Shown here piece after piece: positions 1 through 64,000 of a stretch of 64,000 bases of DNA (position 1 is the first letter of the stretch; each line of letters opens with the position of its first letter). The stretch spans positions 645,501 to 709,500 of the forward strand of contig NZ_CP150637.1 of NCBI RefSeq assembly GCF_038500265.1, written 5' to 3'. This DNA is from Ignatzschineria larvae DSM 13226 (GTDB lineage: Bacteria > Pseudomonadota > Gammaproteobacteria > Cardiobacteriales > Wohlfahrtiimonadaceae). Below the pieces are notes generated by a model. The model saw nothing but the letters and a program-made list of their open reading frames with translations, made no database searches and was not told the DNA's origin. A program made the position numbers and the translations under genes.

Positions 1-373
1 TCAAGCAGATATGGGTAATAGAGAGGATCTCATTTAAAATGCCGGTTGCAATGATGGCAAGAATCATCGCTTCAGTGATTAAAATAGAGTAGGACCAAAT
101 CCGTTTATGTTCTAGCTCCTTATAAGCAATAAAGGCGGTTGTCATAGAACCCAGCCCAAAGGCAATCGTGACCGCAATAATTTTAGTTAGATGATCCCAA
201 TCAGTCATCGCGATACTATCTCCAAGCAGGATTAAATTGCCCGATTGCAGTGTGCTAAAAGCTTTAATCTTATGGTAAGTAAACCCATTAAGGCAGCCGG
301 CAATAAGCGCTAAAAGAAACGCCATCGAAGGCGACTCAACAGCAGGAATTTGGGATGAATTGGTTTGAGACAT
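1..373 (-). CDS. YoaK/DUF1275-family small membrane protein (partial, cut by left edge)
   Basis: An open frame of 124 codons starts with ATG (MSQTNSSQIPAV) at the high-coordinate end and runs off base 1 without a stop, so the C-terminal part is missing. After a short polar N-terminus come hydrophobic segments (AFLLALIAGCLNGFTYHKI, IIAVTIAFGLGSMTTAFIAY, SILITEAMILAIIATGIL). The stretch FSTLQSGNLILLG resembles the conserved S-x-QTGN motif of DUF1275 (YoaK) membrane proteins, whose function is not established. It is transcribed away from yefM-yoeB and shares with it the intergenic region that holds the TA operator. Family assignment is by motif recognition only. Confidence 0.65.
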   Translation of the reverse strand, partial: MSQTNSSQIPAVESPSMAFLLALIAGCLNGFTYHKIKAFSTLQSGNLILLGDSIAMTDWDHLTKIIAVTIAFGLGSMTTAFIAYKELEHKRIWSYSILITEAMILAIIATGILNEILSITHICL

Positions 374-529
374 GATGAATGAATTACTTTAGTTAAAGGA
401 GAATTTAATATCTTATTGGCAATATATTAGATGATAATATTTATATCAGGTAATAAAAAATATTAAAGCGGTTTTGTCGGATTTAGTTATAGTCGTTTAT
501 CTGAGAATTTCGATACATGTTTGATTGCA

Positions 530-547
530 TGTACAATATATTGTACA
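530..547. promoter_or_regulatory. YefM-YoeB operator palindrome with two TGTACA hexamers
   Basis: An 18-bp perfect palindrome, TGTACAATATATTGTACA, lies 46 bp before the yefM start. It contains two TGTACA hexamers whose centres are 12 bp apart. In the Escherichia coli yefM-yoeB operator, YefM recognises hexamer cores of this type with the same spacing. The spacing and position therefore support autoregulation by the YefM-YoeB complex. Binding itself is inferred. Confidence 0.75.
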
Positions 548-592
548 ATTAAGGGAGTAGTGGCGTAGCACTACATTTAGAGGAGAAAAAAT

Positions 593-853
593 ATGCATGT
601 ATACACATATTCTGATGCACGTAATAATTTAAAATTAGTTTTAGATAAGGTCGTTGAAGATGCTGAGGTAGCATTCATTACTAGAAAAGATGGGGGTCAT
701 GCAGTAATTATGGGGCAAGATCATTATGATAGTTTAATGGAAACATTATATCTTCTATCTTCCCCTAATAATGCTAATCGTTTGAATGAATCTATTGCAC
801 AATTACGAGCAAGTCAAACTATTGAGCGTGAATTGATTGAAGATGAGAAATAG
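593..853 (+). CDS. yefM: Antitoxin YefM (Phd/YefM family)
   Basis: This 86-residue protein has the N-terminal Phd/YefM DNA-binding fold (MHVYTYSDARNNLKLVLDKV, then FITRKDGGHAVIMGQDHYDSLMET) and an acidic C-terminal tail that would wrap and neutralise YoeB. The length matches the family (about 83-90 residues). A good Shine-Dalgarno sequence, AGAGGAG, precedes the ATG. The stop codon overlaps the start of yoeB, so the two genes are translationally coupled, as is usual for this module. A palindromic operator lies directly upstream. Expected role: DNA-binding antitoxin and autorepressor, labile to Lon. No sign of decay. Confidence 0.93.
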   Translation: MHVYTYSDARNNLKLVLDKVVEDAEVAFITRKDGGHAVIMGQDHYDSLMETLYLLSSPNNANRLNESIAQLRASQTIERELIEDEK

Positions 854-1106
854 AAGCATAGAATGGACTAGTCATGCCTGGGATGAATATGTTTATTGGC
901 AAACACAAGATAAAAAAATTCTTAAAAGAATTAATGTGTTGATTAAGGAGTGTCAAAGAACACCTTTTGAAGGTGTAGGAAAACCAGAGCCACTAAAAGC
1001 AAATCTTTCAGGATTTTGGAGTCGGCGAATAGATGAGAAGCATCGTCTAGTATATGAAGTAAGTGATGAAAAAATCTCAATTATTCAATGTAGATTTCAT
1101 TATTGA
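843..1106 (+). CDS. yoeB: mRNA interferase toxin YoeB
   Basis: This RelE/YoeB-family ribosome-dependent endoribonuclease cleaves mRNA in the A site during translation. It closely follows the E. coli YoeB layout: RTPFEGVGKPEPLKANLSG, FWSRRIDEKHRLVYEV and the C-terminal RFHY. The catalytic set is visible: Glu in KPEPLK, Arg in EKHRLVY, and the penultimate-segment His in FHY. I chose the ATG at 843 (MRNRSIEW, 87 residues); a TTG two codons earlier is possible. The start lies within the end of yefM. The toxin looks intact, so the pair is probably functional. Confidence 0.93.
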   Translation: MRNRSIEWTSHAWDEYVYWQTQDKKILKRINVLIKECQRTPFEGVGKPEPLKANLSGFWSRRIDEKHRLVYEVSDEKISIIQCRFHY

Positions 1107-1197
1107 ACAGGTTGAATCTTAGTCCCAATTTTTAATTGTAAACTTATCGTTAAAAACAAGGGCACAGATAAAGGTGCAAACCGCCCATTATCCAACA

Positions 1198-1233
1198 AAC
1201 AAAAAAATAGCGATCCTTGAGAGATCGCTATTT
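1198..1233 (-). terminator. Intrinsic terminator of tRNA-Leu
   Basis: Read on the minus strand, an 11-bp perfect stem (AAATAGCGATC paired with GATCGCTATTT) with a 7-nt loop is followed by a run of seven or more U. It begins a few bases after the tRNA 3' end. Confidence 0.85.
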
Positions 1234-1238
1234 GCATT

Positions 1239-1323
1239 TGGTACCGAAGGAGAGACTCGAACTCTCACGCCTATTAAGCAGAGGATTTTGAATCCTCCGT
1301 GTCTACCATTCCACCACTCCGGC
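1239..1323 (-). tRNA. tRNA-Leu (anticodon CAA)
   Basis: On the minus strand an 85-nt class II tRNA begins GCCGGAG and ends with CTTCGGT-ACCA, so the CCA is encoded. The seven-pair acceptor stem closes with two G-U pairs. The anticodon arm is GAGGA-TTCAAAA-TCCTC, giving anticodon CAA (reads UUG). The long variable arm and the T-arm (GAGTTCGAGTCTC) are as expected for leucine tRNA. An intrinsic terminator follows immediately. Confidence 0.95.
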
Positions 1324-1411
1324 ATTGTGTTTGCTACTTGTTGGTAGGGGAGTTATTCTACTGCTTAAGCTCCTACTCTGTCAATAGAAATTATTGCCTT
1401 AGAGTCGGATT

Positions 1412-2203
1412 TTAAGGGGATTCGATTGTAGCCTCATTGTCACTCAAGAAACGGTGTATTGCTTTGAGTACTAAATCCGTCTTTTGTGCGTGAACCCAAT
1501 GACCCGCGCCGGCAATGACTGTTGCAGTAGCATCAGGGAGTTGGGCTTGGATTTCCGCTTGATACTCTTTGAGAACATAAGGGGAATCGCCACCAATAAT
1601 AAAGAGTGCCGGGCCATGCCAGGTCGGTATTGTTCTCCAACCGGCAACTTCATCATAATCTCGATCTAAAATAGGGACATTAAAACGCCAAGCACCCTCT
1701 CGGAATGATTTTAAGAGAAATTGAATCACAAATTCTGCATCAATATAGTGACGCATAATTTCAGCAGCTTCTTTACGATCTGCGGCAGTAGAAGCAGTCA
1801 CCGTTTTGAGAGCGGCTAAAATCTCATCGTGTCGGCGTTCTTCGTAGGCAACGGGCGCCACATCAATCATAATGAGTTCAGCAACTCTCTCGGGGGCAAA
1901 TTGAGTGACTTTCATGACTGCTTTACCGCCCATTGAGTGACCGATGAGAATCACTTTTTCAATATCAAGAGCATCGAGTAGGGCGATAATATCTTGTGCC
2001 ATCGCTTCATAAGTCATGGTGTCACTATGAAAAGAATCTCCATGATTGCGGGCATCAATTTGAATCACGCGATATTCCTCTAAACCGCGGGCAATCATAC
2101 CGAGATTATTCATATCGCCAAAGAGACCATGCATTAGAAGAATCGGGATGGGATGTTTGGGTACCGTAGGTTCGGTAATTTTATAATTGAGTAGCGGTTG
2201 CAT
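1412..2203 (-). CDS. ybfF: Alpha/beta-hydrolase, YbfF-type esterase
   Basis: This 263-residue single-domain alpha/beta-hydrolase resembles YbfF esterases acting on short-chain acyl esters or acyl-CoA. The oxyanion loop HGLFGD is at about residues 25-30 and the nucleophile elbow GHSMGG has Ser90. The likely acid is the Asp of GGDSPY (about 206) or one near residue 114, and the catalytic His is in GAGHWVHAQ (about 235). There is no signal peptide, so it is cytosolic. It lies 108 bp downstream of mutS on the same strand and may be co-transcribed with it. The natural substrate is unknown. Confidence 0.85.
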   Translation of the reverse strand: MQPLLNYKITEPTVPKHPIPILLMHGLFGDMNNLGMIARGLEEYRVIQIDARNHGDSFHSDTMTYEAMAQDIIALLDALDIEKVILIGHSMGGKAVMKVTQFAPERVAELIMIDVAPVAYEERRHDEILAALKTVTASTAADRKEAAEIMRHYIDAEFVIQFLLKSFREGAWRFNVPILDRDYDEVAGWRTIPTWHGPALFIIGGDSPYVLKEYQAEIQAQLPDATATVIAGAGHWVHAQKTDLVLKAIHRFLSDNEATIESP

Positions 2204-2311
2204 AATAGCTCCTACTGAAATGTAAAAAATAATTTGAATCGTAAGTTTAATCGTGATTTGAATCGTAAGATGAAGCAGTTATTCTTGCGATGATTGATAT
2301 CTGCCTCTCGA

Positions 2312-4963
2312 TTACCGCAATTTTTTCTGCCATTGATAGATCAGATCAAGCGCAGCTCTTGGCGTGAGATCATTAGGATCGAGTGCTTTAATTTCATTCT
2401 CGATCTCTGAAGGGGGAAGATCCATAAAAAGTGGTAATTCACTTTGAGGCGATGCTTGCGGTTTTTGACGCTGTTTGGTGATAATTTCTGACTGCGGTAT
2501 CTCTGTCTGAATTGTGTTGTGAGATTGATTCACCGATACCTGAGAGAAACTCGCTTCAAGTTCCGAAAGTTTCTGCTTTGCAGATTCGATGACGGCTTTA
2601 GGGACGCCGGCAAGCGCTGCCACTTGTAATCCGTAGCTTTTTGAAGCTGCGCCGGGTTTTACTTCATGCATAAATATAATCTCATCTTGATACTCAACTG
2701 CATCGAGATGGAGGTTTTTGACTGTAGGATAGAGCTCTTCTAATTCAGTCATTTCAAAGTAATGAGTTGCAAAAATGGTCATCGCTTTGGCTTTTTCTGT
2801 CAGATAGACCGCAGCACTCCAAGCCAATGATAATCCATCAAGGGTTGAGGTTCCACGTCCGACTTCATCCATTAACACTAAGCTTTGATGCGTTGCATAG
2901 TTGAGGATTGTTGCAGTTTCAGTCATCTCGACCATAAAGGTGGATTGTTCAGAGTTGAGATCATCTTGTGCTCCAATTCGGGTAAAGATCCGGTCAATCG
3001 GACCTAATTTTGCTTCATCTGCCGGTACAAATGAGCCGATATGTGCCAATAACACAATCAGCGCTGTTTGTCGCATATAAGTGGATTTACCGCCCATATT
3101 AGGACCGGTCACAATAAGCATATTACGACTAGGCCCAATGGTTAAATCATTAGGAATAAAGGGACGAGAGAGCGACCGTTCTACGATGGGATGACGACCT
3201 TTGGTGATCTCAATACCAATGTGTGCTTGAAATTGTGGGCGGCACCAACGATAGCGATTTTTAAGACGGCCTAAAGTGATGAAGATATCAATATTGGCCA
3301 GCGCTTCACTGAGTAATCGTAACTCTGTTTGATGAGGTTCGATAATATCTAATAATTCATCCCATAACGCTTTCTCAAGGGCAAGGGCGCGCTCTTTTGC
3401 GGAGAGAATTTTATTTTCAAATTCTTTGAGCGCTGGGTAAATATAACGCTCAACATCTTTGAGTGTCTGCCGGCGAACATATTCGGTCGGGACTTTATCA
3501 CTATGGAGTTTCGAAACCTCCACATAGTAGCCGTGAACCCGATTGTAACCTACTTTTAGAGTAGGGATATTGAGTCGCTCCCGTTCGGTCACTTCAAGGT
3601 TAAGCAGATATTGATCCCCTTTTGTACTGAGCTCGATGAGTTCATCAAGATCTTGGTGATATCCTTGTTTCAATACGCCACCATCACGAATTAACAGCGG
3701 CGGTTCATCGACAATAGCTGTTTCAAGTAAGGTGCAAAGCTCTGCTTGGGGTTTTAACCAATCAAGCCAAATAGGATCGATGGCAAGTAGGGTACTATTG
3801 TCTCGGATAATTGTTTCAATAATAGGTGTGTTTTGCAGGATTTTGCGCAGTTGTGTTAAGTCTCGAGGACGGGCTGTTTTAAGCACAATACGGGTTACGA
3901 GGCGCTCTAAATCCCCGATATTTTGTAAGGCTTCCCGAAGATTCGTGTGGTCACTCTCTAAGGCTTCAATTAGATCGAGTCGTTGATTGAGAAGTTTATG
4001 ATCTCGAAGCGGACGATTAAGCCAGCGAGAGAGAAGGCGTGAGCCCATCGGTGTTTGACATTCATCTAATAGTGCCCTCACCGTATGGTTGGTTTCGCCA
4101 TAAAGGGTGCGCTCAATCTCTAAATTCCGGCGCGTTGTCACATCGAGGATAATGGCATCATCGATGGATTCAAGGGTAATATGATCGATATAACTCACCG
4201 GGTCTTTCTGCGTCTCTTTAACATAAGTGAGAAGCGCACCGGCTGCTTGAATGCCGGGATTATCCGATTCTAAGGAGAATCCTTGTAAACTTTGCGTTTT
4301 AAAGTGCTCACAGAGTAGCGTATAGTTGCGCGTTTGATCGAAATGCCAATCAGGGTAAGCGGTAAAATGGCAAAGTGAGCGGATATTTCCCGGCAAGGTG
4401 CGTGATTCATTATAGATAATTTCCGAGGGTTTAATGCGCAGTAGCTCAGTGGCCATCGCTTCTTGATTGAGTGGCGGTAAGAGTGCAAATTGCGCGCTTG
4501 CAAGATTAATCCAAGCAATAAACCATTGCTTTTTATCATTGATTTCATGGCAGTAGAGCGCAGCGGTAATGCTTTCACTTTTAGCATCTAAGAGATAATC
4601 ATCCGTTAATGTTCCCGGCGTTAAGATACGTACCACATCTCGTTTCACAGGACCTTTGCCGGTCACTTCACCAATCTGCTCACAAATGGCAACCGATTCC
4701 CCTTGCTTTAATAAACGAGCAAGATAACTTTCAGAAGAATGATGAGGGATGCCGGCCATAGGAATCGGTTCGCCGGCAGAGTTTCCCCGTTGTGTTAGCG
4801 TAATATCGAGAAGTTTAGCGGCTTTCCGGGCATCTTCATAAAAAAGTTCATAAAAGTCACCCATTCGATAAAAGAGGAGCATATGCGGATATTGAGACTT
4901 AATTTCCCAATATTGCTTCATCATCGGCGTATGTTCTTTTTGATCTTTTACTTTATTTGTCAT
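2312..4963 (-). CDS. mutS: DNA mismatch repair protein MutS
   Basis: This 883-residue protein recognises base mismatches and small loops and starts methyl-directed repair with MutL. The N-terminal mismatch-reading motif F-x-E is present in MGDFYELF (Phe37, Glu39). The connector and lever/clamp domains follow. The ATPase has Walker [11 protein letters not shown] near residue 620, then the segment [14 protein letters not shown], Walker [14 protein letters not shown], and the FATHYFE switch. The length is slightly above the E. coli protein (853) because of a polar linker before the C-terminal tetramerisation helix region. It diverges from the TerC-CorC gene across about 100 bp. It is intact, so a hypermutator phenotype is not expected. 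Confidence 0.97.
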
Positions 4964-5060
4964 TGCCTTACTTCTTTATCTGTTATATTTCTTGAAAATA
5001 TCGTGTAAAATGAGGAAGTCTATTTTACTTCATATACCATACATTCTTAGAAGGAGAATC

Positions 5061-6650
5061 ATGGAAGTATTTTTGGGATCTTTAATGGATCCATCAGTTT
5101 GGGTATCATTGGTTATACTTTTACTGCTTGAAGTGGTTTTGGGGATTGATAACCTCATCTTCATTGCTATTTTAGCCAATAAACTTCCACCTCATCAACG
5201 AAATAGAGCCCGAGTTACAGGTCTCTCTCTTGCGCTCATCATGCGGATTGGCCTGCTATCGTTAATGTCATGGCTCATTACGCTTAAAGAACCTCTCTTT
5301 ACTGATCCTATCTTCGGGCATCCATTCTCCTTCCGAGACATTATAATGATTCTCGGTGGATTTTTCTTGATTCAAAAAGCAACAAGAGAACTTCACGAAC
5401 GGATTGAGGGAGAAGTAGAGCTTACCAGTAAATCAAAATCTTATGCGAAATTCTGGCCGATTGTGGCACAAATTATCGTACTTGATGCGGTCTTCTCATT
5501 TGATGCAGTCATTACCGCAACGAGTATTGCAAAGCACTTATGGGTCATGGTTCTTGCGGTGACACTTTCGATGGGAATGATGATGTTTGCAGCGCGAGCG
5601 CTTACGATCTTCGTTCATCGCCATCCAACGGTTGTAGTACTCTGTTTAAGCTTCCTTTTGATGATCGGTTTAACGCTAGTTGTCGAAGGCTTTGGCTTTG
5701 AAATTCCAAAAGGCTATATCTATGCAGCGATTGGTTTCTCAATATTTATTGAGGTTATTAATCAGTTGATTTCACAAAAACAGCAGACAGTTTATAATCA
5801 ATATTCGCGAAGAGAGCGGACGGCGAATATGGTATTAAGAATGCTTGGCAATCAGCCTGATGAGGCATCTGATGATGAAGAAGGGGAAGATAAGAAAGAG
5901 GAGCAACCTGTGCTCTTTGGTGAAGATGAGCGCAATATGGTCAGCGGTGTTTTAACACTTGGAGAACGCACCATTCGTTCAATTATGACACCAAGAAATG
6001 ATATCTCTTGGATCAACATTCAAGATTCTAAAGAGAAGCTGCTTGAAAGCATGGAGCAGAATCCCCATAATCAATTTCCGATATGTGATGGAACACTCGA
6101 TAATGTCAAAGGCGTTGCCCGATCAAAAGATATCGTCATGGATCTCATCGCGTTTGGGGCGATTCAAGAGAAGAGTATTAAACCTGTCATATTCTCTCAT
6201 CGCTCTACAAGCGTACTGAAAATGATGGATATCTTTCGTGATAGTAAAGCACATTTAGTGGTGGTAACCGATGACTTTGGCGGTGTTCAAGGGGTGATTA
6301 CATTACTAGATGTCTTTGAGGCAATTGCCGGCGAATTCCCCGATGAAGATGAGAGACTTTCCGTAGAGAAGGTCTCGGATGATGAATGGAATATCGATGC
6401 AGGATGCGATCTGTTACTCGTGGAACATACTCTGAATATTCGCGGGCTAGTGGATGAAGATGGGGATTATAGTTCGCTCGGTGGCATGATGGTAGATATG
6501 TTTGATAGTCTACCGGAAAAAGGTGATTCCTTAGATATCGAAGGCTTCCGTTTTACAGTGATCGATGTGGATGATAAACGCATCTTAATGGTGAATGTAA
6601 AACGTATTGAAGCAGACACAGATGAAATAAGAGAGGAACATCATGATTAA
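5061..6650 (+). CDS. yoaE: TerC-family membrane protein with CBS pair and CorC/HlyC domain (YoaE/YegH type)
   Basis: The ATG at 5061 has a strong AGAAGGAG site 5 bases upstream, giving [14 protein letters not shown] and 529 residues; an earlier in-frame ATG at 4992 lacks such a site. Residues 1 to about 230 form a TerC-type integral membrane domain with motifs [18 protein letters not shown] and [14 protein letters not shown], which carry the conserved Asp residues thought to bind metal. A charged linker ([10 protein letters not shown]), a CBS pair (about 290-410) and a C-terminal CorC_HlyC domain (about 430-515) follow. E. coli YoaE and YegH share this architecture. A role in metal ion export is inferred from the domains. 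It overlaps hslO by 8 bases. Confidence 0.87.
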
Positions 6651-7539
6651 TAGTAAAGATAAAACGGTAGATCATTTAGATCGATTTATTTTCGATCAGC
6701 TACCGATTCGTGGCGAGCGCGTGCTCTTAGAGCATACTTGGCGTGAGCATTTGTTGCGCCGGAATTACCCTGAAAATGTGGCTAAATTATTAGGGGAACT
6801 CATCGCCACAACAGCACTTTTAGGGGCAACGATCAAGATCGAAGGGCGCTTAACGGTTCAAATTCAAGGTAATGGCCCTGTGAGTTTGTTGGTGGTTCAG
6901 GTCAATCATCTCCATGGATTACGGGCAACTGCGAAAATAGATGGTGATGTAACAGGATTAGAGGGACTTAAAGATCTCTGTGGTGAGGGTCATGTGGTGA
7001 TTACGATTGATGCGAATCACTTCAAACAACCTTATCAAGGCATTATTTCGCTCTCAGAAGGCTCAATTGCTAAAGTGATTGAGCATTATTTCGAAAGTTC
7101 GGAACAGTTACCCACGCGGTTATTCTTAGCGACATCAGATCAGGCAGTGGCCGGTTTATTGATTCAACGCTTGCCGGGAGAAATTCACGATGAAGATCTC
7201 TTTAATCGGGCAATTTTATTAGCAGAAACCGCAACGCCGGAAGAATTATTAACGCTTTCGACGAATGAACTACTATATCGTCTTTATGAGACTGATGAAA
7301 CGTTAAGAGCGCGGGTATTTGAGCCAGAGAGTTTCCACTTTGAGTGTAACTGTTCTAAGGAGCGATCACTCTCAATGCTCTATCATTTGGGTGCTACAGA
7401 ATTACATGAACTACTTGATGAGCAGGATGGTACGGTTTACGTGGATTGTGAATTCTGTGGTAAGCGTTATCTCTTCAGTGAACCGGATATCGATTTTGAT
7501 CTCTGTGCGCCGGAAGAAGAGAAACCCTTAGATGCTTAA
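6643..7539 (+). CDS. hslO: Redox-regulated chaperone Hsp33
   Basis: This 298-residue cytosolic holdase is activated by oxidation plus unfolding. The four zinc-binding cysteines are all present as C-x-C (about 235, 237; ECNCSKERS) and C-x-x-C (about 269, 272; DCEFCGKRY). The N-terminal substrate-binding domain includes [15 protein letters not shown] and the motif GNGPVSLLV. The start overlaps the end of the TerC-CorC gene (ATGATTAA arrangement), pointing to translational coupling. An IS element lies 74 bp downstream, between the gene and its probable terminator. Confidence 0.96.
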
Positions 7540-7613
7540 TTGATAACGTATCACACTCATAACAAGCCCTGTTTATGATAGGTTATGTTAAGTCGGAATA
7601 TGAGCGTTAAGTA

Positions 7614-8463
7614 GGGGCTGTTGAACATTCATAACTTCAGCCAAATATAGGCACAAGCTAAAGCAACGTTGTTTTCATAATGTTGTTTTAGCTTGTCATA
7701 TCTTGTTGCTATACTTCTAAAATGTTTCAGCCTTGCAAATGCATTCTCCACTAAATGCCGAGTTTTATAAATATGCCAGTCCATATGATTATTATTCGTA
7801 AGAGTATTCCTCTTTTTAGGAATAATAGCTTTAGCTCCTTGATTTATAATATCTTCTCTAAAACTCTCAGAATCATAACCTTTATCTGCACTAACGTAAT
7901 CTGTCGTATTTAAATGAACCCTGCTAAGTAGCTCTGGAGCGACCTTGATATCGTGGGTCGTTCCATCTGTTACGATAAATTCACAGGGATTACCGCAAGC
8001 ATCTACGATCATATGAATTTTTGAACTATTTCCACCAACACTTTTAGATATTGCTTGAGGATTATCTGCGGTTGCTCCTGTGCTATGCTGGTGAGCTCTA
8101 ATGTGAGTTGCATCTATAAACAGCCATTCATAGTCAACATCTTGTGATAGTTTTTTAAATAATTTCAAGAGCTTGTTATTTTTAGACCAACGACTAAAAG
8201 TTTTAAAAATAGTATTAGGTCGCCCAAATTGCTCAGGAATATCCCTCCAAGGAACACCTGTTCTCATTCTAAATAGAATACCCTCAACGATATTTCTTAA
8301 ATTTGGTTTGTCATAGATATTCAAATCTAGGAGAATAGGCTTCAGTTTCAGCCATAGTTTATCTGTAAGCATGGTTCGAGACATAGCGAGAGGTAGGTTT
8401 TTTTTGACGATAATATTCTACCGCTCGCTTTTTTTATTTTGAACTGCAATGTTCAACAGCCCC
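7614..8463 (-). mobile_element. IS5-family insertion sequence, 850 bp, with intact ends
   Basis: Perfect 16-bp terminal inverted repeats (GGGGCTGTTGAACATT at the left, its complement at the right) bound one transposase gene on the minus strand. A TA dinucleotide flanks both ends (7612-7613 and 8464-8465), consistent with the 2-bp TA target duplication of the IS427/IS1031-like part of the IS5 family. Length and single-ORF layout fit that group. It has landed between hslO and the terminator hairpin at 8525-8560. The element looks complete and potentially active. Confidence 0.93.
7629..8384 (-). CDS. IS5-family DDE transposase
   Basis: This 251-residue transposase has an N-terminal DUF4096-like region (MLTDKLWLKLKPILLD, GVPWRDIPEQFG) and a DDE catalytic domain: Asp91 in FIDATHIRAHQH, Asp167 in SADKGYDS and Glu213 in LVENAFARLKHFR. 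It reads as a single frame without programmed frameshift. The start codon directly abuts a 12-bp inverted repeat (8385-8396 with 8418-8429, one mismatch) that could fold in the mRNA and limit translation. No frameshift or stop is visible, so it is probably functional. Confidence 0.95.
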   Translation of the reverse strand: MSRTMLTDKLWLKLKPILLDLNIYDKPNLRNIVEGILFRMRTGVPWRDIPEQFGRPNTIFKTFSRWSKNNKLLKLFKKLSQDVDYEWLFIDATHIRAHQHSTGATADNPQAISKSVGGNSSKIHMIVDACGNPCEFIVTDGTTHDIKVAPELLSRVHLNTTDYVSADKGYDSESFREDIINQGAKAIIPKKRNTLTNNNHMDWHIYKTRHLVENAFARLKHFRSIATRYDKLKQHYENNVALACAYIWLKL

Positions 8464-8524
8464 TAGTATTTTTTGAGTAGTATTCTTTGAGTAGCATTCA
8501 TTGATTAATACTAGAATCAGCAGG

Positions 8525-8560
8525 AGCGTTCTATGGATTGTTTCATAGGGCGCTTTTTTA
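8525..8560 (+). terminator. Intrinsic terminator, probably the original hslO terminator
   Basis: A stem of about 12 bp including G-U pairs (AGCGTTCTATG with TTCATAGGGCGCT) is followed by six T. No plus-strand gene lies between it and the IS, so it most likely ended the yoaE-hslO transcript before the IS inserted. Confidence 0.7.
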
Positions 8561-8610
8561 TAGGATATCGATAGATATTTAAGATAATAGTGTCAGAATA
8601 AGGAAATGAT

Positions 8611-9267
8611 ATGGCTAGTGTAAATATCAGAGCGATACCGACAGCACCCTATCGGGAGCGAGATCGTATTACGGTAGCATTGTCAGGAGCATCAGGTGCT
8701 CAATATGGCTTACGATTGATAGAGGTTCTAACACAGCAAGGTTTCCCTGTGAATGTGCTGTTGACGCAAGCGGCATTAATGGTACTTGCACTTGAGATGG
8801 ATATTCATCTAGGTAATCAAGTGAAGGAGCAACAGCGTCGTTTGATGGAGATGTTTTCGTTGACAAATTCAGAGCTATTGACCGTTTATAGCGAGAAAGA
8901 TTGGTGTGCGCCGATGGCATCAGGCTCTAATTGCTCGGGGGCGATGGTGATCTGTCCTTGCTCAATGGGAATGTTAGCGGCGGTAGCGACCGGGCAATCT
9001 AATAATCTTATGGAGCGCAGTGCGGATGTGATGATTAAAGAGCGCCGCCCCCTATTATTGGTGGTACGAGAAACGCCATTCAATCAAATTCATTTAGAAA
9101 ATATGTTAAAGTTAAGTCAATTAGGCGTGCAGATTATTCCGGCTAATCCGGGGTTTTATCATAAACCTCAAACTGTAGATGATATGATTGATTTTATGGT
9201 AGCGCGGATTTTGGATCAGCTAGCGATTGAGCATCAATTAATGACTCGTTGGGGCAATGACGCTTAG
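8611..9267 (+). CDS. ubiX: Flavin prenyltransferase UbiX
   Basis: This 218-residue enzyme attaches a dimethylallyl group to FMN to make the prenylated FMN cofactor used by UbiD in ubiquinone synthesis. Family motifs are clear: TVALSGASGAQYGLRLIEVL (FMN phosphate loop), PMASGSNCSGAMVICPCSMG, the LMERSADVMIKERRPL segment and the C-terminal NPGFYHKPQTVDDMIDF. It is about 20 residues longer than usual at the N-terminus (ASVNIRAIPTAPYRERD). ubiD is not adjacent. It follows the IS and the hslO terminator, so it must have its own promoter. Confidence 0.95.
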   Translation: MASVNIRAIPTAPYRERDRITVALSGASGAQYGLRLIEVLTQQGFPVNVLLTQAALMVLALEMDIHLGNQVKEQQRRLMEMFSLTNSELLTVYSEKDWCAPMASGSNCSGAMVICPCSMGMLAAVATGQSNNLMERSADVMIKERRPLLLVVRETPFNQIHLENMLKLSQLGVQIIPANPGFYHKPQTVDDMIDFMVARILDQLAIEHQLMTRWGNDA

Positions 9268-9414
9268 ATGGTGTTTTGGTATTCAGAAGTATCAAACAGA
9301 ATAGAAGAAACAGAATAGAATAAATAGACGAGAAAAATATATATAGAGATTAACAAGATTGGTTGTAATGCACAATTGATCAAATATCATCAGCAAAAAG
9401 ATGGATAGAAAATA

Positions 9415-10542
9415 ATGCAGAATCAAAGAGAAGAGAGAGTATATCGCGTCCGTTTTAAGGGCGAATTATTACCAGGCTATAGCAAAGAGAGTGTTATTCT
9501 TGCCGTTGCGAAAGCTTATAATCAAGCGCCGGATGATATCGCTCGTTGGTTTGTGCCAGGCGGCGTGAATCTACGAGAAGAGGCCACTTATCAAGAAGCC
9601 TTGCAATTAGAAGGTTATTTCCGGCAACAAGGAATGGTGGTTCATATTGAATCGCTTTTAGATGCTGATGTTTCTCAAGTAGAAGATGCCTCGCTCAATG
9701 CTGAGAATAGAGCGACAAGCGTTAACGCTTCTGCGAATGATCAAGCGAGTTCTGATACAGCGACATCGATATCAAAACAATCGCCGGAACAATCATCAGA
9801 ACAATCAACCACTCAAGAAGCTTCAGCAAATTCTCACAATCAGGATGAAAATATAGATCCTAATGAGAAAGCACGCCGCGAGTTAGAAGAGATGCTCAAG
9901 CATAATCAATCGGGAGAGATGACGTTAGAAAAGCTACAGCAGACGTTATCACAACTGAATCTAGCCCTTATTCCTCAAGAATTAAAAGATTTTCGTCCGG
10001 CGAGCCTCTTAAAGCGTTTAGGCGCATTTATTATCGATTTTGTGATTCTATCCTTTGTGTTTCAGATTGTTGTTTTAAATCTGCTTATTATGCTTGGTCT
10101 TGTGGATGGCAATATTTTTGAACGCTATTTAGGGCTTTTGAATGAGAGCAATGGTTCATTAGAAACGATGCTCAATAATCCGGATATGATCGATGCATTG
10201 AATCAGATTGTGATGTCGCTTGCACCTTGGTATGTGATTACTTATTTAGCTTACTTTGTATTGCAAGAGCGTTTTTATGGCGCAACGCTTGGAAAGAAAC
10301 TCTTTCGTATTCGTATTTATAGCTTAGTAACGGGTTCGGTACTTCGTTGGAATACAGTGGTGCTGAGAACTATCTTTTTCTTTTTGGGATTACAAGTGCT
10401 CTCTTATATTCCTGTGATTGGTATTTTTCTCTTTGCAATGACGATGTTTGTTGCGCTTCGTGATCCTCTCTATCGGCGTTCACTCTATGATCGCGTGACG
10501 AAAACGGTGGTGGGTTCCATTGAAAATAGAGAAATAAAATGA
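9415..10542 (+). CDS. RDD-family membrane protein with N-terminal soluble domain
   Basis: This 375-residue protein has three parts. Residues 1 to about 75 form a small alpha/beta domain (VRFKGELLPGYSKESVILAV ... GYFRQQGMVVHIE) of a type seen at the N-terminus of other proteobacterial membrane proteins. A low-complexity Ser/Gln/Glu-rich linker runs from about 80 to 170. The RDD domain begins near residue 195 (PASLLKRLGAFIIDFVIL) and contains about three membrane segments and the motif ATLGKKLFRIRIYS. The function of RDD proteins is mostly unknown; some have been linked to ion or proton exchange. It is followed by zipA on the same strand after 156 bp. Confidence 0.82.
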   Translation: MQNQREERVYRVRFKGELLPGYSKESVILAVAKAYNQAPDDIARWFVPGGVNLREEATYQEALQLEGYFRQQGMVVHIESLLDADVSQVEDASLNAENRATSVNASANDQASSDTATSISKQSPEQSSEQSTTQEASANSHNQDENIDPNEKARRELEEMLKHNQSGEMTLEKLQQTLSQLNLALIPQELKDFRPASLLKRLGAFIIDFVILSFVFQIVVLNLLIMLGLVDGNIFERYLGLLNESNGSLETMLNNPDMIDALNQIVMSLAPWYVITYLAYFVLQERFYGATLGKKLFRIRIYSLVTGSVLRWNTVVLRTIFFFLGLQVLSYIPVIGIFLFAMTMFVALRDPLYRRSLYDRVTKTVVGSIENREIK

Positions 10543-10698
10543 TCGTAAGCGGTAAAAAAATGAAAAATAGGGTAATATTAGGAAGATAATCTGCCTATTT
10601 ATAGATATTAGGTAGATTTTGCCGCTATTGATTGATCCTGATCGATTACCCTTTATTGTTGACTATTACAGATAGGTGTATAGGAATACAGAATTATT

Positions 10699-11751
10699 AT
10701 GACGATGCTATATATATTAATCATACTTTTTTTGATCGTGGGCGTCATTCTCTGGATGCGTCTAGAGCGCCGAAATAACACTCAAGAAGAAGTTGCTGAT
10801 AAGGTTGAACCTGATCTGAATAGTATGTTTGCTGACGGTGTTGAAGCAAACGTTCAATCGGGCAATGCGGATCAGCAGAAAGAGGCGGTAGATCAATCAA
10901 CATTTTCTGGATTAGGCGAAATTCAGCACGAGGATCTTGCCTATTATCCTAAAGAAGAGAAAGTGACGGAAGAACGATCAATCAAAAATGATAATGAACC
11001 GCCGAAAAAATTGAATTCGGCAGATCTTCTCAAAAGACCCTCTAAAACTGCGGAACCAACGATAGCAACGTCCCCTATGACAGAGCCTAGAACCACAGAC
11101 AGTAGCATCAAAGAACCGACTTTAACGGCTGATAATGCACTTGATGAAGAGACAATCGAGGATATTTTACTCGATGACAATGAGCAAGAAGAGAAAGGTT
11201 TTTGGCAAAAGATTGGCGGTTTCTTCCGTAATAAACGACCTGAAATCGAAGTCTTTAGTGATGATGGTAATTTGATGCGTCCCGCTTCTGTGGATACGGT
11301 GGCATTGATTTTAAGCGCCGCGCCTGAACAACCTTTTACTTTTAAAGAGGTGCTCTCTGTCGCGCACGAATTAGATCTTCGAGTAGAAAATGGTGGATTT
11401 ATTCAGCTCTTAACAACGACGCATTATGGTGATGAGCCGATGTATAGCATTGCTCATCTATTAGGCGATGGTACCTTTGATGAGAATTTAGTGCGTCATC
11501 ATCTAGATGATACAACGCCGGGCTTGATCTTCTTCTCAAAAATCCCAGGGCCTGATCCCGATATCAGTACCATTGAACAGTTACTCGCCGGCATTCACCA
11601 TTTCCATTCAACATTGGGTGGAACGATCTTAGATGCACAGCAACGCCCAATGAGTAATGATGATCTCATTGCGCTCTTTCATAAAATCAACAAGATTGAT
11701 AGTGAAGAGTGGGAGCGTGCTTATGAGGCCTATGAGGCGCGTAAGAGTTAA
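10699..11751 (+). CDS. zipA: Cell division protein ZipA
   Basis: This 350-residue bitopic inner-membrane protein tethers FtsZ rings to the membrane. Residues 4-21 form an N-terminal anchor (LYILIILFLIVGVILWMRLE). A long acidic/proline-containing linker (to about 165) follows. The C-terminal FtsZ-binding domain (about 195-345) contains DTVALILSAAPEQPFTF, NGGFIQLLTTTHYGDEPMYSIAHL, DDTTPGLIFFSKIPGP and an ending GTILDAQQRPMSNDDL. The next gene is ligA, as in E. coli. A strong terminator follows. The ATG at 10705 is an alternative start. Confidence 0.92.
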   Translation: MTMLYILIILFLIVGVILWMRLERRNNTQEEVADKVEPDLNSMFADGVEANVQSGNADQQKEAVDQSTFSGLGEIQHEDLAYYPKEEKVTEERSIKNDNEPPKKLNSADLLKRPSKTAEPTIATSPMTEPRTTDSSIKEPTLTADNALDEETIEDILLDDNEQEEKGFWQKIGGFFRNKRPEIEVFSDDGNLMRPASVDTVALILSAAPEQPFTFKEVLSVAHELDLRVENGGFIQLLTTTHYGDEPMYSIAHLLGDGTFDENLVRHHLDDTTPGLIFFSKIPGPDPDISTIEQLLAGIHHFHSTLGGTILDAQQRPMSNDDLIALFHKINKIDSEEWERAYEAYEARKS

Positions 11752-11852
11752 TGGATTAACATTTTATTGCTATTCTTCGGTTTATAGATTGATTGTTGAT
11801 TGATGTGTAAAAAGTCATAAAAGCCAAGAAGAAGCAAAGAGAAGCGTAAGAA

Positions 11853-11887
11853 AAAGTGCTATTATTTGATAGCACTTTTTTTGTGGT
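11853..11887 (+). terminator. Intrinsic terminator after zipA
   Basis: A stem AAGTGCTAT...ATAGCACTT is followed by seven T. It separates zipA from ligA. The T-tract and following bases are identical over 20 nt to those at the metQ terminator (24608-24627). Confidence 0.88.
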
Positions 11888-11907
11888 GTTTTGATCAAGC
11901 TTGATAG

Positions 11908-14938
<3,031 letters not shown>

Positions 14939-14942
14939 AGTA

Positions 14943-15290
14943 TTACGGTTTGATATAACCGAAACCCTCGTGCTGTGCTTCTACGATAGCAATAATGGCA
15001 ACCGGTACAATGTGAATATTGGTCACTTTTTCATCAGCTGGATTTAGCACCTCTTTCGTGATATTTTGGCCGACAAGTGAGTTATTACACGCAATAAATT
15101 GTAAGTTAGGATGGCTAATTTCGGTGATTTTTTGCCGAATTTCAGGATCTAGATAACCTTGTACCGCATTACCATTGGCAATCACACGAATATCGAAAGG
15201 ACCATGTAAGGCTTTGATTGTATTATGGGCATTATTAATGGCATTTTGCCATAGATTTTTGTCGCTGATATGAATAACAAGTTTAAACAT
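14943..15290 (-). CDS. DsrE/YrkE-like small protein
   Basis: This 115-residue cytosolic protein resembles DsrE-like folds: MFKLVIHISDKNLWQNAINNA at the N-terminus, IRVIANGNAVQGYLD, and PNLQFIACNNSLVGQNI with a Cys at the position often conserved in DsrE/DsrF sulfur-relay proteins. The C-terminus VHIVPVAIIAIVEAQHEGFGYIKP is typical of DsrE-family proteins of unknown function. No sulfur-relay partner genes are adjacent. It is a single gene facing trmO. Confidence 0.75.
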   Translation of the reverse strand: MFKLVIHISDKNLWQNAINNAHNTIKALHGPFDIRVIANGNAVQGYLDPEIRQKITEISHPNLQFIACNNSLVGQNITKEVLNPADEKVTNIHIVPVAIIAIVEAQHEGFGYIKP

Positions 15291-15940
15291 TAGGACTCCA
15301 TTTTTAGAAATTTCATACTTTAAAAGTACAGTTAAAGTTTATAGCCATTCCGGTTTAAGAAAATTAACAATAGTTGCTATATAAAGATTCATACGCCTTG
15401 CAAACATTTTGAATCAATAGTTTAACATCAATGTCATTATAAGACCGGTTTCACTATATTTTTAGTTCTGTATCACTTTACATGAGTTTATGTGATTTTA
15501 AATATTATTTGTAAAATAAAACTTATTTAATTAATTTAGTAATGTGTTAATTAATATGTTAATTAATTAATTAATTTAATTAATGATTTAAATACCATTA
15601 ATTAAATATTAATCATATATTGATCTGCTATGGATGTCCAATATTTAGTCTAATGTTATGAAATCTATCCTTTGAAATTTAGAAATTCTTAATCTTGAGG
15701 AGAAGTGTTAACCCCTCATTTTGATTTCTTAAACTGATTTAATCAATGTGGTGTGTGAAATTTTCATCACGTTTTGATGTTTATATGACTTAAGTTCTTG
15801 TTTTTGTCTGAAATTTACCAATTTCTAACAAATAGTTGATTTTTATTTCAGATAAATATGCAATAATCACAATTAGTTAGTGCTTTAGTAGTAGTGAGTT
15901 TTTGTTATTATGGACATTTATTTTTCAATGGAGGATTTTT
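15291..15940. other. 650-bp AT-rich intergenic region
   Basis: There is no credible gene here. From about 15520 to 15620 the sequence is almost entirely A/T with repeated TTAATTAA-type words, each a perfect palindrome. A weak inverted repeat (TGAGG...CCTCA) lies near 15695. The right end must hold the promoter of the YagU-like gene; no convincing -35/-10 pair could be fixed. Confidence 0.5.
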
Positions 15941-16504
15941 ATGAGTAAAGCGAATGCTTGGTCTGATAAAGTAAATCGTAAGGTAATTATTTGGACAACG
16001 ATTGTCGGTGGTTTTATGAGCTCGCTCGTAAAGTGGGGGTCGGAGGTGAATATGCCACCGAGAGTACCGGGGGAAGTCTCACCGCCGGGTGCGCATATTG
16101 ATGCTTGGCTAGGTTGGTTAGGTATTGATTCTCATTCCTTAGATTATATTTATCAAGGGGTAACGGTACCGGGTGCTGTGACACTTTACCATTGGTTATT
16201 TAGTTTTGCTTTTGCCTTTATATATGTTGTGGCATCTGTTTATTGGCCAAAAGTGCGTCTCTGGTTTGGGGCACTTTACGGTATCATCATTACTGTTGTG
16301 ATGCATGGTTTCCTAATTCCTTTGTTAGGCTTCAGAAATCCTGTCTATGCAGATGGTGCCACTGGTTGGCTATGGAATTTAAATGGCTTTGAATTGTGGA
16401 GTGAGTTTTTAGGTCATATCTATTGGTCTGTTTCTATTGAGATTTGTATGATCGCTGTATTAGCTTATTTTGCGAAACCTATTCGAGGTATTTGGACAAA
16501 GTAA
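15941..16504 (+). CDS. yagU: YagU-family (DUF1440) inner-membrane protein
   Basis: The start at 15941 (MSKANAWSDKVNRK, 187 residues) has GGAGG 6 bases upstream; an upstream in-frame ATG at 15902 has none. The family signature is visible: a first membrane segment ending in SSLVKWGSEVNMPPRVPGE, which corresponds to VKWGAEVPLPPR in E. coli YagU, then segments around YHWLFSFAFAFIYVVASVYWP and FGALYGIIITVVMHGFLIPLLGF, and a final EFLGHIYWSVSIEICMIAVL. E. coli YagU has been linked to acid resistance; the molecular activity is unknown. A terminator follows. Single gene. Confidence 0.82.
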   Translation: MSKANAWSDKVNRKVIIWTTIVGGFMSSLVKWGSEVNMPPRVPGEVSPPGAHIDAWLGWLGIDSHSLDYIYQGVTVPGAVTLYHWLFSFAFAFIYVVASVYWPKVRLWFGALYGIIITVVMHGFLIPLLGFRNPVYADGATGWLWNLNGFELWSEFLGHIYWSVSIEICMIAVLAYFAKPIRGIWTK

Positions 16505-16629
16505 TGGGGTATTAATTCTCTGTATTATTTCAATTAGGTGAAATTGAGTGCTTTGTCTATTATTCGAACAAATCAAGCAGTCCATCTTTTGAATGAGAGA
16601 TTGATAAAAACTACAAAATCGCTACAATA

Positions 16630-16676
16630 AAACCATATCTTAAGCGCTCTAAGGGGTACTTGGGATATGGTTTTTT
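16630..16676 (+). terminator. Intrinsic terminator after the yagU-like gene
   Basis: A 9-bp stem AACCATATC...GATATGGTT with a 24-nt loop is followed by six T, about 125 bp after the stop codon. Confidence 0.7.
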
Positions 16677-16700
16677 GGTAAAGAACATAAGCTTTCTAGC

Positions 16701-16720
16701 TATAATAGTGTACTATTATA
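16701..16720. promoter_or_regulatory. 20-bp palindrome with TATAAT, possible orphan operator/promoter
   Basis: TATAATAGTGTACTATTATA has perfect 9-bp arms around a GT spacer and includes a TATAAT hexamer on each strand. It is followed by a 29-codon open fragment (16730-16819, ending LIIDPGTLVDKLSAN) lacking a start codon. No intact gene lies under its control other than relA, 250 bp downstream. Confidence 0.45.
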
Positions 16721-16968
16721 CTTAAGTAGATAAGTAGTTTAGCACGATTACCAGAGGGTGAATCTATAGAAAATCTCATTATTGATCCCGGTACTTTGGT
16801 AGATAAACTTTCAGCGAATTGAACATTCGTTGCGATGGAAAACGTATATTTAATAGCATTTATACAGGTAAATAGTCTGAGGTGTTCAATGTAATTATTG
16901 CATTGAGTTGTTTTATTCTTTACTCTTTTCGATAGACCTAATGCAATGAGTAATATGGAGAAGTAGAG

Positions 16969-19044
16969 GTGTCAAAATCAATTACATTGACCGCTCTCCT
17001 TGAGTGGCTAGAGAGCAAAAAATCTTCTTGGAAACCGGAATATTTTGAAGCGTGTATCGCATTTCAAGATCATCCGCTCTTTAAAATTGCTCTAGAAACA
17101 GCTTACTATCTAGAGAAATTAGATATTGAAGCATTACCCCAAGTGGCGACGATTCTCTTTATTGTCGGCGCACCGGTTGAAGCACAGCCTGAATCAACTC
17201 GCAAATTTATCCAATATTTAGCCGTCGTCAATCAACTAACGTCGGGCACGATCTCTCACGAAAAATCTCCAGAAACCTTGCGTAAAATGTTCTTAGCCTT
17301 TGCGGAAGATGTGCGCGTGATTGTGGTAATGCTTGCTTATCAAGTCATCATTATGCGTAATGCGCGGGATTCTCAAGAGGAGAAACAACGGGCGATTGCG
17401 CAAAATACCAATACTATTTTCGCACCAATTGCGAACCGTTTAGGGTTATCCGGTATCAAATGGGAACTTGAGGATTATGCTTTTCGTTTCTTAGAGCCAG
17501 AATTGTATCGAGAAATTGCTTCTAAGCTAGATGGAAAACGTAGTGTTCGAGAAGCGTATATTCAAAGTGTGATCGGTCGATTAGAAGCATTGCTTCAAGA
17601 TCATAAGATTGAAGCGCAAGTCACGGGTCGGGTAAAACATATTTATAGTATCGCCCGTAAAATGCGTCAGAAAAATCTCGCTTTTGAACAGCTCTATGAT
17701 ATTCGTGCGGTGCGGATTTTAGTGGATAGTACGGCGGATTGCTATGCCGTTTTAGGGATGATTCACGAATTATGGGTGCCGATTCCGCGGGAATTTGATG
17801 ATTATATTGCCAACCCTAAGCCTAACGGTTATCAATCATTGCATACCGTTGTGCTTGCACCGGAAGATCGAACTTTAGAGGTGCAAATTCGGACTCATAA
17901 AATGCACCAAGATGCAGAGATGGGGGTTGCTGCCCATTGGAAATATAAAGAGGGTCGCGGTACTTCTATTGATCAAGCGGACTTGAACTGGTTGCGGGAT
18001 CATCTTAATCGCGTGCTAGAAGAGGGCGAAGAGCTCATTACCGAAGAATCGATTTTCAATGAAAATGTCTATGTAATGACACCGGCGGGTGAGCCGATTG
18101 AACTCATTGCCGGCTCTACGCCCCTTGATTTTGCCTATAAAATTCACACAGGTTTAGGGAATCGTTGCCGCGGGGCGAAAGTTAATGGCGCGATTGTACC
18201 ACTCACTTACGTCTTACAAAATCGAGATGTGGTTGAGATTTTAACCGGAAAAGTGCCGAACCCTAGTCGAGATTGGATGTCGCCTCATCTAGGCTATACC
18301 GGTTCAAGTCGCACTCGTTCTAAGATTCGGGCGTGGTTTAGAGCGCAAGAGATGGAAAGCAATCTGCAAGCGGGTAAGCAGATGGTAGAGAAAGAGTTCG
18401 CTCGCCTGAATATCCGGCTTTCAGATGAGGAGCTCAAACGCCTCGCCGGTAAGCTTCATTGTACCGGTATTAATGATCTCTATGCGCAAGTAGGTGCCGG
18501 CGATATCACGATGGCGCAGCTTATTTCACGCTTGCCGGGAGAGAAGCCTAAAAATAACTTCGATCCTGAATTGATGGTGCGTCCTCAGAGTAAAAAAGCG
18601 CCAAGCGGGATTCAAGTAAAAGGAATGGGGAAATTATTAACGACCATTGCCACTTGCTGTAAGCCCGCACCGCCAGATTTGATTGGGGGATACATTACCA
18701 TTAATCGAGGCGTGACGATTCATCGGCTCAACTGTGTTAACTATCAAAATATGCTGGAGCAGAATCCGGAGCGGGGTATTGATGTGGATTGGGGCACTAG
18801 CGATGAACGCTTAGTAGAGGCCGATATTCACGTTACTGCTTATGCGAATGTGGACTTACTGCAAGAGATCAGCCAATTGGTATCTGCGGAACATCTGAAG
18901 ATCACCAATATGGATATGAAGCAAGAGAGCGATGATACTCGTTCCATTAGTTTCACGTTGGAGATTAAACACGTAGATCAGTTGAGTCGATTACTTGATC
19001 GAATCAATCAAATTCCGGCGGTACTCAAAGCCTACCGGCGATAG
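16969..19044 (+). CDS. relA: (p)ppGpp synthetase RelA
   Basis: This 691-residue ribosome-associated stringent-response enzyme makes (p)ppGpp from GTP/GDP and ATP on amino-acid starvation. It begins with GTG preceded by GGAGAAG. The N-terminal hydrolase-like domain lacks the His-Asp metal motif, so hydrolysis is not expected. The synthetase domain carries EFDDYIANPKPNGYQSLHT; the acidic EFDD (275-278) is the RelA-type signature, as opposed to the RxKD of SpoT. The TGS domain starts near 365 (VYVMTPAGEPIELIAG), then helical and zinc-finger-like regions (CCKPAPPDLIGGY) and a C-terminal ACT domain (about 615-690). A perfect terminator follows. A SpoT hydrolase must be encoded elsewhere. Confidence 0.94.
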   Translation: MSKSITLTALLEWLESKKSSWKPEYFEACIAFQDHPLFKIALETAYYLEKLDIEALPQVATILFIVGAPVEAQPESTRKFIQYLAVVNQLTSGTISHEKSPETLRKMFLAFAEDVRVIVVMLAYQVIIMRNARDSQEEKQRAIAQNTNTIFAPIANRLGLSGIKWELEDYAFRFLEPELYREIASKLDGKRSVREAYIQSVIGRLEALLQDHKIEAQVTGRVKHIYSIARKMRQKNLAFEQLYDIRAVRILVDSTADCYAVLGMIHELWVPIPREFDDYIANPKPNGYQSLHTVVLAPEDRTLEVQIRTHKMHQDAEMGVAAHWKYKEGRGTSIDQADLNWLRDHLNRVLEEGEELITEESIFNENVYVMTPAGEPIELIAGSTPLDFAYKIHTGLGNRCRGAKVNGAIVPLTYVLQNRDVVEILTGKVPNPSRDWMSPHLGYTGSSRTRSKIRAWFRAQEMESNLQAGKQMVEKEFARLNIRLSDEELKRLAGKLHCTGINDLYAQVGAGDITMAQLISRLPGEKPKNNFDPELMVRPQSKKAPSGIQVKGMGKLLTTIATCCKPAPPDLIGGYITINRGVTIHRLNCVNYQNMLEQNPERGIDVDWGTSDERLVEADIHVTAYANVDLLQEISQLVSAEHLKITNMDMKQESDDTRSISFTLEIKHVDQLSRLLDRINQIPAVLKAYRR

Positions 19045-19066
19045 TCAATATCCTCATCAATCATAG

Positions 19067-19096
19067 AAGCTCTAAAGATTGTTTTAGAGCTTTTTT
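19067..19096 (+). terminator. Intrinsic terminator of relA
   Basis: A 10-bp stem AAGCTCTAAA...TTTAGAGCTT with a short loop is followed by a T run, 23 bp after the relA stop and just before the tandem repeats. Confidence 0.9.
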
Positions 19097-19100
19097 GTTG

Positions 19101-19973
19101 GCTGTTTATCTGAAACGACTAAGAAAATTAATCGCATCGCCGGGGAGAATGACCTCGTTCTTATCGCAATCGTGTGCCGGCATTATGGCAATCTCTCAAG
19201 GCCTATTCGTTCAATCTCTGCTATTGAGTTTGAGAGATTGAAAAATCACTCAATGGCGGGCGCGGGATTTTCATGGATTTGCAAACATTCTATCCCGCTA
19301 TTAATCAGCTTTTATTTGAACCGACTAAGAGGAAAAATCGCATCGCCGGGGAGAATGACCTAGTTCTTATCGCAATCGTGTGCCGGCATTATGGCAACCT
19401 CTCAAGGCTTATTCGTCCATTAATTACTGTAAAGTTTGAGAGATTGAAAGATCACTCAATGGCGGGCGCGGGATTTTTATGGATTTGCAAACATTCTATC
19501 CCGCTATTAATCAGCTTTTATCTGAAACGACTAAGAAGATTAATCGCATCGCCGGGGAGAATGACCTCGTTCTTATCGCAATCGTGTGCCGGCATTATGG
19601 CAATCTCTCAAGGCCTATTTGTTCAATCTCTACTATTGAGTTCGAGAAATCAGAAGGTCGCTCAATGGCGGGCGCGGGATTTTCATGGATTTGCAAACAT
19701 TCTATCCCGCTATTAATCAGCTTTTATCTGAAACGACTAAGAAGATTAATCGCATCGCCGGGGAGAATGACCTCGTTCTTATCGCAATCGTGTGCCGGCA
19801 TTATGGCAACCTCTCAAGGCTTATTCGTCCATTAATTACTGTAAAGTTTGAGAGATTGAAAAATCACTCAATGGCGGGCGCGGTATTTTCATGGATTTGC
19901 AAATATTCTATCCCGCTATTAATCAGCTTTTATCTGAAACGACTAAGAAGATTAATCGCATCGTCGGGAGATG
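19101..19973. repeat. Tandem repeat, 206-bp unit, about 4.2 copies
   Basis: The word ATCGCATCG recurs at 19131, 19337, 19543, 19749 and 19955, an exact 206-bp period with no visible length variation. Most of the unit is nearly identical between copies. A stretch of about 45 bp varies and alternates: copies 1 and 3 share one version, copies 2 and 4 another. Each unit holds an inverted repeat GCGGGAT...ATCCCGC. Copy 1 has a perfect 11-bp pair CAATCTCTCAA...TTGAGAGATTG (19189-19199 and 19230-19240), imperfect in the others. Since 206 is not a multiple of 3, the overlapping plus-strand reading frames here shift at every unit and are best treated as non-coding. The last copy breaks off at about 19973. 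Confidence 0.93.
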
Positions 19974-20261
19974 ATTGGTCTTTTTCATTGAAAAAATTTT
20001 AAAAGTATATTGTTTTTATATGTTAAGTATGTTTTATTAGTAGGCAGAAACCGATCATTGTTTGAGTAAATGGTTGATTGGAATTGTTGAAATTATCTAA
20101 GTGTTATTGTTATAGGGAAAAATAGTGATGAATCATCAACGAGATAGCGTATTAAATATGTGCAGGGCAGAATTCCATAAAATGTGAGATAGTAAACAGT
20201 CAAATGATGATTTTTGTATCAGTTAGTAATAATGAAGTAATGGAATAGATGGAGTAATCCC

Positions 20262-21344
20262 GTGATTCAGTTTGAACATATTTATAAAACCTATCTACGT
20301 AATGGCGTAGAAACAGAAGCACTTAAAGATGTATCGCTACAGATTGCTGAGGGCGATATTTTTGGTGTTATAGGCTACAGTGGTGCAGGTAAAAGTACCT
20401 TGATTCGCTTAGTCAATGATATTGAAAGCCCTACGAGCGGGCGCGTGATTGTCAATGGGCAAGATCTTGCAACCTATAGCAAGAAAGAGCTGCGTATGGC
20501 AAAACGCAATATCGGTATGATTTTCCAACATTTTAATCTGCTAGAAACCAAAACAGTGGCAGAGAATATTGCAATGCCTCTAGTGTTAAGTGGCGAGCTT
20601 TCAAAATCAGCGATCAATAAACGAGTCGATGAATTACTACAATTTGTAGAATTACCCGATAAAAAAGATTCCTACCCAAGAGAGTTATCTGGTGGACAGA
20701 AACAGCGAATTGGAATTGCCCGTGCATTGGCCAATAGCCCGCAAATTCTACTTTGTGACGAAGCAACATCTGCGCTTGATCCACAAACGACGATCTCGAT
20801 CTTGGATCTTCTGAAAAAGATCAATGAAGAGCAGGGAATTACTATTATGATGGTGACACATCAGATGGAAGTAGTGGAATATCTCTGTAATAAAGTGGCG
20901 GTGATGGAGCAAGGGCAAGTGATTGAAACCGGTCCTACTGTAGAAGTCTTTGGGAATCCGCAACATCCGACGACGAAGAGCTTTGTGCGCACAGTCATTG
21001 GAGATTCTATTCCGGAGCGCGTGCTTGCGAAACTCGATGATCCCACATTAACAGATATCTACCGCTTTGAGTTCTTAGAGCGTTCAGCGCAAGAGCCGGT
21101 GATCAATGCGCTTATTTTGCAAGGGGAAGTGGTGATTAATATCCTCTTTGCCAATATGATCGAGATTGATGGGCAGATTTTAGGCAGTACTTTCGTTCAG
21201 ATGAAAGGGGCGCCCGATAAAGTAACAAAAGCAATTGCATTTCTTCGTTCTCACGGTGTACGAGTGACACCTGAAGGAACAAAACATTGTATTAATGTAA
21301 CGGAAAAAGCGTTAAATTTTGATAGTTTGAGAAAGGATGCATAG
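20262..21344 (+). CDS. metN: Methionine ABC transporter ATP-binding protein MetN
   Basis: This 360-residue ATPase drives D/L-methionine import with MetI and MetQ. It starts with GTG after GGAG. Walker A GYSGAGKST lies near residue 40, Q-loop around FQHFNLLETKTV, signature LSGGQKQR near 142, Walker B ILLCDEATSALDP. The C-terminal NIL (ACT-like) domain, about 270-350 (ILQGEVVINILFANMIEIDG), binds methionine and inhibits transport in the E. coli protein, giving feedback control. metI follows after 3 bp. No SAM riboswitch or MetJ box was recognised upstream. Confidence 0.96.
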   Translation: MIQFEHIYKTYLRNGVETEALKDVSLQIAEGDIFGVIGYSGAGKSTLIRLVNDIESPTSGRVIVNGQDLATYSKKELRMAKRNIGMIFQHFNLLETKTVAENIAMPLVLSGELSKSAINKRVDELLQFVELPDKKDSYPRELSGGQKQRIGIARALANSPQILLCDEATSALDPQTTISILDLLKKINEEQGITIMMVTHQMEVVEYLCNKVAVMEQGQVIETGPTVEVFGNPQHPTTKSFVRTVIGDSIPERVLAKLDDPTLTDIYRFEFLERSAQEPVINALILQGEVVINILFANMIEIDGQILGSTFVQMKGAPDKVTKAIAFLRSHGVRVTPEGTKHCINVTEKALNFDSLRKDA

Positions 21345-21347
21345 ATT

Positions 21348-22022
21348 ATGTGGCAATGGTATACAGAAACCTTTAAAACACAGGTAACATTAGAACAATT
21401 TTTACAAGCCGGTTGGGAAACCTTTGTGATGGTAGGTGTTTCCCTTGTGATCGGAACCATTCTAGGTTCGATTATTGGGATCACTTTGGTTTTAACAAGA
21501 CCAGGCGGCATCCACGCTTCGCCGGCATTTTATAAAATCCTCAATACAGTTGTGAATATCGTTCGTTCATTACCCTTTATTATTCTGATGGTGGCGATTA
21601 TTCCTTTTACTCGAATGGTCGTGGGGACTTCAATTGGAACCGCAGCGGCGATCGTGCCACTGATTATCTATATTTCTCCGTTTATCGGTCGTTTAGTAGA
21701 GAGTTCTCTCTTAGAAGTCGATCACGGAATTGTGGAAGCCGCAGATTCAATGGGCGCATCTACTTTCCAATTAATTTGGAAGTTCTTATTGCCGGAAGCG
21801 CGAGGTTCTCTCATTCTCAACTTTACAACGGCAACGATTGGTTTAGTCGGGGCAACGGCGATGGCAGGTGCTGTCGGCGGTGGCGGTATCGGGGATTTAG
21901 CACTTAATTATGGTTATCAAAGATTTGATAGCGTAGCGATGTTCTATACTGTTGTGCTCTTGATTGTGATTGTTCAAGCAATTCAATCATTAGGGAATTT
22001 TCTCGCGAAACGTTATCACTAA
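21348..22022 (+). CDS. metI: Methionine ABC transporter permease MetI
   Basis: This 224-residue inner-membrane permease has five predicted membrane segments. The ABC-permease EAA-type loop is VEAADSMGASTFQLIWKFLL, with the C-terminal GLVGATAMAGAVGGGGIGDLALNYGYQRF typical of MetI. It starts 3 bp after metN, so the two are co-translated. The next gene of the cluster is separated by about 300 bp containing a structured inverted-repeat element. Confidence 0.95.
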   Translation: MWQWYTETFKTQVTLEQFLQAGWETFVMVGVSLVIGTILGSIIGITLVLTRPGGIHASPAFYKILNTVVNIVRSLPFIILMVAIIPFTRMVVGTSIGTAAAIVPLIIYISPFIGRLVESSLLEVDHGIVEAADSMGASTFQLIWKFLLPEARGSLILNFTTATIGLVGATAMAGAVGGGGIGDLALNYGYQRFDSVAMFYTVVLLIVIVQAIQSLGNFLAKRYH

Positions 22023-22130
22023 TGAGTATGTTAGAACGAGGTTCAAATACAAATTTAACAATGAATGAGAGAAGTAAGCTTTATCGCCCATTGTAGAGCC
22101 TCTTCGATCTTCCCCTTTATATGATTATTA

Positions 22131-22236
22131 GAGGAAAATTAATGATGACTAACCTATATAAGGAAGTATAGGAAACCAGAGCGAAACGGATTTTACTTCG
22201 TAAGGTGTTTAGTCGCGGACAACATTAATTTTCCTC
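22131..22236 (+). repeat. 106-nt inverted-repeat element with nested hairpins inside the met cluster
   Basis: Perfect 14-bp arms, GAGGAAAATTAATG (22131-22144) and its complement (22223-22236), enclose a second possible helix GACTAA/TTAGTC (22147-22152 with 22209-22214). That helix in turn encloses two hairpins: CCTATA/TATAGG (22153-22158 with 22167-22172) and CGAA/TTCG (22182-22185 with 22197-22200). The nesting gives a plausible multibranch RNA fold. It has no clear T-tract. It may be a cis-acting RNA between metI and the flavoprotein gene, or a small mobile inverted-repeat element. It matches no riboswitch I recognise. Confidence 0.6.
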
Positions 22237-22324
22237 TCTTCTTTATCTTTTCTTCCTACCCTTTTACTTCTATTCAATATGCGCTTTTTAGCGTGTAGTA
22301 GCCTTTTTTACCTTGGAGAAATGT

Positions 22325-23485
22325 ATGTCTTTTGTGATCGATCTAGTCAAAGAGAGTCCAGAAACCCGCCTTGCCACTATTCAAGCGTTAGCGACAAAGT
22401 TTAAAGAGCGCGCTTATCAACACGATGTTGCAGGGACTTTTCCTTTAGAGAATTATGCAGATTTACGGGCGGTTAATTTCCCGGCATTAACAATTCCTAT
22501 AGCGCTAGGTGGTGCCGGTATTTCGTTAGAAGAGATGCTACGTTTACAAGCTGAAATTGCCAAAAATGATGGTTCTACAGGATTAGCGATTGGTTGGCAT
22601 ATGGGCATTAGCAAGAACTTAGGGGAAACGGATGCTTGGGATGCCGCGCTCTATCAAGAGTTTGCAGCGGATGTAATCGCTAAAGGCGCTTTGATCAATA
22701 ATGCCGCTTCAGAACCGGCAACCGGAAGCCCAACACGAGGTGGGCGCCCTGAAACAGCGGCGGTAAAAGTGGCTGATGGTTGGGTATTAAACGGTCGTAA
22801 AACGTTTACGACACTATCCCCTGTACTCGATTATATCGCAGTCAGTGCCGGTATTGAGGGTTCAGAGCAAGTTGGGAGCTTTCTCGTAAAACGGGATCTT
22901 CCCGGTGTTTCTATCGAAGAGACTTGGGATTCCATTGCAATGAGTGCAACCGGCAGTCACGACCTGGTATTAGATAATGTAAAACTGCGTCCTGAAGATC
23001 TTGCACAATATTTAACGCCGGGGAAAAAAGCGCCACAAGGTTGGTTATTGCATATTCCGGCGGTCTATTTTGGAATTTCAAAAGGTGCTTTTGAGGAAGC
23101 TGTTAATTTTGCTAATAGTTACTCATCGAATGCAATGAAAGGCGGTACAGTTGGGCAATTCCCCACAGTTCAGCAAAAAATTGGTCAGATTCGCGTCAAA
23201 CTATTAGAGATGGAATATCTACTCTTTGGCGTTGCTCGTAAATGGGATCAAGCCTCGGAAGCTGAACGCCTCGAAATGGGGGATGAATTAGGTGTGGTGA
23301 AAGTTGCTATTGTGAATCAAGCGCTTTCGGTAGTCGATTTAGCGATGAGAATCGTGGGTGCGCGCAGCTTATCGCAAAAACATCCGCTCTCTCGAGCTTA
23401 TCGAGATGTGCGAGCAGGACTACATAATCCGCCGATGGAAGATATGGTGTATACCCAATTGGCAAAATCGGTATTAACGCTTTAA
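22325..23485 (+). CDS. Acyl-CoA dehydrogenase-like flavoprotein (SfnB/DszC-like), met-cluster associated
   Basis: The start at 22325 (MSFVIDLVKESPETR, 386 residues) has TTGGAG 8 bases upstream. The fold is that of acyl-CoA dehydrogenases: a helical N-domain (AEIAKNDGSTGLAIGWHMGI), a beta-domain (GGRPETAAVKVADGWVLNGRKTF), a middle segment (WDSIAMSATGSHDLVLDNVKL) and a C-terminal four-helix part (VVDLAMRIVGARSLSQKHPLSRAYRDVRAGLHNPPMED). This ending and the wording resemble FMN/FAD-dependent sulfur-acquisition oxidoreductases (SfnB, DszC-like) more than fatty-acid enzymes. Its position between metNI and metQ supports a role in obtaining or processing an organosulfur compound. That role is inferred. 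Confidence 0.78.
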   Translation: MSFVIDLVKESPETRLATIQALATKFKERAYQHDVAGTFPLENYADLRAVNFPALTIPIALGGAGISLEEMLRLQAEIAKNDGSTGLAIGWHMGISKNLGETDAWDAALYQEFAADVIAKGALINNAASEPATGSPTRGGRPETAAVKVADGWVLNGRKTFTTLSPVLDYIAVSAGIEGSEQVGSFLVKRDLPGVSIEETWDSIAMSATGSHDLVLDNVKLRPEDLAQYLTPGKKAPQGWLLHIPAVYFGISKGAFEEAVNFANSYSSNAMKGGTVGQFPTVQQKIGQIRVKLLEMEYLLFGVARKWDQASEAERLEMGDELGVVKVAIVNQALSVVDLAMRIVGARSLSQKHPLSRAYRDVRAGLHNPPMEDMVYTQLAKSVLTL

Positions 23486-23538
23486 AAGTACAATATTCTA
23501 AAAATGAAACGCTCTAAAATCGAGGGAATGGAGAGAGA

Positions 23539-24471
23539 ATGATGATTAGGAAAATAGCAAAGATCACGAAAGTTGCGGGTATCACAGGCGTGAAAAGGGA
23601 AAAACGTGGGTCGTGCGAGAATAGGGGGGAACGTAAAAAAGGGCAATCTTGGTATTCATTATTATCAGTGAAGACTTTATCGATTGTTGCGCTATCAGGG
23701 CTATTAGTCGCCTGTGGCGCAAAAGAGGAGAATGATAAAAAGGTCATTGCCGGCTTTGGACCCTCAACGTATGTGGTGCAATTTGAAGAGGGTATTCGTC
23801 CGATTCTTGAGCGAGAAGGATTTGAAGTTGAGGTCAAAGTGCTATCGCAAAATTTACAGATTAATCCCGCTTTGAAAGAGGGGGCGATCAACCTTGCCGG
23901 TCATCAGAGTATTGCCTATATGGAAGAGATGAATCGGGAGCTCAATATGGAGATGATAAAGCTTGCAGATACGGCCAGTGCCCCGCAGACACTTCGCTCT
24001 GTGAAACATCAAACGTTAGCAGATGTCCGTCCGGGAATGACCGTTGCGATTCCTAATGATCCGGTGAATGCCGAGCGTGCGGCCCGTATTTTAGAATCGG
24101 TAGGTTGGGTGGCGGTGCATAATGAGGATGTGTCCCGCTTTAGTGTGCGAGATATTGAATCGCGGAATGGTATTAAAGTGATTGAAATCGATCCGGCACA
24201 AGGGCTTCGCGTATTAGAGGATGTGGATTTTGCGGTGATTAATGGGAATTATGTGGCTAATGCCGGCCTTAAAATGAATGATGCCTTAGTTGTCGAAAAA
24301 ACGCCGATACAGCACGTTGTGATGGTCTCTATTCGTAGTGAAGATCAAGATAAACCTTGGGCGAAAGCTGTGAAAGCCGCTTATGAATCCCCTGAATATG
24401 AAGCTTATATTAAGAATAATCCGCTTTATGATGGTTTTATTCTACCGCAAGCTTGGGAAAACCGGCCTTAA
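23539..24471 (+). CDS. metQ: Methionine-binding lipoprotein MetQ
   Basis: This 310-residue substrate-binding protein of the MetNIQ importer is anchored in the inner membrane. The hydrophobic stretch LSIVALSGLLVACGAKE gives a lipobox with Cys59 as the lipidated residue. The NlpA/MetQ domain follows (STYVVQFEEGIRPILEREGFEVEVKVL, NLAGHQSIAYMEEMN, ADTASAPQTLRSVKHQTLADVRPGMTVAIPNDPVNAERAARIL). The N-terminus before the lipobox is unusually long (about 44 basic residues from the start at 23539, which has a good GGAGAGAG site). A later GTG at residue 44 has no visible ribosome site. A terminator follows. Confidence 0.94.
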   Translation: MMIRKIAKITKVAGITGVKREKRGSCENRGERKKGQSWYSLLSVKTLSIVALSGLLVACGAKEENDKKVIAGFGPSTYVVQFEEGIRPILEREGFEVEVKVLSQNLQINPALKEGAINLAGHQSIAYMEEMNRELNMEMIKLADTASAPQTLRSVKHQTLADVRPGMTVAIPNDPVNAERAARILESVGWVAVHNEDVSRFSVRDIESRNGIKVIEIDPAQGLRVLEDVDFAVINGNYVANAGLKMNDALVVEKTPIQHVVMVSIRSEDQDKPWAKAVKAAYESPEYEAYIKNNPLYDGFILPQAWENRP

Positions 24472-24582
24472 GATTGTTCAATTGTAAGGCAATTTCGGAA
24501 GGATCGGTTAGGTATCGACTAAGTATCGATTAAGTATCGACAACTTAGATTCCTTGCAATCGTTCATCAGGATCTAGATAGA

Positions 24583-24618
24583 AGAGTGGTATACTAATGG
24601 AAGTTACCACTTTTTTTG
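24583..24618 (+). terminator. Intrinsic terminator after metQ
   Basis: A 7-bp stem AGTGGTA...TACCACT is followed by seven T, about 110 bp after metQ and 30 bp before dbpA. Confidence 0.82.
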
Positions 24619-24646
24619 TGGTGTTTTATTTTAGGAAGGATTTACT

Positions 24647-26047
24647 TTGTCACAGTCAGCTTCATCTATGGCTTTTAGCCAACTGCCGATCTCAAAAGCG
24701 CAATTACAAAATTTGGCATCATTACATTATGATGCAATGACACCGGTTCAAGCGGCGGCATTACCGATCGTCTTGCAGGGTAAAGATCTGATCGCACAAG
24801 CACAGACCGGGAGCGGTAAAACGGCGGCTTTTGGTATTGGTTTATTAGCTAAAATCAATGTGGAACGACTAGAGACACAGGCGCTGGTAATTTGCCCAAC
24901 ACGCGAATTAGCAGATCAGGTGAGTCAAGAACTTCGGCGGTTAGGGCGTTATCTACCGAACTTAAAAATTTCGGCTATCTGTGGCGGTACACCGATTCGC
25001 CAGCAAATTCATTCAATGGGGCAACACGCACCCCATATTGTGGTGGGAACACCGGGACGACTATTAGATCATCTTGAGCGTCGGACGCTTGATCTTTCGG
25101 CAGTGAAAGTCTTGGTACTTGATGAAGCTGACCGAATGCTCGATATGGGCTTTATGGAGGATATGCAAGAGATTATCCGCTATACCCCAGCTCAACGGCA
25201 GACGTTACTCTTTTCGGCCACTTTTCCGGATGATATCGATCGAATGAGTCAACGTATTCAACATCATCCTAAGCGTGTGACTATTGCTGTGACCACTGAA
25301 GAGAAGCCTGATATTGAGGAGAAGGTGATTGAATTGACCGATGGGCGCGATAAGATGAATATCACTGCGCGCCTTCTGTCTCAATATCAACCACAATCTA
25401 CCGTTGTTTTCTGTAATACCATTGCCACGACTATTGAGTTAGTGGAATACCTGATTGAGCAAAATATTTCAGCGATTGCACTGCACGGAGATCTCGATCA
25501 GCGTGAACGGGATCGGGTATTGCTACAGTTTACCAATCAGAGTCGCCGGGTCTTAGTGGCAACCGATGTGGCGGCGCGCGGTTTAGATATTGATGATTTG
25601 GCAATGGTGATTAACTACGATATTCCTTTTGACCCTGAAGTCTATATTCATCGTATTGGCCGTACCGGAAGAGCGGGGAGAAGTGGTTTAGCCTTTATGT
25701 TGAGTCTTGCCGGCAAAGGGTTTAGAGTCACTGAGATCGAGAAATATCTAGAACGATCAATTCCTGTGATGTCGAGTGATGATCTGTCATCGACGATTGA
25801 ACCACTCGTGGCTCCGATGGTGACGATCGAGATTAATGAAGGGAAAAAAGCGAAAGTGAGTGCCGGCGATATTGTCGGCGCTTTGACAGCGAATCAGCGT
25901 ATTGCCGGAGCGGATATCGGTCAGATTACCCGTTTTACCTTTCAATCTTATGTCGCTATTGCAAAAGAACTCGCTTCTGTGGCCGTCAAGCAGATCGAAG
26001 CGCGTCCACTCAAAGGTTTACGTTGTAAGGCAAGGATTGTGAAGTAA
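24647..26047 (+). CDS. dbpA: ATP-dependent RNA helicase DbpA
   Basis: This 466-residue DEAD-box helicase acts on 23S rRNA during 50S assembly. The TTG start at 24647 lies 6 bases after AGGAAGGA; an ATG at 24668 lacks a site. Q motif MTPVQAAALP, Walker A AQTGSGKTAAFG (53-59), PTRELADQV, TPGRLLDHL, DEADRMLDMGF, SATFPDDI, HGDLDQRERDRVLLQF, VATDVAARGLDIDDL and HRIGRTGRAG are present. The C-terminal domain (about 395-466; INEGKKAKVSAGDIVGALTANQRIAGADIGQI) is the DbpA-specific RNA-binding RRM that recognises hairpin 92. A MITE-like repeat begins 117 bp downstream. Confidence 0.95.
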   Translation: MSQSASSMAFSQLPISKAQLQNLASLHYDAMTPVQAAALPIVLQGKDLIAQAQTGSGKTAAFGIGLLAKINVERLETQALVICPTRELADQVSQELRRLGRYLPNLKISAICGGTPIRQQIHSMGQHAPHIVVGTPGRLLDHLERRTLDLSAVKVLVLDEADRMLDMGFMEDMQEIIRYTPAQRQTLLFSATFPDDIDRMSQRIQHHPKRVTIAVTTEEKPDIEEKVIELTDGRDKMNITARLLSQYQPQSTVVFCNTIATTIELVEYLIEQNISAIALHGDLDQRERDRVLLQFTNQSRRVLVATDVAARGLDIDDLAMVINYDIPFDPEVYIHRIGRTGRAGRSGLAFMLSLAGKGFRVTEIEKYLERSIPVMSSDDLSSTIEPLVAPMVTIEINEGKKAKVSAGDIVGALTANQRIAGADIGQITRFTFQSYVAIAKELASVAVKQIEARPLKGLRCKARIVK

Positions 26048-26164
26048 GGAGTGTTAAGTGAGGTTTGTGAAAGATCGATACCTCAATAACAGACCAAGCG
26101 CCGTTTCTCATTATGTTTCTAAATGTTTCTAATCAGATTACTGCTGCTTGAATCATAAATTATA

Positions 26165-26332
26165 GTAAGGTCGGTTCAAAATAAGCATTATTAAAATGCC
26201 GGCGCATCGGCTGATCGAGGCAAGGTAGCCATTCTATCCGGCATCTTGCCAGTGTTATTGAGTAAGGTTCTATGGTTTTTTTAAATCATATATTAGCTGC
26301 TTAAAAAAACATTTTTCTTAAACCAAAATTAC
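26165..26332 (+). repeat. MITE-like element, copy 1 (168 bp, complete)
   Basis: It starts GTAAGGTCGGTTCAAAATAA and ends with TTAAACCAAAATTAC; the ends are imperfect inverted repeats. With flanks, AATTATAGTAA and TTACTATAATT form an 11-bp perfect pair (26158-26168 and 26329-26339). The core holds ATGCCGG...CCGGCAT separated by about 40 bases. It shares extended similarity with copies at 34415-34537, 55621-55785 and part of 52808-52863. No reading frame is present. Target duplication is uncertain; a TATA word abuts both ends here. Confidence 0.82.
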
Positions 26333-26359
26333 TATAATTAGTAGTGAATTATCAGTGGA

Positions 26360-27001
26360 TCAGGAGCGGCCTCTTCTTGGCGCAGGATTTTCAAAAAACC
26401 AAGCATTAATCAGCGCTAAGGGCTCTCTAATATAAGCGCGAAAGCGAGAGTTCCAATCTTGCGGTGTCGGTGCGCCAATGCCGGAGATATTGTCTAATCC
26501 CGAACGTTTCGCAAGCATCATCGCTCTTGGAAGCTGGTAATCATTGGTGACCACCACTACCTTTTTACCAAATGGCTGTAAAGCGCTAGAGTTGATGAAT
26601 TGATGGGCAATACGGGTTGAATCTTCTTCGAGCGTAATTTGTGCTGCGGGAACACCATTAGCAATGAGATACTCTTGCATGACTTTAGCTTCACTCTTAT
26701 TCGTCTGCTGATTCTGTACACCGGTGGAGATAATCTGCGCGTTAGGATGTACTTTCCAGTAATCGAGTGCGGCATCTAAACGGGATTGTAACCGTTGATT
26801 CGGTTGAGTGGATGAGCTCTCAACACCTGTCCCTAAGATCAAAATCGTATCGGCATCACGTGCAGGGTGAAGATATTGACTTTGAATATAGATTACCGCA
26901 TTACCGATTGAGATAAGGATCACAAGCAGTATGCTAAGCGCAATGACAGAACGGCTGACAAAACCTAAGAAATGAAGAAATGCATGAGATTGTTGAGCCA
27001 T
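26360..27001 (-). CDS. SanA/YdcF-like DUF218 membrane protein
   Basis: This 213-residue protein has one N-terminal membrane segment (ALSILLVILISIGNAVIYIQS) and a periplasmic DUF218 domain. Domain motifs: DADTILILGTGVESS, QRLQSRLDAALDYWK, AQIISTGVQNQQTNKSEAKVMQEYLIANGV, ITLEEDSTRIAHQFINSS and VVVVTNDYQLPRAMMLAKRSGL. SanA, ElyC and YdcF share this domain and are linked to envelope integrity and lipid-linked precursors. The lone N-terminal anchor fits SanA best. It is transcribed toward the MITE-like element. The biochemical activity is unproven. Confidence 0.82.
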   Translation of the reverse strand: MAQQSHAFLHFLGFVSRSVIALSILLVILISIGNAVIYIQSQYLHPARDADTILILGTGVESSSTQPNQRLQSRLDAALDYWKVHPNAQIISTGVQNQQTNKSEAKVMQEYLIANGVPAAQITLEEDSTRIAHQFINSSALQPFGKKVVVVTNDYQLPRAMMLAKRSGLDNISGIGAPTPQDWNSRFRAYIREPLALINAWFFENPAPRRGRS

Positions 27002-27135
27002 AGAGGTTGTTTTTATTGTTATTGCTAATGTGATAGGAGTGGAAGAGCTTGATTATATTTTGTTATGTAGCTTTTGCCTAATAGGAAAACAGAGATGGAT
27101 GGTATATGCAATGAATTTTTAGATCTATAGAGTAG

Positions 27136-27175
27136 AAAAAAACCGCATAATCCAAAGGGTTGCGCGGTTTTTTTA
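27136..27175 (-). terminator. Intrinsic terminator of glyA
   Basis: A symmetrical AAAAAACCGC...GCGGTTTTTTT stem lies about 43 bp downstream of the glyA stop. T-tracts on both strands mean it can work in either direction. Confidence 0.85.
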
Positions 27176-27217
27176 TTATACTAATTTTGAACGTAAAATA
27201 TTATATATTTTGTAAAC

Positions 27218-28477
27218 TTAGAGTACTGAGTCAGGATAGACCGGGAACTTTTCACAAAGTGAGACAACATTTTTAGCCACACGCTCAATGACCGAATCAT
27301 CATCGATATTATCGAGTACATCACAGATCCAATTGGTGAGCAGATCGCATTGTGCTTCTTTGAAGCCACGAGTTGTAATTGCCGGTGTACCAATACGAAT
27401 ACCTGAAGTCACAAACGGTGATTGAGGGTCATTAGGCACCGAGTTTTTATTCACAGTAATATTTGCACGACCTAATGCTTCATCGGCTTGTTTACCGGTC
27501 AAACCACGATCAATTAGATCTACAAGCATTAAGTGGTTATCCGTGCCATTTGACACGATTTTGTAGCCACGAGATTGGAATACACGCGCCATTGTTTTGG
27601 CATTAGTAATCACTTGTTGTTGGTACTCTTTAAATTCCGGTTGGAGCGCTTCTAAGAATGCAACTGCTTTCGCTGCAATGACGTGCATTAATGGACCACC
27701 TTGAATACCAGGGAAGATCGCGGAATTGAGTTTTTTCTCAAGTTCGGGGCGATTTTTGGTGAGGATTAAACCGCCACGTGGGCCACGTAATGTTTTGTGG
27801 GTTGTGGTTGTGACAACATCTGCATAATCCATGGGATTAGGGTAGAGGCCGGCGGCAACTAAACCTGCAACGTGGGCGATATCCGTAAAGAGGTAAGCGC
27901 CGACTTTATCGGCAATCTCTCTAAAGCGTGGGAAGTCTAAGGTTTTTGAGTAAGCAGAGAAACCTGCGACAATCATTTTTGGTTTATGTTCGAGCGCTAA
28001 ACGTTCTACCTCATCATAATCAATTAAACCATTACTATCGACACCATAATGTACGGCGTTATAAGTACGGCCAGAGAAGTTGACTTTTGCACCATGAGTT
28101 AAGTGACCGCCATGATCAAGGCTCATTCCAAGTACCGTGTCGCCAGGATTTAAGAGCGCAAGATAGACTGCACCATTGGCTTGAGAACCTGAATGAGGCT
28201 GAACATTGGCATAATCGGCACCAAATAATTCTTTGGCTCTTTCGATGGCTAAAGATTCGGCGATATCAACATATTCACAACCCCCGTAATAGCGCTTATT
28301 AGGATATCCTTCAGCGTATTTATTGGTTAATTGTGAACCTTGTAATTGCATGACTAAAGGGGAGCAGTAGTTTTCAGAGGCGATCAACTCAATATGATCT
28401 TGTTGTCGACGATTTTCTAACTCCACAGCTTCAAAAAGTGCAGGGTCAAAGGCTTTTAAAGAGATGTTTGTAAACAT
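27218..28477 (-). CDS. glyA: Serine hydroxymethyltransferase GlyA
   Basis: This PLP enzyme interconverts serine and glycine and charges tetrahydrofolate with a one-carbon unit. The start is the ATG at 28477 ([19 protein letters not shown], 419 residues), preceded by AAGGAA; a longer frame upstream has no ribosome site. Motifs: [55 protein letters not shown] and the PLP-lysine segment [15 protein letters not shown]. The length matches the bacterial family. It diverges from pcm. No glycine or other riboswitch was recognised in the leader. Confidence 0.97.
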
Positions 28478-28701
28478 GTATCTATTCCTTAGAAATTGAA
28501 GAATAAGAGAGTGGTGCACTGTTAGTGTAGTTTTTCTGTAATTTCCTTGCAAGAGTTCTTGTTTAATAATTTCAACCCATTTTTGAATAGTGGTATTATG
28601 TTATAATTATTCGAATTTAAGATGTAGTACCTTCATTAATACCCAATAGATATATCCAATAGTATCCAATTGCTTTGAAAACGCTTTTAAAAGGTGGAAA
28701 A

Positions 28702-29367
28702 ATGTTAGATAACGAACTGAAAATCCAACAAGCTCGGACCAATATGATTCAACAGATGTTAAGACCTTGGAATATTTTGAATCAACGAGTATTAGATGTT
28801 TTTGATACGGTATCCCGTAATCAATTTGTACCGAAAGAGTATGAAGCAGTTGCGTTTTCTGAGACGCGTATTCCGCTTGATGAAAATCATCTGATGTTGT
28901 CCCCTGTATTTGAAGGACGGTTTTTGCAAGAGATTGCGATTCAAGATCATGAGCGTGTATTGATCGTTGGTTCAGGCAGTGGTTTTTTAGCCGCTTGTGC
29001 TTCACGTTTAGGTAAAGAAGTGGTTGCAGTGGATTTGGTTGAACGCTTTAACACCACTGCTGAAAGTATTACTCGTGAATTAGGTTTTACCAATATCGAG
29101 TATCAAACAGGCGATATCAAAGCGCTCTATAATAAGTTAGGCACTTTTGATGCAATTATTTTTACAGGTTCTATGCCAGAAATGTCTGAAGAGTACTACG
29201 CTTTATTGAATGAAAAGGGTCGTATTCTTGCAGTGGTCGGGCCTGAAAATGCGATGAGCATTACGATTTTTACTAAAGTTGCCAATGAAATTCGCACAGA
29301 GAGAGTATTAGAGCGTAATTTAGAGCGCTTAGTCGGATTTGAAGACCAACCACAGTTTGTCTTCTAG
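28702..29367 (+). CDS. pcm: Protein-L-isoaspartate O-methyltransferase
   Basis: This 221-residue SAM-dependent methyltransferase repairs isoaspartyl residues. The ATG at 28702 (MLDNELKIQQARTNMIQQML) follows AAAGGTGGA; the in-frame ATG at 28675 has no site. Motif I VLIVGSGSGFLAACAS, the post-I AVDLVERF, FDAIIFTGSMPEM and NEKGRILAVVG are visible, as is the N-terminal RNQFVPKEYEAVAFSETRIPL. It resembles the shorter Pcm proteins of proteobacteria that sit near tolC or rhodanese genes. Some of these lack proven repair activity, so the exact substrate is inferred. A terminator follows. Confidence 0.87.
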   Translation: MLDNELKIQQARTNMIQQMLRPWNILNQRVLDVFDTVSRNQFVPKEYEAVAFSETRIPLDENHLMLSPVFEGRFLQEIAIQDHERVLIVGSGSGFLAACASRLGKEVVAVDLVERFNTTAESITRELGFTNIEYQTGDIKALYNKLGTFDAIIFTGSMPEMSEEYYALLNEKGRILAVVGPENAMSITIFTKVANEIRTERVLERNLERLVGFEDQPQFVF

Positions 29368-29407
29368 GCATTTTCTATTGCGCGCGCATAAAATTGCGCA
29401 TCATAGA

Positions 29408-29448
29408 TACCCATCTATATAATCAATTATTTAGATGGGTTTTTGTTT
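29408..29448 (+). terminator. Intrinsic terminator after pcm
   Basis: A 9-bp perfect stem ACCCATCTA...TAGATGGGT is followed by TTTTTGTTTT. Confidence 0.88.
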
Positions 29449-29547
29449 TATAACGTATTGTTTATAGCTGATGGCGCAATTTGACAATATATAGGCAACA
29501 TAGCACGCATTATTTGCGTATTTTTAAAGATTATTGATGAGAGAGAT

Positions 29548-31791
29548 ATGAGTCAGTTATCGAATAACAATTTTGAAGTACGGCCTATGGCTGAATTTGC
29601 CGAAGAGGCTTATTTAAATTATTCCATGTATGTGATTATGGATCGAGCGTTGCCCTATATTGGTGATGGCTTGAAGCCGGTGCAACGTCGGATTATTTAT
29701 GCAATGAGTGAGCTTGGTTTAAATGCAAGTTCAAAGCCTAAAAAATCGGCACGTACGGTTGGGGATGTACTCGGGAAATATCATCCTCATGGCGATAGTG
29801 CATGTTATGAAGCGATGGTCTTAATGGCGCAGCCTTTCTCATATCGTTATCCTTTAGTGGATGGACAAGGAAACTTTGGTTCGCTTGATAACCCGAAATC
29901 CTTTGCTGCGATGCGTTATACCGAATCAAAACTCTCTAAATATGCTGAAACATTATTGCGTGAATTAGGAGAGGGAACGGTTGAATGGATACCAAACTTC
30001 GATGGTTCGCTTGAAGAGCCAAAACTCCTGCCGGCACGTTTACCCAATATCCTCTTAAATGGAGGAACAGGGATTGCTGTGGGGATGGCAACCGATATTC
30101 CACCTCACAATCTTCGTGAAGTCGCCCAAGGTGTCTGCGCACTCATTGATGAACCGACATTATCGCTTGCCCAATTAACGAAGATCATTCCAGCACCGGA
30201 TTATCCTACAGGAGGCGAGATTATTACGCCTAAAGCCGAGCTTCTTTCCATTTATGAGAAAGGGCGTGGTTCTGTAAAAGTGCGCGCGCGCTATCGGCAA
30301 GAGAATGATGCGATTGTGATCTATGAATTGCCGTATCAAGTTTCAGGTGAAAAGATTCAGCAAGATATCGCCGCACAGATGCAGGCCAAAAAATTGCCAA
30401 TGATCGAAGATATTCGAGATGAATCGGATCATAATGAACCAGTACGGATCGTCTTGATGCCAAAATCGAATCGTGTTGACGTGGAGATGGTGATGAATCA
30501 TCTTTTTGCCACTACAGAGCTTGAGAAATCATTCCGCGTGAATCTGAATATGATCGGGCTTGATCTTAAACCAAAAGTGAAATCCCTCAATCAGATTCTG
30601 TTGGAGTGGATTGAGTTCCGTAGAGATACGGTGATTAAGCGTTTGACATTCCATAAAAACAAGATCGAAAAACGATTACATCTCTTAGAAGGTTTGCTAA
30701 TCGCCTTTTTAAATCTTGATGAAGTGATTCGGATTATTCGCTTTGAAGATGAGCCAAAAGCTGAGCTCATAGCACGTTTCAATTTAAGTGAGATGCAAGC
30801 GGATTATATTTTAGAGACAAAATTACGTCAGCTTGCTAAACTTGAAGAGATGAAATTGAAAGGGGAAGAGTCCGATCTTCGTGAGAAGCTCAATGATATT
30901 CTTGCGCACCTTGCAAGTCCTGAGATGATCAATGATCTGATCAAGCGAGAAGTGATGGACGATTCTGAAAAATATGGTGATGATCGTCGCTCGAAAGTAG
31001 TGGAGCGAGAAGCCGCTGAAGCGATTGATGAGTCAGTATTAGTGTCGAATGAACCCGTAATGGTGGTCATCTCTAAAATGGGGTGGGTGCGTGCGGCGAA
31101 GAGTCTTGATATCGATCCTGAAGCGCTCAATTACAAAACGGGGGATGGTTATCTCACCTCTTGTATTGGCCGTAATAATCAGCAATTAGTTCTCTTTGAT
31201 AGTACAGGAAGAACGTTCAGCACGCCGGCACATACATTGCCGACTGCAAGAACGGCCGGAGAGCCGATTACGACAAGAATTAATCTTACAGATGATGCCA
31301 AAATTGAGCATATCATTTTGGATAAAGAGGATAGCCATTATTTATTAGCTGCATCAAATGGTTATGGTTTTATCGCACAATATAGTGAATTTATAACTAG
31401 GCAGAAAGCTGGAAAAGTGACGGTCAATCTTGGGGATGCAATCCTTTTACCACCCCGTAAAATTGAGAGTATTGCCGATCAATGGGCGATTGTGGTGAGT
31501 GAGCAAGGGCGTTTCTTGGTGGTACCACTATCAGAGTTACCTGTATTAGCAAAAGGAAAGGGTAATCAACTCATCGCCATTCCAGGAGCGCAGTTTAAAG
31601 CCAAACAGGATTCTCTTGTGGGAATTTTGGTGATCTCGAAAGAGGATACGCTTGAGGTTGAATATGGCAAACGTCGCTTCAAGTTACTGCCGGAAGAGTG
31701 GGCACTACTGATTGATGAGCGGGGTAAACGTGGGAAAGAGTTACGCCTTAATTTGCGGTTAAAAGCGATAAGCATTGCAAACGAAGCGTAA
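29548..31791 (+). CDS. parC: DNA topoisomerase IV subunit A (ParC)
   Basis: This 747-residue subunit cleaves and religates DNA to decatenate chromosomes with ParE, which is not in this window. The catalytic Tyr124 lies in [12 protein letters not shown]. The quinolone-resistance region [16 protein letters not shown] keeps Ser84 and Glu88, which correspond to E. coli Ser80 and Glu84, so no common resistance change is present. The tower and coiled-coil regions follow, then a C-terminal beta-pinwheel (from about 490, [17 protein letters not shown]). ParC rather than GyrA is supported by length and by the absence of a GyrA box (QRRGGKG-like). Confidence 0.95.
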
Positions 31792-31816
31792 TCGCCGTAT
31801 AATCACGAGCTTGACT

Positions 31817-31840
31817 GTTACAACTGGTCGCGGTTGTAAC
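31817..31840 (+). promoter_or_regulatory. 8-bp hairpin in the parC-rplY gap
   Basis: GTTACAAC...GTTGTAAC is a perfect stem with an 8-nt loop, 33 bp before rplY. It lacks a T-run, so it may be a weak terminator for parC or a leader structure of rplY. A TTGACT word overlaps its left edge at 31811. Confidence 0.4.
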
Positions 31841-31872
31841 GCATTTTAAACAATATATTATTGGAGTGACTA

Positions 31873-32532
31873 ATGTCAGATTTTATTTTTGAAGCTACCG
31901 TTCGTTCAGATATGGGTAAAGGTGCGAGCCGCCGCCTACGTCGCGAAGGAAATATCCCTGCAATCGTTTATGGTGCAGGCAAAGATGCAGTAAGCTTAGT
32001 TTTAAACCACAACGCGGTATTAAAAAATTTCCGTCATGCAGATATCTACACCTCAATTTTGACATTGAAAGTAGATGGCAAAGATGAAGCTGTAATTTTA
32101 CGTGATGTTCAACGTCATCCATACAAGCCTATCATTACCCATTTAGACTTCTTACGCGTTCGTGCAAATGAAGCAATCGTGGTTGATATTCCTGTTGAAT
32201 TAATCAATGATGAGAAAGCAAAAGGCGTTGTTCACGGCGGTATCGTTCTTCTTCATGAAGCAACACTTGCAGTATCATGTTTACCAAAAGATCTTCCACA
32301 TGTAATTCAAGTGGATATTGCTGATCTTGATATCGGCGAGCACATCATGATTTCTGATATTCCTGCAATTCCAGGTGTTGAATTTGTTAACATCATGAAT
32401 GAAGAGGAAATGAATGACCAACCTGTTGTTGCTATCGTTGAACCTCGTACTGCAGCTGAAGAGACAGAAGCGGAAGAGGGTGAAGCAACTGAAGAAGCTG
32501 CAGCTGAAGAAGAAGCTGAAGATAAAGAGTAA
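31873..32532 (+). CDS. rplY: 50S ribosomal protein bL25 (long, Ctc-type)
   Basis: This 219-residue protein binds 5S rRNA in the large subunit. The L25 domain (FEATVRSDMGKGASRRLRREGNIPAIVYGAG) spans the first ~95 residues. A TL5/Ctc C-terminal beta-domain (VDIPVELINDEKAKGVVHGGIVLLHE, LDIGEHIMISDIPAIPGVEF) follows, and then a strongly acidic Glu/Ala tail. The E. coli protein (94 residues) lacks the C-terminal domain. It is followed by pth and ychF, the common rplY-pth-ychF arrangement, so the three probably form an operon. Confidence 0.96.
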   Translation: MSDFIFEATVRSDMGKGASRRLRREGNIPAIVYGAGKDAVSLVLNHNAVLKNFRHADIYTSILTLKVDGKDEAVILRDVQRHPYKPIITHLDFLRVRANEAIVVDIPVELINDEKAKGVVHGGIVLLHEATLAVSCLPKDLPHVIQVDIADLDIGEHIMISDIPAIPGVEFVNIMNEEEMNDQPVVAIVEPRTAAEETEAEEGEATEEAAAEEEAEDKE

Positions 32533-32619
32533 TTTTGAAAAAGTGGTAATATGCGCTGAGATCAGCCTAATTAGATCAGTATATTGCCACCCTTTCTCTC
32601 ATAACTTGAGTATTTCAGT

Positions 32620-33180
32620 ATGATAAAAATGATTGTAGGCTTAGGGAATCCTGGGCTTCAATATGCAAGAACCCGCCATAATGCGGGTTTTTGGTTTATT
32701 GATAGTATTAGAAATAGCCCCCTAGCGCTCAATAATCGCTTTAAGGGATTAGTAGGTGAGCAACTTTTTGGAGTACAAAAGGTTCATCTCTTGATGCCTG
32801 AAACGTTTATGAATAAAAGTGGTGAATCAGTAGTGGCACTTGCCCTTTTTTATAAAATCTTACCAGAAGAGATCCTAGTGGTTCATGATGAGTTAGATCT
32901 AGAACCAGGAACTGCACGCTTCAAAAAAGGGGGGGGGCATGGTGGGCATAATGGTCTTAAGAGCATTATGGCGCTCTTAGGATCAAAAGATTTTATGCGG
33001 CTTCGGATCGGTATTGGTCATCCTGGGCATGCTTCTCAAGTATCGGGATACGTATTAGCAAAGACGCCTGAAGCGGATGAGAATGCTATTTTTAGATCGA
33101 TTGATGCAGCCCGAAGTGTCTTGCCTCAATTCGTGGCAGGTGAATATGAAAAAGCGATGAATGAGCTTCATCGACAATAA
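32620..33180 (+). CDS. pth: Peptidyl-tRNA hydrolase
   Basis: This 186-residue enzyme recycles peptidyl-tRNA released from stalled ribosomes. Motifs: MIVGLGNPGLQYARTRHNAGFWFID with the catalytic His (in RHNAG), PETFMNKSGESV, VVHDELDLEPGTARFKKGGGHGGHNGLKSI and RLRIGIGHPG. A run of six G in the codons for Gly-Gly (about 32931) could be a slippage site but the frame is intact. It lies 18 bp before ychF and after rplY. The ATG at 32629 (MIVGLG) is an alternative start. Confidence 0.96.
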   Translation: MIKMIVGLGNPGLQYARTRHNAGFWFIDSIRNSPLALNNRFKGLVGEQLFGVQKVHLLMPETFMNKSGESVVALALFYKILPEEILVVHDELDLEPGTARFKKGGGHGGHNGLKSIMALLGSKDFMRLRIGIGHPGHASQVSGYVLAKTPEADENAIFRSIDAARSVLPQFVAGEYEKAMNELHRQ

Positions 33181-33198
33181 ATTTTAAAGGAATCTTGT

Positions 33199-34293
33199 AT
33201 GGCTATTCAGTGTGGAATTGTAGGTCTTCCGAATGTTGGTAAATCAACACTTTTTAACGCATTAACCAATGCCGGCATTGATGCGGCAAACTACCCATTT
33301 TGTACTATTGAGCCGAATGTTGGTCGTGTTAATGTGCCTGATGAGCGGTTAGCGCCCCTTGTTAAAATCGTGAATCCTGAGCGTGTTCAACAAACCTATA
33401 TCGACTTTGTAGATATCGCAGGTTTAGTTGCAGGTGCTTCAAAAGGGGAAGGTTTAGGGAATCAATTCTTAGCGAATATTCGTGAAACGGATGCCATTGC
33501 TCATGTGGTTCGTTGTTTTGAGAATGATGATATTGTGCATGTTTCAGGGCAAATTAATCCCATTGATGATATTGAAGTGATCAATACAGAATTAGCGCTT
33601 GCGGATTTAGCAAGTGCTGAGAAAGGTGTTCAGCGCCTTGAGCGTATTGCGAAAGGTGGCGATAAAACTGCGATTGCACAAGTTGAGCTGTTAAAAAATA
33701 AGGCATTACCTGTTCTGAATGAAGCGAAAAGTCTTCGTTCATTAGGCTTAGATGCAGAAGAGAAATTGTTGCTCCGGGATTTCCATTTCTTGACATTAAA
33801 ACCGGTGATGTATATTGCCAATGTGAATGAAGATGGGTTTGAGAATAATCCGTTACTTGATGCTGTAGAAGCGTATGCAGCAGAAGAGAACTCATTTGTG
33901 GTGCCGATCTGTGCGGCAATTGAAGCAGAGATTTCTCAATTAGATGAAGAAGATAAAGAGATGTTCTTAGCGGATATGGGATTTGAAGAACCAGGATTAA
34001 ACCGCGTTATTCGTGGGGGCTATCAGCTTTTAAATTTGGAAACTTATTTCACGGCGGGTGTTAAAGAAGTTCGTGCTTGGACAATCAAAAAAGGCTCTAC
34101 TGCACCGCAAGCCGCCGGCGTTATCCATACCGATTTTGAACGCGGCTTTATCCGAGCAGAAGTGATTGCTTATAATGACTTTGTTGAGTTTGGCGGTGAA
34201 AATGGCGCTAAAGAAAAAGGTAAAATGCGCTTAGAAGGAAAAGAGTACATTGTACAGGATGGCGATATTATCCATTTCCGTTTCAATGTATAA
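33199..34293 (+). CDS. ychF: Redox-responsive ATPase YchF/EngD
   Basis: This 364-residue Obg-family P-loop protein prefers ATP and binds ribosomes. G1 motif [15 protein letters not shown]2/G3 region [23 protein letters not shown], and the non-canonical NxxE motif at ANVNEDGF, which replaces NKxD and explains the ATP preference. A helical insertion and a C-terminal TGS domain ([21 protein letters not shown]) are present. A good AAAGGAA ribosome site precedes the ATG. It ends the rplY-pth-ychF unit and is followed by a strong terminator. Confidence 0.96.
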
Positions 34294-34337
34294 GTTGGAT
34301 TGACTGATCTTTCAGTCATGATAGTAATATTTAAACC

Positions 34338-34372
34338 AATCACTGTTCACTGAAGTGGACAGTGATTTTTTA
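34338..34372 (+). terminator. Intrinsic terminator after ychF
   Basis: Stem AATCACTGT...ACAGTGATT, extended by inner CAC/GTG pairing, is followed by six T. Confidence 0.88.
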
Positions 34373-34414
34373 TATTGTTTGTAGGGAATAATGAGATCAA
34401 TGAAGTATAGTGTA

Positions 34415-34537
34415 GTAAATTTGGTTTAAGAAAAATGATTTTAAACAACACTTGCAAGATGCCGGATAGAATGGCTTCCTTACTTATTACAGCCGATACG
34501 CCGGCCCTTAAATAAGCTTATTTTGAACCGATCTTAC
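34415..34537 (-). repeat. MITE-like element, copy 2 (123 bp, internally shortened)
   Basis: In minus orientation it begins GTAAGATCGGTTCAAAATAA and ends in TTAAACCAAATTTAC. The core GCCGG...CCGGC and the word CATTCTATCCGGCATCTTGC agree with copies 1 and 3. About 45 bases between the core and the right end are missing relative to the other copies. The left terminal GTAA supplies the TAA stop codon of crcB, so the insertion defines the end of that gene. Confidence 0.82.
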
Positions 34538-34917
34538 GATACAACACGTTGCATTAAGGTAAAGCCCGCAAAAGTCGCGCTAATGGCTCCCAGAAAGTGA
34601 AGTAATATCAGCAAAAATGCATAGAGATAAGCGCGATTTTGCAGTAGATTCATTGCCTCAAGTGAGAAGCTAGAGAAGGTTGTCAAGCCCCCACAAAATC
34701 CGACAATGAGAAATAGACGGATTGTTTGATCCGGTTTTTGTAGTAAGTAGCCGGCAATAGCGCCTGCTAATAATCCACCGATAATATTAACTAGTAATGT
34801 TGAGATCTGAATAGGGGTTGTGAGTTTTGTTTCAATAAGCGTGAAAAGATAGCGACAGCCACCCCCGAGGGAAGCGCCGAGCATAACAATGAGGAGATTT
34901 TGAATGATGTTTGGCAT
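34534..34917 (-). CDS. crcB: Fluoride channel CrcB/FluC
   Basis: This 127-residue dual-topology membrane protein exports fluoride. Four hydrophobic segments are seen, with GASLGGGCRYLF, NIIGGLLAGAIAGYLL and the pore signature GFCGGLTTFSSFSLEAMNLL, including the conserved TTFSSF. The last codons read RVVS-stop, and the TAA belongs to the end of a MITE-like repeat (copy 2). It diverges from ung across 69 bp. No fluoride riboswitch was recognised upstream. Confidence 0.94.
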   Translation of the reverse strand: MPNIIQNLLIVMLGASLGGGCRYLFTLIETKLTTPIQISTLLVNIIGGLLAGAIAGYLLQKPDQTIRLFLIVGFCGGLTTFSSFSLEAMNLLQNRAYLYAFLLILLHFLGAISATFAGFTLMQRVVS

Positions 34918-34986
34918 ATTAATCTTCCTTGATTACAATGAGGTCATTGTGTTTAAAGTGATAAATAATAGCGATAAGGAGTTCTT

Positions 34987-35667
34987 GTGGAATTTGATTT
35001 AACGAATATTGATCCGAATTGGGTTGATTTTATCAAAAATGAGATGACAAAGCCTTATTTTAACAAGATAAAATCAGGAATTGCTCATTCATTAGAGGAG
35101 GGGGTGAACGTTTTTCCACCCTTAGAGAATATTTTCAGTGCCTTTCAATGTGCACCGGATAAGATCAAAGTAGTGATTTTAGGTCAAGATCCCTATCACG
35201 GCTTTGGACAAGCGCATGGTTTAGCCTTTTCAGTCCATCAAGGCGTTAAAATCCCGCCTTCGCTTCGAAATATTTATCAAGAATTAGCAACTGATATCCC
35301 GGGGCTTAAAATTCCTCAAGAAGGGGATTTGACCGCTTGGAGTGAGCAAGGTGTATTTTTACTCAATACAGTATTGACGGTGGAAGAGGGGAAGGCTCAC
35401 TCTCATGCATTGATTGGTTGGGAGCAATTTACTTCGGCAGTGATTGATTATTTAGCGATGAATTATGAAAATCTTGTCTTTATTCTTTGGGGTAGTCATG
35501 CGCAGAAGAAAGGGGCTAAAATTGATCGATCTAAACATCTGATATTAGAAAGTGCACATCCCTCGCCACTATCGGCTTATCGTGGTTTCTTGGGTTCACG
35601 CCCTTTCTCTCAAACGAATGCCTATTTAGTAGCACAAGGTAAAGATCCGATTGAATGGCAGTTATAA
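34987..35667 (+). CDS. ung: Uracil-DNA glycosylase
   Basis: This 226-residue family 1 enzyme removes uracil from DNA in base-excision repair. It begins with GTG after AAGGAG. The water-activating loop ILGQDPYHGFGQAHGLAFSV contains the catalytic Asp, and the minor-groove loop HPSPLSAYRGFLGSRPFSQTN contains the catalytic His. The uracil-pocket Asn is in LLNTVLTVEEGKAHSH. The length matches the family. A long perfect terminator follows. Confidence 0.97.
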   Translation: MEFDLTNIDPNWVDFIKNEMTKPYFNKIKSGIAHSLEEGVNVFPPLENIFSAFQCAPDKIKVVILGQDPYHGFGQAHGLAFSVHQGVKIPPSLRNIYQELATDIPGLKIPQEGDLTAWSEQGVFLLNTVLTVEEGKAHSHALIGWEQFTSAVIDYLAMNYENLVFILWGSHAQKKGAKIDRSKHLILESAHPSPLSAYRGFLGSRPFSQTNAYLVAQGKDPIEWQL

Positions 35668-35739
35668 CGTTTTTAATTTATGAATAATCGTTATTGCAAT
35701 CGACATAGCTTGGGTTATTGATTAAGTTCTGACATAAGA

Positions 35740-35786
35740 AAACCGGCCATCTTAAAAGGTTCTTCTTTAAAGATCGCCGGTTTTTG
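35740..35786. terminator. Strong bidirectional terminator between ung and the DASS transporter
   Basis: A stem of nearly 19 bp combines AAACCGGC/GCCGGTTT with an inner ATCTTAAAAG/CTTTAAAGAT, with T-rich tails on both strands. It lies between convergent genes and probably serves both. Confidence 0.88.
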
Positions 35787-35883
35787 TATCTTTGCTATAT
35801 ATCACTATATATCACTATATATGGCATCACATTAAATATGCTATCTAGTTATTTTTTGAGTATAAAGGGTGTTTCTCTTCTGT

Positions 35884-37353
35884 CTACCAATAACCAAGCA
35901 TTTTCCACCACATACCGCCGATGTAGAACCAGATGGCAAGGTTGACGACACTCATCACGAATCCAACACGCCACCATTCGCCTAAGGTTGCGTAATTTGA
36001 ACCGAAGATAATGGGTGCAGTCCCTGTTGCATAGTGGGTTAACGACATCATCAGTGATGATGAGAATGCTAGGGTAAGTGCTAATAGCATTGGTGGTGCT
36101 CCGAGTGCGACACCTGCGGCTAAGAAAGCGGCAAACATAGCAGTGATATGTGCTGTTGTACTTGCGAAGAAGTAATGGGTATAGACATATACAAGTACAA
36201 GGATGAGCATTGAAATAACCCAACCAAAGCCGAGAACATCAATACTACTACTTACCGCGCCGGCAAGCCATTTGATTAATCCAAGTTTGCCAAGGAAGGT
36301 GGCCATCATGATGAGCGCGGAGAACCAGACAACGGTATCCCATGCACTTTTATGTTTTAGTGCTTCATCCCAAGTCAGAACACCGGTGAGAAGGAGAATT
36401 GCAAGCCCGATAAAAGCGGCAGTGGTTGCATTGATAGGGAAGCCAAAGAGAAGATCAGGCACTTCCGCCCACATTAAGAGCAAGAGAATAAATACACCTG
36501 TGGTGATTTTTTCTGCTAGTGAGAATTTGCCTAATTTTTTGAGCTCTGCACGGGCAAGTTCAGGTGCATTAGGTGTTTTCTTGATTTCAGGTGGACAGAT
36601 AAAATAGATCACTAATGGCATAATGATGAGAGATAGAATACCGGGAACTGCTGCGGCAATAGCCCAGGCACTCCAGCTTAAACGGAACTCTGAACCTAAA
36701 CCTTCCGCAATCAAGTTAACGATCATAGGGTTCGGTGCGGTTGCAGTTATGAACATTGCTGAGGTGATTGGGTTGGTATTGTAGTTCACTAATGCCAGGA
36801 AGCGTCCCATTTTTTTCGATGATGCATGATCATCAGGCATAGAATCAAAGCTTGTGGCAATAGAGCGCATAATGGGATGAATAATTCCACCGCCCCGAGC
36901 GGTATTACTGGGTGTGACCGGCGCTAAAATGAGCTCCGAGAAGGTGAGGGAATAAGCAATTCCGAGCGTTCTCTTGCCAAAGAGTGATATGAGCCAGTAA
37001 CCAATACGAGCCCCTAAACCTGTTTTGGTAATACTGATAGAGATGATCATGGAGATCCCGATTAACCAGATCAGGTTATTTGAAAAGCCACTCAGTGCAT
37101 CATCTAATGCAGCTTTTGCATTTCCGGGATTAGTGACTTGTGTGACAGCAACGGTTGCAATGGCAATAATTGAAATTGCACCAATAGGAAGGGCTTTGCC
37201 GATAATCGCAGCAATGGTACCGATGAAGAGAGCTAATAGATGCCAGGCATTTTCTTGTACACCTTCAGGTGGAGGGATAATAAACCAAATAACGAGGGTT
37301 ATTCCGAGGGCAATAAGTCCAGGAATAGGTTTAACCGGTTTTAACGATTCCAT
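35884..37353 (-). CDS. DASS-family (SLC13-type) anion/dicarboxylate transporter
   Basis: The start at 37353 (MESLKPVKPIPGL, 489 residues) has AAGGAG 6 bases upstream; an ATG at 37377 has no good site. About twelve hydrophobic segments are present. Family motifs: APVTPSNTARGGGIIHPI (the first SNT substrate/Na site), NYNTNPITSAMFITATAPNP, and TTAHITAMFAAFLAAG with a second S/T-T site. It resembles the CitT/TtdT/YbhI branch, which exchange or import citrate, tartrate, succinate or 2-oxoglutarate. The substrate cannot be fixed from sequence. It is a single gene with its own upstream region. Confidence 0.87.
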   Translation of the reverse strand: MESLKPVKPIPGLIALGITLVIWFIIPPPEGVQENAWHLLALFIGTIAAIIGKALPIGAISIIAIATVAVTQVTNPGNAKAALDDALSGFSNNLIWLIGISMIISISITKTGLGARIGYWLISLFGKRTLGIAYSLTFSELILAPVTPSNTARGGGIIHPIMRSIATSFDSMPDDHASSKKMGRFLALVNYNTNPITSAMFITATAPNPMIVNLIAEGLGSEFRLSWSAWAIAAAVPGILSLIIMPLVIYFICPPEIKKTPNAPELARAELKKLGKFSLAEKITTGVFILLLLMWAEVPDLLFGFPINATTAAFIGLAILLLTGVLTWDEALKHKSAWDTVVWFSALIMMATFLGKLGLIKWLAGAVSSSIDVLGFGWVISMLILVLVYVYTHYFFASTTAHITAMFAAFLAAGVALGAPPMLLALTLAFSSSLMMSLTHYATGTAPIIFGSNYATLGEWWRVGFVMSVVNLAIWFYIGGMWWKMLGYW

Positions 37354-37841
37354 GAGATCTCCTTTATAGGTCATCATCTAAAATCTTAGAAAGTTTCAAA
37401 CACAAATCGAAGAGTTAAAATAATACAAAAATAGATTAACTCCTGTAAATATATATAATATTTTCACTTCAAATATTCTGCACTGAGCAAATGCCGTAAA
37501 AGCCTCTTTTTTGCTACTATTTAACTGGTTATAAGGGTATCATACTACTACTCTAATTGGTATTTTGTTGCGCGCTGGAACCTGTTTTTTTAAAAATATC
37601 TTGATCTAGTTTCCATTTTTTAATTAAAAATAATTCAATTGTGAAGAGATAAAAAAACCTCTAGCTTGCAAAAGCGAAGTTAGAGGTTTCTTATGAGCGA
37701 ATAGAAATAGATCTACTGGCCTGGTAAAATATTACCGTAATAATATCATCAAAATAATATCATCAAAATAATATAATCTAAATAATATTATTACAATTTA
37801 TAATATATCTTATGATATATCTTATGGTATATCATTATCTT
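37354..37841. other. 488-bp intergenic region with terminator and short A/T tandem repeats
   Basis: No gene is seen. The left part must hold the DASS transporter promoter (minus strand). A terminator for the carboxypeptidase gene lies at 37651-37690. From about 37736 to 37785 a 14-bp unit (ATAATATCATCAAA) is repeated about three times with decay, followed by two to three copies of a 13-bp ATATATCTTATG-like unit up to about 37835. Confidence 0.6.
37651..37690 (-). terminator. Intrinsic terminator of the dacA-like gene
   Basis: On the minus strand AACCTCTA...TAGAGGTT with internal pairing is followed by seven U. It lies about 150 bp after the stop codon. Confidence 0.8.
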
Positions 37842-39161
37842 CTATAGGATGATAACAAAACATTCCACACTTTTTTGGCGCAGATTATTACAAGTTTTTT
37901 CGGCTTCTTGTTCATCTAGTCCTGATAAGAGGGCGCGGTAATATTCTCCGGTATTGAAGATTTGAACTGTACCTCTACGAACTTTTTCATAGGCTTTACG
38001 AGCGCTATCTCGTGCCGCATTATAATCTTTAAAGGCACCCACTTGAACAGCATGACTAGCGTTAGAGGCACTAATAATCGGCCCCTTAATGGGTTCGTTC
38101 CCAAAGGAATAATCGCCGGCACTATATTCTGGAGTGGATTGTAGTACTAACTCAGGGGTTATGGCTAAGTTAAGATTAGGTGCAGTTTTAGGTTTAACAG
38201 GTGCTGTTACCACGGCAGTATTAGGCTGTGATAATTTTCGTTTAGAATCTGTTAATAGTGTTTTATCTGAAGGCTTCGTTTTAGTCGGGGTAAAGAGCAC
38301 TGTCATATCACGCGTAATTGCGGGTGAAATTTCTCGAACAGACCGTCCTCTATAGCCATTATTAAAGCTCTCTTCTAACATCGAGATCATTAGATCATCT
38401 CGTAATTGTGTGGTTCTACCCCCTAAGACAACCGCAAAAACACGATTATTATTGCGTTTAGCGCTCGTTAAGAGATTAAACCCTGACTTGCGGATATAGC
38501 CTGTTTTGATGCCATCCGCGCCGGGGAAATCTTTATTGACGCGATTATGAGATTTGAATACAACATCGTTATAAACAAAGGTTTCAGTTTGAAAGAGTGG
38601 GTAATATTTAGGGAAATGATTGTGAATCGCTATTCCTAGTTTGACCATATCCCGAGCGGTTGTATATTGTTGCTCATCAAATAATCCGTGAGGATTGACA
38701 AAATGAGAGCTATGCATACCTAACCTTTTTGCGGTAGCATTCATCCGTTTCGCAAATCCCTCTTGTGATCCACCAATCTTCTCGGCAACAGCAAGCGCAA
38801 CATCATTGGCTGATTTGACAATCAAGGCTTTAATCGCAAGGTCAAGCGAAATTGATTCACCTGCCGGTACACCAATTTTCGAAGGCGGTTGTGCTGCTGC
38901 TTTGGTAGAGAAAGGGATTCTTGTATCTAGTGAGATTTTCCCTTTTGAGAGATCCTCAAAAATAATATAAAGCGTCATTACTTTCGTTAATGATGCAGGG
39001 TAGCGCCTAGCATCTACATCATGCTCATAAATTGATTTGCCGCTCTTATGATCGACAATATACGCAGAAAAGCCTGTTTCAGCTAAGACAATCGTCAATA
39101 AGCTGAAAAGGATGATCGGTAATAAAAATAACGTTCGGAGAGTCTGTTTCATCGTCTTCAA
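37842..39161 (-). CDS. dacA: D-alanyl-D-alanine carboxypeptidase (S11) with C-terminal SPOR domain
   Basis: This 439-residue periplasmic enzyme trims pentapeptide stems of peptidoglycan. Residues 1-27 form a signal peptide (LFLLPIILFSLLTIVLA-ETG). The three penicillin-binding motifs are intact: SLTK (Ser57, Lys60), SAN (117-119) and KTG (219-221). Instead of the PBP5 C-terminal domain and amphipathic anchor of enterobacterial DacA, a Ser/Pro-rich linker leads to a SPOR domain (about 365-438; HAVQVGAFKDYNAARDSARKAYE, YYRALLSGLDEQEAEKTCNNL). SPOR binds denuded glycan, so septal targeting is likely. SPOR-linked S11 enzymes are better known from alphaproteobacteria. Confidence 0.9.
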   Translation of the reverse strand: MKTMKQTLRTLFLLPIILFSLLTIVLAETGFSAYIVDHKSGKSIYEHDVDARRYPASLTKVMTLYIIFEDLSKGKISLDTRIPFSTKAAAQPPSKIGVPAGESISLDLAIKALIVKSANDVALAVAEKIGGSQEGFAKRMNATAKRLGMHSSHFVNPHGLFDEQQYTTARDMVKLGIAIHNHFPKYYPLFQTETFVYNDVVFKSHNRVNKDFPGADGIKTGYIRKSGFNLLTSAKRNNNRVFAVVLGGRTTQLRDDLMISMLEESFNNGYRGRSVREISPAITRDMTVLFTPTKTKPSDKTLLTDSKRKLSQPNTAVVTAPVKPKTAPNLNLAITPELVLQSTPEYSAGDYSFGNEPIKGPIISASNASHAVQVGAFKDYNAARDSARKAYEKVRRGTVQIFNTGEYYRALLSGLDEQEAEKTCNNLRQKSVECFVIIL

Positions 39162-39442
39162 TAGAATTACAAGTCAAAGGGGAGAACTTAAAATAGTATC
39201 AGGTCATTTTAATCTCTAATGATTATGATAAGTCATCGTCATGTTCATAGATTTTAGCGTATATAGTATGTAGTATGAAAGATACGCAAAATTATTGTAA
39301 ATGAAAATCATCAGAAGTGCTATTACAAGCCTCTATTATTCCTAAATTTCATTCGCTCGCTTGAGGGCGTTTTTAGTCAATAATACTTTTATAGAGTCTT
39401 ATAAACGCTTTATAGATCAGCATTTTGTATTTATCTATACCA

Positions 39443-40828
39443 CTATGGCAATTTAAAATAGGCTTTAAGCGCTAGAAAGGCTGCCCGTAATCCCATCGCT
39501 TCTCCGCCTTTAGGACGGCCGGGGCGATGGCGAATATTCCATGCCATAACATCAATATGTGCATAAGGTACTTGTAGTTTAGCAAAACGTGCAAGAAATA
39601 AAGCTGCGGTAATCGCACCTGCATAAGGTACAGAACCTGAATTACTAATATCTGCTTGATCGCTCTCAATCCAATCTTGATAAGGTTGGTGTAATGGTAG
39701 GCGCCAAACGGTATCACAAGTATTATTTCCCGATTGAATCATCAGGTTGGCAAATTCTTCATTGTTACTAAACAATGCCGGGATTTCAGGGCCTAATGCT
39801 ACCCGCGCCGCACCGGTTAAGGTTGCAAAATCGAGCAGTAGATCAGTTGATTGCTCAAGCGCATAGGTAAGGGTATCTGCTAAAATTAATCGACCTTCAG
39901 CATCGGTATTATCAATTTCAACACTAATCCCGCTACGACTTTTGACAATATCCCCTGGGCGCATAGATCGTTCAGAGATACTATTCTCGACAATTGGCAA
40001 TAGGATTCGTAGAGAAATGGGCCACTTTTCTTGTAAAATCCATTTACCTAGTGCAAGCATATGTGCCGCACCGCCCATATCTTTTTGCATATAACGCATT
40101 GCATTGGAAGGTTTAATATCGAGCCCGCCAGAATCGAAGGTGACACCTTTACCTACTAAGGTTAATTTGGGGAAAGTGGCATCGCCTGCGGTAATTTCGA
40201 TCAATCTCGGTTGATAACGGCTAGCGGCCCCTACGGTATAGATCAATGGAAAATTCTGTTTTAATAGATCAGTACCGGCAATTTCTTTGATTTCAACGGG
40301 TAAACCGGCTAATTCAGCCCGAATTTGGGTGGAAAAATTATCAGGCGTTAAGGCATTGGCCGGTTCGTTAATAAGATCGCGGGTTAAATAGTGTGCACTG
40401 AGCGCATTTTTAACCGATGATTGAATGATATAAGGGAGATAGAAACTGACTTTTCGATTTTTTCTAGCTTTATACTGATCAAATTGATAAGCCCCTAAAC
40501 CAAAGGCGAGTAAATGCTCAAACAGGGTTTGATCGGATAAATCAGCTGATAATTGATAGTGTCCTTCAGGTAACTTCTGATAGGCCTCACCTAAAGTGAA
40601 AAATGGCTCAAGAGTATTCGCACCGACTAATACTCGTACTAAAATCCCCTTTTCATCAAAAAGAGGGATAAATTCATTAGCTTTAAGTGATGAATCTGGA
40701 TGTAAGGAGTGAAGCTGTTGCTGTTGTTCTAGAGAGAGATCGGCATCCTCTAGAGATTCGATGATCTCCACGGGAATAGCATGTTCTGGGGAATCTGTAT
40801 AAAGATGGTCTAATTCAGTTTGTAACAT
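39443..40828 (-). CDS. Leucyl aminopeptidase family protein (M17)
   Basis: This 461-residue cytosolic metallopeptidase removes N-terminal amino acids from peptides. Metal and active-site motifs are intact: LVGKGVTFDSGGLDIKPSNAMRYMQKDMGGAA and the family signature NTDAEGRLILAD, then LLDFATLTGAARVALGPEIPALFS and the C-terminal HIDVMAWNIRHRPGRPKGGEAMGLRA. It resembles the shorter PepA-like enzymes found beside pepA in some gammaproteobacteria, with a divergent N-terminal macrodomain-like part. It follows ftsK on the minus strand after about 60 bp, so it may be co-transcribed with it. Confidence 0.88.
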   Translation of the reverse strand: MLQTELDHLYTDSPEHAIPVEIIESLEDADLSLEQQQQLHSLHPDSSLKANEFIPLFDEKGILVRVLVGANTLEPFFTLGEAYQKLPEGHYQLSADLSDQTLFEHLLAFGLGAYQFDQYKARKNRKVSFYLPYIIQSSVKNALSAHYLTRDLINEPANALTPDNFSTQIRAELAGLPVEIKEIAGTDLLKQNFPLIYTVGAASRYQPRLIEITAGDATFPKLTLVGKGVTFDSGGLDIKPSNAMRYMQKDMGGAAHMLALGKWILQEKWPISLRILLPIVENSISERSMRPGDIVKSRSGISVEIDNTDAEGRLILADTLTYALEQSTDLLLDFATLTGAARVALGPEIPALFSNNEEFANLMIQSGNNTCDTVWRLPLHQPYQDWIESDQADISNSGSVPYAGAITAALFLARFAKLQVPYAHIDVMAWNIRHRPGRPKGGEAMGLRAAFLALKAYFKLP

Positions 40829-40888
40829 GAGATCTCTCCTAAGATATATCCTGTTTTATTCTTGAAGCGTACATTGATTGAATGTTCA

Positions 40889-43800
40889 CTAGTCATATTT
40901 CACTAAAATTTCTCGGTTACCATTATTTGCAGGGGCAGACACAATGCCTTGCTCTTCCATCGTTTCGATTAAGCGTGCGGCGCGTTGATAACCGATGCGC
41001 AGTTTACGTTGAACATAGGAGATTGTGGGTCTTTGATCTTCAAGCACAATCTTCACCGCTTCATCGTATAAGACATCTTCGATATCTTCCGGCGATGGTG
41101 TAAAGCCAGCAGCATTCTCTGATAATCCAGGAATCTCTTCTGTCGGTTCTTTTAGAATATCATCTACATAGTTAGGAGCACCGGTTAAGCGGAGGAAGTC
41201 TGTGACGCGGTTGACCTCATCATCTGTGACAAATGCACCATGTACACGAATAGGGAACTGTGCGCGTGTTGGGAAGAAGAGCATATCTCCTTGACCTAGT
41301 AGGTTTTCAGCCCCTTGTTGATCGAGAATGGTTCTAGAATCGATTTTACTCGAGACTTGGAATGCAATTCGGCTTGGAATATTCGCTTTAATTAACCCTG
41401 TAATGACATCCACAGAAGGGCGCTGTGTTGCCACCACTAAGTGAATACCGGCAGCACGCGCTTTTTGCGTTAAGCGAGCAATCAGTTCTTCAACTGCTTT
41501 CCCAACGCTCATCATCATATCGGCAAGCTCATCGATCACGATTACAATATAGGGAAGGGGTTCAAGCTTCGGTGCTTTCGCATAATCAGAGACTTCATGG
41601 GCAGGATTCCAAAGCGGATCATCCAGCGGTTCACCGGCGGCAATCGCAGCTTTGACTTCATTATTAAAGCCATTGATATTACGGACTCGTAATTTACTCA
41701 TTAAAAGATAACGACGCTCCATCTCCACAACGGCCCAGCGTAGCGCATTAGCAGATTCTTTCATATCTGTTACAACGGGCGCTAAAAGGTGAGGAATGCC
41801 ATCATAAACTGATAGCTCCAACATTTTTGGATCAATGAGGATGAGGCGTAGATCTTCCGGCAATGCTTTATAAAGGAGGCTCAAGAGAATGGTATTGATA
41901 CCGACAGATTTCCCTGAACCGGTTGTTCCGGCAATCAGAAGATGTGGCATATCTTTAAGATTAGCCACTTCTTGTTTTCCTGAGACATCTTTCCCTAACA
42001 AAATGGTCAAAGGATGATGGCTATTTCGATATTCATCGGCATAAAGTCCCTCTTTAAAGTAGACGGTTTGTCGATTTTTATTCGGGATTTCAAGGCCAAT
42101 ATAGGGTTTGCCGGGGATGATTTCGACAATTCGAACACTTGCAACCGATAACGCTCTTGCGATATCTTTATTGAGGTTGTTAATTTGCGCAATTTTAACG
42201 CCGGGTGCAAGATCAAGTTCAAAACGAGTAATAACGGGCCCCGGCTCTATATTGACAACTTTCACCTCGATATTGAAGTGTTTAAATTGGCTTTCGATCA
42301 GATCCGCAAGTTCTTGTAATTCCTCCGGATCGTAGCTTTCGCCTGTTGCCGGCGGATTACCAAGTAGCTCTAACCCCGGTAGTTTCCCTGCCATTGGGTA
42401 GAGCACCTGTTTGGCTTCCATCATGCCTGTTTGGGGATTGAAAGCCATTCCCGTTGTTGCATTTGCTGTTTGAGATGAGGTGGTTGTAGCGGATGTTGCT
42501 GTTGGCACTACTATCGATTGCGGTACCGTTTGATCGACGGCTATATCGTGTGATACGGTATTTTGACTATAGGAGGTGTCAGGGGATATCACGTCTTCTA
42601 TAAAATGGTTGATAACCTCATTATCATCGTGACTGCTTTCGGCAAATGAGATATTAAGAGGATCAGGCTGTGATAATTCTGGCGCTGCTTCCGGAGTTTT
42701 AAGTTCATTGGGATCTTGAATGGCAAATTGTAAGCCTGAAGGTTCAAGGATTAATCTCTCTTCTTCTAGCGATTCGGCAGCAGCAGAAGATGTAGTGGTA
42801 TCTAGATGAGATACTCTATTGGTGATATCTAAGCTCGTATCTTTTGCTTTGTGGGCTGTTATTGATAAGCTTGAAGTGTCGTGATGATTTTCATCTAAAT
42901 GAAGCGTAGGCTCAATAGAATCTGTCAGACGATCTTGTGCCGGCATAGGACGCTTTCTTGCTTTAAAAAGATTTTTAAAGATGGATGGAATCCCCTTTTT
43001 CTTAGCGGGTTTCTCCTCTGATTCTGCTTGATTATCTTTAGCTTCCATATGCGGTGTGCGGATAAATTGATCCCAATCCTCAAGTTCACGGTTGAAGGGA
43101 TCTAAAGTTTTAGATTCTGTTGATGCTGCCTTTGACTCTTGAGTATTGGCAGATTCATTCGAGCGTTGTAGATTGCGGAAAATAGGTGGAATGGTAGATT
43201 TATCATTATGATCAGTACTTATTTCTGAATCCTTTTGGGCTTCACGTTCAATAGGATTGTAGCGATAACTACTGTTTTCCTGATGTAGAATGGGTGTATT
43301 CGTTTCGTAATCATCTTCTTGCAGTAACTTTTCATCAAGCTCGATATAGGCAGCCGTTGATGCATCCTCTTTTTGGGGGAAGAGTTTATTGAAGAAGGTC
43401 GGGGCTTTTCGTTCATCTTGATCTAACATACGATCAATGGCTTCCTGCTCAAAAGGGCCATCTCTAGAACCATCTGTTGAGATATGTGCTTTCGGTAATG
43501 GTATTATCGTTTCATTGATTGTGTCACTGTTTTTTGGGGGGAAAATTTGACCAATGAGCCATAGTGTAATAAAACCACAATAATCAGCCCAGCCAATGGG
43601 ACCTCTGCCAGTAATAAGATAGAAACCAACCAAAGTTAAAATGGCGAAGAATATTTTAGCGATATAGACTAATAAGAGATTATCTATCGATAGGACAACG
43701 CTTAAGAAATTAGTGAGCTCGGTTCCAATAAATCCTCCCATCATGCCACCATTACCGCTATGAAGATCGAGTAGGGCGGAGAGTGCAAAAATGGCAAGAA

Positions 43801-44155
43801 GAGAGCCGATCATTCGGATTGTAACCACATGCAGAGAAACGGTCAGAATATGTCTTTTGAGAAAGAGTTGATAGCCAAATCCGATCAATAAAAAGGGGAT
43901 TAACCAGGCGGTTTTGCCAATTGCTGAAAACATAATATCGGCAAAATAGGCGCCTTGTTCGCCGGCATAATTATGGATCACTTCTGAAGATGCCGTTGCA
44001 CTACTCCATGCCGGGTCATGGGGATGATAGCTGTAGAAGCTAATGAGCATTAGCACAGCGATTAAAATGGTGGCAACAAAAAGCGTTACGTTTGCTGTTT
44101 TAGCAAAGAGCGCAAGAAGTGAAGGTTTATTTTGTGAGGGAGAATCCTGCCGCAA
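40889..44155 (-). CDS. ftsK: DNA translocase FtsK
   Basis: This 1088-residue septal DNA pump clears the closing septum and activates XerCD recombination at dif. Residues about 20-200 contain four to five membrane segments. A long polar, Glu/Ser/Asp-rich linker (about 210-600) is followed by the alpha/beta motor: Walker [21 protein letters not shown] near residue 745, [21 protein letters not shown], Walker [16 protein letters not shown] and [28 protein letters not shown]. The last ~65 residues form the gamma winged helix ([27 protein letters not shown]) that reads KOPS sites. No frameshift is seen. Confidence 0.97.
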
Positions 44156-44469
44156 GATATGATCCTTTAATAATCTTTAGTAATAAGTTATCGGTCGAGT
44201 TAGAAAATGTGATGCTCTATGATAGCTCAATAATCGTTAGAGCATGATCAAAATCTCAATAAAAATCTCAATAAAAATAAAAGATGATCAATGCACATAT
44301 ATCAATACGATAGTAATAAAAATAAATATGAATATAAAATGAATGCCCTCTATTCTAGCAAAATCGCTAGATGAAGAAAAACCTTTACTGCATTCCCGCG
44401 GTAAAGGTTTTTGAGATGATATTTCAAGATATTTCTATATCTAGAATGAGATGGAATTATCGCTCTCGA
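44156..44469. other. 314-bp gap between secDF and ftsK
   Basis: It holds the ftsK upstream region (minus strand), a small direct repeat AATCTCAATAAA twice near 44250-44275, AT-rich sequence, and the secDF terminator at 44375-44413. No gene is seen. Confidence 0.6.
44375..44413 (-). terminator. Intrinsic terminator of secDF
   Basis: AAACCTTTAC...GTAAAGGTTT forms a 10-bp perfect stem with T-tracts on both strands, about 57 bp after the secDF stop. Confidence 0.88.
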
Positions 44470-47310
44470 CTAAGGTGCGATGCTATTTTGATCACCTTCC
44501 TCAATCACGGCCCCCTCTTTAGAAACAGGTGCGGGAATTAAGTCATCCCGTTTAAGTCCAAAGACATAAGCACCTGCTGCAGCGATAAAAATCGAAGAGT
44601 AAGTTGCTACGGCAATACCGATCAACATGATGAGTGAGAAGGAATGAATCACTTGACCACCAAAGATATAGAGTGCCAATACCGCTAAGAATGTTGTGAT
44701 CGATGTCATCACGGTTCTTGAAAGCGTCTGGTTAATAGAGGCGTTAATAATCTCTCTTGGTGTGCTCACACGATCTGATTTAAAGTTTTCTCGAATACGG
44801 TCTAGAATAACCACAGTATCATTCACCGAATAACCGATGACAGCGAGAATAGCTGCCAGTGATGTCAGGTCAAACTCAAGCCCAAGTACCGAGAATGCCG
44901 CAACCACAAATAGGCCATCATGGACTGTAGAAAGAATTGTACCTAATGCCAGTTTCCATTCAAAACGGAACCAAATATAGACGAGAATCAAGAAGATTGC
45001 TAAAGCAGAAGCCATGACACCATCAGAGACTAATTCACTACCGACTTTTGCGCCAATATAGTCAATTTTTTGAATTGACATTGGGTTATCAGGGAGTGTT
45101 AAAGCTGCGGTTAATGTTTCAGTAATGACTGTCGATCGCTCTATGTCGTCAGTGGTTGGAATATTGATTAAAACATTTCGAGCAGAGCCAAAATGTTGTG
45201 CAACCACAGATTCAAAGCCTGCTGCTTCTAATCGATCCCGTACGGTATCGATCTCAACTGGCGCACTATAGACTGCTTCAATTTCTGTGCCTCCTGTAAA
45301 GTCTAGGCCGAGTTTAAAGCCTTTAGTGATCGAGATACCTACCGCAAAAACACAGATTACGATACAGGTCACTACCCAGAACTTCGCATATTTCATGAAG
45401 TCATAAGTGGTTTCGCCTGAGAAGATTTTAAGGCGTTCTTTGCTGCCCACTGAAAGCTTCTTAATTTGGCGACGGCCACCGTAAATAAGGTTGATAATCG
45501 CACGGTTAAAGTAAACAGCGGTGAAAACAGAAGTAATAATCCCTACAGAGAGTGTTACTGCAAAGCCTTTAATGGGGCCTGAACCGATAAAGAAGAGGGC
45601 AATTGCAGAGAAGAGACTTGTAAGGTTCGCATCCATAATCGTTCCGAATGCCTTACCGAAACCATTATTAATCGCTTGTTGCGGTGAGCTTCCTTTCTTC
45701 AGATCCTCTCGAATCCGTTCATTAATCAGAACGTTGGCATCGACACTCATCCCAAGTGACAGCACGATACCGGCAATTCCTGGAAGCGTTAAGGTTGCTT
45801 GAAGTAACGAAAGGACAGCGAGTACTAAGATTAAGTTCGCAACAAGAGCAACATTGGCGACCATACCGAATCCATGGTAACGAATGACCATGAAGACCAT
45901 CACCATTAAAAGGCCGTAAACAGCAGCATCAACTCCGCGTTGAATATTTTCTTTACCAGCACTTGGTCCAATGGTTCGCTCTTCAATGATATGAATAGGT
46001 GCAGCTAATGCTCCTGAACTCAGGGTAATCGCAAGGTTATTGGCTTCTTGGAGTGAGTTAATCCCTGAAATGGAGAAGTTAGAGAAGAGTTGGCTCTGAA
46101 TTGTGGCAACGTTGGCAATTTCTTCAGTGGTAATACTCTTACGAACTTCATTCCCATTCTCATCAAATGTGGTTTGTAGTTTATTTTCGATAAAGACTGT
46201 TGCCATCGGTTTTTTGATATTAGCTTTAGTCCCTTCGGCAAAACGATCAGCACCTTTTGAGTCTAGGGTAATGTATACTTCAGGTAATTTAGTTTCAGGG
46301 TTAACTCCAGCAGTTGCTTTCACAATGGAGTCGCCTGTTAAGATAATTTGTCTTTTGAGAAGGTATGGAACGCCATCTCTTGTGAGATAGAGTTTAGTGC
46401 CTAAAGGTGCGCGCCCTGTTTCTAAAGCCTTATAGGCTTCTGTAGCAGAGCGATCATCAACAATACGAAACTCAAGTGTTGCTGTCGTTCCTAAGATCTC
46501 TTTTGCGCGTGTAGTATCTTGAATTCCTGGTAATTGCACAACAATACGCTCAAGACCTTGCTGTTGAATAACAGGTTCTGCGACACCGAGTTCATTAACA
46601 CGTTTACGTAGCGTTGTGATGTTTTGGGTAACGGCGCTTGCTTTGCGCTCATTGATCTCTTTATTACTAATACGAGCAATAAGGTCATTGCCACTAGGAT
46701 CAAAGCTCAACTCCATAAATGCTTGATTCGTAGAGAGTAGCGTACGTGCGCGGTTCGCATCATTGGCGCTCCCAAAGGAGATTTTGATTGTTTGAGGATC
46801 GGTCACTTCAATCAGTGGCGTAATCCCCTTGTCGACTAACGTTGCACGAATACTTTCGGCATAGCTGTTGGTGAGCTGCGTAATAAGCCCTTCCATGTCG
46901 ATTTCAAGTAAAAAGTGAACCCCACCACGAAGGTCAAGCCCTAGATACATCGGTTGCAAGCCAAACTTAGAGAGCCAATCGGGCATATCAGGCGCAAGGT
47001 TGAGGGCGGTGAGATATTGATCTTGAAGCATACCATCAAGAAGATCTTTCGCTCTCAATTGCTCTTCAGTATCTCTAAAGCGAATCAAAATTTGATCTTG
47101 CGATTCTTCAATCGCTTTCACATCAAAGTTTTTCTCTTTAAGGGCTGAATCAATGCGATCGACTAATGTTTGATTGATCTGAGTATCTCTTGTGGGAGAG
47201 ATCTGAATAGAAGGATCTTCACCAAAAAAGTTGGGCAGTGCCAAAATAGTACAGAGGATAATGATCCCGAAAATCAGGATGTTTTTCCAAAGTGGATATC
47301 GATTAAGCAT
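44470..47310 (-). CDS. secDF: Fused protein translocase subunit SecDF
   Basis: One uninterrupted 946-residue frame holds both proton-driven Sec accessory subunits. Residues 1 to about 620 are SecD: N-terminal anchor, GLDLRGGVHFLLEID, the large periplasmic P1 region, and the membrane block with LPGIAGIVLSLGMSVDANVLINERIREDL. A linker (YGGRRQIKKLSVGSKERLKIFSGET) leads to SecF from about 640: LGLDFTGGTEIEAVYSAP, the periplasmic P4 part and a second membrane block with AAILAVIGYSVNDTVVILDRIRENF. In most gammaproteobacteria secD and secF are separate genes. yajC lies upstream as usual, 125 bp away. Confidence 0.96.
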   Translation of the reverse strand: MLNRYPLWKNILIFGIIILCTILALPNFFGEDPSIQISPTRDTQINQTLVDRIDSALKEKNFDVKAIEESQDQILIRFRDTEEQLRAKDLLDGMLQDQYLTALNLAPDMPDWLSKFGLQPMYLGLDLRGGVHFLLEIDMEGLITQLTNSYAESIRATLVDKGITPLIEVTDPQTIKISFGSANDANRARTLLSTNQAFMELSFDPSGNDLIARISNKEINERKASAVTQNITTLRKRVNELGVAEPVIQQQGLERIVVQLPGIQDTTRAKEILGTTATLEFRIVDDRSATEAYKALETGRAPLGTKLYLTRDGVPYLLKRQIILTGDSIVKATAGVNPETKLPEVYITLDSKGADRFAEGTKANIKKPMATVFIENKLQTTFDENGNEVRKSITTEEIANVATIQSQLFSNFSISGINSLQEANNLAITLSSGALAAPIHIIEERTIGPSAGKENIQRGVDAAVYGLLMVMVFMVIRYHGFGMVANVALVANLILVLAVLSLLQATLTLPGIAGIVLSLGMSVDANVLINERIREDLKKGSSPQQAINNGFGKAFGTIMDANLTSLFSAIALFFIGSGPIKGFAVTLSVGIITSVFTAVYFNRAIINLIYGGRRQIKKLSVGSKERLKIFSGETTYDFMKYAKFWVVTCIVICVFAVGISITKGFKLGLDFTGGTEIEAVYSAPVEIDTVRDRLEAAGFESVVAQHFGSARNVLINIPTTDDIERSTVITETLTAALTLPDNPMSIQKIDYIGAKVGSELVSDGVMASALAIFLILVYIWFRFEWKLALGTILSTVHDGLFVVAAFSVLGLEFDLTSLAAILAVIGYSVNDTVVILDRIRENFKSDRVSTPREIINASINQTLSRTVMTSITTFLAVLALYIFGGQVIHSFSLIMLIGIAVATYSSIFIAAAGAYVFGLKRDDLIPAPVSKEGAVIEEGDQNSIAP

Positions 47311-47435
47311 AATATGGGTTACTTTTTATCTATATTGAAATCAAATAAGTCGCAAGCCTAATTCTGCTTCAAATGTTTATCATATTGATAACATTACAAA
47401 ATTAAGCTTACGAACAGAAACCAAGAGTATAACGA

Positions 47436-47816
47436 TTACTCAGCTTTCTCCGCCGTGTTATTAGAATCGATTTTCTCTTTATAGGTTCCTTTTGGAAGAA
47501 GAGAGCTGATTGCTTGACGTTGTGCTTTGATCACAACGTTTGGTGCAATTTCAGCACTCACATAGTTTTCATCGATTGCACGAATGCGCGCAACAAATCC
47601 TGAGCTTAAAAGGATCTCATCACCCACTTTAAGTGAATTGATAAGTTCACGATGTTGTTTCGCACGTTTTTGTTGTGGACGAATCATAAGAAAATACATC
47701 ACAACAAACATACCACCAAATAGAATCAAGGTTGGAACGATGCTTTGTTGTTCAGGTGCCTGTGCAAAAACAGGTGAAAATGCCATGGCAGTAAACGCTA
47801 ATATTAAACGCTTCAT
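47436..47816 (-). CDS. yajC: Preprotein translocase subunit YajC
   Basis: The start at 47816 (MKRLILAFTAMAFSPVFAQA, 126 residues) follows GGGAG; upstream in-frame ATGs have no better site. A short N-terminal hydrophobic stretch precedes the conserved membrane helix VPTLILFGGMFVVMYFLMIRPQQKR. The cytosolic part holds INSLKVGDEILLSSGFVARI, typical of YajC. The first ~20 residues look like a cleavable or second hydrophobic segment, longer than in E. coli YajC (110 residues). It forms the yajC-secDF unit; queA and tgt, often upstream, are absent. Confidence 0.93.
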   Translation of the reverse strand: MKRLILAFTAMAFSPVFAQAPEQQSIVPTLILFGGMFVVMYFLMIRPQQKRAKQHRELINSLKVGDEILLSSGFVARIRAIDENYVSAEIAPNVVIKAQRQAISSLLPKGTYKEKIDSNNTAEKAE

Positions 47817-48269
47817 AAATGCTCCCATAAAAATTGAGTTAAAAATAGAATTATAGCCGATCATTCTAGCACTATATTTTTTTAGACGCTCAAAAGATCA
47901 TACAGTTGATTGACCTAGCATCACTACTGCACTGATATTATCTCAATCTTCTCTATAATTCTCATCTTTAAGTTGAAGGTTAGAAGCATAGCGCAAATTT
48001 TATTTGAATTTGTCAAGAAGAGAGATCATTAATATGATTTTGAGTAGATTGCCTTATTGCATTGAACGTTAACATTCAAAAATATTATGAAAATAAAAAT
48101 CAATATATTAATGGCTTATTTGTCTTAATAAGTGTCAGATTTTAATTGTCTATATAGCATTTATGGTGGCTATCTTTAGTGCCTAAGAACGACCCTAAAA
48201 GGCTAGAAGATATTAAGCGTAAAAGCTAGCAATTTTTTAGCGACTAGCTTTTACCTATTTGTATATCGA
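47817..48269. other. 453-bp gap between tkt and yajC
   Basis: No gene is seen. The left part must hold the yajC promoter. A perfect 11-bp inverted repeat GTAAAAGCTAG...CTAGCTTTTAC (48219-48229 and 48244-48254) lies 16 bp after the tkt stop and is probably its terminator or 3' processing hairpin. It lacks a clean T-run after the stem. The rest is AT-rich. Confidence 0.55.
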
Positions 48270-50237
48270 CTATTCGGCGAGTAGGGATTGAGCCATCTCA
48301 ATCACATGATCTACAGTAAAGCCAAAATGCTTAAAGAGATCAGAGGCAGGGGCTGAGGCGCCAAAATGATCGATGCCTAATACTGCATCAGCAAATTCAT
48401 ACCAACCCCGTGTAACACCCGCTTCAATGGCAAGAATTTTATGCGTGCCTAATACTTCATTTTTATATGCTTTTGATTGGGCTCTAAAGAGTTCAACACA
48501 TGGCATAGACACAACGCGAGCATTGAGTTCTTTAGCAGCATCTATTGCAAGCGCAATCTCAGAACCGGTTGCTAATAGCGTAATATCGGCATCTTGATTC
48601 TCAAGCAGTACATACCCACCTTTAGCAATATTTTGTAATGCTTTACTATCACGTGCTTGATGTGGCAAGTTTTGACGTGAAAGGGCAAGGAGTGAAGGCG
48701 TTCCTTCTGATTGTAGAGCATTGCCCCAAGCCACTAATGTTTCAACAGCATCGCATGGACGCCATACATTTAAGTTCGGAATTAGGCGAAGTGATTCAAC
48801 ATGCTCAACGGGCTGATGCGTTGGGCCATCTTCACCCAGACCAATAGAATCATGGGTCATGATATAGATGACACGTTGCTCCATTAAGGCACTCATACGG
48901 ATTGCATTACGTGCATAATCAGAGAAGACAAGGAAGGTTGCACCGTAAGGAATAAAGCCACCATAAAGTGCTAAACCATTCATAATCGCAGCCATACCAA
49001 ATTCACGAACACCAAAACGGATATAGTTACCTTCGCCAGTTGCGATATTAAGATCTTTGCTACCTTTAAAGAAAGTGTTATTAGAAGGTGTTAAATCTGC
49101 AGATCCGCCGACAATTTCAGCAAGATTCGTCGCGAGCAGATCAAGTGCATTTTTACTCGCAACACGTGTTGCAATGTTATCGCCTTTTACTTGAAGATTT
49201 TGTAACGCTGTCTCTAAAGTGCTCGCGAAATCTTCGGGTAATTCACCACTAATACGGCGTAATAGTTCATCTGCTTTCTCAGGATATTTTGCAACATATT
49301 GATCAAAGAGTGCATTCCACGTCTCTTCGCGTGCATCACCCGCTTCTCTTGCATCCCAAGCATTGTAGATCTCTTCAGGTATTTCAAATGGGCCATAATT
49401 CCAGTCAATGTTTGCTTTTGTAGCGGCAATTTCATCTGCACCTAATGGCGAACCATGGGTCGATTCAGAACCTTCTTTGTTGGGAGATCCTTTACCAATC
49501 AATGTCTTACAGATAATGAGCGTAGGTTTATCTGATTTTTTTGCTTCTTTGATTGCTTGATCAACTGCTTCGATACTATTGCCATCGATTTGGCCAATGA
49601 CATTCCAGCCGTAGCTTAAGAAACGTTCTTTTGTATTATCTGTAAACCAGCCTTTAGTATCTCCATCAATAGAGATACTATTGTCATCATAAAGTGCGAT
49701 CAGTTTATTGAGTTTTAGCGTACCGGCAAGAGAACAAGCTTCATGCGAGATTCCTTCCATCATGCAACCATCGCCTAGAAAGGCATAAGTATAGTGATCA
49801 ATAATCGTTAAATCATCGGTATTATAAGTGCCGGCAAGCATCTTTTCTGCAAGCGCAAAACCAACGGCATTCGCAATTCCTTGACCTAATGGGCCGGTTG
49901 TTGTCTCAATACCATCTGCAAAACCATATTCCGGATGACCTGCGGTTTTGGCATCGAGTTGACGGAAGTTCTTAATATCTTCGATCGAGAGCGCATAACC
50001 CGTTAAATGAAGAAGAGAATAGAGTAACATTGAAGCATGACCATTTGAGAGAACAAAACGATCGCGGTTGATCCAATGGGGATTATTGGGGTTATGAGAG
50101 AGATTAAGCCCCCAAAGCGCTGTTGCCATTTCTGCCATGCCCATAGGGGCACCTGGGTGGCCAGAGTTTGCTTTTTGAACCGCGTCCATGCTTAAAGCAC
50201 GAATTGCATTAGCACATTGTGTATTGATCTTTGACAT
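48270..50237 (-). CDS. tkt: Transketolase
   Basis: This 655-residue thiamine-diphosphate enzyme of the pentose phosphate pathway has all three domains. The PP domain has ANSGHPGAPMGMAEMA, GPLGQGIANAVGFALAEK and the TPP/Mg motif GDGCMMEGISHEACSLAG with NSISIDG. The Pyr domain has GGSADLTPSNNT, YIRFGVREFGMAAIMNGL and THDSIGLGEDGPTHQPVEH. The C-terminal domain has VSMPCVELFRAQSKAYKN. Lengths match the family. It stands alone, divergent from pyrG. Confidence 0.97.
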   Translation of the reverse strand: MSKINTQCANAIRALSMDAVQKANSGHPGAPMGMAEMATALWGLNLSHNPNNPHWINRDRFVLSNGHASMLLYSLLHLTGYALSIEDIKNFRQLDAKTAGHPEYGFADGIETTTGPLGQGIANAVGFALAEKMLAGTYNTDDLTIIDHYTYAFLGDGCMMEGISHEACSLAGTLKLNKLIALYDDNSISIDGDTKGWFTDNTKERFLSYGWNVIGQIDGNSIEAVDQAIKEAKKSDKPTLIICKTLIGKGSPNKEGSESTHGSPLGADEIAATKANIDWNYGPFEIPEEIYNAWDAREAGDAREETWNALFDQYVAKYPEKADELLRRISGELPEDFASTLETALQNLQVKGDNIATRVASKNALDLLATNLAEIVGGSADLTPSNNTFFKGSKDLNIATGEGNYIRFGVREFGMAAIMNGLALYGGFIPYGATFLVFSDYARNAIRMSALMEQRVIYIMTHDSIGLGEDGPTHQPVEHVESLRLIPNLNVWRPCDAVETLVAWGNALQSEGTPSLLALSRQNLPHQARDSKALQNIAKGGYVLLENQDADITLLATGSEIALAIDAAKELNARVVSMPCVELFRAQSKAYKNEVLGTHKILAIEAGVTRGWYEFADAVLGIDHFGASAPASDLFKHFGFTVDHVIEMAQSLLAE

Positions 50238-50588
50238 AATATTTGTTTAAACCTTTCTAGCACTAAGAAAATAGAGATAATAGAAAATGCGTGAAATTCA
50301 ATTATACTCAATCTCTACATAAATTGCTCCCTTAGTATTGTGAGAGATTGGATCTCTTTCTATACAAAATTGACTGTAATATTTTAAGCTATTTTATTTT
50401 AAGTTATTTCGCAGGAATGAACTGAATGGGATGTTCAGTGTTTGAATCGTTTGCAATGAGGGTTGATTCGAAAAGAAAAAATTTTTGACTGAAAATTAAC
50501 GTGTAATAGTTATCGAAATCTAGCGGAAAATATACTACAATATGATCCCTGATAGACTTTTTATTCACATAAATTTCAGGGTGGGTTC
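50238..50588. other. 351-bp divergent region between tkt and pyrG
   Basis: It holds both promoters. The sequence is AT-rich with short direct repeats (TATTTTAAG-like words near 50383-50408). No attenuator with a G-run like that of Gram-positive pyrG leaders, and no gene, is visible. Confidence 0.5.
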
Positions 50589-52199
50589 ATGACACATTTT
50601 ATATTTGTCACAGGTGGCGTAGTTTCATCTTTAGGCAAGGGTATTGCAGCAGCTTCTTTAGGTGCGATTTTAGAGGCGAGAGGCCTTAAGGTTACAATGA
50701 TGAAGCTTGATCCTTACATCAACGTGGACCCCGGGACAATGAGCCCGTTTCAACATGGTGAAGTCTTCGTGACCGATGATGGCGCTGAGACGGATCTAGA
50801 CTTAGGACATTATGAGCGCTTCGTGCGTATGACTGCAACTCGTCGGAACAGTGTCAGTGCGGGACGTGTATATAAAACCGTTATTGAACGTGAGCGTGCC
50901 GGCGAATATCATGGCAATACTGTTCAAGTCATTCCTCATATTACCAATGAAATTAAAGATCGTATTTACCGTGTTGCTGGTGAATCAGATATTGCGATTA
51001 TCGAAATTGGTGGAACGGTCGGTGATATTGAGTCATTGCCATTTTTAGAAGCGATTCGCCAAATTCGTACAGAAGTGGGGCCTCGTAATTCACTCTTTTT
51101 ACACTTAACATTGGTGCCTTATTTGAAAGCATCGGGTGAGGTGAAAACTAAGCCTACACAGCATTCTGTCAAAGAGCTTCGTTCAATTGGTATTCAACCT
51201 GACATCTTAATTTGTCGCACAGAAGCAGCGATTCCACAAGATGAGCGCCGTAAAATTGCACTCTTTACCTCAGTTTCTGAAGAGGCAGTGATCTCTTGTG
51301 TTGATGCCGATTCAATCTATAAAATCCCTAGAATGCTCCATGATCAATCATTAGATCGTATTGTATTAGAACAATTTAATATGACAGCACCTGAAGCGGA
51401 TCTTTCTGAATGGGATCAAGTGCTTGAGAATATTGCAGCGGCGGATTCTATCGCGAATATTCTGATTGTTGGGAAATATACTGAGCTAAACGATACCTAT
51501 AAATCGATTAATGAAGCACTTTCTCACGCAGGTATTCAAACAAAAACAGCCATAAAACTACATTATGTTGAAGCATCATCCTTAGAGACAATGGATGATA
51601 CAGAGCTTGATCAAGTGTTCGCAAATGTTGATGCCGTGCTTATCCCTGGCGGTTTTGGTGAACGTGGTATAGAGGGTAAAATTCGTGCAATTCAATATGT
51701 GCGTGAGCATGGTATCCCTTACTTAGGCCTCTGCTTAGGTATGCAATTAGCAGTTGTAGAATATGCGCGTAATGTTTTAGGATTGGAGGGCGCGAATACG
51801 AGTGAGGTTGATCCAACGGTTGCGTATCCTGTGATTCAGATGCTTGATCCACAAAGAGATAGCGAAACAGACGAGTTTAAAGGCTATATGACCATTGGTG
51901 CACAGCCTGCGACGTTGCAAGAAGGTACAAAAGCATTTGCCGCTTATGGCCAAGCAGATGTGAGTGAGCGCCACCGTCATCGTTATGGTGTGAACCTTGA
52001 GTATATCGATCAATTACAAGATGGAAACTTTGTTGTTTCAGGTCGCACTAAAGATCGTGGTTTAATCGATTTTATTGAGCTTAAAGAACATCCTTGGTTT
52101 GTGGGAACTCAATCGCATCCTGAGTTCAAATCAACCCCTCGCGATGGTCACCCACTCTTTATTGCTTTTGTGGAAGCAGCGAAAGCACAACAAAAATAA
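50589..52199 (+). CDS. pyrG: CTP synthase
   Basis: This 536-residue enzyme aminates UTP to CTP using glutamine. The amidoligase domain (1 to about 268) has [20 protein letters not shown] with its P-loop, [28 protein letters not shown] and [17 protein letters not shown]. The class I glutamine amidotransferase domain (about 290-530) has the nucleophile Cys382 in [11 protein letters not shown] and the His-Glu pair in [13 protein letters not shown] perfect terminator follows; trmL comes next on the same strand, beyond that terminator. enolase or kdsA, which often follow pyrG, are absent. Confidence 0.98.
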
Positions 52200-52263
52200 A
52201 CGGAATTGAATAGTTTAGTTTGATTATTTTTCAAATTATTTTAAATTATTTCAGTGTATTTCG

Positions 52264-52297
52264 AAAAGATCTTACGGGAATCGTAAGATCTTTTTTA
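52264..52297 (+). terminator. Intrinsic terminator of pyrG
   Basis: AAAAGATCTTACG and CGTAAGATCTTTT pair perfectly around a 5-nt loop, with six T at the end. Confidence 0.93.
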
Positions 52298-52314
52298 TTA
52301 AGGATATTGTCAGT

Positions 52315-52785
52315 ATGAACAAAAAACTATCAGTAATTCTCTATGAGCCAGAAATTCCCCCAAATACCGGGAATATTATCCGATTATGTGCTAATAGTGG
52401 GGCGCAATTACATCTTATCGAACCCTTAGGATTTAGTTTAGAGGAGAAAGCACTTCGAAGAGCGGGGCTTGATTATGCGGAATGGGCGGATATGAAAGTG
52501 TGGACTAATTTAGAGAGCTGTCTTACGGCAATTAAACCGAATGCCATCTATGCAATGACCACTAAAGGCAGTCGTAATTTTTTTGAGGCGAAGTTTGCAG
52601 AGAATGATGCACTTATTTTTGGTCCTGAAACGCGTGGATTGCCAGAAGATTTTATCTTTAATTTAGATCCCCAATACCGCTTGCGCCTACCGATGGCAGA
52701 CAATGCAGGTCGTAGCCTTAATCTCTCTAATAGTGTGGCGATTGCGGTATATGAAGCATGGAGACAGTTCGAGTTTTCTGAGTGA
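52315..52785 (+). CDS. trmL: tRNA (cytidine/uridine(34)-2'-O)-methyltransferase TrmL
   Basis: This 156-residue SPOUT-class enzyme methylates the wobble ribose of tRNA-Leu isoacceptors. Motifs of the trefoil-knot fold: [21 protein letters not shown], the [24 protein letters not shown] block, [13 protein letters not shown] and [29 protein letters not shown]. The length matches E. coli TrmL (157). It starts 18 bp after the pyrG terminator. A fragment of the MITE-like repeat lies just downstream. Confidence 0.95.
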
Positions 52786-52807
52786 TTATATGAAGAACAG
52801 CATTCTT

Positions 52808-52863
52808 AATTCTTGCAATTGATATGCCGGCATTTGAGTAAGCTTATTTTGAATTGATCTTAT
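52808..52863 (-). repeat. Partial copy of the MITE-like element (left half)
   Basis: In minus orientation TAAGATCAATTCAAAATAAG, ATGCCGGCATATC and ATTGCAAG follow the first ~55 bases of copy 3. The right half is missing. It lies between trmL and rnfH. Confidence 0.7.
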
Positions 52864-52932
52864 TAGAATGTATGAATTGACAATATGGCAATATAGGGAT
52901 AGAGGCTGATAAATACCCGCACCTTTTTATTG

Positions 52933-53271
52933 CTAAGGTTCTGCTTTAGGGCGGGTACCTTTTCGCTGAAAACGGGCATCCCGAGAGGCACGAATTTGCC
53001 GGGCTTGTTTGGGATCGATAATGAGCGGTCTGTAGACTTCGATACGATCCCCATCTTTTAATAGGTAATCGTCCTCTACTTTAAGGTTAAAGATTCCCCA
53101 TTGTGGGTTTTCGATCTCTTTCAGTGCGCGATGGTAGAGCGAGAAGAAAGGGAGCGCTTCTGTGAGTGTGATACCTTGTTGAAACTTCTGTTGTTCACGA
53201 GGTTGCTCATTTGGTAAAGCAAGCACGAACTCAATCGTAATAAAGAGGGGATTAGGTAAGTTCTCGACCAT
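52933..53271 (-). CDS. rnfH: RnfH/RatB-like ubiquitin-fold protein (UPF0125)
   Basis: This protein of 112 residues starts at the ATG at 53271 (MVENLPNPLFITIEFVLALP), inside the end of ratA; the longer upstream frame is the overlap of ratA in another phase. Motifs: QKFQQGITLTEALPFFSLY, PQWGIFNLKVEDDYLLKDGDRIEVYRPLIIDPKQARQIRA, the typical UPF0125 ending. The family has a ThiS/ubiquitin-like beta-grasp fold; its role is not well known. It overlaps ratA by 20 bases, as in many gammaproteobacteria, which indicates coupled translation. Confidence 0.92.
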   Translation of the reverse strand: MVENLPNPLFITIEFVLALPNEQPREQQKFQQGITLTEALPFFSLYHRALKEIENPQWGIFNLKVEDDYLLKDGDRIEVYRPLIIDPKQARQIRASRDARFQRKGTRPKAEP

Positions 53272-53695
53272 AACGAACCTTTGCTTGAGCGCTAAAAGCA
53301 GACACCATACTACCGGCAATATTTTCAAAAATAGGGGTGAGAATAAGGCGTGCCGGGCCAAAAGAGAAATCAAAATCGATCATAAGATGGATTTCAGACC
53401 CTCCTTCTGGAAGATCTTGAAATTTCCATTCACCTCGAAGGTGCTTAAAAGGACCATCCACTAAGTTTAGTGTAATTTTTTCATTCTCAACGAGGGTATT
53501 ACGTGTCGTAAACCATTTATTGAGAGGACCTTTAGCGGTCAAAATGGATGCCTCCATCATTGTAGGTGTTGCGCTAATAATACGCGCGCCTTTACACCAT
53601 GGTAAAAAGGTGGGGTAGGCATTCACATCATTCACCAATTCATACATCTGTTTGGCGGAGAACGGTTCTTTTTGTGATCGACGAATAATGGGCAC
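53252..53695 (-). CDS. ratA: RatA/PasT, START-domain (coenzyme Q10-binding-like) protein
   Basis: This 147-residue protein is a single START/Bet v1-like lipid-binding domain. Motifs: MPIIRRSQKEPFSAKQMYELVNDV, YPTFLPWCKGARI, PLNKWFTTRNTL, LVDGPFKHLRGEWKF and the C-terminal FENIAGSMVSAFSAQAKVRYG. E. coli RatA was described as an inhibitor of 70S formation, and related Coq10 proteins bind ubiquinone; which applies here cannot be told. It overlaps rnfH. smpB, often divergent from this pair, is not present; pta lies upstream with a terminator between. Confidence 0.93.
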   Translation of the reverse strand: MPIIRRSQKEPFSAKQMYELVNDVNAYPTFLPWCKGARIISATPTMMEASILTAKGPLNKWFTTRNTLVENEKITLNLVDGPFKHLRGEWKFQDLPEGGSEIHLMIDFDFSFGPARLILTPIFENIAGSMVSAFSAQAKVRYGRELT

Positions 53696-53738
53696 AGCAA
53701 TCCTCGATTAATTAAATAAATCAGAAATCAGTAGAGTG

Positions 53739-53769
53739 ATAAAAAAGCTACTCAAATTTTGAGTAGCTT
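53739..53769 (-). terminator. Intrinsic terminator of pta
   Basis: On the minus strand AAGCTACTCAAA and TTTGAGTAGCTT form a 12-bp perfect stem followed by six U. Confidence 0.9.
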
Positions 53770-53889
53770 CTTATTATAACAAAAAAAGTGCGCTCAATGA
53801 GTATGATTCATGATGAATTCTTTGATTGAGCTCTATTTTGTCTAGGAATTATCCATTAGAAATCGATATTGTATCAATTCTTATGATTC

Positions 53890-55563
53890 CTATTGTTGAT
53901 TTCCTTGTAGTGCTGTAATAGCAATTGTGTAAACAATATCATCCACTAAAGCGCCACGAGAAAGATCATTTACCGGTTTTGCTAAACCTTGCAGCATCGG
54001 ACCAATACAGACGACATTCGCACTTCTCTGTACCGCTTTATAGGTAATATTACCGGTATTTAAATCAGGGAAGATAAAGACCGTTGCACGTCCCGCGACT
54101 TTGCTATTCGGTGCTTTCTGTTTTCCAACGCTTAAGACGCTTGCCGCATCAAATTGTAGAGGGCCGTCGATCATGAGATCAGGTGCTTTCTCTTGTGCAA
54201 TCTTAGTCGCTTCTGCCACTTTTTCTACTTGTGGGCCAGCACCAGATGTACCTGTTGAGTAAGAGAGCATTGCAACACGAGGTTCGATATCAAAAATAGC
54301 CGCTGAACGAGCAGATTGTACGGCAATGTCCGCTAATTGTTCCGCCGTTGGTTCAGGATTAACAGCACAATCCCCGTAAACATGCACTTGATCTTTCATC
54401 AACATGAAGAAGATACTTGATACCATTTTGGAATCGGGAGCAGTACCGATTAATTGGAAGGCCGGACGAATGGTATCAGCTGTTGTATGTACAGCACCCG
54501 AAACAAGCCCATCAACATGACCTTCAGCAAGCATCATGGTACCAACTACAACGCTATCTTTCAGGGCTTCGCGCGCAGTTTCTTCAGTTGCACCTTTATG
54601 TTTTCTGCGTTCGACAAAGCCGGCAACATATTGTTCAGCAATGGTTGCAGGGTCGATAATTTCAATACCTTGCGTTGGAATAACGATATTATTCGCTTTA
54701 GCAACTTCCGCAACCGTCTCAGGATTTGCAAGCAGTACACAGCGTGCAATACCACGTTCAGCACAGATCGCTGCTGCACGTAGTGTCCGAGGCTCATCAC
54801 CTTCAGGAAGGACTATGCGGCGATTCGCTTGTTGTGCGCTTTGAATGAGTTTATAACGAAATGCGGAAGGTGGCATTCTATTTGGTGATGGCTGTTTAAG
54901 TGCTTCAATGAGTTTGGTCACATTAAGTGATTGTGCGATATGGGCAACTGCAGCTTGATCATCTTTAGCAGATTCTGCTTCCGTGATAATCCCCATCAGA
55001 TCAAGGCTACGGCAGAAATCTGTTTGGCAAAGATGGGTGATTTGGGTCATCGCATCGGGATTAGTGACATGATTGATGATGTAGCCTGCAAACCACACAT
55101 GCGCTTGACTGTAGATATAAGCATTCAAATCAAATTGTGCGGCGACTTCTTCGGCACTATCCTCTTTTGCATTGCCGGCAAAGATAACACCCGCACAGAG
55201 GGTTCTTGCGATATCGGCGTTAAGATCATGGGTATATGGACGATCACTTTGATAGGTCAAACCTTCTACTACAACGATATCGTGAATTTTGCTCACTTCT
55301 GCCACTTTCGCAACAACATTTTCAAGTAGTTCATCGTATTGATTATGACGAATTGCATCGTTGACATCGGCTTCTAAAATAGGGGAAGGGGTTTCATCTT
55401 GAAATAGGGTTCGATAGAGTTCAGATGAATGATTATGATCGCTACCGATAGGTTTGATAAATCCCACATTCATGCCTGAGTCTTTGAGGGCTTTAACAAG
55501 CGCGAGAGAAGTGGAAGCTAAACTCTGAATTTTGCCAACAGGGGCGATAAATAATGTTTTCAT
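53890..55563 (-). CDS. pta: Phosphate acetyltransferase, short two-domain form
   Basis: This 557-residue enzyme converts acetyl-CoA and phosphate to acetyl phosphate, which AckA uses. The C-terminal catalytic PTA domain (about 230-557) is complete: RRIVLPEGDEPRTLRAA, VVGTMMLAEGHVDGLVSGAVHTTADTIRPAFQLIG, YGDCAVNPEPTAEQLADIA and MLSYSTGTSGAGP. The N-terminal P-loop-like domain (MKTLFIAPVGKIQSLASTSLALVKALK) is retained but its nucleotide loop is degenerate. The DRTGG middle domain of the 714-residue E. coli protein is missing. It lies 392 bp downstream of ackA, with a MITE-like element in between. Confidence 0.93.
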   Translation of the reverse strand: MKTLFIAPVGKIQSLASTSLALVKALKDSGMNVGFIKPIGSDHNHSSELYRTLFQDETPSPILEADVNDAIRHNQYDELLENVVAKVAEVSKIHDIVVVEGLTYQSDRPYTHDLNADIARTLCAGVIFAGNAKEDSAEEVAAQFDLNAYIYSQAHVWFAGYIINHVTNPDAMTQITHLCQTDFCRSLDLMGIITEAESAKDDQAAVAHIAQSLNVTKLIEALKQPSPNRMPPSAFRYKLIQSAQQANRRIVLPEGDEPRTLRAAAICAERGIARCVLLANPETVAEVAKANNIVIPTQGIEIIDPATIAEQYVAGFVERRKHKGATEETAREALKDSVVVGTMMLAEGHVDGLVSGAVHTTADTIRPAFQLIGTAPDSKMVSSIFFMLMKDQVHVYGDCAVNPEPTAEQLADIAVQSARSAAIFDIEPRVAMLSYSTGTSGAGPQVEKVAEATKIAQEKAPDLMIDGPLQFDAASVLSVGKQKAPNSKVAGRATVFIFPDLNTGNITYKAVQRSANVVCIGPMLQGLAKPVNDLSRGALVDDIVYTIAITALQGNQQ

Positions 55564-55620
55564 GATAATGCACGACTCCTTGTAAGGGTTGTGTTGTTAT
55601 ATTGCATATGCATATCTATA

Positions 55621-55785
55621 GTAAGATCGGTTTACAACAAGCTTATTTAAATGCCGGCACATCGATTGCAAGAAGCAGGAAAGCTATTCTATCCGGCATT
55701 TTGCAAGCTTGTTTATTAAGGTTTTGTATTTTTTTAAAATCCTATGCCAGCTGTTTAAAAACCGTTTTTCTTAAACCAAATTTAC
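55621..55785 (+). repeat. MITE-like element, copy 3 (165 bp, complete), in the ackA-pta interval
   Basis: It starts GTAAGATCGGTTTACAACAA and ends TTAAACCAAATTTAC. The core ATGCCGG...CCGGCAT and the CTATTCTATCCGGCATTTTGCAAG stretch (here described in two halves: CTATTCTATCC and GGCATTTTGCAAG) agree with copies 1 and 2. It lies 58 bp before pta, where the pta promoter or an ackA-pta read-through transcript would pass. Confidence 0.82.
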
Positions 55786-55955
55786 GATATCTTTAAGTAA
55801 TAAGTTAAGTGGAAAATAGGTGATATATAGGTGATATAATAAGATACTTATAAATTCTATACATCTATACATCTATACATCACCTAACTTATTATATTAT
55901 TTTACGATATTCTGAGAGAGTACTTTGTAGATCTTTGTAGATAAATAAATCTACA

Positions 55956-57146
55956 TTATTGCGCTTTTTTAGCAACAATCTCTAGAGTGTCCTTGACAAT
56001 CATACCCTCTTCATCAGTACAAACAACCAAAGCCTTCCCAAATGATGAACTAGTCGCAATAACACCTTCTGTACCCCGTACACAATGTTCATTAGAAGGA
56101 CGGCTAAAAGAGTAGCCTAAGAATGCTAGCTGATCCATGATTAACTCGCGAATATAAGAGGAGTTCTCACCAATACCGCCGGTAAAGACGATTGCATCTA
56201 ATTTTTGTAATGCCGGTAAGTAAGATGCTACTGTTTTAGCAACCCGGTAAGCAAACATATCGAGTGCTAATTGACAACGCTTATCTCCCTCATTCGCTTT
56301 TAATTCTAGTGTTCGGCAATCATTAGATACGCCCGAAATTCCTAGAAGACCACTTTTGAAGTTAAGAAGGTGATCAAGCTCGTAGATGTCATAGTTGAGA
56401 CGCTCAACGAGGTAAGGTACTAAACCAGGATCGATTGAACCTGAGCGAGTTCCCATCATCAATCCTTCAAGTGGCGTTAATCCCATGCTTGTATCGACAG
56501 ATTTCCCCGCTTTAACCGCTGTTACAGAAGCACCATTTCCTAAGTGACAGCTGATAAGATTAATTTTATTAAGCGGAATATCGAGAATCTCTGCGGTTCT
56601 TTCTGTGATATAGCGGTGGCTACTGCCATGGAATCCATAACGACGAATATTACACTCATCATAGAGTTCATAAGGAAGCGCATAGAGATATGCCTCTTCC
56701 GGCATTGTTTGGTGAAATGCGGTATCAAATACAGCAACATGAGGAAGTGTTGGGAATACTTCTTGTGCCGCTAAAATACCAGTTAAGTTTGCTGGGTTGT
56801 GAATTGGGGCAAGAGGAGCGCAGCGTTTGATAATTTCTATAACTTCAGGCGTGATTTCGACGGATTTTTGGAAATATTCCCCGCCATGGACAACACGATG
56901 GCCAACAGCAATCACTTCATCCGCAAGGTCACGAGATTGTAAATAATCAAATACAGCTCGGAAGGCGCCTGCATGAGTACCATCTTGTAATGTTTCTGTG
57001 TTTTTTCCTTCGTGTTTGAAGGTAATAGTGGCTTCTGGCGTATTAAGTTGCTCGGCAGTACCACTAATAATTGTTTGATGATTTTTGGTTTCAATGAGGG
57101 CAAATTTAAGAGAGGAACTTCCGCAATTAATGACTAATGCATACAT
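55956..57146 (-). CDS. ackA: Acetate kinase
   Basis: This 396-residue ASKHA-fold enzyme converts acetyl phosphate and ADP to acetate and ATP. Motifs: ALVINCGSSSLKFALIE, VAVFDTAFHQTMPEEAYLYALP, IRRYGFHGSSHRYITERTAEIL, LISCHLGNGASVTAVKAGKSVDTSMG (phosphate site), MGTRSGSIDPGLV and IVFTGGIGENSSYIRELI. The length matches the family. It comes before pta in the direction of transcription, the common order, but with an unusually large, repeat-bearing gap. Confidence 0.97.
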   Translation of the reverse strand: MYALVINCGSSSLKFALIETKNHQTIISGTAEQLNTPEATITFKHEGKNTETLQDGTHAGAFRAVFDYLQSRDLADEVIAVGHRVVHGGEYFQKSVEITPEVIEIIKRCAPLAPIHNPANLTGILAAQEVFPTLPHVAVFDTAFHQTMPEEAYLYALPYELYDECNIRRYGFHGSSHRYITERTAEILDIPLNKINLISCHLGNGASVTAVKAGKSVDTSMGLTPLEGLMMGTRSGSIDPGLVPYLVERLNYDIYELDHLLNFKSGLLGISGVSNDCRTLELKANEGDKRCQLALDMFAYRVAKTVASYLPALQKLDAIVFTGGIGENSSYIRELIMDQLAFLGYSFSRPSNEHCVRGTEGVIATSSSFGKALVVCTDEEGMIVKDTLEIVAKKAQ

Positions 57147-57732
57147 AGCTGTTTAACTCCTTATAGGTTTGTCTTAATGGACAATTACTTTACAATTTAA
57201 GTTAGAGTTATGAATTGAAAAATGATTTAATTTCAGTGAAAAGCGATATTACACTATTGACTGATACCATTATCGTTGTAGAGATTTTTCTCTTTATAAC
57301 CTAACCGTATATGATCTTTAATACATATTCAATTAATACAAATGTTTTATATAAAAAGCTTTATTGATTACCTATTGCGATATTAAATCGGATTGATTTT
57401 ATCAGTATTAATTCATTTTCGATATCAAAAAATGGCGCGAAAAATCATGTCACAAAAATTAAAATACGGATTTAATATGCCATCTCTATTTATAACACTA
57501 TTTTGCGAATAAATGGATGAAATTGGATGAGAGTTTGACTTATATTGAATTTTCTTTAATTAAAATTTTATTTAGTGAGAATGAACGCTGAAATTTTTCC
57601 CTTGAGATTAATATTGTTTTTAGAATTGGGCAAAGGACTTATAAATAGAGATCATTAATGAAGCTTTAGACCTATTTTTTATGGCGTTTGCAAGGTGATG
57701 GTGAGGACTCAAAATCGGTAATTGGTAAATAG
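57147..57732. other. 586-bp AT-rich gap between uvrA and ackA
   Basis: No gene is seen on either strand. The right part follows uvrA, whose terminator is at 57733-57760. The left part must hold the ackA promoter. The sequence is strongly AT-rich without an obvious repeat. Confidence 0.5.
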
Positions 57733-57760
57733 AAAAGGGAAGCCTGTAAGCCTCCCCTTA
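57733..57760 (-). terminator. Probable terminator of uvrA
   Basis: On the minus strand AAGGGGAGGC...GCTTCCCTT with one bulge and one G-U pair is followed by TTTCT. It lies 36 bp after the uvrA stop. Confidence 0.65.
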
Positions 57761-57796
57761 AATATCTCATTATGATAATGATGATTAATATTGTTT

Positions 57797-60628
57797 TTAA
57801 CGGTTTTTCTCAAGTAGAAGCTTGAGGTAACGACCGGTATAGCTCGCTTTGCATTCGGCCACTTTCTCCGGCGTATCGGCAATAAGAATCTCTCCGCCTT
57901 TTGCGCCACCTTCAGGTCCAATATCAATAATCCAATCGGCCGTTTTAATGACATCGAGATTGTGTTCGATAATGATAATAGTATTGCCTTTATCGCGAAG
58001 CGTATGAATAACCTTAAGAAGTTGAGCAATATCGTGGAAGTGAAGCCCCGTTGTGGGTTCATCGAGAATATAGACTGTTTTGCCGGTATCGCGTTTAGAG
58101 AGTTCTCTTGAGAGTTTAACCCGCTGCGCTTCCCCGCCAGAGAGCGTAGTGGCATTTTGCCCAAGGGTGATATAACTCAAGCCTACTTCCATTAAGGTCT
58201 CTAAGCGGCGATGAACAACGGGAATTGCATCAAAGAAATGATACGCTTCTTCTACCGTCATATTGAGAACATCATTGATCGATTTCCCTTTGTAGAGGAT
58301 ATCGAGGGTTTCCCGATTATAGCGTTTTCCTTTACACTCATCACACACCACATAGACATCGGGTAAGAAGTGCATCTCCACCTTGATCACGCCGTCGCCT
58401 TGACAATTTTCACAACGACCGCCTTTCACATTAAAGCTAAAACGCCCCGGTTGATAACCACGTGCTCGTGCTTCCGGCGTGTTGGCAAAAATTTCCCGAA
58501 TTGGCGTGAATAAACCTGTATAAGTGGCGGGATTTGAGCGAGGAGTTCGGCCAATCGGACTCTGATCAATATTGACAATTTTATCAATGAGATCAAGCCC
58601 TTCAATTTTCTTATAAGGTGCCACTTCTACGCTATTATTTTGATTCAAAATCCGTGCCATTGCGCTATAGAGCGTATCATTGACGAGCGTTGATTTCCCT
58701 GAACCCGATACTCCTGTTACGCAGGTTAGAAGTCCTAATGGGAATGATGCGGTAATATTTTTGAGATTATTGCCGGTTGCACCTACTAATTTGATCTGTT
58801 TTTTCGGATCATTTTTGGTTCGTTTTTCAGGAACATCAATCGTTTTGCGCCCCGAGAGATAATCGGCTGTGAGGGAATCCTTATTTTTCAGAATCTCTTT
58901 CGGTGTACCTGCAGCAACGACTTGTCCACCGTGAACTCCTGCACCGGGACCAATATCTACAATATAATCTGCTGAGAGAATCGCATCCTCATCGTGTTCA
59001 ACGACAATAACGGTATTCCCCAAATCACGAAGATGAAACAACGTTTGCAATAAGCGATCATTATCCCGTTGATGGAGCCCAATTGAGGGTTCATCGAGAA
59101 CATAGAGCACACCCATTAAGCCGGCCCCAATTTGGGAGGCCAAGCGAATTCGTTGCGCTTCACCGCCGGAGAGCGTTTCGGCAGAACGAGAGAGATTGAG
59201 ATAATCTAAGCCCACATTCACCAGGAAGCCTAAGCGCTCTTGAATCTCTTTGAAAATCTTATCAGCAATCTCTTTTTTAGCACCTTTAAGAGAGACATTT
59301 TTTGACCAATCGAGCGCCTCTTCGATAGGAAGAGCAGTAATTTGATGAATCGCTTTATCTTCAATTAAGACATTTTTCGCAGCAGGCCCTAAGCGGCTAC
59401 CTTCACAATCAGGGCAGACACGCATTGCTAAAAAGCGCGTTAAGCTCTCTCGGACAATTTGCGAATCTGTTTCGTGATAACGACGCTCAAGGTTATTTAA
59501 AATTCCTTCAAAGGGATGAATACGGATCGATTTTTGTCCGCGATTACTGATGTAATGAAATTCGATCTCTTCCTCCCCTGAACCATAAAGGAGAATTTGC
59601 TGAATTTTTTTGGGGAGCTTTTCAAACGGAGTATCCGGATCAAATTTATAATGACGCCCCAATGACTCGATCATCGAGAAGTAGTAACTTGAATTTTTAT
59701 CCCAACCTCGAATAGCGCCATTTGAGAGGGGAAGAGAGGGCTCTGCTACCACACGATCAGGATCAAAATATTGATTTACGCCTAGACCATCGCACGTTGG
59801 GCAAGCGCCTTCAGGATTATTGAAAGAGAAGAGACGAGGTTCTAACTCGGCAATGGCGAAGCCACATTCCGGACAAGCATAATTGGCCGAGAAGTGAAGC
59901 AGTGCTTCCTCGCTCTTCATATCGATAATCATCGCCAGTCCCCCAGAGAGATCGAGCGCCGTTTCAAGAGATTCAGAGAGACGAACCCGAATATCATCCC
60001 GTACTTTAAAACGGTCTACCACAACATCAATATCGTGATGTTGTTTCGGATTAATGTCTGGCAATGCATCAATTTCATAAGTGGTACCATCGACACGCAC
60101 GCGTAAGAAGCCTTTTGCTTTCAGTTCTTCAAAGAGTTTGAGATGCTCCCCTTTACGGTTGCGAACGATCGGCGAGACAAGCATTAGACGAAGCTCATCG
60201 GATAAGCCCATTGTCATATCCACCATTTGTGGAATGGTCTGCGCATTTAAAGGGAGATGATGTGTAGGGCAATGTGGTGTTCCGATTCGAGCAAAAAGTA
60301 GGCGCAGATAATCGTAAATCTCCGTCACCGTTCCAACCGTTGAGCGAGGATTGTGAGAAGTCGATTTCTGTTCGATCGAAATCGCCGGCGATAACCCTGA
60401 GATATGATCGACATCGGGTTTTCCCATAACTGACAAGAATTGTCGAGCATAGGAGGAGAGCGATTCCACATAGCGCCTTTGTCCCTCGGCATAGAGCGTA
60501 TCGAATGCGAGAGAGGATTTCCCCGAGCCTGATAAACCGGTAATAACCACCAGTTTATTACGAGGGAGCGTTAAGTCGATTGCTTTAAGATTGTGCGTGC
60601 GCGCACCTTGAATTGTAATATCTTCCAT
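57797..60628 (-). CDS. uvrA: Excinuclease ABC subunit A (UvrA)
   Basis: This 943-residue DNA damage sensor of nucleotide excision repair has two ABC modules. First Walker [21 protein letters not shown] (about 32-39), the insertion domain, first zinc module [20 protein letters not shown]...CPTCDGLG, signature [16 protein letters not shown]. Second Walker [16 protein letters not shown], second zinc module [19 protein letters not shown]...[10 protein letters not shown], signature [15 protein letters not shown] and Walker [14 protein letters not shown]. The length matches E. coli (940). It stands alone between ctpA and ackA. ssb, often divergent, is not next to it. Confidence 0.98.
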
Positions 60629-60646
60629 AATGCCTTCAACAAAAGA

Positions 60647-60668
60647 AGAGGAACGGCTGTTCCTCTAG
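60647..60668 (-). terminator. Possible terminator between ctpA and uvrA
   Basis: AGAGGAAC and GTTCCTCT form a perfect 8-bp stem with a 4-nt loop followed (minus strand) by TCTTTTG. It lies directly before uvrA. Confidence 0.6.
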
Positions 60669-60821
60669 TAAGAGATTATTTTCCTATAGCACAATATGGA
60701 GATAATTGGTAAAAAATCAAGGTATTCCTTTAAGATATCGTGGTTTTCTACAGTACGCAACGATGATCAAATCCCCCTAAAGATATGCGCTAATGGCGCG
60801 CTCCTCGCTATTTAGTTGCGG

Positions 60822-62177
60822 CTACTTCGGTGCGGATACTTCCTCTTTTGTTGTGAAAGCCTTTTCTGTTTGAGCTGGTAGGGCATTCATCGCTCGAAGC
60901 ATATTGAGCGCTTCATAGAGATAGTAGTCACCTTGTTGAATGAGTGGCGAGAAATCAACAGAGGGAGTGATCCTTTCAGGGCTTGTATTTTGAAGATGAC
61001 CTTTCTGATTGACCTCTCGAGAGGCTTTCGCAGGTTCAATATTACCTTTAATCACAGGGATCAGAATATCAGGTGTAATTCCATTGTTTTGGATTGAGCG
61101 ACCGGTTGGCGTATAGTAACGAGCCGAAGTGTAACGAATTGCGCCGCCACTGACTAATGGTTTGATAATCTGAATTGAACCTTTACCGAAGCTATTTTCC
61201 CCTACAATTAGCGCGCGTTTATGATCTTGTAGTGCTCCGGCAACAATTTCAGCACTAGAGGCCGATTGCGCATTAATTAAGACAATTAACGGAATATTAG
61301 GGAATATTTGAGTGTTTTTAGCACTGTAACGATTCTTAAAATCATCGGATTGACCATCGGTATAAGTAATCAATCCCTCATCAAGAAAGAGGTCTGCTGT
61401 CTCAATAGCCGCGGAAAGTAATCCACCAGGATTGTTACGAAGATCAAGCACAATGCCTTTAATGGTTGAGTGCTCTGATTTTGCTTCTGCTTCTAATTGA
61501 TCAAGTGCCTTGATAATCTCTTGATCGCTCCCATTTTGAAAGTGATCTAAGCGCAGATAGGCAAATTCTTTATTATATAGTTTTGCAATGGAGAGGCTTG
61601 GTGTTGGGACATTGGCGCGTATTAATTTGATGTTAAGTGGCTCTTTCGCTCGAATAATATCGAGAATGACTTCTGTGCCAATCGGGCCTTGAATTTTAGC
61701 GCTATATTGGTTGGGGTCAATCTCTGAAATAGGTGTTTGATCAATGGCGACAATTTGATCGCCCACTTTAAGTCCTGATTTTTGGGCGGGGCTTTGATCA
61801 AAGATCTTATTAATGGTCAATACTTTGTTATCAGCATTATAAGAGAGTTCTACGCCAATGCCGGCAAAAGCACCGGAAGTCCGATTTTTGATCGCTTGAT
61901 ACTCCTCTTGGGTGTAATATTTTGAGTGAGGATCAAGCGCCATTAGCCCATTAATCGCATTCGTAATGAGTTTCTCATCTGTGACTGGCTCTACATAATT
62001 ATGTTTGAGATGGTCAAAGATTTCAGTAAAGAGATAGAGATCTTTGGGGGGGACTTTCTCTTGGCCATCTGCTGTGAGATTGGCTGCATTGATTTGATCA
62101 GATGTTATCTCTGCTACGCTAAGAGAAGATACGGAAAGGGTGAGAAGAATAAGCGTGTGCAATAATTTTTTTTGCAT
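60822..62177 (-). CDS. ctpA: Carboxyl-terminal processing protease CtpA (S41 family)
   Basis: This 451-residue periplasmic serine protease degrades peptidoglycan hydrolases or other envelope proteins in related bacteria. Residues 1-22 form a signal peptide (LLHTLILLTLSVSSLSVA). A PDZ domain (about 95-175; GIGVELSYNADNKVLTINKIFDQSPAQKSGLKVGDQIVAI) is followed by the S41 domain. The catalytic Ser (about 306) is in NAQSASSAEIVAGAL and the Lys (about 331) in ENSFGKGSIQ. In pseudomonads the order is gpmI-envC-ctpA; here envC is missing and ctpA follows gpmI after 389 bp. Confidence 0.93.
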   Translation of the reverse strand: MQKKLLHTLILLTLSVSSLSVAEITSDQINAANLTADGQEKVPPKDLYLFTEIFDHLKHNYVEPVTDEKLITNAINGLMALDPHSKYYTQEEYQAIKNRTSGAFAGIGVELSYNADNKVLTINKIFDQSPAQKSGLKVGDQIVAIDQTPISEIDPNQYSAKIQGPIGTEVILDIIRAKEPLNIKLIRANVPTPSLSIAKLYNKEFAYLRLDHFQNGSDQEIIKALDQLEAEAKSEHSTIKGIVLDLRNNPGGLLSAAIETADLFLDEGLITYTDGQSDDFKNRYSAKNTQIFPNIPLIVLINAQSASSAEIVAGALQDHKRALIVGENSFGKGSIQIIKPLVSGGAIRYTSARYYTPTGRSIQNNGITPDILIPVIKGNIEPAKASREVNQKGHLQNTSPERITPSVDFSPLIQQGDYYLYEALNMLRAMNALPAQTEKAFTTKEEVSAPK

Positions 62178-62465
62178 AATTAATGGTAGATTCCTTGAAG
62201 ATTCGTTGCATGTTCACAGTTTAATTATGAGTGATATCAATAATAGTTACTGTTATATAGGATTTATCATTTATATCAATATTTATTATTGATATTAATG
62301 TTAATATTGATATTGATATTCTATATTTTTTTATCTATTTAGTTCAAAATATTTACAAAGAAAAGCAAGGATATCTGGTAAGGTAGGGAAAACTAACATG
62401 AATGGTGATTGAGATGAGTGAATTGATATGATCATAGTGAAGACTCTCTTCTTTTATCTTGAAAC
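62178..62465. other. AT-rich gap upstream of ctpA
   Basis: It contains alternating ATTGATATTAATG-like words near 62280-62330, where repeated TTGATATT and TTAATATT words could form many alternative hairpins. It must hold the ctpA promoter (minus strand). No gene is seen. Confidence 0.5.
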
Positions 62466-62502
62466 AGAAAAAAGGCCACCAATAATTTAAATGGGGCCTT
62501 TC
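62466..62502 (-). terminator. Intrinsic terminator of gpmI
   Basis: On the minus strand AAAGGCC...GGCCTTT with inner C-G pairs is followed by TTTTTCTG. It lies about 65 bp after the gpmI stop. Confidence 0.82.
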
Positions 62503-62566
62503 GATACAGTTAACGATATCTTTAAAGATATGTAATTATGCTATTAAAATAGTCGTTAGATGATCA

Positions 62567-64000
62567 TTACTGAAAATGGATCAAGTTTTTACCGGTCATC
62601 TCTGCAGGTTGTTTCTCATCTAATAGATAAAGAATGGTTGGTGCAAGATCACAGAGTGCACCATCTGGCTCAAGCGTTGCCCGGCGACCGACATAAATCA
62701 GTGGTACCGGCGTTGTGGTATGCGCTGTATGGGGTTGATTATTTTTATCATCCCAGTTTTTCTCGGCATTACCGTGATCGGCTGTGACGAGCATCTCACC
62801 GCCCACTTTTTTCACCGCTTCATACACTTTACCTAAGCCATCATCAACCGTTTCAATGGCTTTTACAATCGCTTCAAATACGCCAGTATGACCTACCATA
62901 TCAGGGTTTGCGTAGTTACAGATGATCACATCAAATTTTTCAGACTCGATCGCTTCCACTAATTTTGCAGTCACTTCCGGTGCACTCATCTCAGGCTGTA
63001 GATCATAAGTCGCTACTTTCGGAGAGTTCACTAGAATCCGTTCTTCGCCTTTGAATACATGTTCTTCACCGCCATTGAAGAAGAATGTAACGTGAGGATA
63101 TTTCTCCGTTTCAGCAATACGAAGTTGGGTATAGCCTCTATTTGAGAGTACTTCACCTAAGCCATTTTTAAGCTCAATAGGTGGATATGCAATCTCAGTG
63201 GGTAACTCTGCTTTATATTCGGTTAATGAGACAAAGTGAGAGAGTTTAGGACGATATTGTAGTTTAAAGCCATCAAAATCATCTTCAACAAACGGATAGC
63301 TGATCTCACGAGCCCGGTCAGCTCTGAAGTTCATAAAGATGACCGCATCCCCATCTTCCATTTCGACAGGCTCGCCAATCACTGTAGCTTTCACAAACTC
63401 ATCATTTTCACCACGTTCATAAGCCGCTTTTAAGCCTGCTTGCGCGTTATCTGCTTGGAATTCACCAATTCCTTGTGATACAAGATTGTAAGCTTTTTCA
63501 ACACGTTCCCAACGATTATCCCGATCCATTGCATAGTAACGACCAATCATCGTGGCAATACGACCTTTGCCTAATTTGGCAAAAAGCGCATCCGCTTTCT
63601 CAAGAGAAGGTGCGGCCGATTGTGGTGGCATATCTCGGCCATCTAAGAATGCGTGGAGATAGATTTTATTTAAGCCTTTTTTCGCGGCGAGTTCCATCAA
63701 TGCAAAGATATGCTTTTCATCAGAGTGAACACCGCCGGGAGAGAGTAGGCCAAAGATATGGAGTGCCTTATCATTCGCAAGAAGATCATCCATCGTTTGA
63801 TTAAAAATCGGATTATCGTTGAAAGCGCCTGAACGAACATCTTTGGTAATCCGGGTAAAGTCTTGATTAACAACACGACCTGCACCGATATTCATATGAC
63901 CTACTTCAGAGTTCCCCATCTGTCCATCAGGAAGACCGACCGCTTCTCCAGAAGTTTTGATCAGTGTTACCGCACCGATTTCCCGCAAATGATCCCAGTT
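62567..64000 (-). CDS. gpmI: 2,3-bisphosphoglycerate-independent phosphoglycerate mutase (partial, cut by right edge)
   Basis: The open frame continues to base 64000 ([26 protein letters not shown]...), so about 35 N-terminal residues lie outside. The enzyme interconverts 3- and 2-phosphoglycerate with two Mn ions. The catalytic Ser is in [19 protein letters not shown], other metal ligands in [37 protein letters not shown] and [10 protein letters not shown]. The C-terminus ([26 protein letters not shown]) is complete. A terminator follows, then ctpA. Confidence 0.96.

Follow-up and report, generated by a model that had tools for sequence, protein, structure and literature searches.

The 206-bp tandem repeat block downstream of relA in Ignatzschineria larvae is, with a probability of roughly 70%, a BIME-like array, in which REPIN-like units made of two inverted, related modules, each an imperfect palindrome, are repeated in tandem. 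A preliminary description treated the block as a peculiarity of the relA locus and as a stand-alone unit; instead, it is one site of a dispersed family found throughout the genus. The best explanation is an old family of REP-like palindromes at gene ends whose arrays are at present expanding and collapsing locally through recombination among their repeats.

The relA-side array and its two modules

Tandem Repeats Finder (TRF) placed the array at 19105-19968 of the window, i.e. the whole 64-kb stretch of DNA that was analyzed, with a period of 206, 4.2 copies, 89% matches, no indels and a score of 1434. It is the top TRF array of the window by a wide margin and the sole strong one with a long period. 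The constant period of four units plus a partial one was thus confirmed, whereas the word "exact" used earlier applies to the period and not to the sequence, as the four units share 88-95% pairwise identity. The partial fifth unit comprises 41-45 nt. Elsewhere in the window, TRF listed low-complexity TTAA-rich repeats at 15523-15613, ahead of a gene at 15902, and two adjoining AT-rich short tandem repeats with periods of 14 and 12 at 37739-37838. The features of the relA locus are as follows.

16969..19044, + strand: relA/spoT-type gene, 5' of the array (ORF; Pfam RelA_SpoT, TGS, HD_4, ACT_4)
19055..19104, + strand: terminator-like hairpin of relA with T run, immediately 5' of the array (inverted repeat, sequence)
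19105..19969, + strand: whole array, four 206-bp units and a partial fifth (TRF, unit comparison)
19120..19183, + strand: B module of unit 1, with core GCCGG...CCGGC (nhmmer)
19233..19312, + strand: A module of unit 1, hairpin P1 followed by core GCGGGAT...ATCCCGC (nhmmer)
19326..19389, + strand: B module of unit 2 (nhmmer)
19439..19518, + strand: A module of unit 2 (nhmmer)
19532..19595, + strand: B module of unit 3 (nhmmer)
19645..19724, + strand: A module of unit 3 (nhmmer)
19738..19801, + strand: B module of unit 4 (nhmmer)
19851..19930, + strand: A module of unit 4, stem altered to GCGGTAT (nhmmer, sequence)
19931..19969, + strand: partial fifth unit, A-to-B junction and start of B; kept by I. 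ureiclastica

The array starts a few bases 3' of the relA terminator hairpin, and ~290 bp separate its end from the next gene, which encodes an ABC transporter ATPase that is MetN-like by sequence. As stated in the preliminary description, no transposase is found near the block, and its GC content (42.9%) exceeds that of the flanking gaps (33% and 28%), yet the average of the whole window is 41%. The linker between B and A is identical in units 2 and 4 and similar in units 1 and 3. This pairwise match suggests that a 412-bp block of two units probably underwent duplication, followed by exchange between the units, in agreement with the local amplification proposed earlier. An assembly artefact, which the preliminary description had named as a possible refutation, is unlikely because the I. 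larvae DSM 13226 genome (CP150637.1; one contig of 2,563,334 bp) was assembled from ONT (217x) and Illumina reads (PMC11556009), the units are not identical to one another, and the independent I. ureiclastica assembly contains matching arrays at most of these sites.

Each 206-bp unit consists of a B module, a linker and an A module. In nhmmer profile comparisons, A matches B once it is reverse-complemented, so that the two related modules of ~65-80 nt are inverted to each other and alternate in orientation along the array. Both contain a small hairpin, P1, and after it a core of ~45 nt that is shut by a near-invariant GC stem. The inverted repeat GCGGGAT...ATCCCGC, previously assigned to every unit, is the stem of the A module and is intact in units 1-3 but altered in unit 4; the second module with its GCCGG...CCGGC stem and the inverted relation between A and B had been overlooked. 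Most A-to-B junctions of the family belong to either a short (~12-19 nt) or a long (~55-78 nt) class, whereas the B-to-A linkers vary more between arrays and are often constant inside one array, the two labels being swapped for arrays on the minus strand.

The P1 hairpin is indicated to covary. In P1 of A, both-side changes occurred in 26 cells compared with 7.8 in shuffles, a control that gives no probability for these related copies, and 95% of the cells were paired (both helices) compared with 41-62% with slid partners. The number of pairs with a both-side change was 5 versus 3.4 in shuffles, which is not unusual alone, and some G-U intermediates were present. The P1 hairpin of B was spotted by eye. 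In addition, a short terminator-like hairpin, CGGGG...CCCCG-TTCTT, was found in the B cores of 57 of 99 modules and in 1 of 99 shuffled sequences. It may be a by-product, its 5' half overlapping the invariant stem.

A dispersed family at gene ends in Ignatzschineria

When one unit was used as a query against the whole I. larvae genome, as the preliminary description had proposed, 93 matches were obtained. Covariance models, with 150 candidates scored per genome, detected at least 105 A and at least 110 B modules, of which a few sites may be double-counted since the two models resemble each other. In a census based on searches and selected stretches of the genome, 43 arrays were mapped, amounting to ~20.6 kb in total, and the searches indicate a few more. 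Thus, arrays of this kind, earlier considered uncommon, exist in more than 40 related copies in this genome alone. Identity between copies is 88% inside an array and 70% between arrays, and some sites carry lone B-A units of ~160 bp. Dense clusters with an array between nearly all adjacent genes were seen at contig positions ~100700-113500, 165000-171600 and 505900-515000, and most arrays fall in the first 1.06 Mb of the contig.

The 43 mapped arrays all lie between genes or touch the ends of genes. Convergent gaps are over-represented relative to other gaps of at least 100 bp (19 of 41 versus 19 of 132; odds ratio 5.1, P=5e-5); genes were taken as plain ORFs of at least 90 aa, so that a few neighbors may be wrong. 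A shortage of divergent gaps among the array sites was not significant (P=0.16), and the orientation of the arrays was unrelated to gene direction. The neighboring genes are of varied kinds, with many housekeeping genes among them; a profile comparison of the neighbors revealed no recurrent gene or transposase family. A few neighbors matched defense profiles (Fic-type SoFic, reverse-transcriptase DRT, GajB-like helicase and AbiEii), some of which probably reflect profile overlap, e.g. GajB on an ordinary UvrD helicase.

Matches were obtained in all nine Ignatzschineria genomes searched, although some gave no more than two to four per model. The A and B models gave no match in nine genomes of other genera of the same family, and with stricter filters no match outside Ignatzschineria was found among 274 Gammaproteobacteria genomes. 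A plasmid or phage origin was considered and rejected, as no plasmid or phage copy of the modules was matched. The other Ignatzschineria species have divergent versions, some of them in tandem, with periods from ~110 to 470 bp; the periods recorded were ~112, 157-160, 192, 202, 220-234, 297-308, 389 and 444 bp.

Conservation and turnover of the array sites

I. ureiclastica, with a RelA 99% identical to that of I. larvae, carries almost all of the I. larvae arrays at corresponding sites, but the number of modules usually differs between the two species. Nearly all sites common to the two species are, as judged from this comparison, old. At relA, I. ureiclastica possesses a remnant of ~48 nt that corresponds to the end of the array. 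Such a remnant would be expected if the I. ureiclastica array had collapsed by recombination; alternatively, the I. larvae array could have grown from a remnant-like seed.

Among 58 orthologous terminal modules, divergence was 3.6% at conserved positions, 6.3% in the flanks, which include coding sequence, and 15.4% at variable positions. The low value at the conserved positions indicates that they are constrained, and gene conversion between copies could contribute. At six loci with equal copy number the modules had diverged more than the flanks, which is explained by the different behavior of the two classes of positions.

Relation to known repeats, and alternative explanations

REP modules are 20-40 bp long and have their palindrome tagged at one end with GTAG or CGTC, the Y1 transposase RAYT is their usual mobilizing partner in both REPs and REPINs, and BIMEs bind gyrase, IHF or DNA polymerase I. 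The Ignatzschineria modules, in contrast, are about twice as long and have an extra hairpin, and alignments of 46 A and 45 B sequences revealed no conserved GTAG or CGTC tag. RAYT (PF01797) was detected in none of the nine Ignatzschineria genomes, although the same search was positive in E. coli and four other controls, and IHF consensus sites were not in excess in the arrays (1 versus 2.4 expected).

On the other hand, the arrangement of the arrays agrees closely with known clusters. BIME/REP clusters in enterobacteria and Xanthomonas campestris are tandem, regularly spaced, alternating palindromes, mostly located 3' of genes, and BIMEs are intergenic with two module variants and linkers in fixed length classes (PMC2817692, PMC3733652); REPs lie mainly in convergent or co-directional gaps (PMC3733652). 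The Ignatzschineria arrays resemble BIME-2, the atypical BIMEs and the X. campestris clusters in the alternation and regular spacing of palindromic modules, the two module variants, the linker length classes, the mostly downstream position relative to genes and the intergenic tandem copies, and they match the high copy number and the convergent or co-directional placement as well. In Pseudomonas fluorescens SBW25, REPINs and REPs form ordered tandem clusters, one of them with a 184-bp period built from two REP types (PMC3116915). The Ignatzschineria unit shares with these REPINs the two inverted modules round a less conserved spacer and the ordered tandem clusters. REPINs are scattered, however, whereas the array sites are common to species, and unlike in REPINs the A and B cores lack extra complementarity inside an array: a single long hairpin in which A pairs with its own B was not preferred over pairs from different arrays. 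CGTC-tagged REPs are likewise intergenic palindromes, apparently without a dedicated transposase (PMC3733652), a feature shared by the Ignatzschineria modules, but they are shorter and bear the CGTC tag. Thus, the Ignatzschineria arrays are built and behave like a BIME array but are not filed under the described REP superfamilies, because the tag, the 20-40 bp size and RAYT are all lacking.

Conceivable, at clearly lower probability, is a genus-specific class of two-hairpin palindromes that does not derive from described REPs, was spread by an enzyme other than RAYT, and now has a role between convergent genes in the form of structured DNA or RNA. It is improbable that the unit arose as a MITE, a miniature of some DDE-type insertion sequence with B and A forming its long terminal inverted repeats, and was amplified in tandem after insertion. 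The unit resembles MITEs such as NEMIS and ERIC in being a short, non-coding, intergenic element in which inverted paralogous ends flank a variable linker, and the lone B-A units would fit this origin. Yet each end is palindromic by itself with its own hairpin, tandem arrays dominate, and the sites are old and common to species; at the sites compared with I. ureiclastica and among the array neighbors, neither a parent insertion sequence, a clean empty site with target duplication nor a recurring transposase family was found, and no plasmid or phage copy was matched. Similarly doubtful is the proposal that the arrays serve primarily to terminate transcription or to stabilize 3' ends and are selected for this role rather than as repeats. 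The enrichment in convergent gaps, the B hairpins and the covarying P1 argue for it, as do 23 genes that end within 40 bp of an array and for which no own terminator was found. However, relA and 24 other gene ends already have a terminator before the array, the B hairpins differ from ordinary terminators in their short T runs and conserved inner loop, and copy number varies freely between the sister species. The independence of array orientation from gene direction also counts against a one-directional role.

A structured non-coding RNA, for example tandem small RNAs, would be consistent with the covariation in P1 and its G-U intermediates but is very unlikely. Promoters are not in excess at the arrays, the folding energy of the unit is not unusual, the modules alternate in orientation and the arrays run both ways relative to genes. 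A known RNA family was rejected for the array, where Rfam matches were at chance level and none reached the gathering score; the only match in the window was a tRNA elsewhere. That the block encodes a repeat protein can practically be dismissed: plus-strand open frames of 105-147 aa do exist, but a period of 206 is not divisible by 3, stops interrupt all six frames within the array, no Pfam match above cut-off and no PHROG were obtained, and linkers of many lengths in related arrays break any frame. The block is therefore non-coding with the reading frames as by-products, as the preliminary description had held, and no coding signal, which would have contradicted it, was found.

For the BIME-like array, the following course is proposed. 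The modules would formerly have spread as non-autonomous palindromic elements, driven by a transposase that has since been lost or has escaped recognition. Today, the arrays would gain and lose units through replication slippage or unequal recombination at their direct repeats, a turnover presumably accompanied by sequence exchange between copies, and selection would partly keep the conserved module positions. More tentatively, the arrays may have a function at gene ends in the form of structured DNA or RNA, such as aiding transcription ending or insulating neighboring genes, as proposed for BIMEs, and a role of the terminator-like B hairpins at transcript ends is possible. The protein-binding, RNA and recombination readings offered in the preliminary description each keep some plausibility, given the covarying P1, the constraint on conserved positions and the unstable copy number.

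No earlier description of the repeat family was found in the literature on Ignatzschineria repeats that was searched, which covered only a minority of subscription journals, and the Ignatzschineria modules appear to be an undescribed dispersed repeat family. The persistence of BIME-like arrays in a genus devoid of RAYT bears on how such arrays originate and are maintained without the usual transposase. As copy number differs between sister species, the arrays could also serve as typing markers, a use that would concern wound- and myiasis-associated Ignatzschineria, I. larvae itself being fly-associated.
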